Below are positions 1-64,000 of a stretch of 64,000 bases of DNA, in pieces. Within the stretch, counting starts at the first letter, position 1, and each line of letters starts with the position of its first letter. The notes below the pieces were generated by a model. The model was not told the origin of the DNA, searched no databases, and was given only the letters and a program-made list of their open reading frames with translations. Origin of the DNA: Streptomyces sp. NBC_00442 (GTDB taxonomy: Bacteria > Actinomycetota > Actinomycetes > Streptomycetales > Streptomycetaceae); contig NZ_CP107918.1 in assembly GCF_036014195.1 (NCBI RefSeq), positions 930,001 to 994,000 on the forward strand, in the 5' to 3' direction. Made by a program: the position numbers and the translations under genes.

Positions 1-195
1 CTCGGTGGGGCAGCGCGGTGGCGCGGCGCCAGTGGATTGCGAGCACGGCGCTCCCGGGTCTTCCAGGTCTTCCGGGTCTTCCGCTCGGCCGCGATCGCGA
101 CCTCCCGATGGTCCTCCCCCGGCGCGTGATCGGGAATCCCGTACACCACACTCACTGTCATCACGATCCACGATGACCGGGCTACCGTGGACGTC
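1..195. other. upstream region of the LysR gene, no supported gene
   Basis: I see no convincing coding region here. Bases 55-84 hold three to four copies of a 9-bp repeat of the kind GGTCTTCCG. The segment from about 150 to 195 should contain the promoter of the LysR-family gene. LysR regulators usually bind a T-N11-A palindrome next to their own promoter, but I could not single one out. Confidence 0.4.
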
Positions 196-1071
196 ATGTA
201 CGACGCGAACCAGCTGCGGACGTTCCTGGCCGTCGCGCAGACGCTGAACTTCACGCAGGCCGCTCGGCGCCTCGGGCTGCGCCAGTCGACCGTGAGCCAG
301 CACGTACGCCGCCTGGAGGACGCGGCGGGGCGGCTGCTGTTCAGCCGGGACACCCATCGTGTGCGGCTGACGGAGGACGGCGAGGCGATGCTCGGCTTCG
401 CCCGGACGATCCTGGCCGCCCACGAGCGGGCCGCCACCTACTTCACCGGGACGCGGCTGCGCGGCCGCCTGAGGTTCGGCGCCTCCGAGGACTTCGTCCT
501 GACGCGCCTGCCGGAGATCCTCCAGTCCTTCCGCCGCGACCATCCCGAGGTCGATCTGGAGCTCACGGTCGAGCTGTCCGGGACCCTGCACCGGCGCCTG
601 GAGGCGGGCCGCCTCGACCTGGTGCTCGCCAAGCGGCGGCCCGGCGACAGTCACGGCGAACTCGTCTGGACGGACGAGCTGTGCTGGATCGGGGCGCCCG
701 ACCTGCGTCTCGACGCCGAACGTCCCATTCCGTTGATCCTTTTCCCGCCGCCCGGCATCACCCGGGCCAGGGCGCTCGAAGTCCTGGAGGACCACGGCCG
801 TTCCTGGCGTATCGCCTGTACGAGCGGGAGCCTGAGCGGCCTGATCGCGGCGGCCAGCGCAGGACTCGGCGTGATGGCCCACACCAGGGGCCTGATCCCG
901 CCCGGCCTGGCTCCGCTCCCGGCGCGGTGCGGGCTGCCGGAGCTGGGCGGAGTGGATTTCGTTCTGCTCCACAACCGGCGGGGCTCGGCGGCGCAGGAGG
1001 CGGCGGGCGCCCTGGCTTCGGCGATCCTCGCCGGCGGCGACCGCCTGCACCGGGGCCACCGATCCGGCTGA
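196..1071 (+). CDS. LysR-family transcriptional regulator
   Basis: This is a cytoplasmic DNA-binding regulator of about 291 residues, the normal family length. The N-terminal winged helix-turn-helix is clear: FLAVAQTLNFTQAARRLG followed by STVSQHVRRLE, the typical LysR recognition region. Residues from about 90 onward form the periplasmic-binding-protein-like effector domain (LRFGASEDFVLTRLPEIL). I prefer the ATG at 196; an in-frame GTG at 187 would add only three residues, and neither has a clear Shine-Dalgarno sequence. LysR regulators usually act on a neighbouring divergent gene, but the left neighbour lies outside the window. The gene downstream runs in the same direction after about 400 bp, so the target is unknown. 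Confidence 0.9.
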   Translation: MYDANQLRTFLAVAQTLNFTQAARRLGLRQSTVSQHVRRLEDAAGRLLFSRDTHRVRLTEDGEAMLGFARTILAAHERAATYFTGTRLRGRLRFGASEDFVLTRLPEILQSFRRDHPEVDLELTVELSGTLHRRLEAGRLDLVLAKRRPGDSHGELVWTDELCWIGAPDLRLDAERPIPLILFPPPGITRARALEVLEDHGRSWRIACTSGSLSGLIAAASAGLGVMAHTRGLIPPGLAPLPARCGLPELGGVDFVLLHNRRGSAAQEAAGALASAILAGGDRLHRGHRSG

Positions 1072-1475
1072 ACGAACCGGCCGAACGCCGGGCGACCGGC
1101 CGAGCGGACTGGCTGAAGACAGACGGTCCACCCCGGCCGGTGCGCCGCCGGGCCGCCCCCTCCCGCCGCACGCCGCCACCCTGCCCCGTTGGGCTGCGAC
1201 AACGGAGCGTGGCCCCGGGAAAACAGGGCGCAGCCGTGGGGCGAGGGTGACAGGAGCGTACAGATTCCGTGGAGATTGCCTTACGGAGAACCTACCTTTG
1301 AGTCAGCTGAGCGCCCGAGGGGTCCACATGTGGGCCTGTTTCCGCCGCTGACCTGTGAAGACGCCGTACGTCTCGACGTGCAGGAGACCCCTGTCACGGG
1401 AACAGTCCGTGGGGTACGGTCACCGCGCTGTGCGGAGCGCCACCGGGAGTGGCCACCCCGGAGGGAGGCAGGTCA
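1072..1475. other. 404-bp intergenic region
   Basis: No gene is supported here. The right part (about 1255-1320) is less GC-rich than the surroundings and probably holds the promoter of the acyl-CoA ligase. No clear inverted repeat or terminator was found after the LysR gene. Confidence 0.4.
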
Positions 1476-3299
1476 TTGCGCGAGTTCACGGTCCCACCCA
1501 TGGCGACGGCGCCTCAGGTCGGCGGGCTTGCGGACGCCGTCTTCGACCACGCCCTCGACGATCCTCACCGCGTCGCGCTGTGCCGCAAGGACGATTCGGG
1601 CCAGTGGCGGGACGTGACGGCCGCCGCGTTCAGGGACGAGGTGTTCGCGCTCGCCAAAGGGCTGATCGCGGACGGCGTGCGGTTCGGCGACCGGGTCGCC
1701 ATCATGGCGCGCACGCGGTACGAGTGGACGCTCTTCGACTTCGCGCTGTGGAGCATCGGCGCGCAGCCGGTGCCGATCTATCCCACGTCCTCCGCCGAGC
1801 AGGTCTTCTGGATGCTGCACGACTCGGAGGCGACCGCGTGCGTGGTGGAGCACGAGGACCACTCGATGACGATCGGCTCGGTCGTCGACCGGCTCCCCCA
1901 CCTCAAGCGCCTGTGGCAGCTGGACACGGGAGCGCTCTCGGAGCTCCTCGGAGCGGGTGAGTCCATCGACGACGAGGTGGTCGAGCGGCACCGCAAGGCC
2001 GTGACTCCCGATTCGGTGGCGACCGTCATCTACACCTCGGGGACCACGGGCCGCCCCAAGGGGTGTGTCATCACCCATGCCAACTTCATGTTCGAGACGG
2101 ACATGCTGATCTCGCGCTGGGAGCCGGTCTTCCACTCCCGGCCCGGCGACGAGGCGTCCACGCTGCTGTTCCTTCCGCTGGCCCACGTCTTCGGACGGAT
2201 GGTGGAGATCGCGGCGATCCGGGGACGGGTGAAACTGGGCCACCAGCCGGCCCTCGCCGCCTCCGCCCTGCTGCCCGACCTCCAGTCGTTCCGGCCGACG
2301 TTCATCCTCGCGGTTCCCTACATCTTCGAGAAGGTGTTCAACGCGGCCCGCCGCAGAGCCGAGGCCGACGGGAAGACCGGGCCGTTCGACAAGTCCGTCG
2401 ACATCGCGGTCAAGTACGCGGAGGCCGTGGAGCAGAAGGCCTTCGGCCTCGGCCCCGGCCCCTCGGCCGCGCTGCGGATGCAGCACCAGTTCTTCGAGAA
2501 GACGGTGTACGGGAAGGTCCGCGACGCGATGGGCGGCCGGGTGCGCCACGCCATGTCGGGCGGCTCCAGCATGGGCCGCCGGCTCGGCCTGTTCTTCGAG
2601 GGCGCCGGCGTCACCGTGTACGAGGGGTACGGCCTGACCGAGTCGACCGCCGCCGCCACCGCCAACCCCCCGGAGCGGACCCGCTACGGCACGGTCGGAC
2701 AGCCCATCCCCGGGACCACGGTGCACATCGCCGACGACGGTGAGGTGTGGATCCACGGCGGGCAGATCTTCTCCGGCTACCTCAACGAGCCGAAGGCCAC
2801 CGAGGCGGTGCTCAGGGACGGCTGGCTTTCGACGGGGGACATCGGGGCGCTCGACGACGACGGCTACCTCACGATCACCGGGCGCAAGAAGGAGATCCTG
2901 GTGACCTCGGGGGGCAAGAGCGTCTCGCCGGTCGCCCTGGAGGAACGGGTGCGGGCCCACCCCCTGGTCGCCCAGTGCATCGTGGTCGGTGACAACCGGC
3001 CCTACATCGCGGCGCTGGTCACCCTCGACCAGGAGGGCGTGGACCACTGGCTCGCCATGCGCGGCAAGGCCCCGCTCACCCCGTCGGAACTGGTGCGCGA
3101 CCCGGATCTGGAGACCGAGGTGCGCCGGGCCGTGGTCGCCGCCAACGTCCTGGTCTCGCAGGCGGAGTCGATCCGCACCTTCCGCATACTGGCCCACCAG
3201 TTCACGGAGGAGCAGGGGCTCCTGACCCCGTCCCTGAAACTCAAGCGCCGGGCGATCGAGAAGGCGTACGAGAACGAGGTGGACGCGCTGTACCGCTGA
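1476..3299 (+). CDS. AMP-dependent long-chain fatty-acid--CoA ligase
   Basis: The predicted enzyme (about 607 residues) adenylates a fatty acid with ATP and transfers it to coenzyme A. The AMP-binding P-loop signature YTSGTTGRPKGC lies near residue 190. The second conserved block, YEGYGLTES, and the GWLSTGDIG and GRKKEILVTSGGKSVSP motifs of the C-terminal hinge and cap are all present, so the enzyme looks intact. I chose the TTG at 1476 because GGAGGGAGG at 1460-1468 sits seven bases upstream; a GTG at 1449 lies upstream of that ribosome-binding site and is less likely. The architecture matches the FadD15-like group of actinobacteria. The gene appears monocistronic. A one-mismatch copy of the GAGAGCGCTCTC palindrome lies inside it at 1928-1939. 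Confidence 0.92.
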   Translation: MREFTVPPMATAPQVGGLADAVFDHALDDPHRVALCRKDDSGQWRDVTAAAFRDEVFALAKGLIADGVRFGDRVAIMARTRYEWTLFDFALWSIGAQPVPIYPTSSAEQVFWMLHDSEATACVVEHEDHSMTIGSVVDRLPHLKRLWQLDTGALSELLGAGESIDDEVVERHRKAVTPDSVATVIYTSGTTGRPKGCVITHANFMFETDMLISRWEPVFHSRPGDEASTLLFLPLAHVFGRMVEIAAIRGRVKLGHQPALAASALLPDLQSFRPTFILAVPYIFEKVFNAARRRAEADGKTGPFDKSVDIAVKYAEAVEQKAFGLGPGPSAALRMQHQFFEKTVYGKVRDAMGGRVRHAMSGGSSMGRRLGLFFEGAGVTVYEGYGLTESTAAATANPPERTRYGTVGQPIPGTTVHIADDGEVWIHGGQIFSGYLNEPKATEAVLRDGWLSTGDIGALDDDGYLTITGRKKEILVTSGGKSVSPVALEERVRAHPLVAQCIVVGDNRPYIAALVTLDQEGVDHWLAMRGKAPLTPSELVRDPDLETEVRRAVVAANVLVSQAESIRTFRILAHQFTEEQGLLTPSLKLKRRAIEKAYENEVDALYR

Positions 3300-3410
3300 G
3301 ACCGCTCTCAGTATTCTCGACGGAAGCCGCCCCGCTGGAATGGCGGGCTCGTGCGAGAGCGCTTTCACCGTCCTCGCGTCCTCGGCGAACGCCCCCCCTG
3401 AAAGCAGGGC

Positions 3411-3821
3411 TCACGCATCGAGCACGGCGGCGACCGCCTCGATCTCCACGAGTTGGTCGCGGTAGCCCAGCACCGTGACACCCATCAATGTGTTGGGGAC
3501 GTCGTGGTCACCGAAGACGTCCCGGACCACTTCCCAGGCGGCCACCAGATCCTCGCGCCGCGACGATGCGACGAGGACCCGGGCACTGATGACGTCCCGC
3601 AAGCCGGCTCCTGCGGCGGCGAGAGCGCTCTCCATGTTCTCCAGGGCCTTCGCCGCCTGGCCCGCGTAGTCGCCGACCGCGGCCGTCGAGCCGTCGTGGT
3701 TCAACGGGCAGGCGCCGGCCAGGAAGATCAGACGTGACGCGGCGGGAGCCGTCGCCGCATACGCGTACTCGGCGACGTCGGACAGCGAGGCGGAACGGAT
3801 CAAGGTGATCGCACGAGCCAT
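3411..3821 (-). CDS. RidA family protein (YjgF/YER057c/UK114)
   Basis: This is a 136-residue member of the RidA family, whose founding members deaminate reactive enamine/imine intermediates released by PLP enzymes. The start ATG at 3821 is preceded by AAAGGA, nine bases upstream. Residues RLIFLAGACPL and the C-terminal region LVEIEAVAAVLDA match the family; the arginine (SARVLV) expected in the active site is present. The trimeric fold is inferred from the family. A perfect copy of the dispersed palindrome GAGAGCGCTCTC lies inside the gene. The gene converges on the acyl-CoA ligase and shares orientation with the GH18 gene upstream of it, but 140 bp separate the two, so it may have its own promoter. 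Confidence 0.85.
   Translation of the reverse strand: MARAITLIRSASLSDVAEYAYAATAPAASRLIFLAGACPLNHDGSTAAVGDYAGQAAKALENMESALAAAGAGLRDVISARVLVASSRREDLVAAWEVVRDVFGDHDVPNTLMGVTVLGYRDQLVEIEAVAAVLDA
3621..3632. repeat. dispersed palindrome GAGAGCGCTCTC, exact copy 1
   Basis: Exact 12-bp palindrome inside the RidA gene. It is one of seven exact copies in the window. Confidence 0.9.
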
Positions 3822-3961
3822 GGTCGTGGAGTCCTTTCGGGGCCGGGCGGAGAGCGTGACCATCCTGCTCCCGCCCGTCTCGCTCCGCCTCTCCTTTTCC
3901 CGGGGCTTCAGGGGCGAGAACCGCCCCCTCGACCCGCGTACCGCTCATCCCGCGTTCGTAC

Positions 3962-5038
3962 TCAACCCGCGTACTGTGCAACGATTTTGGTGAAGGCGTA
4001 CGGGGCCTGACCGACGCCGCTGCACGAAGCGCTCGCGTCGCCGCCCGAGGTGCACTGCCGGTCGCGGTTGACCGCCCAGAAGGTGAAGCGCGCCAGGTGA
4101 TGCTGCCGGGCGTAGCCGAGGACGGTCTGGAAGTCGCCCGTAGTGATGGTCTCGTCGGACTCGTCGGTCTTGCCGTCCATGGAGGAGACGCCGATGTGCC
4201 GGTAGGCGGCGTCGTCGCTGTACCCATAGGCGCCCTTCACGGCGGTCTCCAGACCTTCGAGAGCGCTCTCGGTGACCGAGCCCATGGACCCGCTGTGACC
4301 GCCGAAGTCGAACGGCATGATCGTCCAGCCGTCGTTCGCCAGCCCGGCGGCGGCCCCCTTCTTGATGAGGTCCTTGCCGTTGGCGTCGGGACCGGTCGGG
4401 GTCGTCCCCATCGTCACGTAGGTGACGAGCCCGGGGTTGTCGGTCTTGACGATCTTCAGCGCGCTCACCACCCGCTGCCGCACGGTGGCATTGGAGAACT
4501 CGGTGTCCTCGATGTCGATGTCGAGCGCCTTCAGGTGGTACGCACTGATCACCTTCTGGTACGCGCCGGCGAGCGCGGAGGCACTGGAACACTTCTCACC
4601 CAGCTTGTTTCCGCTCCAGCCGCCGACCGACACCACCACGTCTCCCCCGGCGCCGCGGATGGACTTGATCGCGCTCTCGTCGGAGCCTCCGGTCAGGGCC
4701 CGCGAGCCGTCCCACTTCGGATTGCACCCGCCGTCGGAGAGGACGAAGGCCAAGGTGAACCACTTGACGCCCGTCGCGGCCATCACATCGGTGGGCTTCT
4801 GGGGGTCGCCCCAGCCGAGGTACTCGTACGGGGCGGCGGCCATCGACCCGGACGCGGCAGGTGCGGCGGGGGCGGCGGGGGCGGCGGGGGCGGCGGGGGC
4901 GGCGGGAACAGGGGATCCGGCCGCCGCCGGCGTACCGGCCGCACTGGCCTGAGGAATCGAAACGACGACGGGCAGGAGCAGACAGCCGAGGCCCGTGAGG
5001 GAAACGGCGAGACGGCGCGGGGATACGACTGCGCGCAT
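3962..5038 (-). CDS. secreted GH18 family glycoside hydrolase (chitinase-like)
   Basis: This 358-residue protein has a signal peptide (RRLAVSLTGLGCLLLPVVVS, cleavage near the Ala run at residue 33) followed by an Ala-Pro linker and a GH18 catalytic domain. The SxGG motif appears as VVVSVGGWSGN and the catalytic DxDxE motif as LDIDIED, so the catalytic acid is present. The family hydrolyses chitin or related beta-1,4-N-acetylglucosamine polymers outside the cell. No carbohydrate-binding module is visible. The start ATG at 5038 has GGAAGGA five bases upstream. The linker is built from 9-bp tandem repeats. A long perfect palindrome lies 80 bp upstream, a probable operator. An exact GAGAGCGCTCTC copy lies in the coding region at 4259-4270. 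Substrate (chitin versus another glycan) cannot be fixed from sequence. Confidence 0.85.
   Translation of the reverse strand: MRAVVSPRRLAVSLTGLGCLLLPVVVSIPQASAAGTPAAAGSPVPAAPAAPAAPAAPAAPAASGSMAAAPYEYLGWGDPQKPTDVMAATGVKWFTLAFVLSDGGCNPKWDGSRALTGGSDESAIKSIRGAGGDVVVSVGGWSGNKLGEKCSSASALAGAYQKVISAYHLKALDIDIEDTEFSNATVRQRVVSALKIVKTDNPGLVTYVTMGTTPTGPDANGKDLIKKGAAAGLANDGWTIMPFDFGGHSGSMGSVTESALEGLETAVKGAYGYSDDAAYRHIGVSSMDGKTDESDETITTGDFQTVLGYARQHHLARFTFWAVNRDRQCTSGGDASASCSGVGQAPYAFTKIVAQYAG
4259..4270. repeat. dispersed palindrome GAGAGCGCTCTC, exact copy 2
   Basis: Exact copy inside the GH18 coding region, where the minus strand reads it as Glu-Ser-Ala-Leu. Confidence 0.9.
4863..4906. repeat. 9-bp coding tandem repeat, about five copies
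   Basis: Four perfect copies and a partial copy of GCGGCGGGG (plus strand). They encode the Ala-Ala-Pro linker between the signal peptide and the GH18 domain. Length variation between strains would change only the linker. Confidence 0.9.
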
Positions 5039-5117
5039 GGGGATCCTTCCGTGGGGGGTGTGGGGCGTGGGGGGGCTGTGGGGTGTGGGGGCGTTGAGTG
5101 TGGGGGCTGGTGAGCAA

Positions 5118-5142
5118 GGGGTTAGGAAAGTTTCCTAACCCC
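5118..5142. promoter_or_regulatory. perfect 12+1+12 palindrome upstream of the GH18 gene
   Basis: GGGGTTAGGAAA is followed by one G and then its exact reverse complement. It lies 80 bp before the GH18 start codon, where an operator would be expected. Similar TTAGGAAA-type palindromes, as I recall, occur before actinomycete chitosanase genes controlled by the ROK repressor CsnR; that link is unverified. Between it and the start codon lie several runs of four or more G on the plus strand (5051-5108). Confidence 0.75.
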
Positions 5143-5563
5143 CTGGATTGCAATGCCTGGCGCGCTTGATGTCAATGAGTCGGGCGAGCCCAAATCGCTT
5201 GCGCCGTACGGGAGTTGAGAGGCTTCCAGCAAGAACGGGTGTCACGACGCGCGGGGAGCGATGAACGAGCGCGATTGACCGCGGGCAAGGCCGGCCGACG
5301 ACCCGGAAGTGGGTTCACGTACATGACCTTCGTTCAGCCACCTGCAATAGAGTTCCGTCTCGGCGGGTCCCGGTCAATGGTCCGGACCGAGCAGATCCCG
5401 AAGAGAGGGAAGCCGAGAGCGGGAGGCCGTACGGAACGCGTGGCGAACGTGAGCTGAACCGCAGGTCAGGAGCACGATCTGCCCGGCCGCGCCGGGAATG
5501 CGTCGTGGCCTTCGTTCGTTGACGATGGGAGTACCAACCGACGACGCAAAGGATCGACCGCTC
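5143..5563. other. intergenic region between GH18 and aldo/keto reductase
   Basis: About 420 bp of divergent spacer with no supported gene. It must hold the promoter of the reductase. No further strong repeats were found. Confidence 0.4.
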
Positions 5564-6400
5564 GTGAGCAAGGTCCCCTCCATCACCCTCAACAACGGCG
5601 TCGAGATGCCGCAGCTCGGTTTCGGTGTCTGGCAGGTGCCGGACGACGAGGCCGCCAAGGCGGTCGCGACGGCGATCGAGTCCGGGTACCGAAGCATCGA
5701 CACCGCCGCGATCTACGAGAACGAGCGCGGCACCGGCAAGGCCGTCGCCGCCTCGGGGGTCGCCCGCGAAGACCTCTTCGTCACGACGAAGCTGTGGAAT
5801 TCCGAGCAGGGCTACGACTCGACCCTGCGGGCCTTCGACGCCTCGCTCGACAAGCTCGGCCTCGACTACGTCGACCTGTACCTGATCCACTGGCCCGTGC
5901 CGGCCAAGGACGCGTACGTCGACACGTACAAGGCGTTCGAGAAGATCCAGGCGGACGGCCGCGCCAGGGCGATCGGCGTGTCCAACTTCCAGCCCGTTCA
6001 CCTTGAGCGACTGCTGGGCGAGACCTCGGTGGTCCCGGCCGTCAACCAGATCGAGTTGCACCCGCAGCTGGCCCAGGCGGAGTCCCGCGCGCTCCACGCC
6101 AAGCACTCCATCGCGACCGAGGCCTGGTCGCCGCTCGGCCAGGGCCGGGGGCTGCTGGACGTGCCGACCGTGGTCGCGATCGCGCAGAAGCACGGCCGCA
6201 CGGCCGCGCAGGTGGTGCTTCGCTGGCACCTCCAGATCGGCAACGTCGTGATCCCGAAGTCCGTGACGCCGTCGCGGATCAAGGAGAACATCGACGTCTT
6301 CGGCTTCGAGCTCGACGCGGACGACGTGGCCGCGCTGGCCGCCCTGGACGAGGGCAAGCGCCTGGGGCCGAACCCGGCAGAGTTCAACCTGGGCGCCTGA
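5564..6400 (+). CDS. aldo/keto reductase, NADPH-dependent
   Basis: About 278 residues, normal for the family. The enzyme reduces carbonyl compounds using NADPH. The catalytic tetrad can be read: Asp and Tyr in RSIDTAAIYENERGTGKAV, Lys in FVTTKLWN and His in YLIHWPVP. The cofactor-binding motif VVIPKSVTPSRIKEN near the C-terminus is present. I chose the GTG at 5564 (SKVPSITLNNGVEMPQLGFG) because AAAGGA lies ten bases upstream and the family N-terminus starts there; an ATG at 5525 would add an unneeded 13 residues. The stop codon is the first triplet of a perfect 20-bp palindrome, and a strong terminator follows. Confidence 0.92.
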   Translation: MSKVPSITLNNGVEMPQLGFGVWQVPDDEAAKAVATAIESGYRSIDTAAIYENERGTGKAVAASGVAREDLFVTTKLWNSEQGYDSTLRAFDASLDKLGLDYVDLYLIHWPVPAKDAYVDTYKAFEKIQADGRARAIGVSNFQPVHLERLLGETSVVPAVNQIELHPQLAQAESRALHAKHSIATEAWSPLGQGRGLLDVPTVVAIAQKHGRTAAQVVLRWHLQIGNVVIPKSVTPSRIKENIDVFGFELDADDVAALAALDEGKRLGPNPAEFNLGA

Positions 6401-6417
6401 TCAGACGCGTCTGATCA
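6398..6417. repeat. 20-bp perfect palindrome starting at a stop codon
   Basis: TGATCAGACGCGTCTGATCA begins with the TGA stop of the aldo/keto reductase. It could form a hairpin in the mRNA just after translation ends or be a protein-binding site. It lies 24 bp before the terminator. Confidence 0.8.
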
Positions 6418-6440
6418 CGCTCAAGTCTTGATCGCCGAGT

Positions 6441-6486
6441 GACGGAGAGGGTGCCGCCAACCGAGATTGGCGGCACCCTCTCCGTC
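6441..6486 (+). terminator. intrinsic-type terminator, 20-bp perfect stem
   Basis: The arm at 6441-6460 pairs perfectly with 6467-6486 around a 6-nt loop (CCGAGA). There is no U-tract, as is common in Streptomyces. It should end transcription of the aldo/keto reductase. Confidence 0.85.
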
Positions 6487-6654
6487 GGTTTCGGGGCCCG
6501 GTTGGTCAGCTACCAATCAAGAATGTTCATTTAAGTGTGCCGCTCAGGCAAAGCGTTCGACATCAAGAGACAAATGCTCTTGTCCTGCGCATGACCTTCC
6601 CGATGGGATCGCGAAGACCGCCCCGCGCGGCTTCACCCCACTCAGGGAGCATTC

Positions 6655-8040
6655 ATGCGCATAGCTCGCCCCCGGACTCGTACCGCAGCAGCGTCAGTCG
6701 GGGCCACCGCCCTTGCCGCCGCCGCGTTGATAGCCACCCCGCTGTCCGGGTCCGCCACCGCCGCACCTGCCGCCGCCCCGCAGGTAAAGCCCGTTCCGGC
6801 GATCGCCGGGCACCAGCTCGCCCACTCGACCAGCGGCCCGCTCACCAGCGAGCAGTGCCAGGCCAAGTGGAAGATCGCCTGCTACGGCCCGTTGCAGTAC
6901 CGCCAGGCGTACAACCTCAACCCGCTCTACAAGGCGGGCATCACGGGCAAGGGCCGCACGATCGTGATCGTGGACTCGTTCGGCTCGCCGACGATCCAGC
7001 ACGACCTGGATGTCTACAGCAAGCAGTACGGCATCCCCAGTAGCAAGGTCGACGTGGTCAAGTGGGGCAACGTTCCCAAGTGGGACCCGAAGAACAAGGA
7101 CATGACCGGTTGGGCCGGTGAGTCCACGCTGGATGTCGAGATGGCCCACGCCGTCGCCCCCGGCGCCAAGATCGTTCTGGTGGAGACCGCGGTCGCCGAG
7201 ACCGAGGGCGTCACCGGCCTGCCCGAGATGATGGACGCCGAGAAGCACCTCATCGACCACGGCGTCGGCGATGTCATCACGCAGAGCTTCGGCGCCACGG
7301 AGAACACCTTCCCCGGCTTCGACAAGGGCGACTTCTCCAGCATCCAGAAGCTGCGCTACGCGTTCAAGGACGCGGCCGCGCACGGGGTCACGGTCCTCGC
7401 CTCCTCCGGCGACGGCGGCGCCACCGACAACACGGCGGACGGCTCGGGCTACTACAAGGAGCGCGTCAACTCCTGGCCCTCCTCGGACCCGCTGGTCACA
7501 TCGATCGGCGGCACCCAGCTGCACCTCGACGACAAGGGCAACCGCCTCAGCCCCGAGAGCGTCTACAACGACAACGGCTCGGGCGGCGGCGGTCAGTCGC
7601 ACGTCTTCCAGCGCCCCTCCTTCCAGAACGGCGTGCGCGGCGCCGTCGGCGACCGCCGCGGCACCCCCGACATCTCGATGGCGGCCGCGGTCAACGGCGG
7701 CGCCTGGGTGTACTCCAGCTACGACCCGACCGCCGTCGGCTGGGACGTCTCCGGCGGTACGAGCGAGGCGAGCCCGCTCTTCTCGGGCATCGTCGCCCTC
7801 GCCGACCAGGCCGCCGGGCACCGCCTCGGCAACATCAACGACGCGCTGTACTCGCTCTACAAGCACGAGGGGTACAAGCCGGGCTCCGGTCTCGTGGACG
7901 TCAAGGACGGCACGAACAACAGCTACGCCGGCGTCACCGGCTACACCGCGGTCAAGGGCTACGACATGGCGACCGGTGTCGGAACCATCGACGCGGCCCA
8001 CTTCGTGACCGCGCTGGCCCGCGAGAGCCGCCACCACTGA
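6655..8040 (+). CDS. secreted S53 family (sedolisin) peptidase
   Basis: This 461-residue secreted serine-carboxyl peptidase has a Tat- or Sec-like signal peptide (RRT-rich start, hydrophobic ATALAAAALIATPL, cleavage near ATAAPA). The S53 catalytic Glu and Asp are in GESTLDVEMAHAVAPGA, the oxyanion Asp region is near GVGDVITQSFGATE, and the nucleophile Ser lies in SGGTSEASPLFSG. The family needs acidic pH and binds calcium near the C-terminus (the YDMATGVGTID segment fits). No long pro-domain is visible, unlike classical sedolisins. A second, larger S53 enzyme is encoded at 20.8-22.9 kb. The start ATG is preceded by AGGGAG. A long heptamer repeat starts at the stop codon, followed by a terminator. 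Confidence 0.88.
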   Translation: MRIARPRTRTAAASVGATALAAAALIATPLSGSATAAPAAAPQVKPVPAIAGHQLAHSTSGPLTSEQCQAKWKIACYGPLQYRQAYNLNPLYKAGITGKGRTIVIVDSFGSPTIQHDLDVYSKQYGIPSSKVDVVKWGNVPKWDPKNKDMTGWAGESTLDVEMAHAVAPGAKIVLVETAVAETEGVTGLPEMMDAEKHLIDHGVGDVITQSFGATENTFPGFDKGDFSSIQKLRYAFKDAAAHGVTVLASSGDGGATDNTADGSGYYKERVNSWPSSDPLVTSIGGTQLHLDDKGNRLSPESVYNDNGSGGGGQSHVFQRPSFQNGVRGAVGDRRGTPDISMAAAVNGGAWVYSSYDPTAVGWDVSGGTSEASPLFSGIVALADQAAGHRLGNINDALYSLYKHEGYKPGSGLVDVKDGTNNSYAGVTGYTAVKGYDMATGVGTIDAAHFVTALARESRHH

Positions 8041-8058
8041 CAGCTGACAGCTGACCAA

Positions 8059-8188
8059 TGACGGCTGACGGCTGACGGCTGACGGCTGACGGCTGACGGC
8101 TGACGGCTGACGGCTGACGGCTGACGGCTGACGGCTGACGGCTGACGGCTGACGGCTGACGGCTGACGGCTGACGGCTGACGGCTGAC
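8059..8188. repeat. 7-bp tandem repeat (TGACGGC), about 18 copies
   Basis: Directly after the protease stop codon, degenerate copies (CTGACAG, CTGACCAA) pass into 18 perfect copies of TGACGGC. Each copy contains a TGA. The array lies between the stop codon and the terminator, so it is transcribed as 3' UTR. Confidence 0.97.
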
Positions 8189-8212
8189 AACACCGCACCC
8201 TCGCACGAGAAT

Positions 8213-8243
8213 CCGCCGCCCGCTCCCCCGCGGGCGGCGGTTT
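8213..8243 (+). terminator. intrinsic terminator with T-run
   Basis: CCGCCGCCCGC at 8213-8223 pairs perfectly with 8230-8240 around a 6-nt loop and is followed by TTTCGTCTT. It should terminate the protease transcript after the heptamer array. Confidence 0.85.
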
Positions 8244-8317
8244 CGTCTTCCTCACTGCGCCGCATGAACGATGGAATCGACTACGCCACGTTCCGCGAGG
8301 CCTGGCCGATCAGAGCC

Positions 8318-8331
8318 TGAGAGCGCTCTCA
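8318..8331. repeat. dispersed palindrome TGAGAGCGCTCTCA, exact copy 3
   Basis: Intergenic 14-bp perfect palindrome between the protease terminator and the convergent methyltransferase. Confidence 0.9.
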
Positions 8332-8372
8332 CCCCGTCGGCTCCCCCACCAACTCCCCCACCGGCTCGGCCT

Positions 8373-9494
8373 CTACGGCTTGGCCAGCCCGATGTGCACC
8401 GACTTGGCTGTCAGCATGAACACGTCTGGGCGGTTCGCGAGGCCCTGAGGGTCGGCCGGATCGAGCAGCCGGTCGAGTGTGGCCACGTCCTCGGGAGACA
8501 ACTTGCTTTCCAGCGGCCCCCGATGGCGGGCGAACCTCTCGATGACCAGGTCGCGTACGGACGGCTCGACCGGGGCTGGATGGTCGGCCAGATACGAACG
8601 CGTACCGGCCGGGATCAGGCCTGCGGCGACGAACAACGCGGCCCAGTCCTCGACTTCGCCCTTCGTGTCCGCCAGCCCGGCACGCATGTCCGCGAACCCT
8701 TCCTCGTTGGCCAGTTCCATCCGAGCCTCGAGTCCGGGCCGGCCGAGGCCGAAGTCGCGCGGCAGATGTCGAGTGGGCAGGCCCCCCTCGACGAGGGCGA
8801 GTGCGCCATCGGGCCGCAGCAGCCCTGAGAGCGCGATCAACGCCTGCCGCTGGTCGCCGATGTGATGCAGTGAATTGCCCATCCAGATGAGGTCGGCCGG
8901 GCCCAAATCCCGGATCCGGTCCGGCATTTCAGCCTCCAGGACACGGACGCGGTCGCCCAGGCCCAGGCGTTCCGCGCGTTCGCGGGTGCGCCGCAGAAGT
9001 GCGGGGGTCGCATCGACGGCCACGACCTCCGCCGACGGGAAGGCCTCGGCCAGCAGGCAGCTCACCACTCCAGGCCCGCTGCCGATGTCGAGGATGCGCC
9101 GGATGCCCGCGGCCGGCCGCAGCTCGGCGATGCGCGCGGCGGCCTGTTCATAGACGGGGCGAAGGGCTTCCGCCTCGCTCTCGAGGAAGGGAGCGAGGCG
9201 GTCCCAATCGTGATCGCCTGCACCATGCCCCTGGCCGTGGCCGTGGCCCTGCTCCTGGCCACGCCCGCTCCCATGCCCCTGCCCCTGCCCATGCCCCTGC
9301 CCATGCCCATGCCCATGCCCCGCATCGTGGGCGTGCGCCTGGCCGCGCGGTGAGGGCTGCTGCTGCCCCGGGCCTGGCTCGCGGCCGGGCCCCTTGGTGT
9401 GGTCTGCCGGGGCCGCCCGGTCGGCGTGGTCGGGGTCTTCGCCATGGTTACGCAGGGCGGGGCCTTCGTGCGGGTGTTCTTGAGAGCGCTTCAT
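8373..9494 (-). CDS. class I SAM-dependent methyltransferase with His-rich N-terminal extension
   Basis: About 373 residues. The S-adenosylmethionine motif I is ILDIGSGPGVVS, followed by the acidic loop end VVAVDATP and the motif LIWMGNSLHHIGD. The methyl acceptor is unknown. Before the catalytic domain lies a roughly 45-residue low-complexity stretch made of His, Gly and Gln (for example GHGHGHGQGHGQ), which could bind metal ions or be a repeat-expansion artefact. The start ATG at 9494 (MKRSQEHPHEG) is my choice; a TTG at 9551 is possible and neither has a strong ribosome-binding site. The sequence TGAGAGCGCTTCATG overlaps the start. The gene converges on the S53 protease. Confidence 0.8.
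   Translation of the reverse strand: MKRSQEHPHEGPALRNHGEDPDHADRAAPADHTKGPGREPGPGQQQPSPRGQAHAHDAGHGHGHGQGHGQGQGHGSGRGQEQGHGHGQGHGAGDHDWDRLAPFLESEAEALRPVYEQAAARIAELRPAAGIRRILDIGSGPGVVSCLLAEAFPSAEVVAVDATPALLRRTRERAERLGLGDRVRVLEAEMPDRIRDLGPADLIWMGNSLHHIGDQRQALIALSGLLRPDGALALVEGGLPTRHLPRDFGLGRPGLEARMELANEEGFADMRAGLADTKGEVEDWAALFVAAGLIPAGTRSYLADHPAPVEPSVRDLVIERFARHRGPLESKLSPEDVATLDRLLDPADPQGLANRPDVFMLTAKSVHIGLAKP
9222..9335. repeat. coding repeat encoding the His/Gly/Gln tract
   Basis: Irregular 6- and 12-bp iterations of CATGCC and CTGGCC on the plus strand, giving His-Gly and Gln-Gly alternation in the methyltransferase. Confidence 0.85.
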
Positions 9495-9572
9495 GTCAGC
9501 AGGCTTGCTCACCCGTCCCTGATACCGGAAATCGATTTGCCGTTTCCGCAAAATCCAAGGGCGGGACGCGGA

Positions 9573-9884
9573 TCATTCCGCGCCGTGCCGGGGAGCGATC
9601 TCTTCCACCCGGTGGGCGAGCCGGAAGTCCAGTTCCGTGAGGGCGCCCCCGGCGTCGTGGGTGTTCACCGACAGGGCGACCGTGTTGTAGCCGAGGGTCA
9701 GGTCGCTGTGGTGGTTGAGCTCCTCCTGGATCTGGGCGACATGGACGACCATGGCCGTCGCCGCGAAGTGTCCGGCCAGGCGGTAGCTGCGGGAGATCCG
9801 GTCGTGGTCGTCCGACAGCGACCAGCCGGGCAGCTCGCGCAGCCGGTCCTCGACGTCCTTCTGTGACAGCGGCTCAAGGGGCAT
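9573..9884 (-). CDS. 4a-hydroxytetrahydrobiopterin dehydratase (PCD/DCoH family)
   Basis: This 103-residue protein dehydrates 4a-carbinolamine pterins formed by pterin-dependent hydroxylases. The family signature is present as LNHHSDLTLGYNTVALSV with the paired histidines, and HDAGGALTELDFRLAH follows. The start ATG at 9884 has AAGGAG nine bases upstream; an upstream GTG would add ten residues and bypass that site. It lies just upstream of the methyltransferase on the same strand, 78 bp from its start, and divergently from the epimerase. No pterin-dependent hydroxylase gene is visible nearby, so its partner is elsewhere. Confidence 0.88.
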   Translation of the reverse strand: MPLEPLSQKDVEDRLRELPGWSLSDDHDRISRSYRLAGHFAATAMVVHVAQIQEELNHHSDLTLGYNTVALSVNTHDAGGALTELDFRLAHRVEEIAPRHGAE

Positions 9885-9964
9885 GTCCGAATACTCCTTA
9901 CGGGGCGGTGACATGACGGAGTGGAGCCGTGACGGGGAGGCTCCACGTCCGTAGCGTCTCCCTT

Positions 9965-10963
9965 ATGCGTGTACTTGTCACGGGAGGCGCGGGCTTCATC
10001 GGCTCGCACATTGTCACAGCGCTCGCCGCGCACGGCCATGAGCCGTTCGTCCTGGACCGGGCGATCCGGCCACAGGACGACGTTCGCGACCCGGAGGTCG
10101 TGGCCGGTGCGCTGCGCGGGATGGACGCGGTGTGCCATCAGGCGGCGATGGTCGGGCTCGGCACCGGTTTCGGCGACGCGCCGGCGTACGTCAGCTGCAA
10201 CGACCTCGGCACCGCGGTGCTCCTGACCGCGATGGCCGAGGCGGGCGTGCGGGAGCTGGTACTCGCCGGGTCGATGGTGGTCTACGGGGAGGGTCGTTAC
10301 GAGTGTGCGGAACACGGTGTCGTACGGCCGGGTCCGAGGCCGGTCGAGTGGCTGGACTCCGGACGCTTCGAGCCCCCGTGCCCTTGCTGCGGTGCCGAGT
10401 TGAGCCCCGGTCTGGTCGGGGAGGACGCTCCGGTCGATCCGCGCAACGTGTACGCGTCCACGAAGCTGGCGCAGGAGCATCTGGCCGCCGCCTGGGCGCG
10501 GGCGACCGGAGGCCGGGCGGTGTCCCTGCGGTACCACAACGTGTACGGCCCCGGTATGCCGCGAGACACCTCGTACGCGGGGGTGGCGTCGTTCTTCCGC
10601 TCGGCGCTGGCGCGCGGCGAGGCGCCACGGGTCTTCGAGGACGGCCGGCAGCGCCGGGACTTCGTTCATGTACGTGATGTGGCGGGGGCGAACGTGGTGG
10701 CGTTGGAAGCGCTCTCAAGCGGGCCGCCCGGTGCGCTCACCGCGTACAACACGGGCAGCGGTACCCCGCACACCGTGGGCGAGATGGCCCGTGCGCTGGC
10801 GTCGGCCCACGGGGGTCCCGCGCCGGTGGTGACGGGCGAGTACCGGCTCGGCGACGTACGGCACATCACCGCGGACTCGGCGCGGTTGCGCGGCGAGCTG
10901 GGCTGGAAGCCGGCGGTGGGGTTCGAGGAGGGGATGGCGGAGTTCGCCGCTGCCGAGGAGTAG
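9965..10963 (+). CDS. NAD-dependent epimerase/dehydratase (extended SDR)
   Basis: About 332 residues. The Rossmann motif VTGGAGFIGSHIV is at the N-terminus and the catalytic YxxxK is in YASTKLAQEH, with LRYHNVYGPGMP after it, as in nucleotide-sugar 4-epimerases and dehydratases. A Cys-rich insertion (EPPCPCCGAELSPG) lies between the SDR core strands before the catalytic Tyr; such inserts could bind zinc but this is inference. The start ATG at 9965 begins directly with MRVLVTGG; there is no clear Shine-Dalgarno, so leaderless translation is possible. The substrate is unknown. A mobile-element remnant follows immediately after the stop. Confidence 0.88.
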   Translation: MRVLVTGGAGFIGSHIVTALAAHGHEPFVLDRAIRPQDDVRDPEVVAGALRGMDAVCHQAAMVGLGTGFGDAPAYVSCNDLGTAVLLTAMAEAGVRELVLAGSMVVYGEGRYECAEHGVVRPGPRPVEWLDSGRFEPPCPCCGAELSPGLVGEDAPVDPRNVYASTKLAQEHLAAAWARATGGRAVSLRYHNVYGPGMPRDTSYAGVASFFRSALARGEAPRVFEDGRQRRDFVHVRDVAGANVVALEALSSGPPGALTAYNTGSGTPHTVGEMARALASAHGGPAPVVTGEYRLGDVRHITADSARLRGELGWKPAVGFEEGMAEFAAAEE

Positions 10964-10972
10964 CGCGGCGGA

Positions 10973-11428
10973 TCGGCTGGCGTGCGAGCAGGGCCAGAAG
11001 CCGCTGTCGTTGCTGGTGGCAGCGGGCAGCGCGGCGGCAGTCCGCAGTTCGTGCCGGTCCTGGAGGCGATCCGGGTGCCGCGGCTGGACCCGGGTCGGCC
11101 AAGGCGGACTCCGGTGCGGGTGCGGGCCGACAAGGCGTACTCGTCGGCCGCCAGCCGCGCCTACCTGCGCAGGCGGGGTATCCGCTGCACGATCGCGGAG
11201 CCAGCTAACCAGGTCCGCAATCGCGTGCGGCGGGGCCGCTCGGGCGGGCGCCCGCCTGTGTTCGACGGCGAGGACTGCAAGGCACGCCACGCGGTGGAGT
11301 GCGCGATCGGCCGGCTCAAGCGCAACAGGGTCGTGGCGATGCGGTTCGAGAAGCTCGCCGTGCGGTTCGAGGCCCGTCGTCGTGGTGGCCGCGATCAACG
11401 AATGGCTCCGAGAACCCATCTTTGAACC
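10973..11428 (+). pseudogene. IS5-type transposase remnant, frameshifted
   Basis: The C-terminal part of a DDE transposase can be read across three frames. LACEQGQKPLSLLVAAG is in one frame, then SPQFVPVLEAIRVPRL to RHAVECAIGRLKRNR in a second, and VVVVAAINEWL back in the first. There is no N-terminal half. The shifts are near 11020 and 11375. I see no intact terminal repeats. The wording of the motifs (VRADKAYSSAASRAYLRRRG) is typical of Streptomyces IS5-family elements. It is dead and marks the left edge of the mobile region. Confidence 0.85.
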
Positions 11429-11429
11429 T
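11411..11429 (+). repeat. 19-bp inverted repeat, left copy
   Basis: AGAACCCATCTTTGAACCT at the 3' end of the transposase remnant. The exact reverse complement is at 12182-12200. Confidence 0.9.
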
Positions 11430-11659
11430 CGGGTGATCTGGTGCATCGCCTCAATGTTGGGCCTGGTACCCACAGAGCCTCGGGCGCGTTCTCCGGGCCC
11501 GCTGCAGGGGGATGTTCTGTACCGGGGTTCGCGCCCCCTCGTGTGTTCTCTTTCGCCACCCGCCGATCGGCTCATCAGAGGCGGGTGTGCATGCATGGTC
11601 GGCAGCCGCGTGGCAATGTCGTGAAGGTCGATTCACCCAGTTCCTGGAGGTATCACCTC

Positions 11660-11998
11660 ATGACCCGTCTGCGCCTTCCCGCGCTCGCCGTTGGTTCCCT
11701 GCTCCTGCTCGGTGCCCTCGCCGGCACCACCGGCTCAGCATCCGCCGCGGGGGATCTGCCCGTCATCAAGTGCGGTCCTGTCAAAGACACACAAGGCAAC
11801 GGCGTCGAGGCCGAAGAGTGTGGGACCACGGACGGAACGGCCTGGGGTCGCAGGGACTACACGGACGGCCTGGTCATCGAGGGGAAGGACCAGGACGGCG
11901 CCGGCGTGCTCAGCAGGTGGACGTGCGGGAGCGGCAAGTCATATACGGGCCCGTACTTCCCGGCCACAGCTGAGAAATGCGTCAAACAAAAAATCTGA
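11660..11998 (+). CDS. small secreted protein of unknown function
   Basis: A 112-residue protein with a clear signal peptide (RLPALAVGSLLLLGALAG, likely cleavage at SASAAG). The mature part of about 83 residues has four Cys (IKCGP, EECGT, WTCGS, EKCVK), enough for two disulphides. The start ATG has GGAGG nine bases upstream. A 13-bp perfect hairpin follows the stop, so the unit has its own expression signals. It sits between two inverted copies of a 19-bp sequence derived from a transposon end. I do not recognise the family; it resembles many small extracellular Streptomyces proteins. Confidence 0.7.
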   Translation: MTRLRLPALAVGSLLLLGALAGTTGSASAAGDLPVIKCGPVKDTQGNGVEAEECGTTDGTAWGRRDYTDGLVIEGKDQDGAGVLSRWTCGSGKSYTGPYFPATAEKCVKQKI

Positions 11999-12010
11999 TC
12001 CGCCCGTTTG

Positions 12011-12046
12011 CAACGGTCTGCCGTCCAACCTGGCGGCAGACCGTTG
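12011..12046 (+). terminator. terminator after the small secreted protein
   Basis: CAACGGTCTGCCG at 12011-12023 pairs perfectly with 12034-12046 around a 10-nt loop, 12 bp after the stop codon. Confidence 0.8.
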
Positions 12047-12181
12047 ACGGTCATCAAAGGGCTATCTGTGCCCGTAAGCAGCGCGCCCCACTTCGACACC
12101 ACGTCATCGGGGCAAATGCCATCACACCGCACAGCAGGAAAGTCGTGGCTCTCCCACGCGCTCCTGACCGCGCTGACATCC

Positions 12182-12200
12182 AGGTTCAAAGATGGGTTCT
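12182..12200 (-). repeat. 19-bp inverted repeat, right copy
   Basis: Exact reverse complement of 11411-11429, so a 790-bp segment carrying the secreted-protein gene and its terminator is bracketed. Confidence 0.9.
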
Positions 12201-12731
12201 GAGCACGCTCGGAAATCGCGATGACCGGCTGGCGTCCACCACTCGGCGAGCCGGGCACTGAGCGGTTGGAGGGGCTGGCGGCCGGGGTCCGGCAGTGGTC
12301 GGCGCCGCTGCCGGACCGCCTCGTCCAGACGGCCGTCGAAATGCCAGCCGCGTACCTCGTGCCCGTCCTCGCGTTCGCCGCCGGTGCGGTCCCGCGGTTG
12401 GCAGGGAGAGGACCCCCTGCGAACCGATTGCCGCACGGGTAGGCGAAGGTCCTTCAGGGCCCCGTCACGCGGTCGCCCATCGATTGCCCGTTCTCAGTGC
12501 CAATCGCCGTACCAGTCCCGAGGCTGCACTCGCAGGGCGTGGTCAGCGGACCGCTAGAGCCTGGCGTGCCTTCTCTGAACCAAGACCGCGACGCGCTGGC
12601 CGAGGGGCGGGTGGTGGGCGCGACGCTGGCGGGGTCGGATGGCCTTGGGCGCGCGTTTGTCACGTCCCGCTGGTCCCCAGCCGCATAAGCCTGTCGGGGG
12701 ACGCCTGCCAGCGCGGCTCGTTGTTCAGATC
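12201..12731. other. degenerate region without a supported gene
   Basis: Only short open frames occur here (for example 12221-12442 on the plus strand, 73 codons). None has a good ribosome-binding site, recognisable domain or signal peptide. It is probably decayed mobile or host DNA. Confidence 0.4.
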
Positions 12732-12866
12732 ATGACCAAGCAAGGCATCGCAGTCATGGCACTAGGATGGGCAGCCCTCGTAGCTCTGCCGTGCAGCGGG
12801 GCACAAGCTGCTGTGGTTCCACCAGACCACGTCTCCATTACGGCTCTTATCGGCCCCCGGCTGTGA
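12732..12866 (+). CDS. possible short secreted peptide or truncated gene start
   Basis: A 44-codon frame beginning with ATG that encodes what looks like a signal peptide (GIAVMALGWAALVALPCSG, then AQAA) and only about 17 more residues. Base composition drops here compared with the flanks. It may be the 5' remnant of a secreted-protein gene whose remainder was lost. Confidence is low because no ribosome-binding site is clear. Confidence 0.3.
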   Translation: MTKQGIAVMALGWAALVALPCSGAQAAVVPPDHVSITALIGPRL

Positions 12867-12884
12867 GAACTCGATGATGGTCCC

Positions 12885-13132
12885 TTGAACTACAACAAGG
12901 AACTCTCCGCATCGAAGGTCCCAGACATCCTCATCAATTCGAAAATCCCTGACATCTTCAAGGACTATATTCTCCGCAACAACTTCGTGGGCGATGAGCT
13001 GCTGGAGTCAACAAGCCTTATGGTGCCAATATCCGTGAGGCAGACGCGGTTCCGGGTACTGTCGCTCACACGCCGTAGGCATCTCGGCTGCCACGGACCC
13101 GTGCAGAGGCCCGAACCTAGAACACGGCCTAG
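12885..13132 (+). pseudogene. lower-GC coding scrap cut by the first insertion sequence
   Basis: From a TTG at 12885 the frame reads NYNKELSASKVPDILINSKI and then PDIFKDYILRNNFVGDELLE, rich in Lys, Asn and Ile unlike its neighbours, before the sense is lost near 13040. It has no recognised domain. The unusual composition suggests DNA acquired from a lower-GC source. The frame runs into the insertion sequence at 13133. Confidence 0.3.
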
Positions 13133-13187
13133 TAGTGCTTTGTTAGGTGTCCTTGTCGTGTCGGGGCTCTGGTAGTTCGCTGGCTGT

Positions 13188-14396
13188 ATGAGGGCTGGGG
13201 AGCTTGCGGCGGTACGGATGCGGCTGGAGGAGTTCGCGTCCGAGGTGTTCGCGCCCTTGGTGCGGCGGGATCAGCGCGAGAAGGGTGCCTTGTACCTGCG
13301 GGGGCTGCTGCTGGACGGCCGCAGGAAGTCGATGCAGCCGATGGCGGAACGCCTCGGTGTCGATCACCAGCAGTTGCAGCAGTTCATGACGTCCTCGACG
13401 TGGGCGGTCCAGGACGTGCAGTCCCGGCTGGCATGGCGGGCGGTGGCGTCGGTGCGGCCGCAGGTGTGGGTGGTGGACGACACCGGTTTCCCCAAGGACG
13501 GCCGTTGTTCGCCCGGGGTGGCCCGGCAGTACTCCGGCACTCTGGGCAAGGTCGGCAACTGCCAGATCGGCGTCAGCGTTCATGCCGCGTCCGATACCGC
13601 CTCGTGTCCGTTGTCCTGGCGGCTGTTCCTTCCCGCCCCCTGGGACGGGCCCGAGGCCGCGGCACGCCGGCGGGCCTGCCGGATACCCGAGGCCGAACAC
13701 CACCGGCCCAAGTGGCAGCTCGCCCTGGACATGCTCGACGAACTCGCCGCCACCGGTCTGCGGCCCGCTGTGCTGGTCGCGGACACCGGCTACGGCGCCA
13801 ACGCCGACTTCCGCCGCGGCCTGGAAGACCGCGGCCTGGCCTACGTCCTGCAGGCCAAGGGCGAGATGACCGCCCATGGCGAACAGGCCGCACCCCACCA
13901 GCCGGCCTACGGCGGTCTGGGACCTCGGCCGCTGCCCCGCTACCGCACCAGCCCGTGCTCCCTTCGCGAGCACGCCCTGACCGCGGGCCGCGACAGCGGC
14001 CGGACCGTGTCCTGGCGCAAGGGCTCGAAGGCAGCGATGAGTTCACACTTCGTGTTCCTGCGGGTGAGGCTCGCCGGGCGCCGCCCCAAGCCCGCCGACG
14101 ACGGAACGATCCCATTGGTCTGGCTGATCGCCCAGTGGCCCGGGGGCGAGAGCGAGCCGGTGAAGTACTGGATCTCGAACCTGCCCGCCGGCATGCCCGC
14201 CAAAGACCTCGTTCGCCTGGCGAAAGCCCGCTGGCGGATCGAGCACGACTACCGGGAACTGAAGACCGCCCTGGGCCTGGACCACTTCGAAGGCCGCTCG
14301 TTCACCGGCTGGCACCGCCACGTCACCCTCGTCACCGCCGCCCACCTGTTCCTGACCGAACAGCGGACCAGCCCAAAAGCCCCTGCCAGGGCCTGA
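13188..14396 (+). CDS. IS701-family transposase, copy 1 (zero-frame product, -1 frameshift extension likely)
   Basis: The zero-frame product has 402 residues and matches IS701-type DDE transposases: VVDDTGFPKDG holds the first Asp, LVADTGYGANADFRRGL the second, and WRIEHDYRELKTALGLDHFEGR the Glu region. All look intact. The zero frame stops at TGA 14394-14396. The -1 frame continues with GLTLYQALDLLQHIIATWTG and CPTCRQPTWQP to a TAA at 14500. A slippery heptamer and hairpin sit exactly where a -1 shift would join the frames, giving a 437-residue product. The start ATG is at 13188, 55 bp from the element end. It differs from copy 2 at residue 21 (Glu here, Gln there). Confidence 0.9.
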   Translation: MRAGELAAVRMRLEEFASEVFAPLVRRDQREKGALYLRGLLLDGRRKSMQPMAERLGVDHQQLQQFMTSSTWAVQDVQSRLAWRAVASVRPQVWVVDDTGFPKDGRCSPGVARQYSGTLGKVGNCQIGVSVHAASDTASCPLSWRLFLPAPWDGPEAAARRRACRIPEAEHHRPKWQLALDMLDELAATGLRPAVLVADTGYGANADFRRGLEDRGLAYVLQAKGEMTAHGEQAAPHQPAYGGLGPRPLPRYRTSPCSLREHALTAGRDSGRTVSWRKGSKAAMSSHFVFLRVRLAGRRPKPADDGTIPLVWLIAQWPGGESEPVKYWISNLPAGMPAKDLVRLAKARWRIEHDYRELKTALGLDHFEGRSFTGWHRHVTLVTAAHLFLTEQRTSPKAPARA

Positions 14397-14414
14397 CCCT
14401 CTACCAGGCCCTGG
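14372..14414 (+). promoter_or_regulatory. candidate -1 programmed frameshift signal, copy 1
   Basis: The heptamer CCCAAAA at 14372-14378 is in the X XXY YYZ phase (C CCA AAA; Ser395-Pro396-Lys397). A 7-nt spacer follows, then a hairpin whose 10-bp arms CCAGGGCCTG (14386-14395) and CAGGCCCTGG (14405-14414) pair perfectly around a 9-nt loop. The zero-frame stop lies at the arm-loop boundary. Confidence 0.75.
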
Positions 14415-14514
14415 ACCTCCTTCAACACATCATCGCCACCTGGACCGGCACATGCCCCACCTGCCGACAACCCACCTGGCAGCCCTACGACACCACCTAA
14501 CAAAGCACTACTAG

Positions 14515-14600
14515 GCCGTGTCTGACAAATGATCAGGCTGCGGTGTCGCGGAGCCACAGGACGAGCGAGACGGAGCTATGCGCTCCCAGGCCGCATCCGC
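14515..14600. mobile_element. probable terminal fragment of a different insertion sequence
   Basis: The sequence GCCGTGTCTGACAAATGATC directly right of copy 1 resembles, from memory, the outer ends of Streptomyces IS elements with TGTCTGACAAA termini. No transposase frame accompanies it. The assignment is tentative. Confidence 0.35.
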
Positions 14601-14625
14601 CAACTCACCACGACCAGCCACAAGA

Positions 14626-15024
14626 TCAAGTATGAGTCCCAGCGGCATGGGCGTGGTCCACGACTTCAGCGAAGTAGGGCCAGCCGTCTACTTCGAGGTT
14701 CTGCACCGATGGCCGGGTGTCCAGAGCGGGCGCCGCGGCGTCGAGCAGGCGCCGAACCGTTCCCGGCTCGTAGAGATTGAGCCAGGCGCGGTCCGGGAGG
14801 CGCACGACGGTGCCCGCCTCGCAGTACGAGTTCGAAACGATTCTGTCCGTGCCCGGGGCAAAGACCAAGGCCAATCGGCGTCGAACGCCTTGCGCCGACA
14901 CCTCCGGGAAGAGAGAAAGTGTCAGCCGGCAGTCGGCGTAGTCCGGTCTCACCCGCTGCCGGACCGTCCAACACCAGACGGCTTCGTTGACCACGAGGTG
15001 GCGGACGCGTCGATCATTCCCCAT
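14626..15024 (-). CDS. conserved-looking hypothetical protein, cargo between the two IS copies
   Basis: A 132-residue frame starting at ATG 15024. The sequence contains RHLVVNEAVWCWTVRQR, RRLALVFAPGTDRIVSN and RLPDRAWLNLYEPGTVRRLL and has the codon position bias of a real Streptomyces gene. No signal peptide or membrane segment is seen and I do not recognise the family. No Shine-Dalgarno is visible upstream. It is the only plausible gene carried between the inverted elements, so it is the candidate passenger. Confidence 0.6.
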   Translation of the reverse strand: MGNDRRVRHLVVNEAVWCWTVRQRVRPDYADCRLTLSLFPEVSAQGVRRRLALVFAPGTDRIVSNSYCEAGTVVRLPDRAWLNLYEPGTVRRLLDAAAPALDTRPSVQNLEVDGWPYFAEVVDHAHAAGTHT

Positions 15025-15083
15025 CGAGTCAGCGTAGATCGTTGGGCTGGAGGAAAGGCATCTTTTCTTCGCAGGCCCCTACT

Positions 15084-15180
15084 TCTGCCGCGGTGCCGTC
15101 GGTTGCCGACTCCCCCTCGTTCTCGGCTCCGCCAGGACAGGCCGGAACCGAGGCCAACCAGATCCGCCGGACAGGCCCTA
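15084..15180 (-). repeat. internally deleted copy of a dispersed MITE-like repeat
   Basis: It matches parts of the element at 55699-55924 on the opposite strand: the inner block around CCGACTCCCCCTCGTTCTCG and the terminal block GGCCAACCAGATCCGCCGG. The middle and the other end are missing. IS copy 2 is inserted directly at its outer end. Confidence 0.8.
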
Positions 15181-15277
15181 GTAGTGCTTTGTTAGGTGGT
15201 GTCGTAGGGCTGCCAGGTGGGTTGTCGGCAGGTGGGGCATGTGCCGGTCCAGGTGGCGATGATGTGTTGAAGGAGGT

Positions 15278-15320
15278 CCAGGGCCTGGTAGAGGGTCAGG
15301 CCCTGGCAGGGGCTTTTGGG
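15278..15320 (-). promoter_or_regulatory. candidate -1 programmed frameshift signal, copy 2
   Basis: Mirror image of the copy 1 signal: the heptamer is at 15314-15320 on the minus strand, followed by the 7-nt spacer and the 10-bp perfect stem. Confidence 0.75.
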
Positions 15321-16504
15321 CTGGTCCGCTGTTCGGTCAGGAACAGGTGGGCGGCGGTGACGAGGGTGACGTGGCGGTGCCAGCCGGTGAACGAGCGGCC
15401 TTCGAAGTGGTCCAGGCCCAGGGCGGTCTTCAGTTCCCGGTAGTCGTGCTCGATCCGCCAGCGGGCTTTCGCCAGGCGAACGAGGTCTTTGGCGGGCATG
15501 CCGGCGGGCAGGTTCGAGATCCAGTACTTCACCGGCTCGCTCTCGCCCCCGGGCCACTGGGCGATCAGCCAGACCAATGGGATCGTTCCGTCGTCGGCGG
15601 GCTTGGGGCGGCGCCCGGCGAGCCTCACCCGCAGGAACACGAAGTGTGAACTCATCGCTGCCTTCGAGCCCTTGCGCCAGGACACGGTCCGGCCGCTGTC
15701 GCGGCCCGCGGTCAGGGCGTGCTCGCGAAGGGAGCACGGGCTGGTGCGGTAGCGGGGCAGCGGCCGAGGTCCCAGACCGCCGTAGGCCGGCTGGTGGGGT
15801 GCGGCCTGTTCGCCATGGGCGGTCATCTCGCCCTTGGCCTGCAGGACGTAGGCCAGGCCGCGGTCTTCCAGGCCGCGGCGGAAGTCGGCGTTGGCGCCGT
15901 AGCCGGTGTCCGCGACCAGCACAGCGGGCCGCAGACCGGTGGCGGCGAGTTCGTCGAGCATGTCCAGGGCGAGCTGCCACTTGGGCCGGTGGTGTTCGGC
16001 CTCGGGTATCCGGCAGGCCCGCCGGCGTGCCGCGGCCTCGGGCCCGTCCCAGGGGGCGGGAAGGAACAGCCGCCAGGACAACGGACACGAGGCGGTATCG
16101 GACGCGGCATGAACGCTGACGCCGATCTGGCAGTTGCCGACCTTGCCCAGAGTGCCGGAGTACTGCCGGGCCACCCCGGGCGAACAACGGCCGTCCTTGG
16201 GGAAACCGGTGTCGTCCACCACCCACACCTGCGGCCGCACCGACGCCACCGCCCGCCATGCCAGCCGGGACTGCACGTCCTGGACCGCCCACGTCGAGGA
16301 CGTCATGAACTGCTGCAACTGCTGGTGATCGACACCGAGGCGTTCCGCCATCGGCTGCATCGACTTCCTGCGGCCGTCCAGCAGCAGCCCCCGCAGGTAC
16401 AAGGCACCCTTCTCGCGCTGATCCCGCCGCACCAAGGGCGCGAACACCTGGGACGCGAACTCCTCCAGCCGCATCCGTACCGCCGCAAGCTCCCCAGCCC
16501 TCAT
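15296..16504 (-). CDS. IS701-family transposase, copy 2 (zero-frame product, -1 frameshift extension likely)
   Basis: The 402-residue product equals copy 1 except Gln for Glu at residue 21 (EEFASQVFAPL). The DDE motifs VVDDTGFPKDG and LVADTGYGANAD are intact. As in copy 1, the -1 frame continues to a TAA at 15192 and would add 40 residues ending in CPTCRQPTWQPYDTT. That the same frameshift architecture is preserved in both copies argues against a random sequencing error. Because the two copies are nearly identical, they cannot serve as independent evolutionary evidence. Confidence 0.9.
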   Translation of the reverse strand: MRAGELAAVRMRLEEFASQVFAPLVRRDQREKGALYLRGLLLDGRRKSMQPMAERLGVDHQQLQQFMTSSTWAVQDVQSRLAWRAVASVRPQVWVVDDTGFPKDGRCSPGVARQYSGTLGKVGNCQIGVSVHAASDTASCPLSWRLFLPAPWDGPEAAARRRACRIPEAEHHRPKWQLALDMLDELAATGLRPAVLVADTGYGANADFRRGLEDRGLAYVLQAKGEMTAHGEQAAPHQPAYGGLGPRPLPRYRTSPCSLREHALTAGRDSGRTVSWRKGSKAAMSSHFVFLRVRLAGRRPKPADDGTIPLVWLIAQWPGGESEPVKYWISNLPAGMPAKDLVRLAKARWRIEHDYRELKTALGLDHFEGRSFTGWHRHVTLVTAAHLFLTEQRTSPKAPARA

Positions 16505-16559
16505 ACAGCCAGCGAACTACCAGAGCCCCGACACGACAAGGACACCTAACAAAGCACTA

Positions 16560-17672
16560 CTAGGCGCTCGCCGTCGGAAGGGTCAGTTCGAAGCGGCATC
16601 CCCCCGCGACGTTGCGCACTTCGGCGCGTCCGGAGTGGGCCTCCACTATGCCGCGCACGATCGCCAGGCCGAGGCCCGCGCCGCCGGGTGGGGTGCGTGC
16701 TTCGGTGCCGCGCCAGCCGGTGTCGAAGACTCGGGGCAGGTCGTCGTCGGGGATGCCGCCGCAGCCGTCGGTGACGGAGAGCGTGACCGCGCCGTCCCGG
16801 TCCTGGGCGCCGACCGCGACGGTGCCGTCGGCGGGGGTGTGCCGGATGGCGTTGACCAGCAGGTTGGCGAGGACGCGGGTCATTTCCTTGCCGTCCACTT
16901 CGACGGGTACCGCGTCGACGCGTTCTCCGACCAGGCGTACGCCGTGTTCGCGGGCGAGCGGGTCCGCCCCGGCCAGCGCGTCGCCGATCAGGTCGTGGAC
17001 GGACATGCGGGCGGGGTTCAGTGAGAGCGCTCCCGCGTGGATCCGGGAGAGTTCGAAGAGGTCACCCACCATGGAGTTGAGGCGCTCGACCTCGGTCCTG
17101 ATCTGACGGAAGTAGCGGTCCGGGTCCTTGGCCATGCCGTCTTCGAGCGCCTCGGCCATCGCGCGGAGCCCGGCGAGGGGGGTGCGCAGGTCGTGGGAGA
17201 TCCAGGCGACGAGTTCCCGGCGTGAGGTTTCCAGTGCCCGCTCGCGTTCGCGCGACTCGGTCAGCTTGGCGCTGGTCGCCGCCAACTCCCGGCTCAGTGC
17301 GGCCAGTTCGGCGGTCGTGGGCCCTGCGGGTGCGTCGAATCTGCCGCCGTCGCCGAAGGAGCGGGTGGCGAGTGCCAGGCGTCGGCTGCTCGCGACGACC
17401 CGGCGGCCGAGCAGGAGCGCGGTGGCGAGTGACGCCACGGCGGCCATGGCGACGACGACGGTCACCACGGTGAGGTCGTGGGAGTTCAGGAGCATCGCCC
17501 AGGCGACGGCGAGGGTGCCGGCGAGCATGGCGAGGACCGCGACGGCGGCGACGACGGTCACCGACGCGGTGAGTGAGCGGTGGCGCAGGAGGCGCAGGGC
17601 CAGGGCTCCGCAGAGTCCCGCGGCGGCCGCGCCCAGGAAGGCGTACAGGGCGATGAGCAGGACGTCACCCAC
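16560..17672 (-). CDS. membrane sensor histidine kinase
   Basis: About 370 residues. Two or three hydrophobic segments at the N-terminus (LLIALYAFLGAAAAGL, VTVVAAVAVLAMLAGTLAVA, VVTVVVAMAAVASLATAL) anchor it in the membrane with almost no extracellular loop. A HAMP-like linker follows. The phosphoacceptor H-box is WISHDLRTPLAGLR, the N-box ANLLVNAIRHTP, and the G-boxes DGCGGIPDDDL and GGAGLGLAIV, all complete. I chose the GTG at 17672, which has GGAGGG upstream and overlaps the response-regulator stop by eight bases, indicating translational coupling. The stop codon TAG is part of the CTAG target of IS copy 2. The signal sensed is unknown. Confidence 0.9.
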   Translation of the reverse strand: MGDVLLIALYAFLGAAAAGLCGALALRLLRHRSLTASVTVVAAVAVLAMLAGTLAVAWAMLLNSHDLTVVTVVVAMAAVASLATALLLGRRVVASSRRLALATRSFGDGGRFDAPAGPTTAELAALSRELAATSAKLTESRERERALETSRRELVAWISHDLRTPLAGLRAMAEALEDGMAKDPDRYFRQIRTEVERLNSMVGDLFELSRIHAGALSLNPARMSVHDLIGDALAGADPLAREHGVRLVGERVDAVPVEVDGKEMTRVLANLLVNAIRHTPADGTVAVGAQDRDGAVTLSVTDGCGGIPDDDLPRVFDTGWRGTEARTPPGGAGLGLAIVRGIVEAHSGRAEVRNVAGGCRFELTLPTASA

Positions 17673-18477
17673 GGTGGGCCCCCTCCGTGATCGCGCTCTC
17701 AAGCGGTCCGGCCCCTGTGGAGGACGTGTCCGGTCGGGTCTGCGTGGGGGACGTGTCCGGTCGGGTCTGCGTGGGGGACGTGTCCGGTCCGGCCTCGAAG
17801 CGGTAGCCGACGCCCCACACCGTGCGGATGAGGGCGGGCTTGGCGGGGTCGGTCTCGATCTTTCCGCGCAGGCGCCGCACGTGGACGGTGACCGTGGAGA
17901 GGTCGCCGAATTCCCAGCCCCACACCTCGTGCATCAGGCGCTCTCGCGAGATCGCTTCGCCGGGGCGTGCGAGGAGGTAGGCCAGGAGGTCGAACTCCCT
18001 CAGTGTCAGGGCGAGTTCACTTCCGTCCTTGGAGGCGGTGCGGGCGGCCGGGTCGAGCGCGATGCCGCAGCGGGTCATGGGCGGGCCGGGCCGGGCGGAG
18101 GCGGCGCGGGCTCTGCGCAGGACGGATTCGACGCGCAGCACCAGTTCGCGGGGGCTGAAGGGTTTCGTCACGTAGTCGTCGGCACCTATTTCCAGGCCGA
18201 GGATGCGGTCGTCCTCGTCGCCGCGCGCCGTCAGCATGATCACGGGTACGGGGGCGTCGGCGCGTAGTCGGCGGCACACCTCAAGTCCGTCCATGCCGGG
18301 CAGCATCAGGTCGAGTACGACCAGGTCGGGGCGGCGGCGGGCGGCCGCGCGCAGGGCGGCGGGGCCGTCGCCCGCGAGGTCGACGGCGTGGCCCGCCCGC
18401 TCCAGGTAGCCGGTGACGACTTCCGCGACGGTCGGGTCGTCGTCGACGACCAGGATGCGGCTCTCGGTGCTGTGCAT
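17665..18477 (-). CDS. OmpR-family response regulator with repetitive C-terminal tail
   Basis: A 270-residue partner of the histidine kinase. The receiver domain starts RILVVDDDPTVAEVV, with the phosphoacceptor Asp56 in VVLDLMLPGMDG and the conserved Lys in DYVTKPFSPREL. The C-terminal winged helix ends with VTVHVRRLRGKIETDP and TVWGVGYRFEAG. After that comes an unusual tail of about 40 residues built from two 27-bp repeats (DTSPTQTRP twice). I chose the ATG at 18477, where the receiver begins; an upstream reading would add about 89 residues of unlikely sequence. It is divergent from the glycosyltransferase operon, with 124 bp between them. Confidence 0.92.
   Translation of the reverse strand: MHSTESRILVVDDDPTVAEVVTGYLERAGHAVDLAGDGPAALRAAARRRPDLVVLDLMLPGMDGLEVCRRLRADAPVPVIMLTARGDEDDRILGLEIGADDYVTKPFSPRELVLRVESVLRRARAASARPGPPMTRCGIALDPAARTASKDGSELALTLREFDLLAYLLARPGEAISRERLMHEVWGWEFGDLSTVTVHVRRLRGKIETDPAKPALIRTVWGVGYRFEAGPDTSPTQTRPDTSPTQTRPDTSSTGAGPLESAITEGAHRG
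17716..17795. repeat. 27-bp coding tandem repeat in the response-regulator tail
   Basis: Two and a half copies of a unit containing GACGTGTCCGGTCGGGTCTG. The unit is nine codons, so the frame is kept. Confidence 0.9.
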
Positions 18478-18601
18478 GGAACCCAGCGTCGCACCGCCGG
18501 GAGGGGTCCGTCTGCGCCAGGTGGACCCCGGGCGGGGGATGTCCGCGTTTCGTAAGAACCCGATATCCGTTTTGCCGGGTTTTGATTCGTACGGTGAGGG
18601 C

Positions 18602-19330
18602 GTGACTGAAACCTCTTCCGCATCCCCCTCCGCACCCCGTGCGGTGACCGTGGACGTCGTGCTGCCCTGCCTCGACGAAGCCGAGGCACTGCCTTGGGTA
18701 CTGGCCCGGATCCCGGACGGCTGGCGGGCCGTCGTCGTCGACAACGGCTCATCGGACGGTTCTCCCGATGTTGCACGCGCTCTCGGCGCGACGGTGGTGC
18801 ACGAACCGCGGCGGGGCTTCGGCGCCGCCTGCCACGCCGGGCTGCTCGCGGCGGAGGCGGAGTTCGTCTGCTTCTGCGACTGTGACGCCTCCCTGGATCC
18901 CGCCGAACTCGTCCGCTATGTGAGGGAGGTCGCGGAGGGCACCGCCGACCTGGTGCTCGGCCGGCGCAGGCCTCAGGGGCTCGGTGCGTGGCCGCTGCAC
19001 GCGCGCGCCGGGAACCTGGCGCTCGCCCGGATGCTGCGGCGCCGCACCGGGCTCCGCCTGCGCGACCTGGGGCCGCTGCGGGCCGCGCGCCGCGAGGCAC
19101 TGCTCGAACTCGCTCTCACCGACCGCCGCAGCGGCTATCCGCTGCAGATGGTGGTGCGTGCGGCGGACGCGGGGTGGCGGGTGGCCGAGCACGACGTGGC
19201 CTACCGGCCGCGCACGGGGAAGTCGAAGGTCACCGGGACGTGGCGGGGTACCTGGCAGGCGGTGCACGACATGCGCCAGGTGCTGGCCGAGCGGCCGGCG
19301 GTCGCGCGCGCCGCGGCGGTCGTCCGATGA
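18602..19330 (+). CDS. GT2-family glycosyltransferase (dolichyl-phosphate mannosyltransferase-like)
   Basis: About 242 residues. The GT-A fold begins VDVVLPCLDEAEALP and continues with VVVDNGSSDGSPDVA, and the metal-binding Asp triplet region is FCDCDASLDP. No C-terminal membrane helices are present, so it is a soluble or peripheral enzyme. It should transfer a sugar from a nucleotide donor to a lipid or small acceptor. The GTG start at 18602 has GTGAGGG close upstream. The stop overlaps the next start in ATGA. As I recall, this trio plus a molybdopterin oxidoreductase is a recurring Streptomyces cluster; the oxidoreductase here is at 24.9-26.1 kb. Confidence 0.88.
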   Translation: MTETSSASPSAPRAVTVDVVLPCLDEAEALPWVLARIPDGWRAVVVDNGSSDGSPDVARALGATVVHEPRRGFGAACHAGLLAAEAEFVCFCDCDASLDPAELVRYVREVAEGTADLVLGRRRPQGLGAWPLHARAGNLALARMLRRRTGLRLRDLGPLRAARREALLELALTDRRSGYPLQMVVRAADAGWRVAEHDVAYRPRTGKSKVTGTWRGTWQAVHDMRQVLAERPAVARAAAVVR

Positions 19331-20067
19331 CGGGCCGAGAGTGCTCTCAGACGTCGGGCACGACGCTGCTCGTCCTGGCGAAGGCGCCCGTTCCCGGCCG
19401 CGTCAAGACGCGGCTCACTCCCCCGTACACCCCGCAGGAGGCGGCCCGCATCGCCGAGGCGTCGCTCGCCGACACCCTCGACGCGGTACTCGCCACTCCC
19501 GCACGCAGGAGGGTTCTGGTGCTGGACGGTGAGCCGGGGCCGTGGCTTCCGCCCGGCATCGAGGTGATCGCGCAGTGCGCGGGCGGGCTCGACGAGCGGA
19601 TCGCGGCGGCGTTCGCCGCGTGCACGGGTCCCGCGCTGCTGATCGGAATGGACACCCCGCAGGTCAGTCCGGCTCTGCTCGCGCCCGCATTGGCCGGGTC
19701 CGGGCCCGGCGACGCGTGGTTCGGGCCGGCCGACGACGGCGGGTTCTGGGCGCTCGGCCTGACCGAGCCCGACCCGTCCTTGCTCCTCGGGGTGCCGATG
19801 TCGGTGTCCGAGACCGGGCGCGTCCAGCGGCAGCGGCTGCACGACGCGGGGCTCGTCGTGCGGGAGCTGGCACGGCTGCGCGACGTGGACACCGCTCAGG
19901 ACGCCCGGCTCGTCGCCGCCGAAGCCCCGCACGGCCGCTTCGCCCGGTCCTTGAGCGTCGAGCCCCTGGTGGGCGCACGCTCGCCGGACGGGCCTCCCAC
20001 GGACGGCCCTCCCGGGGAAGCGCCCGCGGCCGGCGTGGGCTCGATGGCCGGGGTGCACGCATGGTGA
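19327..20067 (+). CDS. DUF2064 / TIGR04282-type glycosyltransferase-like protein
   Basis: A 246-residue protein with the family signature LLVLAKAPVPGRVKTRLTPP and the motif LLIGMDTPQVSPALL plus WFGPADDGGFWALG. These are GT-A-fold proteins related to nucleotidyltransferases; some occur in arsenosugar pathways, but the reaction here is unknown. The start ATG overlaps the preceding stop (ATGA) and the stop overlaps the next start (ATGGTGA), so the three genes are translationally coupled. The C-terminal 45 residues are low-complexity (Pro, Gly, Asp). GAGAGTGCTCTC, one mismatch from the dispersed palindrome, lies in codons 4-8. Confidence 0.85.
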   Translation: MTGRECSQTSGTTLLVLAKAPVPGRVKTRLTPPYTPQEAARIAEASLADTLDAVLATPARRRVLVLDGEPGPWLPPGIEVIAQCAGGLDERIAAAFAACTGPALLIGMDTPQVSPALLAPALAGSGPGDAWFGPADDGGFWALGLTEPDPSLLLGVPMSVSETGRVQRQRLHDAGLVVRELARLRDVDTAQDARLVAAEAPHGRFARSLSVEPLVGARSPDGPPTDGPPGEAPAAGVGSMAGVHAW

Positions 20068-20723
20068 GAGCGCTCTCGGCCACGGTCCCAGCGGCCTGGC
20101 ACGCCGACCCCTACACGGATGCGCTGCGCTCGGGCCGGGGCCCGCTGTTCCTGCGCAGGCCCGACGGCTGGCTGCTGCCCCTCGAAGTCGAACGCTGGTG
20201 TGCGGAGCCGGACTTGGCGGACCGTACGGTGCTGCGCCGATGTCGGGGCACCGTCCTCGACATCGGGTGCGGGCCCGGCCGCCTGGTGGCCGCGCTCGCC
20301 GCCGACGGGATCGCCGCGCTCGGGGTCGACGTGAGCGCCGAAGCGGTCCGCCACACTCGGGACAGGGGCGGTAGCGCACTGTGCCGCTCGGTCTTCGACC
20401 ACCTGCCGGGCGAGGGACGCTGGGACACCGCGCTGCTCGTCGACGGCAACGTGGGCATCGGAGGCGATCCCGCCGCCCTGCTCGGCCGGGTCGCCCAACT
20501 CGTTGTCCCGGGTGGCCTGTTGCTTGCCGAGGCGGCCCCGTACGAGATCGACGAACGGATGCGGGTCCGTGTCACCGACGCGCGCGGCGCGGCGGGCGGC
20601 GACTTCCCCTGGGCGCGGCTGGGCACGAACGCCCTGCTGTCCTGCGCGCTCCCCCTCGGCTGGCGCCCGGCCGGGCGCTGGACCGCGGCCGGACGCGCTT
20701 TCGTGGCACTGCGGCTGGACTGA
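20061..20723 (+). CDS. class I SAM-dependent methyltransferase of the GT2 operon
   Basis: A 220-residue protein. Motif I is VLDIGCGPGRLVAAL, the acidic residue is in LGVDVSAEAV, and TALLVDGNVGIGGDP takes the place of the usual motif IV. It overlaps the DUF2064 gene by seven bases and ends the operon before a strong terminator. An exact GAGAGCGCTCTC palindrome covers codons 2-6, directly after the start codon. The acceptor is unknown; context suggests a modified sugar or glycolipid. Confidence 0.88.
   Translation: MVRALSATVPAAWHADPYTDALRSGRGPLFLRRPDGWLLPLEVERWCAEPDLADRTVLRRCRGTVLDIGCGPGRLVAALAADGIAALGVDVSAEAVRHTRDRGGSALCRSVFDHLPGEGRWDTALLVDGNVGIGGDPAALLGRVAQLVVPGGLLLAEAAPYEIDERMRVRVTDARGAAGGDFPWARLGTNALLSCALPLGWRPAGRWTAAGRAFVALRLD
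20066..20077. repeat. dispersed palindrome GAGAGCGCTCTC, exact copy 4
   Basis: Covers codons 2-6 of the methyltransferase gene and overlaps the preceding stop codon. Confidence 0.9.
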
Positions 20724-20794
20724 GAACCCGGACGGCGAGCATGCGCAGATCCCGCTGCTTGACGAACGGCGACCGGCAGCGGGGCAAGGAGCAG

Positions 20795-20829
20795 GGGGCA
20801 GGGCCGGGGTTCAACCCCGACCCCGCCCC
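20795..20829. terminator. bidirectional terminator between methyltransferase and protease
   Basis: A 17-bp stem (20795-20811 with 20813-20829) with two imperfect pairs around a single-base turn. It lies between convergent genes and can serve both. Confidence 0.7.
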
Positions 20830-20842
20830 CCGGGTGTTCGGG

Positions 20843-22948
20843 TCAGCTCACGTTGACCGCGGTGTCGTCGATGACGAACGACGTGGCCAGGCTGGCGTCC
20901 TCCGCACCGTTGAACTTGAGGGTCACCGTCTGCCCCGCGAACGAGGACAGGTCGAAGGACTTCTGGGCGAAGCCGGTGTTCTTGTTGAGGTTGGAGTAGC
21001 TCGCCAGTGTGGTCGAACCGGCGGTCACCGTCAGCTTGTCGTAGGCGACGGTGGTGGTCGTCTCCTTGGTGTCGATGTGCAGGTAGTAGCTGAGGGTGGC
21101 GTGGCAGCCGGCCGGGATGGTCACCGTCTGGGAGAGCGAGTCGGTGTGGGTGGTGCCGTACCCGTTGAGCCAGGCCTTCCAGGAGCCGGAGTGCGCGGGC
21201 TCACCGCTGGAGCTGTCGACGACGCCGGAGGTCGCGGACCAGGGCGTCGCGCTGCCCGTCTCGAAGCCGGGGTTGCCGAGCAGTTGGGCCGCGGTGCAGC
21301 CGCCGCCGCCCGCGGGGGTGACGGTCCAGGTAAAGGACGTGGAGCCGCTGGCGTTGGTGGAGTCCTTGGCCGTGACCGTCACGTTGTAGCTGCCGGCGGT
21401 GGTGGGGGTGCCGGAGATGAGACCGGTCGAGGCGTTGATGGACAGGCCTGCCGGGAGGCCGGTGGCGCTGTAGGTCAGCGTCTGGCCGCTGCCGGAGTCG
21501 GTGGCGAGGATCTGGAGCGAGGCCGCCGTGTTGACCTGTGTCGACTGGTTGCCCGGGTTGGTCACCGTCACGGTGTTGCCGGTGCTGGTGCCGCTGGTGA
21601 AGGCGGCGGTGCCGTTCGGGGTGCCGAGTCCGGTCGGGCCGTCGTAGCCGGCGGCCGCCTTGCACAGGTAGGCCGGGCTGCAACTGCCGTTGGCGCCGGA
21701 CGTCACGTCGTTGAGGGAGGAGGTGTGGGCGTACGGGTAGGACGCCGGGATGGTGTTCGCGGCCGGGGTACCGGCGAGGGCGTACACGCCGGCGATGATG
21801 GGCGAGGACGCGCTGGTGCCGCCGTACACGTTCCAGCCGCTGGCCTGGTAGCTGTCGTACACCGCGAGGCCGGTGTTGGGGTCGGCGACCGCGGAGACGT
21901 CGGCGACGGTGCGCTTGGCGCAGCCGGTGTCGTGCTGCCAGGACGGCTTGGGGTCGTAGGCGGAGCAGCCCGAGCCCGCGCCCTCGCCGCCGGAGCTGGA
22001 GCCCCAGACCGACTCGGACCAGCCGCGGGTGGTGCTCGCGCGGCTGAGGGAGGTGCCGCCGACGGAGGTCACGTACTGGGAGGCGGCGGGGTATTCGACG
22101 CCGTAGCCGCTGTCGCCGGAGGAGACGGTGATGGCGACGCCGGGGTGGTTGAAGTAGGAGGAGTCGGAGCTCGGGTCCGTGGAGTCCTCGGAGCCGCCGT
22201 AGCTGTTGGACACGTACTTGGCGCCCATCGTGACCGCGCGGTTCACCGCGGCACCGAGGTCGTCCATGTTCGCCGAGTTCGCCTCGACGAGCAGGATGTG
22301 GCACTGCGGGCACACGGCACTGACCATGTCGACGTCGAGGGAGATCTCACCGGCCCAACCCGAGTCCGCCGTCGGGTAGTTGGTGCCACCGTTCTGATCG
22401 GCCTTCTTGAAGCAGCCGTTCGCGGTGGTGCACGCCGGAAGACCGTACTGGGAACGATAGGTGGCCAGGTCCGACTCCGCGCTCGGATCGTCCTGCGCGT
22501 CCACGATCGCCACCGTCGTCCCGGCCCCGGCGTTCGCCGGCAGCGCGTAGGCGCTCTGCAGGTCGGAGGGGCCGTATCCGGAGGGCAGGAGGTTCGGGGA
22601 TATCCCGAGGTGGTGCTGGACGTCGGTGCGGGCCAGGGCCAGGCAGGACATCATGCCGGCCTTGGCGGGCTGGGCGCACAGTCGCTGGGTGTTGGCGGCA
22701 TGGGTGCCGGAACTCTGTGTGGCCGGGCTCTGTGTGGCCGAGCTCTGTGTGGCCGAGCTCTGTGTGGCCGAGCTCTGTGTGGCCGAGCTCTGTGTGGCCG
22801 AGCTCTGTGTGGCCGGGCTCTGTGTGGCGGCGGCGACGGACGGGGCGACGGCGATGAGTCCGCCGGTGACCAGGGCCGCCGCGCCGAGCGCGGCGGTGGC
22901 GACGCGCCCGGTCAGTGCGGGGAGGCCGAAGGGTCTCTTCACGTACAA
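20843..22948 (-). CDS. large secreted S53-type protease with Ig-like and C-terminal beta-sandwich domains
   Basis: About 701 residues. A signal peptide ([20 protein letters not shown], cleavage near SVAAA) is followed by eight pentapeptide repeats [10 protein letters not shown], then the S53 domain: [13 protein letters not shown] holds Glu and Asp, SNSYGGSE the oxyanion region, and [13 protein letters not shown] the nucleophile Ser. Next is a putative Ig/cadherin-like domain ([19 protein letters not shown]) and a C-terminal jelly-roll-like domain ([19 protein letters not shown]) that may bind carbohydrate. I chose the TTG at 22948 because GGAGGG lies seven bases upstream; an ATG at 22963 has no ribosome-binding site. 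It is divergent from a TrmB-type regulator that probably controls it. Confidence 0.85.
22712..22831. repeat. 15-bp coding tandem repeat, eight copies
   Basis: Unit CTCTGTGTGGCCGAG on the plus strand, encoding ATQSS in the protease linker. The two outermost and the penultimate units vary at one base, giving ATQSP. Confidence 0.95.
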
Positions 22949-23453
22949 GGAACTGCCCTCCATGGGGGGTTGATGCGCCCGATCGCGGCGAACGAAGGTG
23001 CTGAGCTGCGGCAGTGCGGCTGTGCGGTGCAGCCGTGCGATGTGCGGTGCGGACGGATCCGGCGCGTTCGGCGCGGTGACGCGGTGCGGCTGAGCAGCGC
23101 GGTTGAGCAGCGCAGGGGGTGAGGTCGTACTGATCGGAGATGCCTGATCAGTACGTGTACGCACGATGATCAGCGGAAGCGGCGGTGCCTGATCAGTGCA
23201 TGACAGTGGCGCTTCTGAAAACTGCCACCCGCTCACGTGGTGGCAGGGACGAAGGTAGCGACGGCTGCCGGGGGCGACAACAGGCTGAGGCAAGCCCCAG
23301 GCAAAGCCTTGCCCTCGAAAGGGGATGGATCACCGTTCGCCCCGCCCCGAGGATTCCCAAAGGATCACAGGGCTGCTCAGAGCCGGGGGCGGGTGTATAC
23401 GGTGGCGGGCATCGAGTCGAGGAGGACGCACATGGAGCCGGACGGGAACGCGC
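22949..23453. other. 505-bp divergent promoter region, protease / TrmB regulator
   Basis: No gene other than the tiny leader frame at 23432. It should hold both promoters and the TGATCA cluster described separately. Confidence 0.6.
23131..23197. promoter_or_regulatory. cluster of TGATCA-type boxes, candidate operator
   Basis: TGATCG at 23131 and TGATCA at 23145, 23167 and 23190; the last three are spaced 22 and 23 bp. Two of them sit in the direct repeat TGCCTGATCAGT (23141-23152 and 23186-23197). The spacing of about two helical turns suits cooperative binding, most simply by the adjacent TrmB-type regulator. Confidence 0.5.
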
Positions 23454-23467
23454 ATGGAGCCGGATGA
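23432..23467 (+). CDS. possible 11-codon leader peptide overlapping the regulator start
   Basis: ATG at 23432 has GGAGGA six bases upstream, the best ribosome-binding site in this region, but its frame ends after MEPDGNAHGAG at TGA 23465-23467, overlapping the regulator's first codons. The start segment CATGGAGCCGGA is duplicated 22 bp apart, and only the second ATG is in the regulator frame. Ribosomes ending the leader could reinitiate on the regulator. Function is inferred. Confidence 0.4.
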   Translation: MEPDGNAHGAG

Positions 23468-24308
23468 GGGGTCGGTCGGCTCCCTCGTCGAGCTCGGCCT
23501 CTCACGTTACGAGGCGCGGGTCTATCTCGCGCTCGTCAGGCGCGACTCCTACACCGCGGCGCAGGTGGCGCGGGAGGCGGAGGTGCCGCGCCAGCGCATT
23601 TACGACGTACTCGACAAGCTGGTCCGCGCACAGCTGGCCGTGGCCCACCGGGGGCGCGTCACGACGTTCACCGCGGTCGCTCCCGAGCTCGCCCTGACAC
23701 GCCTGATGAACCGTCAAAGGGAGTCACTGGAACGGCTGGAGAAGGTGTCGACGGGTCTGACGTCGCTCCTGTTGCCCCTGTGGACGGACGGACGGTCCCA
23801 CACCGACCCGCTCGACTACATCGAAGTGCTGCGTGATCAGCGCCGGATCGCGGAGCGCTTCGCGGACATCCAGGAACAGGCCGACTCCGAACTGCTCAGC
23901 TTCTGCATGCCCCCGTTCGTCGCTCCGGCCGCCAACACCTCCGGAATCAAGGCGACTCGGCGGCTTCGGCGCGCCAAGGGCACGGTGCGCGCGGTCTACA
24001 CGCATGACGCGCTCACCGACGAGGAGGTCCTGGAGAACGTGCGGCGCTTCGCCGAAGCGGGCGAGGAGGCCCGCTTCACGCAGGCCCTGCCGCTCAAACT
24101 GGTCATCGCCGATGCGTCGTTGGTGCTCTGCGACATGCCGGATCCCGTCGCGGGCACGGGTTCGACGACCGCGCTGTACATCGAGCACCCGGCGCTCGCG
24201 GCCTGTCTGCGCCTGGCCTTCCAGAGCGTGTGGGATGCGGCCGAGCCGATGGGAGCGGAAGCGGATGCGGCGGAGCCGATGGGCGGCGCCGAGCGAAACC
24301 CGGACTGA
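23454..24308 (+). CDS. TrmB-family transcriptional regulator
   Basis: A 284-residue protein. The N-terminal winged helix is typical of TrmB: LVELGLSRYEARVYLALV, then AAQVAREAEVPRQRIYDVLD and LVRAQLAVAHRGRV. A coiled coil (RLMNRQRESLERLEKVSTGL) follows and then an effector-like domain. TrmB proteins mostly sense sugars. It is divergent from the large protease gene, the likely target. The in-frame ATG at 23454 lies 28 bases from the ribosome-binding site, which better serves the overlapping leader frame. The C-terminus carries an 18- to 30-bp duplication (AEPMGAEADAAEPMG). Confidence 0.82.
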   Translation: MEPDEGSVGSLVELGLSRYEARVYLALVRRDSYTAAQVAREAEVPRQRIYDVLDKLVRAQLAVAHRGRVTTFTAVAPELALTRLMNRQRESLERLEKVSTGLTSLLLPLWTDGRSHTDPLDYIEVLRDQRRIAERFADIQEQADSELLSFCMPPFVAPAANTSGIKATRRLRRAKGTVRAVYTHDALTDEEVLENVRRFAEAGEEARFTQALPLKLVIADASLVLCDMPDPVAGTGSTTALYIEHPALAACLRLAFQSVWDAAEPMGAEADAAEPMGGAERNPD

Positions 24309-24423
24309 GCGGAACCGAACCCGCCCTGGGCACGACCTGGACTCAGCCGAACTCGCCCAGGGCACAACCCGCACCGGGCCGGACCAACCCGCCCTGGGCG
24401 AAAGCGGCGGACGCCGCCCCGCC

Positions 24424-24960
24424 TCAGTCCTCCGGGGCGCTCGGCTCGCCGCCGCGGCCGCCGCGCCCGCGCCGGGCTCGGCGTGCCACACCGAGCAGCA
24501 GGGCCAGTACGGCCAGCACCACGAGGGAGATCGTCAGGCCGCGCGCGTAGTTCAGCGGCAGCACGGACGGGTTCGCGGTGGGGAGGGGGCGGAGCAGGAC
24601 GGGGAGCGCGATCAGGACGAGGCAGCCGGCGGTCATCAGCGTGCCCCGCAGCAGGCCGCGGTTCGAGAGGCCGTTGTCCGTGTGGCCGTCCTCCGTGTGG
24701 CCGTCCTCCGTGTGGCCGTCCTCCGTGTGGCCGTTGCCGGTGAGGCTGCGGTTCATGAGGCTGCGGTTCGAGAGGCTGCGGTTCATGAGGATGCCGGTCA
24801 GGAGCCCCACCGTGAGGACCAGCGGTCCGATGATGCCGTCGTGCAGCACGACGGCTCCGGCGAGCCAGATCAGTACGTCCCAGTGTGTGGCCTGGTCCCA
24901 TACCAGCAGCCCGCCGACGGCCATCAGGGCCAGGCCGGCCGCGCCGAGGAGGGTGCGCAT
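24424..24960 (-). CDS. small membrane protein with repeat-rich loop, coupled to molybdopterin oxidoreductase
   Basis: A 178-residue protein with hydrophobic segments at the N-terminus (LLGAAGLALMAVGGLLVW and WLAGAVVLHDGIIGPLVLTV) and the C-terminus (MTAGCLVLIALPVLL and ISLVVLAVLALLLGVA). Between them is a hydrophilic loop of tandem repeats: NRSLM/NRSLS units and four GHTED units. Its ATG overlaps the TGA of the oxidoreductase gene (TGATG), so the two are translated together. It may be a membrane partner of the oxidoreductase; no family is recognised. Confidence 0.75.
   Translation of the reverse strand: MRTLLGAAGLALMAVGGLLVWDQATHWDVLIWLAGAVVLHDGIIGPLVLTVGLLTGILMNRSLSNRSLMNRSLTGNGHTEDGHTEDGHTEDGHTDNGLSNRGLLRGTLMTAGCLVLIALPVLLRPLPTANPSVLPLNYARGLTISLVVLAVLALLLGVARRARRGRGGRGGEPSAPED
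24676..24800. repeat. two adjacent coding tandem repeats (15 bp and about 18 bp)
   Basis: Four copies of a 15-bp unit TCCTCCGTGTGGCCG, then three to four copies of a unit like GAGGCTGCGGTTCATGA. They encode the GHTED and NRSLM repeats of the membrane protein's loop. Confidence 0.9.
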
Positions 24961-26102
24961 CACAGCACCTCCAGCCGGGTGACCCACTTGGTCTGGAGTA
25001 CGCCGGGACGGTTGGGGGCGATGATGCGGGCGGGATAGCCGTGGTCCGCGGTCAGGGTCTGGCCGTTGAGCTTCAGGGCGAGCAGGGTCAACGGGTCGTG
25101 GGCGTAGTCCCGGCCCATTTCCATCACCCGGTAGGCGCCGTACTGCTCCAGGGACACCACGCGCACCCGGGCGTCGGGCGGGGCGCCGGCCCGGCGCAAC
25201 AGGTCGGTCATGCGCACCCCCGTCCAGTGGGCGGTCTTGCTCCAGCCCTCGACGCAGGCGATGGGCAGGACGGATTCGTGCTGGGTGAGGGCCGACAGCT
25301 CGTCGAAGGTGAGGGTGTACGGGCGGGGACCCGCGACGGTCAGCCGGTAGGCGGCGATGTCGACGTGTGTGGTTCCGGCCGCCCGTGCGCTCCGGTTGAC
25401 GGGCAGGCCCTCGGCACCGTAGTCGGGGTGGCGCGGTGCAAGGACGTCGAAGAACTTCAGGGGCGTGAAGGCCTGGCCGACGGTGGTCAGGGTGACCGCG
25501 CCCACGGCGGCTGCCACGCCGGTCAGCAGGGAGCGCCGGTCGGGGCCGTCGGCGGCCGGGAGCGTCAGGGTTCCCGGCGAGCGCGTTCCCCAATGAGCTC
25601 TGATTTCGGGGTACTTGACGGCGATGTGGAGCATGAGGGCGCCGGCGAGCAGCCAGGCCACGGCGAAGTGCACCGGCACGAACGAGAACGGCCACGGGTA
25701 CCACTGCACCGTGTTCAGAAGGCCGGTGAACAGTTCGAAGACCGCGCCCGCGACGAGGGCGGCGACCGAGAGCCGCTCCAGGGCGTGGCGCGGGGAACGC
25801 AGCGGCGGCCAGGCGAACAGTTTCGGGTAGACCGTCCACAACTTGGCGAGCAGCAGCGGAATCGCGGCGATGCCGGACGCCACGTGCAGGCCCTGGGAGA
25901 GCCGGTATCCCCAGACGGGCCTGCTGGGCAGCACGTCCAGCAGCCAGCCGGGCTGGTGCTGGAGGTAGTGGCTGATCAGTCCGGTACCGAAGCAGACCGC
26001 GATCGCGGCACCCAGCCAGCGGCCGATCGAGGTCGCCGTGCGGGCGTCGTGCAGTCGGCCGTGGAAGACGGGCGGCCGCACTGCGGGAAGTCGTGGCTTC
26101 AT
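24960..26102 (-). CDS. molybdopterin-dependent oxidoreductase fused to a b-type membrane domain
   Basis: A 380-residue two-part protein. The N-terminal half has four to five membrane segments (for example WLGAAIAVCFGTGLISHYLQ and FAVAWLLAGALMLHIAV) with His residues that could hold haem, like cytochrome b561-type subunits. The C-terminal half is an oxidoreductase molybdopterin-binding domain of the sulphite-oxidase/YedY superfamily, with the molybdenum-ligand Cys in PIACVEGWSKTAHWTG. A twin-Arg-like DRRSLLTGVAAAVG links the halves. It would oxidise or reduce a periplasmic substrate and pass electrons through the membrane; the substrate is unknown. The start ATG is close to ATGGAG. Confidence 0.87.
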   Translation of the reverse strand: MKPRLPAVRPPVFHGRLHDARTATSIGRWLGAAIAVCFGTGLISHYLQHQPGWLLDVLPSRPVWGYRLSQGLHVASGIAAIPLLLAKLWTVYPKLFAWPPLRSPRHALERLSVAALVAGAVFELFTGLLNTVQWYPWPFSFVPVHFAVAWLLAGALMLHIAVKYPEIRAHWGTRSPGTLTLPAADGPDRRSLLTGVAAAVGAVTLTTVGQAFTPLKFFDVLAPRHPDYGAEGLPVNRSARAAGTTHVDIAAYRLTVAGPRPYTLTFDELSALTQHESVLPIACVEGWSKTAHWTGVRMTDLLRRAGAPPDARVRVVSLEQYGAYRVMEMGRDYAHDPLTLLALKLNGQTLTADHGYPARIIAPNRPGVLQTKWVTRLEVL

Positions 26103-26147
26103 TGCTCCATCTCACCCCGGACGGATGCCGTTCCGGGTGGTCCGACA

Positions 26148-26161
26148 CCTTACGGTTCGCG
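26148..26161. promoter_or_regulatory. shared 14-bp motif CCTTACGGTTCGCG, copy A
   Basis: 46 bp upstream of the oxidoreductase start (minus-strand gene). The same 14 bases occur before the GT87 gene at 26830-26843. Confidence 0.6.
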
Positions 26162-26386
26162 AACGCCACCCCTTGGGGCCACCGCCGGGTTGCCGCCGCG
26201 TCGCCCCGGGGATCGGTCCGAGATCGCTTCCGCGGCACCCTGATAAGGGGAAATGCGATGGCGTGATTAACACCGTGACAGGCGTGGCGGGACATGGTTA
26301 GGATCTTTGGGCGGCATCGCGTGTCGGTCACCGGCCGGGTGAGACATGGAGGTGTCCGACGAGATGCCCCATGGAGGCATTACAGC

Positions 26387-26776
26387 GTGTCAGTACAGTT
26401 GAATCACACCATTGTCGGCGCCCGGGACAACCGCGCGTCCGCGGAATTCCTGGCCGATGTGCTCGGCCTTGAGGCAGGCAAGGAGTGGGGGCCGTTCGTC
26501 CCCGTCGTGACCGGCAACGGAGTCACTCTCGACTTCGCCACCGTTCCCGAAGGTGTGGAGATCGCGCCTCAGCATTACGCATTCCTCGTCTCAGACGAGG
26601 TGTTCGATGCGGCATTCCAGCGCATTACGGAGTTGAAGCTTCCGTTCTTCGCGGATCCGCATCGCAAGCACCCGAACGAAATCAATCACAACGACGGCGG
26701 CCGCGGGGTTTATTTTCCCGATCCCTCGGGGCATTGGCTTGAACTCCTGACCGTCCCCTATGGCGGCTGGCAGTAA
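26387..26776 (+). CDS. VOC-superfamily (glyoxalase-like) protein
   Basis: A 129-residue single-domain protein with two beta-alpha-beta-beta-beta modules: LNHTIVGARDNRASAEFLAD, then HYAFLVSDEVFDAAFQRI and GVYFPDPSGHWLELLT. Metal ligands typical of VOC enzymes are available (His in LNHTIV, His in QHYAF, Glu in WLELLT). Such proteins are dioxygenases, glyoxalases or resistance proteins; the reaction cannot be told. The GTG at 26387 has GGAGG nine bases upstream. Its codon use is less GC-extreme than its neighbours. Confidence 0.85.
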   Translation: MSVQLNHTIVGARDNRASAEFLADVLGLEAGKEWGPFVPVVTGNGVTLDFATVPEGVEIAPQHYAFLVSDEVFDAAFQRITELKLPFFADPHRKHPNEINHNDGGRGVYFPDPSGHWLELLTVPYGGWQ

Positions 26777-26829
26777 CACGAGCGAACCGGCGCGGGGCGG
26801 CGCGGGGCGCGCTCGCACATCCGGGTGAA

Positions 26830-26843
26830 CCTTACGGTTCGCG
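26830..26843. promoter_or_regulatory. shared 14-bp motif CCTTACGGTTCGCG, copy B
   Basis: 55-68 bp upstream of the GT87 start codon. Identical to copy A before the divergent oxidoreductase gene. Confidence 0.6.
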
Positions 26844-26897
26844 GACGGCGGGGGTGGCCTGCGCCGCATCGGGGCCCCGAGCTGCGAGGCTCGTCGG

Positions 26898-28325
26898 GTG
26901 ACCCATCGACGTACCGTATGCACTGCCGTCCTGCTCGCCGCACTCACCACGGTGCTCGCCTTCACCATCCGCAAGGACGGGTTCCGGATCGACCCGGCCG
27001 GGCTTTCGTGGTGGTACGCGGCGGCCTGGCTGTTGTTCGCCGTCGCCGCCTGGTCGGTGCGCAAGGTGCCGGCGCGCCACCGTGCGGCGCTGATCGTCGC
27101 GGGCGGGATCGCCGTCGCCTCGACCGGGCTGCTCGCTCCCCCGCGCACCAGCACCGACGCCTATCGGTACGCCTGGGACGGACGGGTGCAGGCCGCCGGT
27201 ATCTCCCCGTACGACTATGCACCGGGCGACCCGCAGGTGGCCCGCCTGCGTGACCCCTGGCTCTTCCCGACGGCTGCGGCGCAGTGCGCGTTGCCCGAGC
27301 GGGCCCGGGTCGACGGCGGTTGCACCCGCCTCAACAGGCCCTCGGTACACACCATTTACCCGCCGGTCGCCGAGGCGTACTACCTCGTGGTCGATGAGAT
27401 CTCGCCCGGCGGGGCCCGCCTCAAGCCGCTGCAGATCGGCGGCGCCCTCTTCGCGGTCGCCACCACGCTCGTTCTCGTACGCGTCCTGAGGCGGCGCGGC
27501 CCGGACGGTGCGCCGGGCCAGGTGTCGGGCGCCGCGTTCTGGGCGTGGTGTCCTGCCGTGCCCGTGGAGGCGGTGAACAACGCCCATATCGACGTCCTGG
27601 CGGTGCTCTTGACGGTGGCGGGTCTGGCCGCGCTGACGGGGGGCCGGGACCGGTCCCTCGGGCGGCTGCGTGCCGCGGCGGGCGGGGTGCTGATCGGCGC
27701 GGGTGTCGCCGTCAAGATGCTGCCCGCGATGGTGCTGCCCGCGGCGCTGCGCCGGCGGCCGGTCACGGTGCTGCTCTCGACCACCGCGATGGTCGCGCTC
27801 TCCTACCTGCCTTACGCCCTCGCGTCCCACTCCTCGGTATTCGGCTATCTCAGCGGCTACACCGAGGAGGAAGGGTATGAGGACCCGGAGGGACAGGGCC
27901 GGTTCGCGCTGCTGCGGATGGTGCTGCCCGACAGCTGGGCCCTGCCGGTCGCGCTCGTCGCGCTGCTCGCCGTGACGGGATACGTGCTGTGGCGCGGATA
28001 CGCCGAACGCCCTTGGTCGGGAGCCCTGTTGCTGTTCGGGTGGGCCTTTCTCCTCCTCACTCCGGGCTACTCCTGGTACGCCCTCCTCGTGGTCGCCCTC
28101 GTCGCGCTCGACGGGCGGTGGGAGTGGCTCACCCTCGCCATGGCGGGCGCCTGCACCTATGTGGTGGCCAAGGCGCTGGGAGACTTCCCCATGGCGAGGA
28201 CGGCGTACACGGTCGCCGGGTGCGCGGTGCTGGCGGGCTGGGCGATCCGGCGCCACCTCGCCGGACGCCCGCAGCGGGACACGAGCCGTGCGGAAGTGGC
28301 GCCACAGGGCCGGGTTAGTGTCTGA
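26898..28325 (+). CDS. GT87-family polyprenyl-phosphate-dependent membrane glycosyltransferase
   Basis: A 475-residue integral membrane protein with about ten hydrophobic segments. The first extracellular loop has the acidic catalytic-type motif STDAYRYAWDGRVQAAG, followed by YDYAPGDP, as in GT-C enzymes of the DUF2029/GT87 group that use lipid-linked mannose. The motif NNAHIDVLAVLL and the K-M-L-P segment (AVKMLPAMVLP) are also typical. The GTG at 26898 starts the protein; the ribosome-binding site is weak. Together with the GT2 enzyme, it fits a lipid-linked sugar pathway: GT2 makes the polyprenyl-sugar donor and GT87 uses it outside. That link is inference. Confidence 0.85.
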   Translation: MTHRRTVCTAVLLAALTTVLAFTIRKDGFRIDPAGLSWWYAAAWLLFAVAAWSVRKVPARHRAALIVAGGIAVASTGLLAPPRTSTDAYRYAWDGRVQAAGISPYDYAPGDPQVARLRDPWLFPTAAAQCALPERARVDGGCTRLNRPSVHTIYPPVAEAYYLVVDEISPGGARLKPLQIGGALFAVATTLVLVRVLRRRGPDGAPGQVSGAAFWAWCPAVPVEAVNNAHIDVLAVLLTVAGLAALTGGRDRSLGRLRAAAGGVLIGAGVAVKMLPAMVLPAALRRRPVTVLLSTTAMVALSYLPYALASHSSVFGYLSGYTEEEGYEDPEGQGRFALLRMVLPDSWALPVALVALLAVTGYVLWRGYAERPWSGALLLFGWAFLLLTPGYSWYALLVVALVALDGRWEWLTLAMAGACTYVVAKALGDFPMARTAYTVAGCAVLAGWAIRRHLAGRPQRDTSRAEVAPQGRVSV

Positions 28326-28328
28326 GGT

Positions 28329-29135
28329 ATGACAACTGCCGTACTGGAACCGCGAGTAGGGCCCATGCTGCGCGGCTGGCGCGAGCAGCGCCGGCTCAGC
28401 CAGCTGGAACTCGCGCTGCGCGCCGATTCCTCGGCCCGGCACATCAGCTTCATCGAGACCGGCAGGTCCCGCCCCAGCGAGGAGATGGTCCTGCGGCTCG
28501 CCGAGCACCTGGACGTGCCGGTCCGCGAGCGCAACGCGCTGCTTCTGGCGGCCGGTTACGCCCCGCACTACGCGCAGACGCCGCTCGACGACCCGGCGAT
28601 GAGTTCCCTGCGTACCGGAATGGAACGTCTGCTCCAGGCGTACGAGCCCTACCCGGCGCTGGTGGTGGACGCGACGTACACGGTGCTCGCCGCTAACCGG
28701 GGCATCGCCATGCTCCTCGAAGGGGTGGCCGGGCATCTGCTGACGCCGCCCGTGAACGCCCTGCGGCTGACCCTGCACCCCGAAGGGCTCGCCCCGCGCA
28801 TCCGCAACCTGGCGCAGTGGCGCGGCCACCTCCTGGAGCAGACGGAGCGTCAGATCGCCCTGCTGCGCAGCGACAGCCTGCGCGCGCTGTACGAGGAGGT
28901 CGCCGCCCATCCCGTGCCGGCCGGCGAAGAGGAGCCGGACGACGCGGACGCGCGGCGGGCGTTCCCGTTCGCGCTGCCGCTGCGCATCGAGCACGCGGGC
29001 ACGGTCCTGTCGTTCATATCCACCATCGCCACGTTCAACACGCCGATGGATGTCACCGTCTCCGAGCTGGCCATCGAGACGTTCCTGCCGGCCGACCCGG
29101 AGACGGCGAAGTACCTTCAGTCGTTCACGCCGTAG
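28329..29135 (+). CDS. XRE-family regulator with MmyB-like ligand-binding domain
   Basis: A 268-residue protein. The helix-turn-helix is LRGWREQRRLSQLELALR to ARHISFIETGRSRPSEEMVL. The rest is the MmyB-like domain (YPALVVDATYTVLAANRG), known in this family to bind a fatty acid. The ATG lies four bases after the GT87 stop, without a Shine-Dalgarno; an internal promoter and leaderless start are plausible. Such regulators usually control an adjacent oxidoreductase or SnoaL-like gene; here the convergent SnoaL-like gene overlaps its end by 11 bp. Confidence 0.9.
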   Translation: MTTAVLEPRVGPMLRGWREQRRLSQLELALRADSSARHISFIETGRSRPSEEMVLRLAEHLDVPVRERNALLLAAGYAPHYAQTPLDDPAMSSLRTGMERLLQAYEPYPALVVDATYTVLAANRGIAMLLEGVAGHLLTPPVNALRLTLHPEGLAPRIRNLAQWRGHLLEQTERQIALLRSDSLRALYEEVAAHPVPAGEEEPDDADARRAFPFALPLRIEHAGTVLSFISTIATFNTPMDVTVSELAIETFLPADPETAKYLQSFTP

Positions 29136-29502
29136 GGGGTACGCGGTCCACGAACCCGGCGACGGAGCCGATGCGGCCGTCCTCGGCGAGTGTAATCACA
29201 TCGAACCCGGCGAACGGGGCCGAGCCGTCGGCCGACGACACCAGCTCCCATCCGAAGCGCGCGATGTGGTGGTTGCCGTCGACCGCGCCGAGCTTCCGGA
29301 ACTCGAACCCCGGGAACTGGGCATGCGTCCCGGCGATCACCGCGGCTACCGCTTCGTGCCCCGCGACATCGGCGAACGGATCGGTGTAGGAGCCCTCTTC
29401 GGTCCACGCCGCCTCGACGGCCTTGGCCACGCTCTCGGCCGAGCCGGCGTTCCACGCCTCGAAGTAGCGGGCGACGGCGGTCTCGTAACGGTTCTCAGAC
29501 AT
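29125..29502 (-). CDS. SnoaL/NTF2-like protein
   Basis: A 125-residue cone-shaped-barrel protein: RYFEAWNAGSAESVAKAVEA, the motif YTDPFADVAGHEAV, then HHIARFGWELV. The family includes polyketide cyclases and ketosteroid isomerases; without conserved Asp/His context I leave the reaction open. The ATG at 29502 has GGAGG nine bases upstream. The last 11 bases overlap the end of the convergent XRE gene, so the two stop codons lie within each other's coding sequence. Confidence 0.82.
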   Translation of the reverse strand: MSENRYETAVARYFEAWNAGSAESVAKAVEAAWTEEGSYTDPFADVAGHEAVAAVIAGTHAQFPGFEFRKLGAVDGNHHIARFGWELVSSADGSAPFAGFDVITLAEDGRIGSVAGFVDRVPPTA

Positions 29503-29652
29503 GGAAAGCAGCCTCCGTGAGGTACGTCCTGACGTACGGCCTGCCTGTTCGGCAGCCCGGAACACCCGGGACCCGACCGGAGTGCGCCGCCCGGGTCCCG
29601 ATGTCCCTCACTGTGCCGGGGCGGGGACGGCGGGTCGATTACTGCGGAGGTA

Positions 29653-30651
29653 ATGGGCAATGCGAGAGCGCTCTCAGCAGGGTGGAGTGGTAGCGGTGGC
29701 GGGAGTGCGGTGAGTGGTCGGGGCGCGGTGGACGGTCCGGACGGGGTGGACGGTCCGGACGGCGTGAGAGGCCCGGACGGGGTGAGAGGTCCGGACGGGG
29801 TGGAGCGGGGTGCGGTGGGTCGGGGCGGGAAGGTTTGGTATGCCTCGTACGGGTCCAACATGCATCTCGACCGGCTCGCCCACTACATCGAGGGGGGACG
29901 GCCGCCCGGTGCCGCCAGGAGTTACCCGGGGTGCCGGGATCGTCGGCCTCCGGTCGCGTCCGTGCCGGTGCACCTGCGTGGAGCGCTCTACTTCGCCACC
30001 CGGTCCCCGGTGTGGGGCGGCGGCCGGGCGTTCTACGATCCGGGGGCGGCGGGCCATGTGCTGGCCCGTGCGCATCTGGTCTCCACGGGGCAGTTCGCTG
30101 ACATCGCGGCTCAGGAGATGTACCGCGAACCCGGAGAGGACCTGGACCTCGGTGAGGTGCTGAGCAAGGGGAGGTCCGTGCTGGGCGCGGGCCGGTACGA
30201 GACGCTCATCTGCCCCGGGTCGCTCGACGGCCGGCCCGTGCTCACGTTCACCGCGCCGTGGCGCATGGACGATGTCGCCCGGACCGCACCCTCGGCCGCG
30301 TATCTCCGCCACCTCGCAGAGGGGCTGCTGGAGGCGGGCGCCTGGGACGTGGACACGGTCACCGCCTACTTGGCGACATGTCCCGGCACGGCGGGCCTGT
30401 GGACCGAGCGGGCCATCGCCGAACTCTTGGAGGATCGCATCGAGCGGGCCGACGGCACCAACCCCGCCGACAGCACCGACAGCACCGACAGCACCAACGT
30501 CGGGCCGCCGCAGGCAACTTGGACGCAGTCGGCGCACCCCGTTGGTTTCGTGCCGCACCTCCGGCCCCTCCGTACCCTGGAGCCAAGGCGGCGATCATGG
30601 GCCGGCGACGGTATCGAGGGAGACATCGATGACGGGGACTCTGCGGGTTGA
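29653..30651 (+). CDS. GGCT-like protein (often annotated as histone deacetylase in Streptomyces)
   Basis: The core WYASYGSNMHLDRLAHYIEG, GCRDRRPP and FYDPGAAGHVLARAHLVS is characteristic of a family with the gamma-glutamylcyclotransferase fold. I recall its common label, histone deacetylase, but see no evidence for that activity. The first 55 codons are low-complexity 15-bp repeats (GPDGVDGPDGVRGPDGV), and homologous sequence starts near codon 55. The real start may therefore be the GTG at 29800 or 29815; GGAGG is too close to the ATG at 29653. A Thr-Asp-Ser repeat lies near residue 280. The gene overlaps the next gene by 23 bp. An exact dispersed palindrome covers codons 4-8. Confidence 0.7.
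   Translation: MGNARALSAGWSGSGGGSAVSGRGAVDGPDGVDGPDGVRGPDGVRGPDGVERGAVGRGGKVWYASYGSNMHLDRLAHYIEGGRPPGAARSYPGCRDRRPPVASVPVHLRGALYFATRSPVWGGGRAFYDPGAAGHVLARAHLVSTGQFADIAAQEMYREPGEDLDLGEVLSKGRSVLGAGRYETLICPGSLDGRPVLTFTAPWRMDDVARTAPSAAYLRHLAEGLLEAGAWDVDTVTAYLATCPGTAGLWTERAIAELLEDRIERADGTNPADSTDSTDSTNVGPPQATWTQSAHPVGFVPHLRPLRTLEPRRRSWAGDGIEGDIDDGDSAG
29664..29675. repeat. dispersed palindrome GAGAGCGCTCTC, exact copy 5
   Basis: Lies at the 5' end of the GGCT-like gene, ahead of the 15-bp repeats; it is intergenic if a later start is used. Confidence 0.9.
29726..29806. repeat. 15-bp tandem repeat (GGTCCGGACGGGGTG type), five copies
   Basis: Encodes GPDGV/D units if the upstream ATG is used; otherwise it is 5' leader. 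Copies vary at a few positions. Confidence 0.9.
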
Positions 30652-31321
30652 GGCGAACTCCACGACGGGCGGCCTCGTGCTGCGGCCCTGGCGGACGGAC
30701 GACGTGGAGGACGTCATCGAGGCTTTCGGCGACCCCGCGATAGCCAAGTGGGCGAACCCGCCCATCACGACGCGCGAGGACGCACTGCGCTGGCTCGACA
30801 TGCAGAGCCAGGATCAGGAGAACGGGGTGCGGCTCGCGTTCGCGGTGATCGCGGACCAACCTGGGCTCGGTGAGGGCGAGTTGCTGGGCAACGTCGTCGT
30901 CAAGTGGCACGAACTCCCCGGCGGCGGGGCCCGCCGGGCCGGCGGAGTCGGGGACATCGGCAAGGTGGGTGGAGTCGGCGGCGGTGCCCGTGGTGACGCG
31001 GGTGGTGTCGCCGGAGTGGGCGGTGCCGGCGCAGTCACCGGAGTCGGCGGAGTCGGCGGAGTCGGCGAGATCGGCTACTGGACGATGCCCCACGCTCGCG
31101 GCCGGGGCATCGCCCCGCGCGTGGTGGAAGCGCTCTCAACGTGGGCCTTCGACACGTTCGCCGCGCAGGGCCTGCACCGTCTCGAACTGATCCACCAGGT
31201 GGACAACCTCGCTTCGTGCCGCGTCGCGGAGAAGTCCGGCTACCGCCTCGACAGAATCCTCCCCGCCTACCCGCCCTATCCCATGGACGGCCACATTCAC
31301 GTGCGCGACGCCGGCCGCTGA
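30629..31321 (+). CDS. GNAT-family N-acetyltransferase with glycine-rich insertion
   Basis: A 230-residue protein similar to RimJ/RimL-type acetyltransferases. LVLRPWRTDDVEDVIEAF starts the fold, and the acetyl-CoA pyrophosphate loop is in ARGRGIAPRVVEAL, followed by RLELIHQVDNLASCRVAEKS. Between the strand LLGNVVVKWHE and the strand GEIGYWTMP is an insertion of about 50 residues that is almost only Gly, Val and Ala, made of 9-bp units (GGAGTCGGC). Without it the protein would have a normal length near 180. The ATG at 30629 has AGGGAG six bases upstream and lies within the end of the previous gene. Confidence 0.85.
   Translation: MTGTLRVEANSTTGGLVLRPWRTDDVEDVIEAFGDPAIAKWANPPITTREDALRWLDMQSQDQENGVRLAFAVIADQPGLGEGELLGNVVVKWHELPGGGARRAGGVGDIGKVGGVGGGARGDAGGVAGVGGAGAVTGVGGVGGVGEIGYWTMPHARGRGIAPRVVEALSTWAFDTFAAQGLHRLELIHQVDNLASCRVAEKSGYRLDRILPAYPPYPMDGHIHVRDAGR
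30946..31074. repeat. 9-bp-type coding repeat in the GNAT gene
   Basis: Irregular tandem GGAGTCGGC-like units giving the Gly/Val insertion. Confidence 0.85.
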
Positions 31322-31645
31322 GGCTGCGACAGCCGGCGGCCGATTCGGCGGACGCCGACCGGTCCTGCCCTTCCTCCGGTCGGCCGTGAGAGCGCTCCCC
31401 GCCACGGGACCCGCTGCCGAGGGATCCACCGCGGGCTGATCACCGCGGGGCCGTCATCGCCGTGGACCGCTGCGGTGGATCGCTGCGGCGGATCGCTGCG
31501 GCGCTCGTCACCGGTGGTTCTGCCCCCTGTTCCCCCGCCTGCGCGCGGGCGTTCCCCCGTACGGCTCCGGATGCGGGCGCCGGGCAGGCGCCGGATGCCA
31601 AGATCGTCGCAAGGGGTGGGTCCGGTTCGGCATCCTTGGAGTCCC
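31322..31645. other. 324-bp promoter region of the GH6 gene
   Basis: No gene supported. It contains a CebR-like box at 31387-31400 and 15-bp near-repeats (GATCGCTGCGGCGG) at 31470-31505. Confidence 0.5.
31387..31400. promoter_or_regulatory. CebR-like LacI-family operator candidate
   Basis: TGAGAGCGCTCCCC matches 12 of 14 bases of the CebR consensus TGGGAGCGCTCCCA, known upstream of cellobiose and cellulase genes in Streptomyces. It lies about 245 bp before the GH6 cellulase start. It is also a one-mismatch member of the dispersed palindrome family, so the match alone is not decisive. Confidence 0.5.
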
Positions 31646-32632
31646 ATGCCCGGCACGTCACGCTCTCGTATCCTCTGCTGCCTCGCGGTCCTGGCCGCCG
31701 CGCTCTCCATCGCCTGTGCGCTTCCGCGGTCCCTGCCGGTGCCCGAGCGGCCCTATCCGGGCCCGTATTGGGTGAACCCGGTGGGCCACGCCGCCAGTCA
31801 GGCCGCCGAGTACCGCCGGGGCGGCCGGACCGCGGACGCCGAGCTCGTGGAGCGGATCTCGCTGCGGCCACAGGCGGACTGGCCCCGGCCCGACGGCATC
31901 GAGCAGAGGGTCCGCGACCTCACGAGCGCCGCCGACCTGGCCGGACGGGTGCCGGTTCTCGTCGCGTACAACATTCCGCACCGTGACTGTGGCGGCCTCT
32001 CCCAGGGCGGCGCGGACGACGCGGACGACTACCGGCTGTGGATCGACGCGTTCGCGCGCGGCATCGGCGAGCGCAAAGCGGTCGTGATCGTCGAGCCGGA
32101 CGCGATCGCGCACCTGGTGAGCGGTTGCGAGGCGGCACCATCGGCCGAGCGGTTGTCGCTCCTCGCCTACGCGGTGGGGCAGTTGAAGCGGGGGCCCGCG
32201 ACCAAGGTGTATCTGGACGCCGGACACTCCGGGTGGATCACGGACCAGAAGCAGTTGGAGGAGCCCCTGCGCGAGGCAGGCGTGGACAAGGCCGACGGGT
32301 TCGCTCTCAACGTCTCCGCGTTCCAGACGAACGCGTCCAGCGCCGAGTACGGGCACCGGCTTTCCGCGGCGCTCGGCGGCAAGCACTTCGTCGTCGACAC
32401 CAGCCGCAACGGCAACGGCCCGTACTCCAGCTCCGAGGGCGACACCTGGTGCAACCCGCCAGGCCGCGCGCTGGGGACCCCGCCCACGGCGGACACCGGT
32501 GACCCCCTGATCGACGCCTATCTGTGGATCAAGCGTCCCGGCGAGTCGGACGGGGCCTGCCGCGGTGGGCCGTCCGCGGGACAGTGGTGGCCGGAGTACG
32601 CGCTCGAGCTGGCCCGGGGAGCGCGTTCCTGA
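31646..32632 (+). CDS. GH6-family glycoside hydrolase (endoglucanase/cellobiohydrolase type)
   Basis: A 328-residue secreted or lipid-anchored enzyme: the N-terminus has a hydrophobic signal ending LAAALSIACALPRS, where SIAC could be a lipobox. GH6 landmarks are YNIPHRDCGGLSQGG, VVIVEPDAIAHL with the catalytic Asp, YLDAGHSGWI, VVDTSRNGNGP and WIKRPGESDG. It lacks a cellulose-binding module, so it is the catalytic core only. The reaction is inverting hydrolysis of beta-1,4-glucan. The start ATG has TTGGAG shortly upstream. The stop codon opens a 14-bp tandem repeat. Confidence 0.9.
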   Translation: MPGTSRSRILCCLAVLAAALSIACALPRSLPVPERPYPGPYWVNPVGHAASQAAEYRRGGRTADAELVERISLRPQADWPRPDGIEQRVRDLTSAADLAGRVPVLVAYNIPHRDCGGLSQGGADDADDYRLWIDAFARGIGERKAVVIVEPDAIAHLVSGCEAAPSAERLSLLAYAVGQLKRGPATKVYLDAGHSGWITDQKQLEEPLREAGVDKADGFALNVSAFQTNASSAEYGHRLSAALGGKHFVVDTSRNGNGPYSSSEGDTWCNPPGRALGTPPTADTGDPLIDAYLWIKRPGESDGACRGGPSAGQWWPEYALELARGARS

Positions 32633-32686
32633 GGAAGTCCGGGTGAGGAAGTCCGGGTGAGGAAGTCCGGGTGACGGGCCGACGGG
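32630..32686. repeat. 14-bp tandem repeat beginning at the GH6 stop codon
   Basis: TGAGGAAGTCCGGG at 32630, 32644 and 32658, then a variant at 32672 and a near copy at 32687. The first TGA is the GH6 stop; each copy repeats it. Confidence 0.95.
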
Positions 32687-32727
32687 TGAGGAAGGCCGGG
32701 TGGCGGGCCGACGGGTGGGGCCGGGGC

Positions 32728-32743
32728 GTGAGAGCGCTCTCAC
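32728..32743. repeat. dispersed palindrome GTGAGAGCGCTCTCAC, exact copy 6
   Basis: Intergenic 16-bp perfect palindrome between GH6 and the small minus-strand gene; it could also act as a terminator hairpin. Confidence 0.9.
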
Positions 32744-32771
32744 GCCTCGGCCCGTCCCCCGTTCCCCGGCG

Positions 32772-32939
32772 CTAGTCCCGGCCCCGGGCGCGGCCCCGGG
32801 GCGGCTGTTCCTTGTGCCGACGTCCCTCCCCGCGCTCGGTCGGCTCCTCTTCCTCGGGAGCGTCCGGCCCGGTGGGCTGGATGCGGGCGGCCTCGGCTCG
32901 GATCATGGCGTTGAGTGCCGCGAACGGGTCGATGGGCAT
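32772..32939 (-). CDS. small conserved-type acidic/basic protein, 55 residues
   Basis: MPIDPFAALNAMIRAEAARI, then an acidic EEEEPTERGEG and a basic C-terminus. The ATG at 32939 has AAGGTGG nine bases upstream. The amphipathic N-terminal helix and charged tail look like a real Streptomyces small protein, which I think is conserved, but no function is known to me. Confidence 0.6.
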   Translation of the reverse strand: MPIDPFAALNAMIRAEAARIQPTGPDAPEEEEPTERGEGRRHKEQPPRGRARGRD

Positions 32940-32999
32940 GGCTGAACCACCTTGCTGCGTTTGCGAGTTGACTGTCCGACCTGGTTCCGTACGGAACGG

Positions 33000-33344
33000 T
33001 CAGCAGCGCAGCACCACACAGCGCAGGCCCGTCGCCGCGGCGGGTCGAAGCGCGGGGCCGTACGGGGCGGAGCGCGGCGGCCCGGACGGCGGTACCTGCC
33101 CGGCGGCGTCCGGTGACGGTCGGTCCTGCCGCGCGATCCGGCTCGACCTCGTCTGCGGGGGAAGTGCGGCTTCGGCCGCGTCCCCGGTGGCCTCGTTCGA
33201 CGGCTCGGGTGTCACCGACACCACGGCCGTGTCCACCGTCCGCCCCTCGACCGCCCGCGTCTCGGGCGCCGCCCCGAACAGCGCGCCGAGCACCAACAGC
33301 ACCACGAGGGCGCGGCGCAGGGTGGTGAGGGAGACGGACGGCAC
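33000..33344 (-). CDS. hypothetical small secreted or membrane-anchored protein
   Basis: About 114 residues from a GTG at 33344 (a TTG at 33365 is also possible). One hydrophobic segment, LVVLLVLGALFGAAPETRAV, acts as signal or anchor. The rest is Pro/Ala-rich and ends with LRCVVLRC. The ribosome-binding site is unclear. No family recognised. Confidence 0.5.
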   Translation of the reverse strand: MPSVSLTTLRRALVVLLVLGALFGAAPETRAVEGRTVDTAVVSVTPEPSNEATGDAAEAALPPQTRSSRIARQDRPSPDAAGQVPPSGPPRSAPYGPALRPAAATGLRCVVLRC

Positions 33345-33365
33345 GAGGACAGCTCTGCCCAGCAA

Positions 33366-33841
33366 CGGCCGTGACGTGCTCCGATTCCCCGCAGATCCGC
33401 TCTACCGGGTGATGGGCTTGACGCTCTTGACGCAGCCGTCGCGGCTCCCGCAACGCTCCCGATCAGCGACCGGCCTGGCGCCCCTGTTCCCCGGCCGACG
33501 GCCGGACCCGCCACCATGCTTCTGGCCGACGTCCGGGTTCGCGGTGCACGACCCGGGGTGCTCGGCGAGGGGGAATCTGCAGGGGGAACGGGCGGGGGCG
33601 CTCCGCGCGGTGGTCTGCTGCGCACTCGCTGCGCCGACGCCACGCGCCCGCGCCCCGCAGCTCCGTCCGGTCGACGGGCTGCGGGGTGGATGCGGCCGGG
33701 GACAACTCGCGGCGTAACTCACGGTCGCGGGTCGCGGGTCGCGGGTCGCGTTGGTGCCCGCGTTCGTGCCCGCGTTCCTAGCCCCTGGCCGTGGCCGGCC
33801 GTGTCGGCGCGTGCACGGGTGAGGGGCGGTCTCGCCGGGGG
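33366..33841. other. 476-bp region without a supported gene
   Basis: Contains several conflicting open frames in both directions, none with a good start site or recognisable sequence. Bases 33723-33750 hold four copies of GTCGCGG, followed by a repeated GTGCCCGCGTT. Confidence 0.4.
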
Positions 33842-34036
33842 TCAGCCCTGCGGCGGGCGGTCCTGGGGCTTGTCGGAGCCCAGCTGCTCGTTGAGCTTCT
33901 TCTGGGCCATGTCGACCTGGCTCTGGTACTTGTTCCCGGTCTTCGCGTCGAACGCGTCGCCGCCCTTTTCGACTCCCTGACGCGCGGTGTCCTCGTGACC
34001 CTTGAGCAGGCCCTTGAGCTTGTCGAGCATCGACAT
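33842..34036 (-). CDS. Rv0909/MT0933-type small antitoxin-family protein
   Basis: A 64-residue protein, MSMLDKLKGLLKGHEDTARQ followed by GVEKGGDAFDAKTGNKYQSQ and VDMAQKKLNEQLG. The pattern matches the actinobacterial MT0933-like antitoxin family, which also resembles CsbD-like stress proteins. AAGGAGG lies seven to eight bases before the ATG at 34036. No toxin gene is adjacent, so a stand-alone role is possible. Confidence 0.75.
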   Translation of the reverse strand: MSMLDKLKGLLKGHEDTARQGVEKGGDAFDAKTGNKYQSQVDMAQKKLNEQLGSDKPQDRPPQG

Positions 34037-34200
34037 AACTGCCTCCTTGCGGATGCTGGCACACCCAGCATCCGCGCATTCGCCGGGCTTCGCACCCCCA
34101 GGGGCGGACCAGGCCATGATTCCGGGCCCGGCGGCTCCGGCGACCTTGCCCGGTGCCCGGCGGCGCCGCCGTCCCTGTCGTCCTCTCCGGCCCCGCCGTC

Positions 34201-35610
34201 CTAGCCGATGCCGCCCTTGCCGACCGCCAGGTCCGTGCCCGAGACGGTCGCCACGATGCCGTCCTTCTCGACGCGCACTCCGCGCAGTCGCAGGTCCTGG
34301 GCTTCCTTGGGCAGGGTGAACGAGAAGGACAGGCTGTCGGACAGCTCCGGCGGGCGCATCTGGAGCAGGCCGGCCACCAGTTTCGGGTCGATGCCGACCT
34401 TCGAGAGCAGCCAGGGATGGTCCACGACCACGTCGACAAGGTTGACGCGCATCAGCTGGTCCACGAATCGGGGCGTGCCGACCAGCTCGTGGAGCTTCGT
34501 TTCGTTGCGCAGGGCGGCGTCGATGTCGCTCTGCGGCACCCCGAGCCGCTTCACCACGGCCGGAACCGACAGGAGCGCCTTGACGCGGGCCGTGTCCCGG
34601 CTGATCAGTTCGGCGGTCTCGCGGTGCAGCGTCAGGCCCCTGTCCTTGCCGGGCCGGTAGGTCGCGATGCCCGGCATGTCGAGGCTCATGCCGTCGACGT
34701 CCGTGGACAGGCCGCGATCCCCGTCGAGCCCGAGTTGGGCGTCCGCGCGTACGCGCAGCTCCTGACCCGCGATGGTCAGCCGGCCGTCCGCGGCGACCGA
34801 TGTGTCGCTGCGGCGGCTGAACTTGACCTGGGAGGCGGCGAGTTCGCGGTTCATGTCGTCGAATGAGAGCGCGATCTCGCCGTGCAGGTTACCGATGACG
34901 GCACTGCGTATGTCGCTCGGCAGATCGCCGGTGAGCTCGATGTCACGCGCGCTGGCCTGCACTTTCGCCAGCGATATCCGGTCGGCCGGTACGTGCGGCA
35001 CCGTGACGTCGACGCGCTCGAGGCGCTTGTCCAGCACCTGTGTGAGGAAGGGGAAGCCGTGGATGTCGACCTGGGGAGCGGCCTCCAGATGGAGCTGGTG
35101 CTGCAGTTCCTGCTGTGCCTTCTTCTCCGCGTACATCGCGGCGCATCGGTCCGCGAGGAGCAGGAAGCCCGCGCATACGACGACCGCGGACAGGAGTTTG
35201 GCGGCGCGGGGAAGCGCGGCGAACGCGCTCCGGGGACGGCGACGGCCGCGTCGTGCGCGGCGCCCGTGGCCGCCGCGGCGGTTCTCGCGCTGCGGGGACC
35301 AGAAGTCGTGGTCGGGCCCGGGGTCCGGCAGATCCCCTGCGAGCGCTCTCGGCGCGTCGCCCGCCGGAGCCGACCGCGGTATCCCGGCCGCCATGTCCTG
35401 AGCCGGTATCTCCTGGGTGGCGTAGTCCGGTTCGGTGGCACGGCCCGGTTGGGACGGCTGGAGGGCGCGGTTGCGTTCGGTGGCGTGACCCGGTTCGTCC
35501 CAGGGGTCGTCGCCGGGGTGGGGCTCCGGTTCGGGGTCGGCGAGTGCCGCGAGTTCGTCGTACGGGTTGCGGTAGCGGGGTTGGGGTTGCATGCGTGTGG
35601 GGGTTCGCAT
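34201..35610 (-). CDS. DUF2993 (LmeA-like) membrane-anchored protein
   Basis: About 469 residues. A Pro- and charge-rich cytoplasmic N-terminus of about 135 residues is followed by one membrane segment (LLSAVVVCAGFLLLADRC) and then a DUF2993 domain (VDIHGFPFLTQVLDKRLERV to LSDSLSFSFTLPKEAQDLRL). Mycobacterial LmeA of this family binds phospholipids and acts in lipomannan maturation; the same role here is only inferred. I chose the ATG at 35610; an in-frame GTG at 35637 is possible. A one-mismatch copy of the dispersed palindrome lies inside (35339-35350) and another upstream (35681-35692). Confidence 0.82.
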   Translation of the reverse strand: MRTPTRMQPQPRYRNPYDELAALADPEPEPHPGDDPWDEPGHATERNRALQPSQPGRATEPDYATQEIPAQDMAAGIPRSAPAGDAPRALAGDLPDPGPDHDFWSPQRENRRGGHGRRARRGRRRPRSAFAALPRAAKLLSAVVVCAGFLLLADRCAAMYAEKKAQQELQHQLHLEAAPQVDIHGFPFLTQVLDKRLERVDVTVPHVPADRISLAKVQASARDIELTGDLPSDIRSAVIGNLHGEIALSFDDMNRELAASQVKFSRRSDTSVAADGRLTIAGQELRVRADAQLGLDGDRGLSTDVDGMSLDMPGIATYRPGKDRGLTLHRETAELISRDTARVKALLSVPAVVKRLGVPQSDIDAALRNETKLHELVGTPRFVDQLMRVNLVDVVVDHPWLLSKVGIDPKLVAGLLQMRPPELSDSLSFSFTLPKEAQDLRLRGVRVEKDGIVATVSGTDLAVGKGGIG

Positions 35611-35729
35611 CACCTCATCCCACCACACATGATCCACTCGTATCGAACCGTCGAAGTCGATACGTCCGGAATGGGCGCCTGAGAGCGCTCACAGCCGCCG
35701 TGGGGCACGGGACCGTGGCGAACAACACG

Positions 35730-37076
35730 TCACGCCGCGGGCCGGTCCTCCGTGTGCTGCTTGCGGGCCGCCATCCACGCGTACACGAGGACGCCCGCGA
35801 AGAGGAAGAGGACGCCCTGGTAGACCGCTTCGTAGCCGGAGCCCGCTACGAGCCACATCGAGAAGCCGAACGCGAGGACGGCCAGGACGGCGTCGCGGAC
35901 CAGGCGGGGGCGGTGCACGCGCTCGGGCCGGCCGGAGGCGAGGAAGTAGATCTGGGCGGCGGTCGACAGGAGGTAGGGGACGGTGGCGGTGAAGGTGGTC
36001 ACCAGGACCAGGATCTCGAAGACGCCCTGGGAGCCCGCCGTGTAGTTGTAGACCGTGAGGAGTGAGGCCAGAACGGCGGTGACCAGGACTCCCGCCGTGG
36101 GCACGCCGCGCCTCTTGACGCCGAACACCTTGGGAAAGAGGCCGTCCTTGGCGGCGGCGTACGGGGTCTGGGCGCTCAGCAGGGTCCAGCCGTTGAGTGC
36201 GCCGACCATCGAGACGAGGGCGGCGAGGGCGACGGCCGTGCCGCCCCACGCTCCGCCGAACATGGAGTTCACGGCGTCGGTGAACGGGGCGGTGGAGCCG
36301 ACGAGCTTGTCGTGCGGGACCGTGCCGAACACGGAGAGCGTTCCCAGGAGGTAGATCACGGCGGCGCCGAGCGTGCCGAGGATCGTCGCGCGGCCCACAT
36401 TGCGGCGGGGGTCACGGACCTCGCCGGCGCTGACGGCGGCGGACTCGACGCCCAAGTAGCTGAAGAGCAGGATGGCGGCGGAGGCGGATATCGCGCCGAG
36501 TCCGGACTGGCCGCCCGTCCGGAACGGGCCGAGGTTCGCCGGGTCGAAGAAGAAGAGCCCTCCCACGGCGACCAGGAGCAGCGGGGCGAACTTCATTACG
36601 GTGGCGACGAGTTGGACCGCGCCCACATACCGGGTGCCGGCCAGGTTGGCGAGGGCCGGGAGCCATTGGAGCAGGAGGGCTGCCGTGATGGTCGCCGTCT
36701 TGGATCCGTGCACGGGTATGAGGACGTCGAGATAGCCGACGGCGGCGACGGCGAGCGCGGCGTTGGACACCCAGGTGGTGATCCAGTACGACCATGCGGC
36801 GAGGAATCCGGCGAAGTCGCCGAACGCCTCGCGGGCGTAGACGTAGGGGCCGCCGGTCTGGGGGTGCCGTTCGGCGAGCCGGCCGAAGACCAGGGCGAGC
36901 GTGATCGCGCCGGCGGTCAGGATGACGAACGCGACCAGGCTGATCGTGCCGAAGGGGGCGACGGAGGCGGGCAGCAGGAAGATCCCGCCGCCGATGATGT
37001 TGCCCATGACCAGAGCGACGGCGACTGGCAGGCCGAATTGCCGGGCGTGCTTGCTCTGGGTTTCTTGGGTGGTCAT
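35730..37076 (-). CDS. APC-family amino acid permease
   Basis: A 448-residue transporter with 12 hydrophobic segments. The first helix has the substrate-binding G-rich break GNIIGGGIFLLPASVAPFG, close to the arginine/agmatine antiporter group. Helix 6 region SYLGVESAAVSAGEVRDPRRN is also conserved. It moves amino acids or polyamines with protons or by exchange; the substrate is not determinable. The ATG at 37076 lacks a strong ribosome-binding site. It is separate from its neighbours. Confidence 0.9.
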   Translation of the reverse strand: MTTQETQSKHARQFGLPVAVALVMGNIIGGGIFLLPASVAPFGTISLVAFVILTAGAITLALVFGRLAERHPQTGGPYVYAREAFGDFAGFLAAWSYWITTWVSNAALAVAAVGYLDVLIPVHGSKTATITAALLLQWLPALANLAGTRYVGAVQLVATVMKFAPLLLVAVGGLFFFDPANLGPFRTGGQSGLGAISASAAILLFSYLGVESAAVSAGEVRDPRRNVGRATILGTLGAAVIYLLGTLSVFGTVPHDKLVGSTAPFTDAVNSMFGGAWGGTAVALAALVSMVGALNGWTLLSAQTPYAAAKDGLFPKVFGVKRRGVPTAGVLVTAVLASLLTVYNYTAGSQGVFEILVLVTTFTATVPYLLSTAAQIYFLASGRPERVHRPRLVRDAVLAVLAFGFSMWLVAGSGYEAVYQGVLFLFAGVLVYAWMAARKQHTEDRPAA

Positions 37077-37145
37077 GGTGGGGTGGCGCGCCTCTCGTAC
37101 GGGACAAACCTGACCATGGTCGGGTACGGCGTTCGGCGTACCAAA

Positions 37146-39482
37146 TCAGCTGGTTTTGTCCTGCAGGGCGTGGCCGGCAACCGGAAATGATCCTTCCGCT
37201 TGGCCGGTTGACGGCGAATCCTCCGTGGCTGCCGTGACTGCCGTGACCTCGGTGACCTCGGCGACCTCGGTGACCAGCGGAATCTGTGGCCCCTGGCCTT
37301 CGCGCAGCCAGCGCCGCAGCACGCGGTGCACCTGTTCGGCGCCGACCAGGTCGCCGTCGTCCGTCACCGGTCGCGACAGTGTGCGGGGCCAGAGCAGGAA
37401 GGCGTGGGACTGCTCTCCGCCGAGTCCGCCGTGCGAGCCGATCTGCTCCTCGAAGGCGTGCACGTGGCCGGTTGCCGGGTCGTACATCGAGTTGACCATG
37501 ATGTCGGCGGTGTGCGGGAAGGTGTCGGTGCGCCGGATCGCGTCGGCCGCGCCACGTCCGAACCCTTCCAACGGACCCTGCCCGTCGGCGAGTTCGGCCA
37601 GGGGCACCTCGGCGCCGTCCCGGCCGAGCACCACCGCGCCGTGCTTCTGACTGCGTACGAGGAGGAAGCCGATGCCCGGATGATCGGCCAGGGTCGTGAG
37701 CAGCGCCGGATGGCGGCGGTCGAGGAGCTCTCGGGTCGTGCGGCCCTCGACGTCGGGGAAGGAGATCAGGCCGAGGTTGCCGGAAGCGAGGACCACAGGA
37801 TCGGGGCCCGGACCGTCCTCGGTCCCGCTCCCCGGACCGTGCTCTGTCCCCTGTCCCGCGCCACCTTCGGTCCCGCTCCCCGGACCGTGCTCTGTCCACC
37901 GTCCCGCATCGACCTCGGGCCCGCTCCCCGCCCCGTGCCGCGTCCTGTGCAGACCTGCGAGGGGGCCCTCCTCGGTGGGGTCTTCCTCGACCGGCCGGTG
38001 CAGCGCGACCCGCACCGCGCACCTGGCCTCCGCGCCGCTTCGGGTGCGGCGGGCCCGGCGGGGTACGGGCAGCCCGCAGCCGGCCCGTACGAGATCCTTC
38101 AGGGTCAGCCCGAAGGCGCTCTCAAAGGTCTCCCCGGGGCTCTGTCCGTGGTCGGACAGGAGCACCATGCGGTAGTCGCGCGGCGCGTGTTCGGCGGCGT
38201 CCGCGATCAGCGCGAGGGAGCGGTCGAGACGCTTGAGGACCTGGGCGGCATCCCTGCCGTGCGGTCCCGAGTGGTGGGCCACCTCGTCGTAGGCGACGAG
38301 GTCGGCGTAGACGGCGGTGCGTCCGGCGAGCATGTCGCCCATGACGGCGGCGACGACCACGTCGCGTTCGACGACGGTCGCGAAGGCGCGGATGAGGGGG
38401 TACAGGCCGCCGCGTCCGATGCGCGGGGTCTGCTTGCGGAGTCTGGCCCGCGTCGACTGGGCGATCTCCAGTCCGACCTCGGCGACGAACGAGACGGCGG
38501 TGCGCACCGCGTTGGCCGGGTCGGAGAAGTAGGCGAAGTATCCGGCGCGAGAGCGGTTTCTGCGTCCTCTGCGGGCGGCCGCCGTCAGGACCAGGGCCAC
38601 CTGGTCGGCGCCGCCGGAGAACAGGTTGCCGCGGCTGGCTCCGTCGAGGGTGAGCAGCCCGCCGTCGCCGGTGCGCTCGACGGCCCGGCGCTGCAGTTCG
38701 ACGGCGGATGCGGGCCGGTTGGAGACCATGACCTCGCCGCTCTCCTTCTCGTACCAGCGGAACGCGGGCACGTCGAAGGTGGAGCCGTGCAGGATGCCCA
38801 GCTGGCTCGCGCCGGTCTGGCTCGACCAGTCGGTACGCCACGGGGTGAGCCGGTGGGTGTCCCGCAGCCAGGCCCCGACGGTCGGCATCAGACCCTGGGC
38901 GACGGCGTCGCGCAGAACGCGCTCTCCGACCCCGTCGAGCTGGATGAAGACGATGCCCGGCGGTGTCGGAGCCGCTCCGCCGCCGCGTCGGCGTCTGCGG
39001 CGCAGGGCGAGCCGGGACAGCCGGCGCCGGTAGGCGTCGTCGTCGCGTACGGCGAGAGCGGTGGAGGTCGCCGACGCGACCGCCGACATGACCGCCGCGA
39101 CGATCACCGCGGTCTCGGGGTCGGCTGCGCCCCGGCCGGTCGGGATCAGGCGGAGCGCGAGCAGGAGCAGCGAACCGTTCAGGAAGAACACCAGAAGACC
39201 GAGCACCAGCGCGGGCACCAGCAGGAACGCCCGTACCACGAGCGGCCACACCAGCGCGCCGAGCAGCCCGAAGGCGCCCGCTCCCCAGCCGGCCGTGAGC
39301 GCGACCCGGGTGATGCTGTCACCGTTGTCGGAGGTGAGCTTGAAGTCGGGCAGGACGCCCGCGAGCAGCATCATGGTGAGCGTCGAGACGACCCACACCA
39401 CGATCACCCGGAGCAGGGCGCTGCCCGCCGTCCGCCACCGCCCCACGCCGTCCGCCCTTCGAGGTACCCGTTCCTTCCCCAC
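37146..39482 (-). CDS. membrane-anchored alkaline-phosphatase-superfamily phosphodiesterase
   Basis: Up to 778 residues. Four membrane segments at the N-terminus (VIVVWVVSTLTMMLLAGVLP, GAFGLLGALVWPLVVRAFLL and others) resemble a phage-holin-family region. The C-terminal half is an alkaline-phosphatase-superfamily hydrolase: IQLDGVGERVL supplies the first metal Asp, AVYADLVAYDEVAHHSGP and LLSDHGQSPG further ligands. A 16-residue unit (TEHGPGSGTE type, 48 bp) is tandemly repeated inside the domain, and VTEVAEVTEVTAVTA repeats near the C-terminus. The GTG at 39482 is the longest start; the GTG at 39446, with GAAGGG upstream, is also plausible. Confidence 0.8.
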   Translation of the reverse strand: MGKERVPRRADGVGRWRTAGSALLRVIVVWVVSTLTMMLLAGVLPDFKLTSDNGDSITRVALTAGWGAGAFGLLGALVWPLVVRAFLLVPALVLGLLVFFLNGSLLLLALRLIPTGRGAADPETAVIVAAVMSAVASATSTALAVRDDDAYRRRLSRLALRRRRRRGGGAAPTPPGIVFIQLDGVGERVLRDAVAQGLMPTVGAWLRDTHRLTPWRTDWSSQTGASQLGILHGSTFDVPAFRWYEKESGEVMVSNRPASAVELQRRAVERTGDGGLLTLDGASRGNLFSGGADQVALVLTAAARRGRRNRSRAGYFAYFSDPANAVRTAVSFVAEVGLEIAQSTRARLRKQTPRIGRGGLYPLIRAFATVVERDVVVAAVMGDMLAGRTAVYADLVAYDEVAHHSGPHGRDAAQVLKRLDRSLALIADAAEHAPRDYRMVLLSDHGQSPGETFESAFGLTLKDLVRAGCGLPVPRRARRTRSGAEARCAVRVALHRPVEEDPTEEGPLAGLHRTRHGAGSGPEVDAGRWTEHGPGSGTEGGAGQGTEHGPGSGTEDGPGPDPVVLASGNLGLISFPDVEGRTTRELLDRRHPALLTTLADHPGIGFLLVRSQKHGAVVLGRDGAEVPLAELADGQGPLEGFGRGAADAIRRTDTFPHTADIMVNSMYDPATGHVHAFEEQIGSHGGLGGEQSHAFLLWPRTLSRPVTDDGDLVGAEQVHRVLRRWLREGQGPQIPLVTEVAEVTEVTAVTAATEDSPSTGQAEGSFPVAGHALQDKTS
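37805..37935. repeat. 48-bp coding tandem repeat in the phosphodiesterase
   Basis: Two strong copies (37818 and 37866) plus weaker flanking ones of a unit containing GGTCCCGCTCCCCGGACCGT; 16 codons per unit. Confidence 0.85.
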
Positions 39483-39636
39483 CCTGCCACAGGCCCGGAG
39501 GGAGCCGGTGACGTCAGGGCGCGTGCGGCCTGGTGAGGGGGTCCGCCGGTCGAGTGGGGGCGTCGGCGGCAGGGCCGGGTGGAGAGCGTCCCCGCCGCGC
39601 GGGCCGGGTGGGGGCCTCGATGGGCGGGGGCCGGGG

Positions 39637-39805
39637 AGCCGTCGTATCCGGCGGGGGGGCCGGGGCCGGGAGCCGTCGTATCCGGCGGGGGGCCGGGGTC
39701 AGCAGCCGTCGTATCCGGCGGTGGGGCAGGGGTCAGCAGCCGTCGTATCCGGCGGGGGGGCAGGGGTCAGCAGCCGTCGTATCCGGCGGTGGGCATCGAG
39801 AGGCG
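39637..39805. repeat. 34-bp tandem repeat spanning a gene's 3' end, five copies
   Basis: AGCCGTCGTATCCGGCG begins at 39637, 39671, 39704, 39738 and 39772. The last copy is the 3' end of the minus-strand gene 39767-40171 and includes its stop; the others lie downstream of it. Confidence 0.95.
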
Positions 39806-40171
39806 GCGGTGGATGTGGGCCTTGTGCGTGGCGTCGTAGTCGGGCTCGTCGAGTCCTGCCGTCTCCAGGCGCACGCCGCGTCGTCGGCACTCGGCGGAGA
39901 ACTCCGGCACGGACGTCAACGCCCGTGCCAGAACACGGTCGTTGGGCGCGACGAACACGTCGACGAGGCCCGCGTCGACATCCGCCCAGATGCCCGCGTG
40001 GTCCGGACGCAGACCGTAGAAGAGCAACTGCCTGGTGACGACGTAGCCGCGGCCCGCGGCCCAGCGCGCACACATCTCGTGCTGGCTGCGGGTGTCCACG
40101 AGGAAGGGGTCGAGATCGAGTTCTTCCAGGGGGGTCAGGCTCGCGATCGCCGCCACACGTACGTGGTCCAT
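39767..40171 (-). CDS. hypothetical protein with resolvase-like N-terminal pattern
   Basis: A 134-residue protein from ATG 40171 (AGGGGGAC close upstream). The pattern VDTRSQHEMCARWAAGRGYV, then GIWADVDAGLVDVFVAPNDR and VLARALTSVPEFSAECRRRG is reminiscent of serine-recombinase catalytic domains (Q..C..wA...Gy, D.aG.vDv.v....R..R), but the catalytic Ser position is not convincing. There is no DNA-binding domain. The last codons (AGYDGC) are part of the 34-bp repeat. The small zinc-ribbon gene lies just upstream on the same strand. Confidence 0.6.
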   Translation of the reverse strand: MDHVRVAAIASLTPLEELDLDPFLVDTRSQHEMCARWAAGRGYVVTRQLLFYGLRPDHAGIWADVDAGLVDVFVAPNDRVLARALTSVPEFSAECRRRGVRLETAGLDEPDYDATHKAHIHRRLSMPTAGYDGC

Positions 40172-40215
40172 GGCCGTCCCCCTGTATGCGCCGTAGGGGG
40201 CGACCCTACTCCCCT

Positions 40216-40320
40216 TCAGGGCGGGGAGGAGTAGCCGCACGAGTGGCAGATCTTCCATCCGTCCTGGCTCACCGCAAGGACTCCTCCGCACCGCGGACAC
40301 TGCTCGGAGTGCATGGTCAC
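40216..40320 (-). CDS. micro zinc-ribbon protein, 34 residues
   Basis: From GTG 40320 the frame reads MTMHSEQCPRCGGVLAVSQD and then GWKICHSCGYSSPP. Two CxxC knuckles 15 residues apart form a rubredoxin- or zinc-ribbon-like knot. GGGGAGGGG lies directly upstream of the GTG. It is 44 bp from the downstream gene and probably co-transcribed with it. Its codon bias and perfect knuckle spacing argue for a true gene. Function is unknown; such proteins bind zinc and often nucleic acid or protein partners. Confidence 0.72.
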   Translation of the reverse strand: MTMHSEQCPRCGGVLAVSQDGWKICHSCGYSSPP

Positions 40321-40439
40321 GGCACCCCTCCCCTCTGGTGCCCGATGCCTACCCCCGTGGACGCTGGTTTGCGCGCGGGGAGATTTAGGCTCGTCATGAA
40401 CAATCGCTGACGACCCCCGTACAGCGAGGAGAGGATCGC

Positions 40440-41210
40440 GTGCCGGTGGAGGTCACCTGGTGGGGTCACGCCACCTGCACCATCGAGGATTCCGGCGTGA
40501 GGCTGCTGACCGATCCGCTGTTCGCGCGGCGCCTCGCGCATCTGCGCCGGCGCCGTGGCGCGCTCCCGGGGCCGCGCGCCGCGGTGGCCGACGCCGTGCT
40601 GGTCTCGCACCTGCACGCCGACCATCTGCACGTGGCCTCCCTCGCGCGGCTCGCCCCCGGCACCCGGGTGATCGGGCCGGCCGGCGCGGTGCGTTCGGTG
40701 CCCGCACTGGGGCGGCTCGGCCTGCGCGTGACCGAGGTGCGGGCCGGCGACGTCGTCGAGGTGGGAGCGGTTCGGGTACGGGCCGTGCCCGCCCGGCACG
40801 ACGGGCGCAGGCTGCCGGTCGGGCCGCGCCGCTGCCCCGCGCTCGGCTACGTCGTGGAGGGCGAGGCCCGGACCTACTTCGCCGGGGACACCGGGCTGTT
40901 CGACGGCATGGCGCAGGCGGTCGGGCCGGTGGACGCGGCGCTGCTTCCGGTGGGCGGGTGGGGCCCCGGGCTCGGGCAGGGCCATCTCGACGCGGGGCGC
41001 GCGGCGCAGGCACTGGCCGCGCTGGGAGCGCTCTCAGCCGTGCCGGTGCACTACGGCACGTACTGGCCGGTCGGCATGGACGGCGTGCGGCCGCACGAGT
41101 TCCACGCCCCGGGCGAGGAGTTCGTACGGCAGGCGGCGCGGCTCGCTCCGAAAGCCGCGGTGCACCGTCTGGAGCACGGCGAGAGCGTGCGTCTGGAGGC
41201 CAGACGATGA
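40440..41210 (+). CDS. MBL-fold metallo-hydrolase
   Basis: A 256-residue enzyme of the UlaG/RomA-like branch. The zinc motif HxHxDH is SHLHADHLH, with further ligands in ARHDGRRLP, YFAGDTGLF and VPVHYGTYWP. The N-terminus EVTWWGHATCTIED fits the family. Substrate unknown; relatives hydrolyse lactones or N-acylphosphatidylethanolamine-like lipids. The GTG at 40440 has GGAGAGG upstream. It overlaps the DedA gene by ATGA. Confidence 0.9.
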   Translation: MPVEVTWWGHATCTIEDSGVRLLTDPLFARRLAHLRRRRGALPGPRAAVADAVLVSHLHADHLHVASLARLAPGTRVIGPAGAVRSVPALGRLGLRVTEVRAGDVVEVGAVRVRAVPARHDGRRLPVGPRRCPALGYVVEGEARTYFAGDTGLFDGMAQAVGPVDAALLPVGGWGPGLGQGHLDAGRAAQALAALGALSAVPVHYGTYWPVGMDGVRPHEFHAPGEEFVRQAARLAPKAAVHRLEHGESVRLEARR

Positions 41211-41854
41211 TCACGGGCGGGGCCCTCGCACTGGCTTTCACGGTGACACCCGAGTCGACGCAGCAGGCCGCCGGCTACCCGACGCTGTTCGTCCTAGTCG
41301 TGCTCGGATCGCTGCTGCCGGTGGTGCCCACCGGGGCGCTGGTGTCGACGGCCGCGGTGGTGGCCTTCCACCAGACCGCCTGGTTCTCGCTGCTGCTGGC
41401 GTTCGGGGTGGGTGCGCTGGCCGCCTTCCTCGGAGATGTCGCGCTGTACTGGCTCGGGCAGCGCGGGGTGCGGTCGAAGAACGGCTCGCGCCTGCTCGCG
41501 ACGTTGCGCGACCGGGCGGCGCCGGACCACCTGGAGCAGGCCAGGCGCAAGCTGGACGACCACGGCGTGGTGGTACTTGTGCTGTCACGCCTGGTGCCGG
41601 CCGGACGCATCCCGGTCATGCTGGCCTGCCTGCTCGGGGACATGCCGCTGCGCACGTTCGTGCGGGGCGACATCCCGGCCTGTCTGGCGTGGACGGGTGC
41701 GTACGGCCTGATCGGCATCCTCGGGGGCTCACTGTTCGACGAGCCGTGGAAGGGCGTCGTGGCGGCCGTGGCGCTGACCCTCTTCATCAGCGGGGTGCCC
41801 GCGGGGTGGCGGCGACTGCGGCGGGGACGGGTGGCGGCGCACGACGGCGGCTAG
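41207..41854 (+). CDS. DedA-family membrane protein
   Basis: A 215-residue protein with five to six membrane segments. The family core GDVALYWLGQRGVRSK and the re-entrant motif VLSRLVPAGRIPVMLACLLG are present. DedA proteins flip undecaprenyl phosphate or phospholipids across the membrane. The start overlaps the MBL hydrolase stop, so the two are coupled; a lipid-metabolic link between them is plausible. An exact dispersed palindrome begins two bases after the stop codon. Confidence 0.9.
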   Translation: MITGGALALAFTVTPESTQQAAGYPTLFVLVVLGSLLPVVPTGALVSTAAVVAFHQTAWFSLLLAFGVGALAAFLGDVALYWLGQRGVRSKNGSRLLATLRDRAAPDHLEQARRKLDDHGVVVLVLSRLVPAGRIPVMLACLLGDMPLRTFVRGDIPACLAWTGAYGLIGILGGSLFDEPWKGVVAAVALTLFISGVPAGWRRLRRGRVAAHDGG

Positions 41855-41856
41855 CC

Positions 41857-41868
41857 GAGAGCGCTCTC
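41857..41868. repeat. dispersed palindrome GAGAGCGCTCTC, exact copy 7
   Basis: Begins two bases after the DedA stop codon. Confidence 0.9.
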
Positions 41869-41988
41869 ACGGGGGGGGCGTGCGTGCTCGCCGGGCGAGC
41901 GCCGGGCCGGGGCCGGGGCCGTGGCCGGGAGGGGGTCGCGGCCGGGGCGATGTGGGGGACGGTATGGGGACGAAGGCGGGGCCCCGGG

Positions 41989-43206
41989 TCAGCGGAGTTC
42001 GTCCAGGACCGCGGCGAAGTGGATCAACGCCTCGCGTACGTGGGGCAGTTGGAGGGGGTCCGCCGCGGCGAGGGAATCGAGTCGCTCGTCCGGGGTCGCG
42101 CCGAGCAGCGGGCCGGTGGCGAGGCGCACGCGCAGGGCTCCCAGTTCGTCTCCGAAGCGATGGCCGCCGGGGGCCGGCCCGCCGAGACGGCGCGTCAGAT
42201 AATCCTCCAACTCCATGGAGTCGGTGACGCCCCGGGCGGCGAGGCCGGCGCGGAACGGTCCGAGGTCGGCGTAGAGATGGCGGCCGGCCTGGGGTGGCCT
42301 CGCCATGGCGCCCGCGGCGAGTACGGCCTGGTGGGCTGCGGCCGCGACGCGGCCGTGCAGGGCGGCCGCCTGCCGGGTGCGTTCGGCGACGGGCGCCGGT
42401 TCGCTGAGCGCGAGCGCCGCGGCCGCGGCCACCGGGGCGGCGACGACGGCGCCGAGCGCCGCGAGGATGTCCAGGGTGCGCGCCCGGCGCGGCACTTCCG
42501 TATCCGTGGCGGGGAAACGGGCCACGGCGGCGGGCCAACCCGGCGGGGTGTGCGCGCCACCCAGGTCGGCGAGGACGGTCACATTGCCGGGGCACATCTC
42601 GGCGGGGCTGAGCGGCACCGTTTCGTGGGGGCGGTGCACGGTGTCCCGCCAGGTTTCGTCGCTGATGATGTGCAGCCCTTCGGCGACGGCGGCCTCGCAG
42701 GCTTCCCGTACGGTCTCGGGCGGCGCCACGGTGGCGGTCGGGTCGTCGGCGACGCAGAGCAGCAGGAGGCGAGGCGTGCCGCCCTCGGCGCGTACCCGGC
42801 GAACGGTTTCGAGCAGGGCGTACGGGTCGGGTACGCCGCCGCATTCCGCCGGGGTCGGCACGTGGTAGGCGGGTCTGCCGAGCAGCCGGGCCTGCGGGGT
42901 CCACCACGCGGGGCACGGCCTCGGCATCAGGACGTCACCGCCGTACGCGCCGAGAAGGGCGACGAGGAGGGCCTGGGCGCCCGGGGCGGCGACGACGTGT
43001 TCCGGGGCGGTGGGCAGCCCGCGTCGCAGCCAGTAGCCGCAGGCGGCTTCGCGCAGTTCCGGGCCGCCGCCGGGCGGCTGGGGTTCGGTGTGCCCCGCGG
43101 CGGCTCCGAGTGCGGCGGCGAGTTCCGGGAGTACGGGCAGGCTGGGGCCGGGGGCGGGTGGCCCGTACCGCACCGGCCCGCGGCCTTCGGCGGCCGTCCC
43201 TTGCAT
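41989..43206 (-). CDS. class I/II aminotransferase-fold protein, apparently lacking the PLP lysine
   Basis: A 405-residue protein with the fold-type I layout: PGGGPELREAACGYWLRRGL, VVAAPGAQALLVALLGAYGG, PCPAWWTPQARLLGRP and the Asp-containing HIISDETWRDTVH. At the place of the usual S-L-S-K-x-x-x-x-P-G-W motif it reads VLADLGGAHTPPGW: Gly-Gly replaces Ser-Lys, so no Schiff-base lysine is present. The C-terminal Arg in GALRVRLATGPLLG is kept. It may be a non-catalytic or binding protein. The ATG at 43206 has GGAGGGAG upstream. A palindrome upstream may be its operator. Confidence 0.78.
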   Translation of the reverse strand: MQGTAAEGRGPVRYGPPAPGPSLPVLPELAAALGAAAGHTEPQPPGGGPELREAACGYWLRRGLPTAPEHVVAAPGAQALLVALLGAYGGDVLMPRPCPAWWTPQARLLGRPAYHVPTPAECGGVPDPYALLETVRRVRAEGGTPRLLLLCVADDPTATVAPPETVREACEAAVAEGLHIISDETWRDTVHRPHETVPLSPAEMCPGNVTVLADLGGAHTPPGWPAAVARFPATDTEVPRRARTLDILAALGAVVAAPVAAAAALALSEPAPVAERTRQAAALHGRVAAAAHQAVLAAGAMARPPQAGRHLYADLGPFRAGLAARGVTDSMELEDYLTRRLGGPAPGGHRFGDELGALRVRLATGPLLGATPDERLDSLAAADPLQLPHVREALIHFAAVLDELR

Positions 43207-43557
43207 GCCGGCTCCCTCCTCGCCCAGACCTCGGTGGGGTCCGGGGTCCTGGCCGCTGTCAGGCCCATGTGGTGCTGCGGCCCGCAGGTGATTTCGGGCC
43301 GTTCACAGTGTGAACCACACCTTCAAGCATTTATACGGAGGTTTGCCCCGATCCGCCGCTTGTGCGCTCGCGGTGTGCGCTCGCGGTGTGCGCTCGCGAA
43401 GAGGCGCGGGCAGCCCCGTGCCACCTCCCGGCGAGCGCACAGGCGGCGGACCGCGGCGTAGGAGTGCCGGCGGGCCGTCGGACCGGCGGTCGGTCGAGCG
43501 GTCGTTCGGGCAATCGGTCGGGAGGTCAGTGGTTCGGGAGGTCAGTGGTTCGGGAGG
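43207..43557. other. 351-bp intergenic region with repeats
   Basis: No gene. It holds a 15-bp palindrome (43301-43315), three copies of a 13-bp unit GTGTGCGCTCGCG at 43365-43400, and the 16-bp repeat at 43523 onward. Confidence 0.6.
43301..43315. promoter_or_regulatory. palindrome GTTCACA-G-TGTGAAC upstream of the aminotransferase
   Basis: Perfect 7+1+7 inverted repeat 95 bp before the aminotransferase start. The TTCACA/TGTGAA halves suggest an operator; the binding protein is unknown. Confidence 0.5.
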
Positions 43558-43570
43558 TCAGTGGTTCGGG
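43523..43570. repeat. 16-bp tandem repeat spanning the ANTAR gene stop codon, three copies
   Basis: AGGTCAGTGGTTCGGG at 43523, 43539 and 43555. The third copy contains the gene's terminal codons and TGA; the others repeat them downstream. Confidence 0.95.
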
Positions 43571-44268
43571 AGGGCCAGGGCGGAGAGTTCGGATTCCAGG
43601 CCCCGCCCTTTGGCGCGCACCACGGCCTCGGCGACCTCGGCGAGTTTGCGGTTGGTGCGCTGGGAGATGGTGCGCAGGATGCCGAAGGCGACGTCGGCCT
43701 CGCAGCCGAGGACGTGCATCACGATCCCGCTGGCCTGGTCGATGACCGGGCGGGAGCGCAGCGCCGCCTCCAAGTGCTCGACCTCGGCGAGCGCCGCGTG
43801 GTAGCGGCGGTCGCGGACCAGGGCGGTGGTGGTCTCCTTGGCGAGGATGCCGACGGGTCCGCGCACGATGTCCTTGAGCGATCCGGGGCGGTAGCCGTAG
43901 AGGCTGACCGTGACCTCGATGCCGGACCGGCGGTACGGGAGCGTGACGCAGGAGCGGACGCCCGACACGAGGGCCAGCGCGCGATAGCCGGGCCAGCGGT
44001 CCTCGGTCAGCAGGTCCTCGGTTTCCACGGGTTCCCCCGCGTCCAGTGCGCTCTGGATGGGGCCGTCGCCGCAGGCGAGCTGCACGGAGGCGAGGGGTGC
44101 CAGGTCGGGGTGGGTGGCGGTGATGCGGCGTTCGGGTCGGCTGTCGCCGATCGTGGCGACCGCTCCGCAGCAGGCGGGCGCGCAGCGCACCGCTTGTTCG
44201 GCGAGCAGGGAGAGCCGCCGGGCGTTGGTGGTCGCTTCGGGCTCTTGGCGTTCGGGCTCGGGCAGCAT
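43558..44268 (-). CDS. GAF-ANTAR RNA-binding antiterminator
   Basis: A 236-residue protein. The N-terminal GAF-like domain (CCGAVATIGDSRPERRITAT to VTLPYRRSGIEVTVSLYGY) senses a ligand. The C-terminal ANTAR domain has the helix LEAALRSRPVIDQASGIVMH and AFGILRTISQRTNRKLAEVA. ANTAR proteins bind paired RNA hairpins and prevent termination. The ATG at 44268 has GAGGAGG eight bases upstream. A target RNA is not obvious nearby. Its terminal LPNH and stop codon are iterated in a 16-bp repeat. Confidence 0.88.
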   Translation of the reverse strand: MLPEPERQEPEATTNARRLSLLAEQAVRCAPACCGAVATIGDSRPERRITATHPDLAPLASVQLACGDGPIQSALDAGEPVETEDLLTEDRWPGYRALALVSGVRSCVTLPYRRSGIEVTVSLYGYRPGSLKDIVRGPVGILAKETTTALVRDRRYHAALAEVEHLEAALRSRPVIDQASGIVMHVLGCEADVAFGILRTISQRTNRKLAEVAEAVVRAKGRGLESELSALALPNH

Positions 44269-44360
44269 CGCGAACACCTCCTCGTGCTGCGGTTTCCCGG
44301 GCCGCCCGGCCCGAAACGGTACGGGCCCCCGGAGCGCGGTCGAGCGGCTAGCTTTCTCCC

Positions 44361-45593
44361 ATGACGCAGACGGAAGACGACTTCGGCGACGAACTGGCGG
44401 ACTTCGTCAGACGGGTGGGCGAGCTGCGCACCGCACGCGCTCGCCCGGTCGGTGAACACTCCGTGGTCCTGGACGCGGCACTGTTCGAACTCCAGCACGT
44501 GGCCGAGCAGTTGTGGCCGCGCTATGAACGGATGGCGTCCGGATCGGGGGGCGCCTCGCGCGAGGAGCGCCAGGAACGGCTGCTGCTCAAGGCGCTGTTC
44601 CAGCGGATGCCGCTGCCGGTGGTACTGGTCGACCGGGAAACCGTCGTACGCAGACTGAACTTCGCGGCGACCGGGCTCACCGGGATCCGCGCCGGATACG
44701 CCACCGGCCGGCCGCTCGCGGCCCTGCTCACGCCCGGCGACCGCGCGGCGTTCCGTTCACAGGCGGCCGCGGTGGCGCGCGGCGAGGGCGATCGCGGGCT
44801 GATGGTGCGGCTCCAACAGCGCCCCGAGGAGGCCCTGCTGGCCACGCTCACCGCGCTGCGCCCGCCGGGCGAGCCGCAGCCGGCCGTGCTCGTGGTGTTC
44901 CAGGCGGGCAGCGCCCGGGGCTCGGCCGCCGCTCCCCCGCCGCCGAAGACGCCCGACCTCGCCGAGTCGACCGGGCACGCCGAACTCATGGATCTGATGG
45001 ATGCCATGGCGTCCGCACTGCTTCAACTCCCCTCTGGGGCGAGGGAGTCGATACTGACGCGGGCCGCGCGGGTACTGTGCGGACGGTTCGCCGAGTGGGT
45101 CGTGGCCGACCTGGTCGACGGCGGTCTGCGGCGCGTGGTCTGCCTGGGACCCAAGGGCCCCGCGGCGGCTCCTCTGCTGCACGCGATGGCCGGCCAGGAG
45201 CCCGCGAGTTGCCCGGTGGTGCTCGAAGCGGCCCGCGCCGGGAACGGGGTGCTGCAGGTGCAGCCCGAGGACATCGACGGGTTCGGACACGATCCGACGG
45301 GGACGCCGGTGCTGGCGCGCGCCGAGGTGTCGTCCCTGATGTGTGTGCCGCTGGGGGCGCCCGGCCCGGTGACGGGGGTAGTGACCCTGTTCCGGACCGG
45401 CTCCGCCCGTCCGTTCTCGATGGCGGAGGGACAGGCGGTCGATGTGATGTCCCGTCATATCGACCTGGCTATGCGGCGTCCTCATCCTGATGAGTCGTCA
45501 TCTTCTGTGCCACCCGCGGCAGTTGACGCGGAGGAGTCCTGCGCGTCTGCGTCGCCCCCTTCGTCCGCGGCCCCGCCGCCGCCGTCGGCTTAG
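44361..45593 (+). CDS. PAS-GAF sensor protein
   Basis: A 410-residue cytoplasmic protein. An N-terminal helical region, a PAS domain (LKALFQRMPLPVVLVDRETV) and a GAF domain (LPSGARESILTRAARVLCGR to VSSLMCVPLGAPGPVTGVVT) are visible. No kinase or PP2C output domain follows; homologous proteins often end in a SpoIIE-like phosphatase, so it may be a shortened member acting on the neighbouring sigma factor. The last 41 codons run antisense through the 3' end of the sigma-factor gene (125-bp overlap) and are Ser/Pro/Ala-rich. Confidence 0.8.
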   Translation: MTQTEDDFGDELADFVRRVGELRTARARPVGEHSVVLDAALFELQHVAEQLWPRYERMASGSGGASREERQERLLLKALFQRMPLPVVLVDRETVVRRLNFAATGLTGIRAGYATGRPLAALLTPGDRAAFRSQAAAVARGEGDRGLMVRLQQRPEEALLATLTALRPPGEPQPAVLVVFQAGSARGSAAAPPPPKTPDLAESTGHAELMDLMDAMASALLQLPSGARESILTRAARVLCGRFAEWVVADLVDGGLRRVVCLGPKGPAAAPLLHAMAGQEPASCPVVLEAARAGNGVLQVQPEDIDGFGHDPTGTPVLARAEVSSLMCVPLGAPGPVTGVVTLFRTGSARPFSMAEGQAVDVMSRHIDLAMRRPHPDESSSSVPPAAVDAEESCASASPPSSAAPPPPSA

Positions 45594-46548
45594 CCTTCGC
45601 CCCGGCCCGTTCCCTCGCGTCCGTCCGCGCCTTCGGCAGCTCCGCGGAGCGGACCGCCTGCCCCGGGGCCCGGCCCGGCCGACCCGCGGAGCGGACCGCC
45701 GTCGCGGTCCCGCCCACCGCGGCCTCGTCCCGTGTCGGCCGACGGCCATCGTCGCGCAGATCCCGCATGGCCTGGTCGCGCAGACGGCTGCAGCAGCGCG
45801 TGAGCAGCCGGGACACGTGCATCTGCGAGATGCCGAGGTCCTCGGCGATCCGGCTCTGGGTCATGTCGCGGAAGAACCTCATGTACAGGATGGTGCGCTC
45901 GCGCTCGGGCAGGCAGCTGAGGCCCGGCTTGACGGACTCACGGTCGACGACGATGTCGAGGGCCGGGTCGGCGCTGCCGAGCGAATCGCTCAGGCTGTAT
46001 CCGTCTGCTCCGCCCGGCAGTTCGGCGTCGAGGGAGAGCGCGCTGAAGCTGTCGATGGCCTCGAGTCCCGCCCTGACCTCGTCCTCCGTCAGGCCGGCCT
46101 GCGCGGCCAGTTCCGCGACGCCGGCCCGCTGGGATCCCGCCGTCGCCGCGATCTCCTGACTCGCCACCCGCACCCGGCCCCTCAAGTCCTGTACGCGGCG
46201 CGGCACATGCAAGGTCCACATGTGATCGCGGAAGTGCCGCTTGATCTCGCCCGTGATGGTGGGGACGGCGTAACTCTCGAACGCGGCGCCGCGCGCCGGG
46301 TCGTAGCGGTCGACGGCCTTGACGAGGCCGAGGGCGGCGACCTGACGCAGGTCCTCAAGGGCCTCGCCCCGGTTGCGGAAGCGTCCGGCGAGCCGCTCGG
46401 ACATGGGCAGCCACGCGCTGACGAGGTCTTGGCGCAGGGCGTCCCGTTCCGGCCCCGCGGGCAGCGCCGCGAGCCGTTCGAAGGCGGCGACCGTCTTCGG
46501 TGCGTCGTCGTGCGGGTGCTTGTGCTTCGCCGTGGTGTTGGTACGCAT
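45469..46548 (-). CDS. SigB/SigF-family RNA polymerase sigma factor with basic C-terminal tail
   Basis: About 359 residues. Region 2 is RFRNRGEALEDLRQVAALGL and VKAVDRYDPARGAAFESYA, followed by RHFRDHMWTLHVPRRVQDLR; region 4 is YMRFFRDMTQSRIAEDLGIS. These are hallmarks of the stress/sporulation sigma group regulated by anti-sigma kinases. After region 4 comes an unusual tail of about 90 residues rich in Arg, Ala and Lys that overlaps the PAS-GAF gene antisense. I chose the ATG at 46548; the GTG at 46593 (TTIRRTAFRELGSQ, with AAGAAGG upstream) is a serious alternative. No anti-sigma factor gene is adjacent. Confidence 0.87.
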   Translation of the reverse strand: MRTNTTAKHKHPHDDAPKTVAAFERLAALPAGPERDALRQDLVSAWLPMSERLAGRFRNRGEALEDLRQVAALGLVKAVDRYDPARGAAFESYAVPTITGEIKRHFRDHMWTLHVPRRVQDLRGRVRVASQEIAATAGSQRAGVAELAAQAGLTEDEVRAGLEAIDSFSALSLDAELPGGADGYSLSDSLGSADPALDIVVDRESVKPGLSCLPERERTILYMRFFRDMTQSRIAEDLGISQMHVSRLLTRCCSRLRDQAMRDLRDDGRRPTRDEAAVGGTATAVRSAGRPGRAPGQAVRSAELPKARTDARERAGAKAKPTAAAGPRTKGATQTRRTPPRQLPRVAQKMTTHQDEDAA

Positions 46549-46846
46549 CTGCGATCCCAGCTCCCTGAAAGCGGTGCGGCGGATGGTTGTCACCGGGGAG
46601 CCTTCTTCGGCCGGGCACACGGGCACGCCCCGAGCGGTCCACCGCTCCCTCGGACGTGCCTCCGGTCCGAAGCACGTGCTGCGCCTGCCCTCGGTTCGCG
46701 AGGCCAAACGGGGATTGTGCCGAAGCGGCGAAGATTGTGTCGAAGCCCTCGAGGAGCGGGTTTCCCCCGCTGCACACCCGGTACCCGGCGTATCCGGGCG
46801 ACCGGGCGACCGATGGGCTGATCAACAGGAACGGGGCGCCGAACTC

Positions 46847-47242
46847 ATGGCACGTTTCGTCAGGGAAGTGATGACGCCGGGCGTCGCCGCCGTGCGGCCC
46901 GACGCGTCGCTTCAGGAGGCGGCGCAGCTGATGCGGGCCCAGGACATCCGCGATGTGCTGGTCACGAGGGCGGGCCGGATCATCGGCGTGCTGACGGACC
47001 GGGACATCACCGTGCGGGCGGTCGCCGAGGGAGCCGATCCTCTGATCGTGAGCGCGCAGTCCGTCTGTACGCGGCCGCCGGTGTGCGTGGGCCCGGACGA
47101 CGAGGTGGCGACGGCCCTGTCGTTGATGCGCCGGTACGCGGTGCGGCGGCTTCCGGTGGTGGCCCAGGGGCGCCCTCTCGGCATGGTCAGCCTCGCTGAC
47201 GCGGCCGCTCACCTGGACGCGAGCCCGCGACCACCGACGTAG
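46847..47242 (+). CDS. CBS-domain pair protein
   Basis: A 131-residue protein with two CBS motifs: REVMTPGVAAVRPDASLQEA to IIGVLTDRDITVRAVAEG, and PPVCVGPDDEVATALSLMRR to LGMVSLADAAAH. CBS pairs bind adenine nucleotides. Small stand-alone CBS proteins are common near stress regulons in Streptomyces. The ATG at 46847 lacks a strong ribosome-binding site. It is divergent from the sigma factor, with about 300 bp between. Confidence 0.88.
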   Translation: MARFVREVMTPGVAAVRPDASLQEAAQLMRAQDIRDVLVTRAGRIIGVLTDRDITVRAVAEGADPLIVSAQSVCTRPPVCVGPDDEVATALSLMRRYAVRRLPVVAQGRPLGMVSLADAAAHLDASPRPPT

Positions 47243-47321
47243 ACCGTCCCACGCCCACGCCCTCGCCCCTCGCCCGCGACCGCGACCGGGTACCCGCGTG
47301 CCTTTCGGGTACCCGCCTGCC

Positions 47322-47978
47322 ATGACGTACTCGAACTGGCACAAGCGACTCGGCGCCCGGGACCGGGCGCTCTTCGACTTCGCCGCCACCAGTCACTGGC
47401 CGGCCGCCGAGGCCGTGCTCCCGCGGCTGAGCCGGGCCGCCAACCACGGTGTGCTCTGGTTCACGGCCGCTGCCGCGCTGAGCGCGACCCGCTCGCCGCG
47501 CGCCCGCCGAGCGGCCGCGCGGGGCGTCGCCTCGCTGGCGCTGGCCTCGCTGACGGTCAATACCGTCGCGAAGCACGCGGTGCGCCGCGACCGCCCCCTG
47601 CTCGACGCGGTGCCGCTGGTACGCCAGTTGAAGCGCCACCCGATCACGACGTCGTTCCCGTCCGGGCACTCCGCGTCGGCCGGCGCCTTCGTGACGGGCG
47701 TCGCCCTGGAATCGCCGGCCCTGGGTGCCCTCCTGGCCCCGGTCGGCATTTCGGTGGCGGCTTCCCGCGTCTACACCGGGGTGCACTATCCGGGCGACGT
47801 ACTGGCGGGCGCGGCTCTGGGCGTGGGCGCGGCCTTCGCGGTGCGCGGGCTCGTCCGGAAGACCCAGCGCGGTGCGGACCCGTCCTGGGGATGTGACGCG
47901 GCGACGGAACCGGCGACCGGCCGGCGGCGCCCCCGGCACGACGCGCTGACCGCCCGCCGCCCGGCGGCTCGCCGCTGA
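47322..47978 (+). CDS. PAP2-family membrane phosphatase
   Basis: A 218-residue protein. The phosphatase motifs are KHAVRRDRPLLD (K-x6-RP), PSGHSASAG and SRVYTGVHYPGDV, all complete. Hydrophobic segments surround them. It may dephosphorylate undecaprenyl pyrophosphate or phosphatidate. The ATG at 47322 is preferred over an upstream GTG. Two copies of GGGTACCCG lie just before it (47288-47296 and 47307-47315). A very strong terminator follows. Confidence 0.88.
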   Translation: MTYSNWHKRLGARDRALFDFAATSHWPAAEAVLPRLSRAANHGVLWFTAAAALSATRSPRARRAAARGVASLALASLTVNTVAKHAVRRDRPLLDAVPLVRQLKRHPITTSFPSGHSASAGAFVTGVALESPALGALLAPVGISVAASRVYTGVHYPGDVLAGAALGVGAAFAVRGLVRKTQRGADPSWGCDAATEPATGRRRPRHDALTARRPAARR

Positions 47979-47999
47979 GCCGGATCGCCGGCTCGCGGG

Positions 48000-48059
48000 A
48001 AGGGGTAGCGGTTCGGGGCCGGAGCGACACGTCGCTCCGGCCCCGAACCGCTACCCCTT
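48000..48059. terminator. bidirectional terminator, 29-bp perfect stem
   Basis: The arm at 48000-48028 pairs perfectly with 48031-48059. It separates the PAP2 gene from the convergent end of the gas-vesicle cluster. Confidence 0.92.
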
Positions 48060-48070
48060 ACGGCGCGCGT

Positions 48071-48484
48071 TCAGGAACCGTCCCTCGGGAGGAGGGGGCC
48101 GAGCGGCCCGAGGTCGATGTTGAGGTCCTCCGGGCGCAGCCCGAACTTCGACCTCAGCTCCCCCATCCTGTCCTCCAGGAGCATGAGCGTGAGGCCGATC
48201 CGCTCCTCCTGGTCCTCGGTGAGCGCCCCGGTCTCGACGCGGCGCAGCGCCTGGCGCTCCATGAGCTGCCGCAGCAGTTCGATGACGGTCAGGACCAGCC
48301 GCGCGAGGTCGCGCTCCACGGTGTCGGGGTCGAGGTCGACCCGGCGCCGCTTGCCGGCCTCGTCCGCGGTCGCGCCGGCGTCCTGCGTGGTCCGGTCGGC
48401 GTCGTCCGCGGTCCGGCCTGCCTCGCCCGCCGCCTCCATGGCCTCGAAGATGTCCGCGTTGATGATGTCGTCCATTGCGTCCAT
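48071..48484 (-). CDS. gvpK: gas vesicle protein GvpK
   Basis: A 137-residue protein and the last gene of the cluster. The GvpK core is DLDPDTVERDLARLVLTVIE and LLRQLMERQALRRVETGALT, ending with RSKFGLRPEDLNIDLGPLGP. GvpK is needed for vesicle assembly. The N-terminal 45 residues are acidic and repetitive (ADDADRTTQDAGATADEAG). Its ATG overlaps the GvpS stop (TAATG). Confidence 0.9.
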   Translation of the reverse strand: MDAMDDIINADIFEAMEAAGEAGRTADDADRTTQDAGATADEAGKRRRVDLDPDTVERDLARLVLTVIELLRQLMERQALRRVETGALTEDQEERIGLTLMLLEDRMGELRSKFGLRPEDLNIDLGPLGPLLPRDGS

Positions 48485-48693
48485 TACAGGCGCTCCTCGA
48501 AATCCTCGAAGGGGGAGGGGACTTCGGAGCTGACCGAGCTCACCAGCGCGTTGAGGTCGATGCGTACGAGGTCCACGTCGGCGATCCGCAGCGTCAGATC
48601 GCCCGTGATGACGACGCCGCCAGCGAGCAGCCGGTCGAGCAGGTCGACGAGGGCGACCTCACGTTGCGCGAGGGCTTCTCCGCTGTCCCTCAC
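48484..48693 (-). CDS. gvpS: gas vesicle protein GvpS (GvpA family)
   Basis: A 69-residue GvpA-fold protein: EVALVDLLDRLLAGGVVITG and DLTLRIADVDLVRIDLNALV. It is a minor, structurally GvpA-like component. The GTG at 48693 has GGAGG five bases upstream. Confidence 0.9.
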   Translation of the reverse strand: MRDSGEALAQREVALVDLLDRLLAGGVVITGDLTLRIADVDLVRIDLNALVSSVSSEVPSPFEDFEERL

Positions 48694-48721
48694 GAGTCCT
48701 CCTGGCCTTCGCCGCTGTTCC

Positions 48722-49498
48722 TCACAGGTCCTCCTGGGACTCGTCCGGTCCGCCGGCGAAGGAGTACGGCGCCCAGGGGCCGGTCAGCTCCACGCGTACG
48801 CCGTCGTCCGCGGGGGTGTGCTCGCGCACGGCCGCCACGAACTGCTCGCTCTGTTCGCGCGGCACCAGGTAGGCGGCGTTGAGCACGTTCTCGCCGGGCT
48901 CGCCGGAGAGCTGTCCGCTCTGGGGGCGGTGCAGCCGCCCGTCCTCGGCGCGCCCGCACAGTTCCGCGTGGAGGGTGCGCGAGAGGGCTCCCGCGCGACG
49001 CCACGTGTCGTCGCGGGACTGCCGCTGGCCGAGCCGTCGGCGCAAATAGTCCCGGCCACTGGATGCCTTCGACTCCGGCTCCGGGGCGGCTGGTCGGGAC
49101 TGTGCGTACACCTTGACGCCCCATTCGACGCGGCCGTCGAGGCGTTCGATGGTCGGCACGAAGCGGGCGCGGCCGGAGTCGATCAGCCGGCGCACACCGC
49201 TCTCGTCGCGGCACACCGTCGCCAGGCGCAGCGGCACGGGACAGGTGACCGAGGCGAGTGCGGCGATCACCGCCTCGTGGGTGCGCGCGGTCCCGGAGAG
49301 CCAGTCGAGGTCTTCGAGGCGGGAGCGGAGGGGCTCGGCGTCGAACTCGGCGGCCGGGACCCGGCTCACCGCGGCGCACAGCCCGTCGTGCTCGATCACG
49401 CGGGGCGGCTCCCCGTCGAGCCCGCGCACCCCGTCGGGCAGCACCCCGGAGAAGGGGGGCGTGACGGCGTACACGTAGAGCAGCTCGTCGTCATTCAT
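48722..49498 (-). CDS. gvpL: gas vesicle protein GvpL (GvpF/GvpL family)
   Basis: A 258-residue protein: LLYVYAVTPPFSGVLPDG at the N-terminus, the mid motif ARFVPTIERLDGRVEWGVKV and the C-terminal VELTGPWAPYSFAGG shared with GvpF. GvpF/L proteins act as accessory chaperones that bind GvpA. It overlaps the GvpJ end by eight bases. Confidence 0.92.
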   Translation of the reverse strand: MNDDELLYVYAVTPPFSGVLPDGVRGLDGEPPRVIEHDGLCAAVSRVPAAEFDAEPLRSRLEDLDWLSGTARTHEAVIAALASVTCPVPLRLATVCRDESGVRRLIDSGRARFVPTIERLDGRVEWGVKVYAQSRPAAPEPESKASSGRDYLRRRLGQRQSRDDTWRRAGALSRTLHAELCGRAEDGRLHRPQSGQLSGEPGENVLNAAYLVPREQSEQFVAAVREHTPADDGVRVELTGPWAPYSFAGGPDESQEDL

Positions 49499-49856
49499 CG
49501 GTCACCGCCCGCTGTTCCTTGGCCGCGACCGCCTCGGTGTCGGAGGGACGCGCCGCTTCCATGGCGGCGATCCGCGCCTTCAACTCGTCGTTCTCCCGGG
49601 CGAGTTCGCGGCGGCGGGCACCGGTGGAGAGGGCGGGGTCGTCCTCCCACCAGTCGATGCCCATTTCCTTCGCCTTGTCGATCGAGGCCACGATGAGCCG
49701 CAGCTTGATCGTGAGGAGCTCGATGTCGAGGAGGTTGATGCGGATGTCCCCGGCAATGACGATTCCCTTGTCGAGAACGCGTTCGAGAATGTCGGCCAGG
49801 TTGGCGCCGCCGCCGTCGGACGGGTAGGAGTCGGGGAATCTCGCCGGGGTACCCAT
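49491..49856 (-). CDS. gvpJ: gas vesicle protein GvpJ (GvpA family)
   Basis: A 121-residue protein with a GvpA-like core, LADILERVLDKGIVIAGDIR and INLLDIELLTIKLRLIVASI, and a longer charged C-terminal helix (RRRELARENDELKARIAAME). It probably forms the tips or nucleation base of the vesicle. The start overlaps the GvpG stop by one base (TGATG). Confidence 0.92.
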   Translation of the reverse strand: MGTPARFPDSYPSDGGGANLADILERVLDKGIVIAGDIRINLLDIELLTIKLRLIVASIDKAKEMGIDWWEDDPALSTGARRRELARENDELKARIAAMEAARPSDTEAVAAKEQRAVTDE

Positions 49857-50110
49857 CAGTTCCTCCCGAAATCGGATGCGCCGCTCGTGGGGCCCTCAAG
49901 CCGGTCGAGGAGTTCGTCCTCGCGACGGTCGAACTCTTCCTCGCTGATCTCGCCCTCCATCAATTGCCTTTCCAGTTGGGCGAGTTCGCGTCGCACGGTC
50001 GCCGGATCGTAGTACTGCCGCTCCGCTTCCTCGGCGACCTGCCCGAGCACCCAGAAGGTGCCACGGACGGGCGCCGCGGGAAGCAGGAGCAACTGCTTGA
50101 GGAGGCCCAC
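49856..50110 (-). CDS. gvpG: gas vesicle protein GvpG
   Basis: An 84-residue protein, GLLKQLLLLPAAPVRGTFWV followed by the charged helix REEL-like LAQLERQLMEGEISEEEFDR. An assembly accessory protein. GTG start with GGGGTGA seven bases upstream. Confidence 0.9.
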   Translation of the reverse strand: MGLLKQLLLLPAAPVRGTFWVLGQVAEEAERQYYDPATVRRELAQLERQLMEGEISEEEFDRREDELLDRLEGPTSGASDFGRN

Positions 50111-50116
50111 TCGAAT

Positions 50117-50833
50117 TCACCCCGTGAAGCTGTAGGGGGGTAGCGGGCCGTGCACCTGGACGACCAGGTGCGGCGCCTGGGCTCGCAGGCCGTCCACGGT
50201 GGCGATGAACTCGTCCGCGTGGTCGCGCGGCACGAGGAAGGAGATGTTCGCCAGCCAGCCGGTGGACTGCGGTCCGGGGCACTGTTCGGCGGCCGCATCG
50301 CGCAGGGTCTGCTGCACCAGGGCGGCGTCCGCCGTCTCGCGCTGCTGCACGGCCGCCGCGATGCGCTCGCCGAGGCGCAGCTTGTCCTCGTACGAACCGC
50401 CGCCGGACTTCCTGTTGGCTTCGCTCAGGGCGCGCAACTCGGCGTTGTCGGCGAGGACTTGGTGCAGGACGGCCTCTTCGTCGTGGGTCGCCTTCACGTT
50501 GTACTCGACCTTGCCGTCGAGCGCTTCGAGGCGTTCCAGGTAACGCTCCTCGTGCTCGGCGAGCACGGCCCGTACGGCCTCGTCGTCGGTGGAGACCCCG
50601 CCGAACCGCATCGGCAGCACGGGGCCGGCCGCTCCGGCCTCGGCGAGTACATTCTGGTGGGCGAGCAGGTCGCGGCGCTTGGGCTTGAGTTCCTCGGGGG
50701 CGTCGCTGACCAGTGCCACGAGTTCGCCCTGCTCGACGGTGCGGACGGGGCGCGGCGGATTGCCGATGCCGCCCATCTGTTCCGGCAGCCGTCCGTGACT
50801 GCGGCGGGCTATGCCGTAGACGTAGGTGGTCAT
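50117..50833 (-). CDS. gvpF: gas vesicle protein GvpF
   Basis: A 238-residue accessory protein of the GvpF/L family: TYVYGIARRSHGRLPEQMGG, LPMRFGGVSTDDEAVRAVL, LEALDGKVEYNVKATHDE and the closing VVQVHGPLPPYSFTG. It overlaps the GvpA stop by ATGA, so both are coupled. Confidence 0.92.
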   Translation of the reverse strand: MTTYVYGIARRSHGRLPEQMGGIGNPPRPVRTVEQGELVALVSDAPEELKPKRRDLLAHQNVLAEAGAAGPVLPMRFGGVSTDDEAVRAVLAEHEERYLERLEALDGKVEYNVKATHDEEAVLHQVLADNAELRALSEANRKSGGGSYEDKLRLGERIAAAVQQRETADAALVQQTLRDAAAEQCPGPQSTGWLANISFLVPRDHADEFIATVDGLRAQAPHLVVQVHGPLPPYSFTG

Positions 50834-51258
50834 TCCTGCTCCTCCTTACGGCGCGTGGTGGTGCGCCGGGCCCGGGGCTTGGCCTCGCGCTGCTGCTCGC
50901 CGTCGTCGCGCGCCTCCTTGAAGGCGTCGGAGATGGTCTGCGCGGCGCCCGAGAGCGCTCCCTTGGTCTTGCCGCGGGCGCCCGATTCGGTCATGTCGCC
51001 GACCAGGTCGGGAAGGCCGGGGTTGCGGTGCGGGCCCGCTTCCAGGTCGAGGCGGTTACAGGCCTCGGCGAATCGGAGATAGGTGTCGACGCTGGCGACG
51101 ACGACACGTATGTCGATCTTCAGGATTTCGATACCGACGAGGGAGACACGTACGAACGCGTCAATCACGAGTCCTCGGTCGAGCACGAGCTCCAGGACGT
51201 CGTAGAGGCCGCTGCTGCCGCCACTGCCGCCGCTTTGCTGTGCCGGGACAACCGTCAT
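50830..51258 (-). CDS. gvpA: gas vesicle structural protein GvpA
   Basis: A 142-residue protein. The core LYDVLELVLDRGLVIDAFVR and VSLVGIEILKIDIRVVVASV is the amphipathic beta-hairpin that polymerises into the vesicle ribs. The extended, basic C-terminus (ARRTTTRRKEEQE) is typical of Streptomyces versions. GGAGGG lies nine bases before the ATG at 51258. Whether Streptomyces makes visible vesicles is doubtful; a different role is often suggested. A one-mismatch dispersed palindrome lies at 50951-50962. Confidence 0.92.
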   Translation of the reverse strand: MTVVPAQQSGGSGGSSGLYDVLELVLDRGLVIDAFVRVSLVGIEILKIDIRVVVASVDTYLRFAEACNRLDLEAGPHRNPGLPDLVGDMTESGARGKTKGALSGAAQTISDAFKEARDDGEQQREAKPRARRTTTRRKEEQE

Positions 51259-51396
51259 GGCGTCCGGCCCTCCTCACGTGTTGTCCTACGTGCTTCTGTC
51301 AGGTGTTGCGTACCGCTGTTGCCTGTCGTGCTGTTGTCTGTCGTCCTGTTGCCGTACGGCCGCGAGATATGCGTCCGGCCGCCGGGCAGGTCGCGT

Positions 51397-51738
51397 TCAC
51401 TTCCGGTCGGCCCGGCCGCGTTCGTATCTGTGCAGCCGCTGGTAGCCGGTGAGCTCGCCGCGCGCGTCGAGTTCGACCTCGTACGAGGCGAGGAGGCTCA
51501 TCGTGTCCGGGACCCGGGAGAGCTCCAGGACCTCGATCTTCAGCAGCCAGCCGTCGTCGGTGCGCTCGAAGGACGAGACCGATTCGGCGGCCATGCCGAT
51601 GAGCTCGGAGAGCTGGGCGCGTGCGCCCCGCAGAACTTCCACCGCGCTCGGGAGGTTGTCGTCCTCACGGGATGTGGAGGCGGTCTTCGCCGCCGACTTG
51701 GATGGTGTCTTTTCTGGGTTCTCGGATGTCTCAGCCAT
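51397..51738 (-). CDS. gvpO: gas vesicle protein GvpO
   Basis: A 113-residue protein and first gene of the cluster. The conserved part is RAQLSELIGMAAESVSSFER, then DDGWLLKIEVLELSRVPDTM and SYEVELDARGELTGYQRLHR. The N-terminus is Lys/Ser/Thr-rich. GAGGTGAC lies before the ATG. A 15-bp near-repeat (CTGTTGCCTGTCGTG) lies in the spacer between it and gvpA (51316-51350). Confidence 0.92.
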   Translation of the reverse strand: MAETSENPEKTPSKSAAKTASTSREDDNLPSAVEVLRGARAQLSELIGMAAESVSSFERTDDGWLLKIEVLELSRVPDTMSLLASYEVELDARGELTGYQRLHRYERGRADRK

Positions 51739-52065
51739 GTCACCTCGCGTTCTAGGCCTTTCGGGTAGCCGCGACCGAGCAGCTCAAACCCCCTGCGAGC
51801 GGTTCCGCCCGGACTGTCCCGCCCGCGACGGCACGAGCGGCGTCCACCGGACGGCGCGACACCGCGCCGGGGGGCGGCAGGACCCCTTCGGGTACCGCCC
51901 GCCGGGCGCGCGGCAGTTGGGGATTCCGCGGAGGCGGTGCGGACGACGCGGACGGGACGCACGGGCCCGGCGGGCACGTCGGCCGATGAGGCCCGGGTCA
52001 CACGGCTTGCGTGGCGTACGCCATACCGGCTGCGCGGCGCGTCGGCGGTCCGTGTCGTGAGCGCC
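51739..52065. other. 327-bp promoter region of the gvp cluster
   Basis: No gene. It should hold the gvp promoter; I could not identify a clear sigma-factor motif. Confidence 0.4.
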
Positions 52066-52479
52066 TCAGCGGTTCCTGTCGTGCGGCGTGTCGAGCGGGC
52101 TGTGGGGTGCCTCGGGGGCGACCGGCGGGACGGGCGGCACGACCGGGGCGCCGGGCGGCACCCCGGGTTCCATCGGCGCGGTGATCCGGTCCGGCGGCGT
52201 GCCCCGGGCGCCACGGGCGCTCCTGCTCAGCAGCACGGCGGCGCCGAGCAGCAGGACGGCGACGATCAGCGCCGCCGCCCAGTAGGGCAGCGCCAGGCCG
52301 AGCACCAGGAGCAGGAACGCGGTGAGCGCGGCGCCTCCGTAGAGCCCGGCCGCGCCGGCTCCCGCGTACATCCGCGCGGCGTGGCGCTGCTTGCTGGTCT
52401 GTTCGCGCAGCTCGTCCCTGATCGCGTCCCGGACGACCTGGGAAAGCTGCTCCGGCAGATTCGGCAGGTTCGTTTCCAT
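52066..52479 (-). CDS. phage-holin-family (Holin-X type) membrane protein
   Basis: A 137-residue protein. The start NLPEQLSQVVRDAIRDELRE is the amphipathic helix, followed by two membrane helices (LYGGAALTAFLLLVLGLALP and AALIVAVLLLGAAVLLS) and a Pro-rich tail with PVVPPVPPVAP. These actinobacterial proteins are not phage-derived lysis genes; the function is unknown. Confidence 0.85.
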   Translation of the reverse strand: METNLPNLPEQLSQVVRDAIRDELREQTSKQRHAARMYAGAGAAGLYGGAALTAFLLLVLGLALPYWAAALIVAVLLLGAAVLLSRSARGARGTPPDRITAPMEPGVPPGAPVVPPVPPVAPEAPHSPLDTPHDRNR

Positions 52480-52624
52480 GGCGGCCGAGTACCCCCGGCC
52501 CCTGTCGCCAGTCCCGGCGGAGCGCGCACCATCCGTCCATATATCAAGACGCGTATCTCATTATCTGGCGGCGCCTCCTAAAGTGGACGCAGCAGCGGGG
52601 CAGTTCGGCGAAAGGGAGTCAGCC

Positions 52625-53458
52625 ATGTCACAGGACACACCTCGGGCGCAGCGGGGCGAGAGCGCGGTCTACACCCACGGCCACCACGAGTCCGTCCTGC
52701 GCTCCCACACCTGGCGCACCGCCGCCAACTCGGCGGCGTACCTCATCGGCGAGCTGAAGCCGCACATGCGGGTCCTGGACATCGGCTGCGGGCCCGGCAC
52801 CATCTCCGCCGACCTGGCCGCGCTGGTCCCGGAGGGTCACGTAACGGCGGTCGACCACGCTCCGGGCATCGTGGAGCGGGCCCGCGCACACGCCGCCGAC
52901 CGAGGCCTGGAGAACATGTCGTTCGCGGTGGCGGACGTCCACGCGCTGGACTTCCCCGACGACACGTTCTGCGTCGTGCACGCCCACCAGGTGCTGCAGC
53001 ACGTCGGAGACCCGGTGCGGGCGCTGCGCGAGATGCGCCGGGTCACCAAGCCCGGCGGGATCGTCGCGGTGCGCGACAGCGACTACGGGGCCTTCACCTG
53101 GTACCCCGAGTCCCCCGTCCTCGACGGATGGCTGGAGCTGTACCACCGGGTGGCGCGGGCCAACGGGGGCGAGCCCGACGCCGGCCGACGGCTCAAGTCC
53201 TGGGCGCTGGAGGCCGGTTGTACCGATGTCACCTCGTCGGCGAGCACGTGGTGCTTCGCCACCGCGGAGGAGCGCGCCTGGTGGAGCGGGCTGTGGGCGG
53301 AGCGCACGGTCGCCTCCTCGTACGCGGATCTGGCGGTCGACGGCGGACACGCCACGGCAACGGAACTGGCCGCGGTCTCCGAGGCCTGGCACGCCTGGGG
53401 CGCGCAGGACGACGGCTGGTTCATGGTGCCGCACGGCGAGATCCTGTGCCGCGTGTGA
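52625..53458 (+). CDS. UbiE/COQ5-like SAM-dependent methyltransferase
   Basis: A 277-residue protein. Motif I VLDIGCGPGTISADLA, VTAVDHAPGIVERARA, then LDFPDDTFCVVHAHQVLQHV and VTKPGGIVAVRDSDY are all typical of the Methyltransf_11/25 group. The N-terminus EYVHGHHESVLRSHTW-like sequence (YTHGHHESVLRSHTWRTAAN) is common in this Streptomyces family. The ATG at 52625 has AAGGGAG upstream. The substrate is unknown. Confidence 0.9.
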   Translation: MSQDTPRAQRGESAVYTHGHHESVLRSHTWRTAANSAAYLIGELKPHMRVLDIGCGPGTISADLAALVPEGHVTAVDHAPGIVERARAHAADRGLENMSFAVADVHALDFPDDTFCVVHAHQVLQHVGDPVRALREMRRVTKPGGIVAVRDSDYGAFTWYPESPVLDGWLELYHRVARANGGEPDAGRRLKSWALEAGCTDVTSSASTWCFATAEERAWWSGLWAERTVASSYADLAVDGGHATATELAAVSEAWHAWGAQDDGWFMVPHGEILCRV

Positions 53459-53529
53459 GTGACGTCCGGGGACCGCGCGGTTCGGCGCCCCCGCCGTTCG
53501 GGGACCTCGCCGTCCGCCGATCCCATGGG

Positions 53530-53810
53530 CCCGGGTCGTGGGATATCTGCTGAAGGACCGGGTGGGCAGGGTGGAGGAATTCCTGTCCGCACTGGAGCGG
53601 GTGCACGAGGGTGGCACGGTGTTCGATCCGGAGGTGGTGCGCCGCCTTCTGTCGCGCACCCGTCACACCGACGATCTCGATCTGCTCACGGACCGCGAGC
53701 GCGTCGTGTTGACGCTCATGGCCCAGGGCTGGACCAACGCGGCCATCGCGCGGCACCTGCTCGTCTCCAAGAGCGCGGTGGAGAAACACACCAATGCGAC
53801 CCTGCCCCGC
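53530..53810 (+). pseudogene. C-terminal fragment of a NarL/LuxR-type response regulator
   Basis: The sequence GYLLKDRVGRVEEFLSALER is the end of a receiver domain, and LTDRERVVLTLMAQGWTNAA with LLVSKSAVEKHTNA is the LuxR helix-turn-helix. The receiver's first part is absent upstream, and the reading is lost after EKHTNA where homologues continue with I-F-x-K-L. No histidine kinase is next to it. It is a decayed or rearranged fragment. Confidence 0.75.
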
Positions 53811-53881
53811 CCGCGGCCGTGTGCGCACCGCACCGGTCGATCGCCTGCCGTGGACGATCTCACCCAACTAGGCTTCGGCGC

Positions 53882-54232
53882 ATGGAGATTCTCGGGACCA
53901 CGCTGCGCATCTGCGTCGACGACCTGGAGAGCGCGATCGTCTTCTACGAACGCGTCACCGGCAGTCGGGCGCTCCGTTTCGACCGTGGGGGCGTGTCCGT
54001 CGCCGCCGTGGGCGCCTTCCTGCTGATGAGCGGTCCCGCGGCGGAGCTGGACGTGCTGCGCAAGGTGGCGGCGACGGTCGCCGTCCAGGACGTCGACGAG
54101 GCACACGCCGTCCTGACCGGGGCGGGCGCCCACGTCGTGGCCGGCCCGGTCGCGACGCCCGCGGGCCGCAATCTGATCGCCGTCCACCCCGACGGTTCCG
54201 TCTTCGAGTACGTCGACCGCAAGCCGGCGTGA
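53882..54232 (+). CDS. VOC-superfamily protein
   Basis: A 116-residue protein: TLRICVDDLESAIVFYERVT, then VQDVDEAHAVLTGAGAHVVA and LIAVHPDGSVFEYVDRKP. One VOC module pair. It may be a lyase or binding protein; substrate unknown. There is no Shine-Dalgarno before the ATG, and TAGGCT 11 bp upstream could be part of a leaderless promoter. Confidence 0.82.
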   Translation: MEILGTTLRICVDDLESAIVFYERVTGSRALRFDRGGVSVAAVGAFLLMSGPAAELDVLRKVAATVAVQDVDEAHAVLTGAGAHVVAGPVATPAGRNLIAVHPDGSVFEYVDRKPA

Positions 54233-54250
54233 CGGGGCCCGGGGCCGTGC

Positions 54251-55555
54251 TCACCCCGCCAGGTCGCGGATGACATGGCGGGCGATCGTCGCCCGGACGG
54301 CCGCCATTTCGGCGGCGATCGCCGCGGCCGCCTCCGGGCCGACGACGACGGCCGCCTCGGCCGGCTCCCCCGCCTCGATCAGGTGCCGGCGCAGATGGGT
54401 GGGCGGGTGCGTGGAATCGACGCTGTGGCCGCGCAGCGCGCTGACGCGGCGCCGCCGCTCGTACTCGCGCTCGGAGACGGTGGCGGCGCGCCGCGCGATC
54501 CGCTCCCACAGGCCGTCGGCGGCCGCCCGCGGTGCGGCGCCGCCGATCCGCGTCTGCGCGCGGACGGACTCCGTACGCAGGGCCGAGCGGATGGCGTCGC
54601 CGATGAGGAGCCGGTCCATCAGGGCGGCGGCCGCCGCGGTCGAGGCGACGCGCGCCGCCGCACGGTCCGCGAGGTATTCGGAGCGTTGCGAGCTGCGCAG
54701 GGTGAGACCCTCCAGGAGCAGCGCGATCCCGTACACCCCCCATCGGGGCACGGCCATGAGCGCGTCCGTGGCGATCTCCGGGATGGTCCGGTGACGGTGC
54801 AGGCTGTGGGCCGGGGTGAGGAAGTACAGCCAGTGGTTCAGGGAGGACAGGGCGGTACCGATGAAGAAACCGTGCCGCAGGTCACCGTTGGCGTAATGGC
54901 CGAGTTCGTGACCCAGCAGGGCGACGCGCTCCTGCGGGTCCAGGGCCTCCCACAGACCCAGCCCGATGTGCAGCGCACGGCGTCCCTTGATGCCGTACGT
55001 CGTGACGAAGGCGTTGCAGTCCCCGTCGACGACCACGATGTCGACGCCCCGCGTCCCCACCGCCGACGCGACGTCGTCGACCAGCTCGTAGAGCCGCGGC
55101 GCGTCCGCCCTGAGCAGCACCTGTGCGGTGTCGGGCAGCCGGTGGAACCGGGGCCGCAGTACGACGGCGGTCACCAGGAGAATGATCCCGAGGGCGCACT
55201 GCAGGATGCTGTTGCGGCCGAGCACCATCAGCAGGACGCCGCCGACGGCCAGCGTGGCGGTGACGCCGTGCACGGCCAGCGCGACCGCGCGGGCGAGGGC
55301 CCCTGAGCGGTCCCCCTTGGCGGAGGCGGCGTCCGGTCCCGCGAGCAGCTCGGCGTGCAGCTGCTCGCCGTAGCGGTGGGCGAGGCGGCGCTGCGTCGCC
55401 TCGAACCTGCTGCGGGCCGGTTCCTCGCCACCCGGATCGACGTTCCAGTCGCAGGCGGTGCACCACGTGGCGAACCGGTCGTCGCACGGAATGTCCGCGC
55501 CGCACATCGGGCATGCCGTCGACTTCCCGACGGCAGGCGTGAGTTGTTCCCCCAC
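54251..55555 (-). CDS. M48-family (HtpX/Ste24-like) membrane zinc metallopeptidase
   Basis: A 434-residue protein. The N-terminus has a four-Cys zinc ribbon (CPMCGADIPCDDRF to WCTACDWNVDP). Membrane segments follow (VTATLAVGGVLLMVLG and CALGIILLVTAVVL), then the zinc site LLGHELGHYANGD and the downstream Glu in SEYLADRAAARVAS. The family cleaves misfolded or prenylated membrane proteins. I chose the GTG at 55555, with a G-rich ribosome-binding site, over a much longer open frame from 55663. Intact. Confidence 0.88.
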   Translation of the reverse strand: MGEQLTPAVGKSTACPMCGADIPCDDRFATWCTACDWNVDPGGEEPARSRFEATQRRLAHRYGEQLHAELLAGPDAASAKGDRSGALARAVALAVHGVTATLAVGGVLLMVLGRNSILQCALGIILLVTAVVLRPRFHRLPDTAQVLLRADAPRLYELVDDVASAVGTRGVDIVVVDGDCNAFVTTYGIKGRRALHIGLGLWEALDPQERVALLGHELGHYANGDLRHGFFIGTALSSLNHWLYFLTPAHSLHRHRTIPEIATDALMAVPRWGVYGIALLLEGLTLRSSQRSEYLADRAAARVASTAAAAALMDRLLIGDAIRSALRTESVRAQTRIGGAAPRAAADGLWERIARRAATVSEREYERRRRVSALRGHSVDSTHPPTHLRRHLIEAGEPAEAAVVVGPEAAAAIAAEMAAVRATIARHVIRDLAG

Positions 55556-55698
55556 TGGGACGTACCCCCCGCCCCATCGGCTCCCCCCGGAGCCGCCCCG
55601 GCAAAGGCGCACTGTAGCCCACCCCCGAGGGGCCCCGCGCCGGTACGCCCCCCTGGCCGGCATGCCCCCGCTTGCGCCGGCGCCGTGTCGCGGCCATG

Positions 55699-55924
55699 GG
55701 GTCTGTCCGGCGGATCTGGTTGGCCTTGGTTCCGGGTGTGTTTTCGGTGGTGGTGAGCGGGGGTCTGGTGCGTCCAGCTGTACGGCGGAGGAGGGCGGCG
55801 ACGCGATGGGGGTCCCCCCCTTGTTCTAGCGGAGCCGAGAACGAGGGGGAGTCGGCACCCGACGGCAACGCGGCAGATGGGCGGGCCGGGCCGCGCGTGC
55901 CGTCAGGATCCGCCGGACAGACCC
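55699..55924. mobile_element. 226-bp MITE-like element with 18-bp terminal inverted repeats
   Basis: GGGTCTGTCCGGCGGATC at 55699-55716 and its exact complement at 55907-55924. The interior has a 12-bp hairpin (CCCCCTTGTTCT with one mismatch). No transposase frame. A partial copy lies at 15084-15180. The right end abuts the TAG stop codon of the neighbouring minus-strand gene. Sequences of this sort are, as I recall, common in Streptomyces genomes. Confidence 0.85.
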
Positions 55925-57891
55925 TAGTCCTCGGGCCGCATGCGGTACTGGTAGCGGTCCGGGAGGGGGTCGTCGGTGAGGCGGGACCACAGATCGTTGA
56001 GGATCTCGGCGCCCTCGCGCAGGTCGGCGACCTCGAAGCCCGCGTCGAAGAGGGCGCGCGCGGCGTGCGGGTCGCCCTCCGCCAGGAGGAGTTGGGCCTC
56101 GACGAGGCGGAAGCGGCCGCGTTCGCGCACGGCGGGGCGCAGCCGGGCCCATATCGCGCGGGCGTCGGCGGGGCGGCCCGCCAAGAGCAGCGCATCCATC
56201 GCCTCGCGGCCGAGCGCGGCGTCGGCCGCCGTCCAGGCGTCGCCCTCCCTGCGTTCCTGGCAGAAGTCGTCGTACGCCTCGGCGTAGCGGTCGGCCGCGC
56301 GGCTGGCGTGCCCGGACAGCTGGTCGGCGACGGCGAGGCAGCGCAGCAGCGGCCAGCGCGACGGGGCGAGCGGCAGGCCGCGCTCCCAGCTGCGCACCGC
56401 TTGGGCGCGGTCACCGGCGTGCCATTGGGCGATGCCGAGGTGGTACTCGGTGAGCGGGTCGGCGGGCGCCGTCTCCAGCATGTCGCGCCAGTGCGGTGCG
56501 ACGAGGGTGGGGCCGGGCGGGGCCACCTTGCGCGGTTCGGGGAACACACCCGCTCGCAGCAACTCCAGCCAAGGCAGCTGTTCTTGAGTGAGCGTCAGAT
56601 CGGGGAACGGGGTGCCGGGCAGCTTCGCTCCCGTACGCAGGACTTCGAGGGCGCCCCAGCCCGAGCCGGTGGCGAGGCTCTCGCCGGGCTCGGCGTCGGC
56701 GAAGGGACGCCAGGCGGCGTAGGCCGCGTCCACCGTGGCGCGGGGCAGGGCCCGCTCCAGACTGGCCTCGGCTTCGGCGCGGGCCGCCGCCCAGTCGGGG
56801 CCGTGCACGAGCGGGGCGTCGGTGGCCAGCGGGCCGTACGCCTCCAGCCAGGCGAATTCGGCGCCCGGGTCGAGCGGCGCGTGCTCCAGCTGGGTACGGG
56901 CGAGGCCCGCCTGGATTTCGGCGTATCCGACGGTGCCGGGCTCGGTCAGCCACTCCTGCCAGCGGCGCCCGCCGCGCCCCGAGCCCCACAGGAACAGTTT
57001 GCGGCCGCGCGGGGTGTCCGTGGAGGTCTGGACGAGGCCGTGCCCGCTGTCGTCGAGCGAGGCGATCCAGCGGCGGGCGCCGTCGGGGACCTCGTAGAAA
57101 TAGTCGGCGGGGTGCTCGCTGCGCAGCGGGTAGGTGCGGTCGATGCCGTCGAGGACCGGCACGGGCACCCGGCGCAGGGTGCGCTCGTACCCGAAGTGCC
57201 AGGCCTCGTCGGCGGGAGCGAGCACGCGGGTGCGCTCGCCCTCCTCGACGGCGATGTTGGACCACCAGTAGACGGGCGCGGTCCGCTCGTGCGGGTTGCG
57301 GACGCGGACGCCCACGTACAGGAAGTCGGAAGCGTCGGGCAGCCAGAGGTCGACCTGGAAGGGGAGGTCGCGCAGCCGTTCCCACTCCCACAGGCGGACC
57401 ATCTGCCCGCCGTCCGGCGCCGGGACGAGCGCGGCGTGCAGGGGGGCGCAGGACAGGGTGGTGTGGCCGGTGGCACCGATGTTCCACTCGATGCCGCCGG
57501 AGAACCAGGCGCCGTTGAGCGCGAAGTCGGCAGGCTGGAACACCGGGTTGGTGTAGAGCAGTTCGCGGCCGGTGGGCTTGTGGAACAGGGAGTGCACGCG
57601 GCCGCCGAGACCGGGCAGCACGGTGGCGCGCAGCCGGTCGTTCTCGATCACGATCGTGTCGAGCTCGACGGTGCCGCGCTCGCGCCCGTAGCCGTCGAGG
57701 ACCCGCACCGGCAGCAGCGTCTCCAGCGGGGCGTATCCGATCTGGCGGGCCATGTCCCGCGGCAGCCCCTCGCGTGCGCGCTCGTCGAGTCGGTGCAGTT
57801 CGTCGCGCGGGCGCAGCGCGGGCAGCGGGTTCGCCTCGCCCAACGGGGCGCCGGGCAGGGTCAGTACGGCACGTCGCACGGTCGTGGCCAA
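55924..57891 (-). CDS. DUF5107 and TPR-like protein
   Basis: About 655 residues. The N-terminal DUF5107 half is a galactose-mutarotase-like beta sandwich: VIENDRLRATVLPGLGGRVH, LLYTNPVFQPADFALNGAWF and VYWWSNIAVEEGERTRVL. The C-terminal half is helical TPR-type (HLGIAQWHAGDRAQAVRSWE). Such proteins often occur in plant-polysaccharide or sugar-uptake loci and may modify or bind oligosaccharides. No sugar transporter is adjacent here. I chose the TTG at 57891 with GGGAG upstream. The gene's stop is at the border of the MITE. Confidence 0.82.
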   Translation of the reverse strand: MATTVRRAVLTLPGAPLGEANPLPALRPRDELHRLDERAREGLPRDMARQIGYAPLETLLPVRVLDGYGRERGTVELDTIVIENDRLRATVLPGLGGRVHSLFHKPTGRELLYTNPVFQPADFALNGAWFSGGIEWNIGATGHTTLSCAPLHAALVPAPDGGQMVRLWEWERLRDLPFQVDLWLPDASDFLYVGVRVRNPHERTAPVYWWSNIAVEEGERTRVLAPADEAWHFGYERTLRRVPVPVLDGIDRTYPLRSEHPADYFYEVPDGARRWIASLDDSGHGLVQTSTDTPRGRKLFLWGSGRGGRRWQEWLTEPGTVGYAEIQAGLARTQLEHAPLDPGAEFAWLEAYGPLATDAPLVHGPDWAAARAEAEASLERALPRATVDAAYAAWRPFADAEPGESLATGSGWGALEVLRTGAKLPGTPFPDLTLTQEQLPWLELLRAGVFPEPRKVAPPGPTLVAPHWRDMLETAPADPLTEYHLGIAQWHAGDRAQAVRSWERGLPLAPSRWPLLRCLAVADQLSGHASRAADRYAEAYDDFCQERREGDAWTAADAALGREAMDALLLAGRPADARAIWARLRPAVRERGRFRLVEAQLLLAEGDPHAARALFDAGFEVADLREGAEILNDLWSRLTDDPLPDRYQYRMRPED

Positions 57892-58135
57892 GGCAGCCTC
57901 ACTCCCTCGTACGGGGCTTCGGCGGCTCTTTCGGCCGATCCCCCGATGACCATGGAACACCGCGCCACTGACAACGGCCAGGGGCACCCCGGGTCAGGAT
58001 TGCGCAAAGGCCGAGCGGACAGGGGCCGGGGCGGCTGCGCGCGGCGGGCCGGATGCCGTATATCGATCGACAGGATCCGCTCCATGGGCGACGATCTGTC
58101 CGCAACGGACAGGCGGTACGGAAGGACAGCGGGAC

Positions 58136-58480
58136 ATGAGCGAGCAGCACACCTACCGGGTCATCGTGCGCGGAGTGTGGGACGGCCTGAGCGAGGACTC
58201 GCGGGTGCGACTGCTGGCCGAGGCCGACGACCACGGGCTGACCGCGATGACGTTCACGCAGGAGGGCTCGCTCGCCTACGACCGCACCCTGAAGCACTTC
58301 TCGTGGCGCTTCACCGTGGTCTCCGACGCCGCCGACGGCGACGAGATGGCCGGCGCGATCGCCGAGGACCGGGCCGAGTCCGCGCTCTCGGCGCTCGGCC
58401 ACGGGTTCCGCGATCTGCGGTCGACCGTGACCGACCTCGACACCATGAAGATCAACTACAAGGGCGGCGGCCGGCGCTGA
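58136..58480 (+). CDS. DUF6204-type hypothetical protein
   Basis: A 114-residue protein: YRVIVRGVWDGLSEDSRVRL, LTAMTFTQEGSLAYDRTLKH and LRSTVTDLDTMKINYK. It is a compact alpha-beta protein of a family found widely in Streptomyces, with no known function. AAGGAC lies before the ATG. A terminator begins at its stop codon. Confidence 0.75.
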   Translation: MSEQHTYRVIVRGVWDGLSEDSRVRLLAEADDHGLTAMTFTQEGSLAYDRTLKHFSWRFTVVSDAADGDEMAGAIAEDRAESALSALGHGFRDLRSTVTDLDTMKINYKGGGRR

Positions 58481-58509
58481 GGGAGCCTCGGCCGTTACAG
58501 CTCCCTCAG
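58477..58509 (+). terminator. terminator overlapping the DUF6204 stop codon
   Basis: CTGAGGGAGC at 58477-58486 pairs perfectly with 58500-58509; the TGA stop is part of the stem. Confidence 0.75.
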
Positions 58510-58620
58510 CCGGGCCCGGCCGGCCCCGGCCGGTCGGAACGCGGCTCCGGGGACACCGAGCCCGCCGTCAGCACCCCATGAGCAGGAGGCACCGCGCGCC
58601 GAGACGTTGTCCCCGCGCCG

Positions 58621-59199
58621 TCATTCCATCCCCCGCGCGCCGGGTTCCTCACCGCCCCGCTCCGTCATCTCCTTGGTGATCGCCCACCGTTCGTGGTCGC
58701 GCCACGCGCCGTCGATGAAGAGGAAGTCCGGCGAGTAGCCCTCCAGGCGGAAGCCGGCGCGGCGGACCAGGTTGATGGAGCCCTCGTTGCGGGGCTGGAT
58801 GTTCGCTTCGAGGCGGTGCAGGCCGAGCCGGGTGAAGGCGTGGCGGACGATCAGGGTCAGGCCCTCGCTCATCAGGCCGCGGCCGGCCGCCGGGGCGAAC
58901 GCGCCGTAGCCGAGCGCGCCGCTCTGGAAGGCGCCCTCCACCACGTTGTTGATGTTGATGAATCCCGCGATGCGGCCGTCGCCGCGCTCGCACACCAGGT
59001 AGCCGTGCCGGGCCGGATCGTCGAGGAGGCGGTCCACGTAGCTCGCGTACGCGTCGGGGTCGGCGGGCGGGAAGAGCCAGGGGGCGTGCAGTGGGCGGCT
59101 CGCCGCGGCGAGGGCGGTGAATTCGTCGGCGTCCTGACGGGTGAAGGTGCGTATGCCCACGCGGGGGCCCTCGGCGAGGTAGCCGGACTCTGTTCCCAT
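58621..59199 (-). CDS. RimJ/RimL-type GNAT acetyltransferase
   Basis: A 192-residue protein: VGIRTFTRQDADEFTALAAA, RIAGFININNVVEGAFQSG, GRGLMSEGLTLIVRHAF (acetyl-CoA loop), and EANIQPRNEGSINLVRRAGF. It probably acetylates an N-terminal or amino group of a protein or small molecule. The LapA gene lies downstream on the same strand of no obvious linkage. Confidence 0.88.
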   Translation of the reverse strand: MGTESGYLAEGPRVGIRTFTRQDADEFTALAAASRPLHAPWLFPPADPDAYASYVDRLLDDPARHGYLVCERGDGRIAGFININNVVEGAFQSGALGYGAFAPAAGRGLMSEGLTLIVRHAFTRLGLHRLEANIQPRNEGSINLVRRAGFRLEGYSPDFLFIDGAWRDHERWAITKEMTERGGEEPGARGME

Positions 59200-59277
59200 C
59201 GGGTCAGGTTACTGATCCACCCGCCCGCAAGGACACGTGCTCCGCGGGGCGGTTCTCGGTCCGCGCCCGTCCGCCCC

Positions 59278-59517
59278 TCACCTGCTGCGCCTCCTCAGGA
59301 CGTAGCCGCAGCAGAGCCCGACCACGAACACCGCGAGCAGGGCGAGGTACAGCGGCATGGTGACCTCGGGGATCAGCAGCCGGATCTTGACGCGGCGGGT
59401 GTTCTCGAAGATGAAGACGAGCGCCAGGATCGCGAGGACCAGGACCGCGATCCTGCCCGGCGTGACGACGCCGCCCGCCCTGCTCCGCGTACTGCTCGAC
59501 TCGCCCCTGGGGCTCAT
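59278..59517 (-). CDS. LapA-domain (DUF1049) small membrane protein
   Basis: A 79-residue protein with two membrane segments (IAVLVLAILALVFIFENT and LYLALLAVFVVGLCCGYV) and a basic end. GAAGGGTGG lies before the ATG at 59517. Role unknown; the E. coli relative takes part in lipopolysaccharide assembly, which does not apply to Gram-positives. Confidence 0.82.
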   Translation of the reverse strand: MSPRGESSSTRSRAGGVVTPGRIAVLVLAILALVFIFENTRRVKIRLLIPEVTMPLYLALLAVFVVGLCCGYVLRRRSR

Positions 59518-59684
59518 GGGCCACCCTTCCGCTCGTGTCCGCCGTGTCCGGTCGTGTCCGCCGCTCGTGTCCGCGCGCGATGCCGCAGCTCCGTTGCGCC
59601 CAGCGTGCCGGATGCGCGGGTACGGGGTGCGGTGGAGCGAGCCGTACGGGTGAGCCATGGGCCGCGCGCCGAGCATGGGGCCGC

Positions 59685-59697
59685 CTTGTCAGACAAG
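59685..59697. promoter_or_regulatory. operator-like palindrome CTTGTCAGACAAG, GntR copy
   Basis: Perfect 6+1+6 palindrome 46 bp before the GntR start codon. The first 12 bases recur at the start of the adenosine deaminase gene. Confidence 0.8.
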
Positions 59698-59743
59698 CAG
59701 GCGCCGGGCATGCTGGGCTTCCGGTACGTCGAGGGGTGGAGCC

Positions 59744-60475
59744 ATGGCAGGGAGCGGACAGCGGCGCAGGCCGGTCGTGGCGCTGTACGAGCGGATCGCG
59801 GACGCGATCCACGACGGCACCTATCCCCCGGGCTCGACACTGCCCTCGGAGCCGAAGCTCGCCGGCGAGCTCGGGGTGAGCCGGCCGGCCCTGCGCGAGG
59901 CCCTGCTCCTGCTCCAGGAGGACGGGCTGCTGTCGGTACGGCGCGGGGTGGGCCGCACGGTCAACGACCGGCCGCCCCGGCGCGGCTTCGAGCACGTGCA
60001 GCCGCTGGACGACCTGCTCGGCCCGGTGCGGGTGCGGGCCCTGCTGCGCAGCCGTGAGGAGCCCACCGACTTCACCGCGCAGCACCTGCTCGCGCCCGCC
60101 GGGTCCGAGCTGCGGTTCTGGGAGTCATTGCTGGTCGGGGCGGATCTTGCCGTTGCGCTCAGCCATGAGTGGGCGGCTCCCGAGGATGTTCTGGAGCGGC
60201 TGCACCCGGCCTTTGCGGACGCGCTGGCCGCCGAGCCGGCCTCCTCGATGCTCAGCGTCCTCGCGGACGCCTCGCGGGCCGTGGCGCTGACCGCGCACAG
60301 CGGGGTGAGCGCGACGCTGCTGGGGCGGCGCAGGGGCGAGCAGCTCGACCGCCCGGCGGACACCCCGGCCGTGCTGATCACCCAGGTCGTACGGGTCGAC
60401 GGCACTCCGGTCATGGCCGCGAAGCACATGCTGCCGTCGGGGGCGCCCGCCCTCGCGGTCCTTCAGTCGAATTAG
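59744..60475 (+). CDS. GntR-family (HutC-like) transcriptional regulator
   Basis: A 243-residue protein. The winged helix-turn-helix is [20 protein letters not shown] then [20 protein letters not shown] and [12 protein letters not shown]. The rest resembles the UTRA effector domain of the HutC subgroup. GGGGTGGAG lies before the ATG at 59744. The palindrome CTTGTCAGACAAG lies before it and in the adenosine deaminase start region, making it a probable self-controlled repressor of purine salvage. Confidence 0.88.
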
Positions 60476-60505
60476 TCGCCGGGGTGGTCGGTGGGCGGCA
60501 CGCTG

Positions 60506-60511
60506 TACACT
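60506..60511 (+). promoter_or_regulatory. candidate -10 element of the adenosine deaminase gene
   Basis: TACACT, nine to fourteen bases before the ATG. With no Shine-Dalgarno present, transcription would start at or next to the ATG, a leaderless mRNA. Confidence 0.5.
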
Positions 60512-60519
60512 CCCGCCTC

Positions 60520-61623
60520 ATGCACTTGTCAGACAACCTTGCCGCCGCCGCTCCGGTCACCCCCGCGGAGTGGATCCGCCGCGCGCCGAAGGCCGTCCTC
60601 CACGACCACCTCGACGGCGGTCTGCGCCCCGCCACCATCGTCGAGCTGGCCCGCGCCTGCGGTTACACCGCGCTGCCGACCGAGGACCCGGTCCAGCTCG
60701 CCCTCTGGTTCCGTGACGCCGCGGACTCCGGCTCCCTCGAGCGTTACCTGGAGACCTTCGCCCACACCTGCGCGGTGATGCAGACCCGCGAGGCCCTGCA
60801 CCGCATCGCGGCCGAGTGCGCCGAGGACCTGGCGGCCGACGGCGTCGTGTACGCGGAGGTGCGCTACGCGCCCGAGCAGCACCTGGAGGGGGGTCTGAGC
60901 CTCGACGAGGTCGTGGACGCCGTGAACGAGGGCCTGCGCGAGGGCGAGCGCCGCACCGGCGGCAGGATCACGGTGCGCGCGCTGCTCACCGGCATGCGGC
61001 ACACCCGGCGCTCCCTGGAGATAGCCGAGCTGACCGTCGCGCACCGCGACCGCGGGGTGGCGGGCTTCGACATCGCGGGCGGCGAGATCGGCAACCCGCC
61101 GGCCGAGCACCTGCCCGCCTTCCAGCACCTCAAGCGCGCCAACTGCCACATCACCATCCACGCCGGGGAGGCCGTGGGCGCGGAGTCGGTGCACGAGGCG
61201 GTCCAGGTGTGCGGTGCCGAACGCATCGGGCACGGTGTGCGGATCACCGACGACATCGGCGCCGACGGCACGCTCGGACACCTCGCCGCGTACGTCCGCG
61301 ACAACCGGATCGCCCTGGAGGTCTGCCCGACCTCCAACCTCCAGACGGGCGCGGCCCTTTCGTACGAGAAGCACCCGATCGACGAGTTGCGCAGGCTCGG
61401 CTTCACGGTGACCCTCAACACCGACAACCGCCTGGTGTCCGGCACGACGATGAGCGAGGAGTTCCAGCACATGGCGGACGCCTTCGGCTACGGTGCGGAC
61501 GTCTTCGAGGAGTTCACCGTCGCCGCGGTCGAGGCGGCGTTCCTGCCGCTGCCGGAACGCCGTCGCATCATCGACGAGATCGTGCGTCCGGGCTACGCGG
61601 CGCTCAGTTCGACCTCCCGCTGA
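60520..61623 (+). CDS. add: adenosine deaminase
   Basis: A 367-residue enzyme that deaminates adenosine to inosine for purine salvage. Catalytic residues are visible: zinc ligands in [26 protein letters not shown] and [12 protein letters not shown], and the active His in [12 protein letters not shown]. The start ATG at 60520 has no Shine-Dalgarno. The palindrome-like CTTGTCAGACAA covers codons 2-6, which would place a bound GntR repressor across the transcription start. The 3' end overlaps the convergent hydrolase gene by 20 bp. Confidence 0.93.
60525..60536. promoter_or_regulatory. operator-like sequence CTTGTCAGACAA, adenosine deaminase copy
   Basis: 12 of 13 bases of the palindrome found before the GntR gene, here within the first codons of the adenosine deaminase gene, just downstream of the presumed transcription start. 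Confidence 0.75.
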
Positions 61624-63388
61624 CGACGGGCAGTTGGAGCGTCCCCGTGTCGCCGGGGGCGCTCACGACGGTGACCGGCTTGATGCCCTTGTTGCCGAGG
61701 TAGGCGTCGTCGCTGGCGGCGATGGCGAACTCGATGCGGTGCCCGGCCTCGTAGCGGTGGGCGATGCCGGGCAGGGCGACGGTGAACGGTTGGGTGACGT
61801 CCGGCACCCTCACTGGCGCGACCAGGCGGCGCACCAGTGTCTTGGTGCCGTCGGGCGCCACGTCGTAGAGCTTGGCGAACAGGACGAGCTTGTCGGCGGC
61901 GTCTCTTGAGTTCTGTGTCCTCCTGGCCGTGGGCGAGGACACCTTGAGCGTGGCCTTCGCCGAGCCGACCACGTCGACGGGGGCCGCGAGCGGGTCGGTG
62001 TCCCAGCCGAGGTAGGTGCCCGGCGTGTCGTACGGCGCCGGGTCGGGCAGCCCGATCATGCCGGCCAGCGAACTCTCCGAATGGCTCGTCGGCACAAGGG
62101 CGTTGGTGTACGTACGGCTGCCGCGCGCCACCTTCGCGCGGTTGTCGACGAGCTTGCCGTCGCCGGAGAGGTACATCTTCTGCGTGAGCGGCGGAACCTT
62201 GGCCGCCTCGCCGTAGCCGCTCTGCCAGTCGCGGTAGTACGCGAAGGCCGGCCCGGTGTCGGTGTGCCTCAGCCCTCGCAGGTAGCGGTCGAACCAGGAC
62301 AGGATGCGCCGACCGGTATAGCTGCTCTCCATGTTGCCCTTGGACAGGTCGAGTTCGCCGGGCGCCTGACCGCCGCTGTGGCCCCAGGACTGCCAGATCA
62401 TCTTGGTGGTGGTGCCGTTGCCCTTGAGCGTGTTGTACGTCGCCGTGGCCTCGTTGAGGTTGAACAGGCTGTCGGTCTGTCCCTGGATGAGCAGGGTGGG
62501 GGCCTCGACCCGGTCGAGATAGGTCACCGGGGAGACGCTGCGGGCGTAGCGCAGCATCGCGGCGGTGGGGGCCGCGGGGTAGCTGCCCGAGTTCAGCAGG
62601 CCGATCGTCTTGCAGGCGTCGGGGGCGAAGTGCACGCAGCCGAGCGTGCCCCAGCGGGACGGGTCGAGGTTGGGCAGCGTGATCGGTTGGCTCTCGCCGA
62701 TGAGGTAGAACCCGTTGGTCCACTGCCACTTGAAGGCGCCCGGCACGGTACGGTCGGCGGCGTTGTTGGGGTCGAGCGCGTACGACAGGTCGTTCCAGGT
62801 GATCATCGGGACCAGTGCGTCGACGCGGTGGTCGACGGCCGCCGTCGCCATCTGGATGGCGCCGCCGTAGGAGCCGCCGATCATGCCGACGCGCGGGTCG
62901 CCGGGGCGGTCCCGGGTGACGAAGTCGATGCGCGTGCCGTCGTCGGCGGCGCGGGTCCCGGCGAGGAAGTCGATGAGGCGGGACGCGGCGCGGCCGTCGG
63001 TGCCGGGAGCGTCCAGGGAGATGAGGCAGCCGGACTCGCCGAAGCCGAGCCCCGAGTAGGCGAGGGTGACGTAGCCGCGGTCGGCGAACGCCTTGGCGGT
63101 TCCGGTGGTGGAGCCGTCCGACTTGCTGCCGCCGAAGCCGTTGGTGGTGAGTACGGCGGGCGCGGGGTGCCGCTTGTCGACGCCGGCCGGGCGGTAGAGA
63201 TCGGCGTCGATGGCGCAGGTCCGGTCGCCCGCGCGGACCGTGAACTTCAGGGGTGTGACCGTGACGTGGCCTGCGGTGGGAGCCTGTGCGGCGGCGGGCG
63301 CGGCCGCGAGCAGCGGTACGGCGAGCGCCGCGCCGAGAGCGGCCGCCAGCGGCTTGCGGGATCTGGGCACGGTAGGGCGACGGGTCAC
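61604..63388 (-). CDS. secreted CocE/NonD-family (X-Pro dipeptidyl-peptidase-like) hydrolase
   Basis: A 594-residue alpha/beta hydrolase with a signal peptide ([20 protein letters not shown], cleavage near AAAQAP). Nucleophile Ser in [13 protein letters not shown], acid Asp in [15 protein letters not shown], His in [11 protein letters not shown]. The C-terminal beta-sandwich ([16 protein letters not shown]) is the usual X-Pro dipeptidyl-peptidase domain. It may act on peptides or esters outside the cell. I chose the GTG at 63388 (GGAGG five bases upstream) over the GTG at 63400. A long palindrome is directly upstream. It converges on adenosine deaminase. Confidence 0.88.
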
Positions 63389-63407
63389 GGTGTCCTCCAC
63401 GGCGAGC

Positions 63408-63429
63408 GGGCCTACCGATCGGTAGGCCC
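63408..63429. promoter_or_regulatory. 22-bp perfect palindrome before the CocE/NonD gene
   Basis: The core CCTACCGATCGGTAGG (63411-63426) extended by GGG/CCC. The core looks like TetR-family operators. It lies 20 bp upstream of the start codon. Confidence 0.7.
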
Positions 63430-63557
63430 GGCGCCCTCATGCTGTGACACGTCATGGATCACGTCAACGCCTCGGACGCACAAGGTTGTTGATGCGTGTG
63501 GGGGACACGGAGGATGGGCTCGGGGGGCGGTCCCGGCCGCACGATCGGGCTCCCCCG

Positions 63558-64000
63558 TCAGATGAGGGCGGGCGTCTCCAGGGTGAGGGTGCCCCGGTCC
63601 GCGTCCAGGACCGCGGGCGCGCCCAGCGGCATGGTCAGGGCGTTCGCGCAGTGCCCGAAGCCGAGGTTCTCCACGACGGGCACGCCCACGCGGCCGAGGC
63701 GCTCGTACAGCACCGGGCGCACCCTCTCCTCGTAGGGGCCGCACTCCTGCCAGGAGCCGAGCGCGATGCCGGTGACGCCCTCCAGGCGTCCCGCGCGCAG
63801 GAGTTGGGTCAGGGCGCGGTCCAGGCGGTAGTCCTCCTCGCCGATGTCTTCGAGCAGGAGCAGGCCGCCGGCGGACGTCGGCCGGGCGTGCGGGGTGGCG
63901 AGTTCCGCGGTGAGCAGGGAGAGGCAGCCGCCGAAGGTGACGCCGCGGGCCCGGCCGGGCACCAGGGCGCGGGCGCCCGGCCGGCCGAGGGTCATCGCGG
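63558..64000 (-). CDS. LD-carboxypeptidase (S66 family), 5' end outside the window
   Basis: The visible C-terminal part (about 147 residues) reads GRARGVTFGGCLSLLTAELA, LLLLEDIGEEDYRLDRALTQ, and then GIALGSWQECGP and VENLGFGHCANALTMPLG. These match S66 peptidases, including MccF-like proteins; the Glu (EDIGE) and the His (GHCANALTMP) of the catalytic triad are in this half. The enzyme cleaves the LD-bond of muropeptides or detoxifies peptide-nucleotide antibiotics. The nucleophile Ser is beyond the window edge. Confidence 0.85.
   Translation of the reverse strand, partial: AMTLGRPGARALVPGRARGVTFGGCLSLLTAELATPHARPTSAGGLLLLEDIGEEDYRLDRALTQLLRAGRLEGVTGIALGSWQECGPYEERVRPVLYERLGRVGVPVVENLGFGHCANALTMPLGAPAVLDADRGTLTLETPALI

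Follow-up and report, generated by a model that had tools for sequence, protein, structure and literature searches.

In the insertion sequences IS1 and IS3, the product of a ribosomal frameshift serves as the transposase. Recoding of transposases has been named for IS1, IS3, IS5 and IS630 (PMC5009743), and the first 300,000 of the 475,107 characters of that text do not name IS701. The paper 'IS4 family goes genomic' (PMC2266710), in the portion at hand, treats frameshifting as a character that can define IS families, its absence marking IS4, and assigns to the IS701 family a 4-bp target duplication and an R-(3)-E-(6)-K signature without tyrosine; the same portion holds nothing on frameshifting for IS701. 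No description of recoding in IS701 elements was found in the open-licence literature, as represented by titles, the beginnings of abstracts and passages of PMC2266710, PMC8944449, PMC9569102 and PMC7371123, which agrees with the preliminary description of the present locus, where no established case was known.

Here we describe a large actinobacterial subgroup of the IS701 family in which comparison of sequences points to a programmed -1 ribosomal frameshift site that would append a CxxC-containing tail to a complete DDE transposase, a reading to which we assign a probability of roughly 0.9. Cells probably make the short enzyme plus a rarer long one.

The element in Streptomyces sp. NBC_00442

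The window, that is, the whole stretch of 64,000 nucleotides that was analysed, corresponds to C1:930001-994000 in the 7.73-Mb genome of Streptomyces sp. NBC_00442. It contains two copies of an IS701-family element (copy 1 is 1.4 kb long), whose features are collected in Table 1. The two copies are mutually inverted with about 670 bp between them (14511-15181), and such a pair could promote inversion or hairpin formation of this interval.

Table 1. Features of the two element copies, in window positions
Feature	Positions	Strand	Remarks
IS701-family element, copy 1	13133..14510	+	ends TAGTGCTTTGTTAGGTG / CACCTAACAAAGCACTA; CTAG flanks at 13129-13132 and 14511-14514
Zero-frame transposase ORF, copy 1	13188..14396	+	402 aa, complete DDE transposase (Pfam, NCBIfam, AlphaFold2, Foldseek)
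Slippery heptamer C_CCA_AAA, copy 1	14372..14378	+	direction -1
-1 frame tail, copy 1	14378..14500	+	40 codons + TAA; SPCQGLTLYQALDLLQHIIATWTGTCPTCRQPTWQPYDTT
10-bp hairpin, copy 1	14386..14414	+	candidate stimulator in the window's own clade
Zero-frame stop TGA, copy 1	14394..14396	+	five codons beyond AAA
IS701-family element, copy 2	15182..16559	-	
Zero-frame transposase ORF, copy 2	15296..16504	-	
Slippery heptamer, copy 2	15314..15320	-	
-1 frame tail, copy 2	15192..15314	-	
Hairpin, copy 2	15278..15306	-	

The coordinates bear out the layout given in the preliminary description. CCCAAAA stands in X_XXY_YYZ phase (zero-frame CCA at 14373-75, AAA at 14376-78) and is followed by a 7-nt spacer (14379-14385) and by a perfect 10-bp stem (14386-14395 / 14405-14414) with a 9-nt loop, the first arm of which is overlapped by the zero-frame TGA; the -1 frame then runs for 40 codons to a TAA (14498-14500) within the right inverted repeat. 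The same layout had been claimed for copy 2, and the signal there (15278-15320, minus strand) is indeed the same as that of copy 1 at 43 of 43 nt.

Two further full, near-identical copies are present in the genome, at C1:687191 (+) and C1:3308181 (-). All four full copies contain CCCAAAA, and all four are flanked at both ends by CTAG, a 4-bp target duplication. The arrangement is present in all of these near-identical copies, so its carrier is a recently active element. Among the 112 relatives introduced below, equal 4-bp flanks were found in 56 of the 66 with both ends recognised. CTAG flanks 75 of 91 recognised right ends and 58 of 74 recognised left ends in the same set, indicating insertion into CTAG. 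The genome also has two IS701-like genes without a recognised tail (C1:885527-886669 and C1:3918579-3919634; L164 and L165), at about 33-35% identity.

The zero-frame protein

The ORF of copy 1 ends with CCA AAA GCC CCT GCC AGG GCC TGA. Its product matches the Pfam families DDE_5 (E 2.3e-85) and DDE_Tnp_1 (E 3.5e-15) and the NCBIfam model NF033540 for IS701 (399.7 bits, cutoff 150), with the entire profile (1-363 of 363) lying on residues 13-393. The IS701 signature R348-(3)-E352-(6)-K359 is invariant and lacks the tyrosine, the place of the Y of YREK being taken by A345, which is invariant in alignment A1 and nearly so in A2. With the 4-bp duplication and the tyrosine-less signature, the window elements share both of the IS701 traits given in the available portion of PMC2266710. 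An AlphaFold2 model from 43 sequences has a mean pLDDT of 90.8, its last helix at 372-394 and values below 50 at residues 397-402, and the top Foldseek match of this model is the Tn5 transposase (E 2.3e-13, TM 0.60 by query length). From the profile span, the model and the Foldseek match, the untailed protein looks like a complete catalytic unit, with the heptamer at its natural end.

Exactly 402 aa is the length of 60 of the 120 listed homologues (of 7,997) of the zero-frame protein, the NCBI IS701 model ends short of the tail, and six plasmid records of the subgroup, in a gene table that describes itself as incomplete, have only one annotated CDS, in the zero frame. DDE_Tnp_1 is moreover the Pfam name under which GeneTack (PMC3711429) lists computational -1 and +1 transposase clusters; the main text of that paper, as far as at hand, contains no IS701, CCCAAAA, DDE_5 or PF13546, and some of its DDE_Tnp_1 clusters could include elements of the present kind.

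Conservation of the heptamer

DNA matches to the C-terminal region occur in 324 of 392 genomes of the same genus, many of them weak. Loci were gathered through this C-terminal match, through the core protein alone, from one viral contig and from plasmids. Of 249 loci with a protein match, 74 were dropped as not full-length or containing a stop and 18 as less than 45% identical, leaving 157 full-length, stop-free loci that are at least 45% identical. A pattern finds the tail in 151 of these, repeats included, and they reduce at about 95% identity (k-mer containment) to 112 non-redundant relatives with 48-100% protein identity to the query. The named hosts are Streptomyces, Kitasatospora, Micromonospora, Salinispora, Saccharopolyspora, Nonomuraea, Nocardia, Kribbella, Arthrobacter, Lentzea, Pseudonocardia and Protofrankia, together with plasmids of Rhodococcus. 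Viral contigs yielded a single locus (L069), with a -1 tail and CCCAAAA, and phages gave no DNA match.

The preliminary description had proposed aligning relatives to see whether their tails lie in frame or shifted, and had made its case depend on a conserved heptamer. In all 151 intact tailed loci the tail is in frame -1, with exact CCCAAAA in 147; in the non-redundant set the figures are 112 of 112 and 108 of 112. Because the C-terminal DNA query itself contains the heptamer, the loci found through the core protein alone were recounted apart (86 loci, 64 non-redundant), with the tail in -1 in 64 of 64 and CCCAAAA in 60 of 64. The six full-length loci in which the pattern finds no tail all belong to this subset. 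By eye, L191 and L044 (the same place as L169) show CCCAAAA and a -1 tail; in L047, L217 and L252 the zero frame is intact and the tail is absent, CCCAAAA being retained in L217.

The constraint on the heptamer acts on nucleotides. Its Lys codon is AAA in all 108 rows that bear a Lys, without a third-position change on the tree of the 112 cores, whereas six other conserved Lys columns have AAG in 61-110 of 112 rows and 2-25 third-position changes, the least-changing of these control columns being fixed on AAG, the usual codon. At the Pro position 110 of 112 rows have CCA, compared with at most 7 CCA and 13-32 changes in eight other conserved Pro columns. A C precedes the Pro codon in all 112 rows and follows 13 different codons (L168 being placed by its tail spacing), and the base just 3' of the heptamer is G in 110 of 112. 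As background, elsewhere in the same ORFs AAA makes up 17.5% of Lys codons, CCA 5.4% of Pro codons and C 45% of third bases. No second in-phase CCCAAAA occurs in the 112 ORFs, despite 178 other Pro-Lys dipeptides. Genome-wide, CCCAAAA occurs 95 times on the two strands of the 7.73 Mb, and the reversed control 194 times.

Four intact -1-tailed relatives are without CCCAAAA (L190 CCCAAGA, L215 CCCAGAA, L256 CCCTCCA and L168 CCAACGA), and these may be decaying or using another site. L168, which is 49.6% identical, has CGAAAACCCC just upstream, a possible alternative slip site. Among the 49 copies that fall short of full length or contain a stop, 5 have another heptamer before the -1 tail (CCCAAAG twice, CCCCAAA, CCCGAAA and CCCAAGA). 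The zero-frame stop is at the same place in 84 of the 112 relatives (81 TGA, 3 TAA) and elsewhere in 28.

The tail in the -1 frame

Several residues of the tail are nearly invariant (L in 112/112, Y in 111/111, Q in 110/111, C in 110/111 and C in 108/110; also W and G). Over 35 tail columns read in frame -1, changes at codon positions 1, 2 and 3 average 8.8, 7.7 and 13.8, the corresponding values for the core being 8.6, 7.1 and 19.7. A stop falls within 33 codons in 112 of 112 relatives in the zero frame, in 3 of 112 in frame -1 and in 3 of 112 in frame +1; since frame +1 is equally open, openness proves nothing by itself, and the case for the tail rests on the substitution pattern. Judged by that pattern, the tail evolves as protein in the -1 frame.

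There are exceptions. Three of the 112 tails (L071, L090 and L195) end or change before the second Cys, and L136 has a stop inside the tail. With the tail-less L047, L217 and L252, these broken tails imply that a tail-less enzyme may sometimes work, or that the copies are dead. L192, from Microbispora, has two codons fewer between the heptamer and the tail core, and the -1 frame is kept.

A zinc knuckle (CCHC) has the pattern C-x2-C-x4-H-x4-C. The preliminary description had taken the tail for one, and this assignment is not supported: the tail has a single CxxC and no zf-CCHC match in Pfam, where its lone match is zf-RING_4 at E 0.019, below the cutoff of that family. Folded alone, the tail is modelled with a helix at 10-25 (mean pLDDT 66.6, pTM 0.32), values too weak to use.

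To look for in-frame versions of the tail, two frame-joined queries were run against 5.77 billion proteins; the searches need shared 5-residue words, so that divergent in-frame tails could escape. One query gave 2 matches from 2 candidates and the other 3 from 5, and all five in-frame-tailed predicted proteins are N-terminally truncated or frame-damaged. Neither these proteins nor the 112 non-redundant relatives include an intact one with the tail in frame. The outcomes that the preliminary description had named as its refutation, in-frame tails in close relatives or an unconserved heptamer, did not come about in this comparison. At the DNA level, L158 and L029 are fragments whose tail has been brought into frame by indels, and L076 is a broken copy with the tail in +1.

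RNA downstream of the heptamer

The preliminary description had put forward heptamer and hairpin together as one complete frameshift signal. The heptamer and a selected tail hold throughout the subgroup; the hairpin is conserved in the window's own clade, 19 elements with at least 70% identity, and not in most other groups. In this clade 10 of 10 pairs form in 16 elements and 9 in the other 3, and the third positions of the stem show 1 change at 7 sites, compared with 38 changes at 16 sites downstream. The loop and spacer are equally conserved, and the stem data therefore support a hairpin without proving it.

When the RNA downstream of the heptamer is compared with other windows of the same gene, the median fraction of windows at least as stable is 0.13 for the 28 elements of the group to which the window's clade belongs, as against 0.98 (42 elements), 0.68 (14), 0.68 (12), 0.94 (10) and 0.92 (5) in other groups and 0.10 in L168 alone, with a median of 0.81 over all groups. 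In five of the six other groups, then, the downstream RNA does not exceed the rest of the gene in stability, and a hairpin as universal stimulator was rejected. The heptamer is the conserved signal, and the hairpin is local.

Rfam gave no match near the heptamer (two sub-threshold matches to one sRNA family lie away from it). Inspection of the substitution counts for an upstream Shine-Dalgarno-like stimulator revealed no run of constrained third positions.

More distant IS701 elements

A second and less tested finding, a tail in frame +1, lies beyond the -1 subgroup. Nineteen plasmid loci were taken from 60 listed of 245 records and chosen for diversity outside Actinomycetota. In all 17 proteobacterial loci (L259-L265, L267-L273, L275-L277; 35-41% identity) the CPxC tail lies in +1, and the frame changes at a run of A6-A9 or C6 that is placed 29-53 residues before the CxxC. 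In 3 of the 17 (L263, L269 and L271) a +1 stop lies between run and tail, so a simple +1 change could not read these copies through. The pattern suggests that recoding of a similar tail arose independently or diverged. The other two plasmid loci, from Deinococcus, are L266, with a CxxC tail in the zero frame, and L274, without a tail; L266 may show the same module in its in-frame state.

Tails in +1 also occur within the actinobacterial phylum (34-39% identity), behind A6 in L172 and behind C6 TTTTCCCCCC in L173 and L174; the tails of the last two are alike and have no CxxC. The pattern finds no tail in fifteen relatives (about 29-37% identity), of which two belong to the Streptomyces genome itself.

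In a midpoint-rooted tree the +1 elements stand apart from the -1 group; the node uniting all -1 elements except L168 has a support of 0.59, and the placement of L168 a support of 0.27. An hhalign comparison of -1 with +1 tails (probability 38.7, E 3.2e-4) gives no more than a suggestion of kinship between them.

We regard it as an even bet that a recoded C-terminal CxxC tail is a widespread means of control in IS701 elements, with actinobacteria using -1 tandem slippage at C_CCA_AAA, and proteobacterial and some other lineages a +1 frame change at A6-A9 or C6 runs. Selection would then keep the frame break rather than any one slip site, and tailed and untailed proteins would be made in a set ratio.

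Mechanism and alternatives

The following sequence of events can be proposed for the -1 subgroup. C_CCA_AAA would be met in phase just past the last predicted helix of a complete Tn5-like DDE enzyme. On a minority of passages, Pro-tRNA and Lys-tRNA would re-pair from CCA/AAA to CCC/AAA, and the ribosome would continue in -1 to give a tailed product of 437 aa alongside the untailed one of 402 aa. More speculatively, the tailed form may be the one competent for transposition or synapsis, or may set the ratio of partners, so that the frameshift would limit transposition. Tn5-like enzymes synapse through C-terminal contacts, which makes an addition at the C-terminus a reasonable point of control here. 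We incline to regard the tailed form as the transposase. The preliminary suggestion that transposition is limited by translation of the tail is plausible.

Other origins of the arrangement have to be weighed against a programmed ribosomal shift. The preliminary description had offered that a one-base deletion in an ancestor made the tail dead, and the tail does lie out of frame behind a zero-frame product that matches the whole IS701 profile without it, in a family where relatives without a recognised tail exist. However, elements at 48-100% identity to the query conserve the tail as a -1 protein and the heptamer in its nucleotides, as would not be expected of a dead remnant, and we give this origin practically no credence. 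It is also very improbable that the tail is translated separately, unfused, through stop-start coupling: the overlap of the zero-frame stop with a -1 Leu codon in 85 of 112 relatives (81 CTG, 3 CTA, 1 TTG) invites the idea, but the other 27 have no such overlap (26 stop at codon 18), and coupling would not conserve a heptamer 14 nt upstream. Transcriptional slippage, favoured for several transposase families in the available part of PMC3711429, could produce the tailed form without a ribosomal shift, and the A6-A9 or C6 runs before the CPxC tails of proteobacterial relatives are in its favour. The actinobacterial run, by contrast, is short, with about four A, and the site keeps a fixed codon phase. 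All 112 relatives have C before the Pro codon, a fixed base that tandem tRNA re-pairing accounts for and polymerase slippage on A4 does not. For the actinobacterial elements we consider slippage of the polymerase very improbable.

A different alternative accepts the frameshift and reverses the roles, with the untailed form as transposase and the tailed form as a regulator, either inhibitor or partner. In its favour, the zero-frame product is by itself a complete DDE enzyme with a confident model, and tail-less copies as well as relatives without a recognised tail exist. On the other side, the one annotated product of L266 of Deinococcus includes a CxxC tail in frame, and IS1 and IS3 offer the analogy of a frameshift product used as transposase. 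Such an exchange of roles is a serious possibility that we nevertheless hold to be on the unlikely side.

If the tailed protein works or regulates, the annotated proteins of the subgroup are incomplete, and functional studies that start from the annotated ORF may be carried out on the wrong product. On the same condition, a kind of recoding in which an already complete DDE enzyme gains a C-terminal module would become testable in harmless laboratory Streptomyces. AAA and CCA are minor codons in these genes, and their near-absolute C_CCA_AAA would offer a natural slippery site for studies of frameshifting in actinobacteria.

Comparison with known recoded transposases

Among the systems described, IS5 and IS630 likewise obtain their transposase by recoding but are different families from IS701, in so far as the part of PMC5009743 at hand describes them. 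The arrangement is closest to that of IS1 and IS3, with which it shares an X_XXY_YYZ heptamer, the -1 direction and a low-cost control of the transposase. The heptamers differ: 72% of those in IS1 and IS3 are A_AAA_AAG or A_AAA_AAA, whereas the IS701 subgroup nearly always has C_CCA_AAA (PMC4066793 for IS1 and IS3, in the portion available). In that portion, C_CC.A_AA.A is among the motifs that shift at more than 0.10% in E. coli without stimulators, and C_CC.A_AA.G has the highest value in the same list. The parts that are joined differ as well. In IS1 and IS3 an upstream, generally DNA-binding ORF is fused to a catalytic ORF (PMC5009743, in the part at hand); in the IS701 subgroup the complete catalytic protein is already encoded upstream, and the shift would add a C-terminal tail only.
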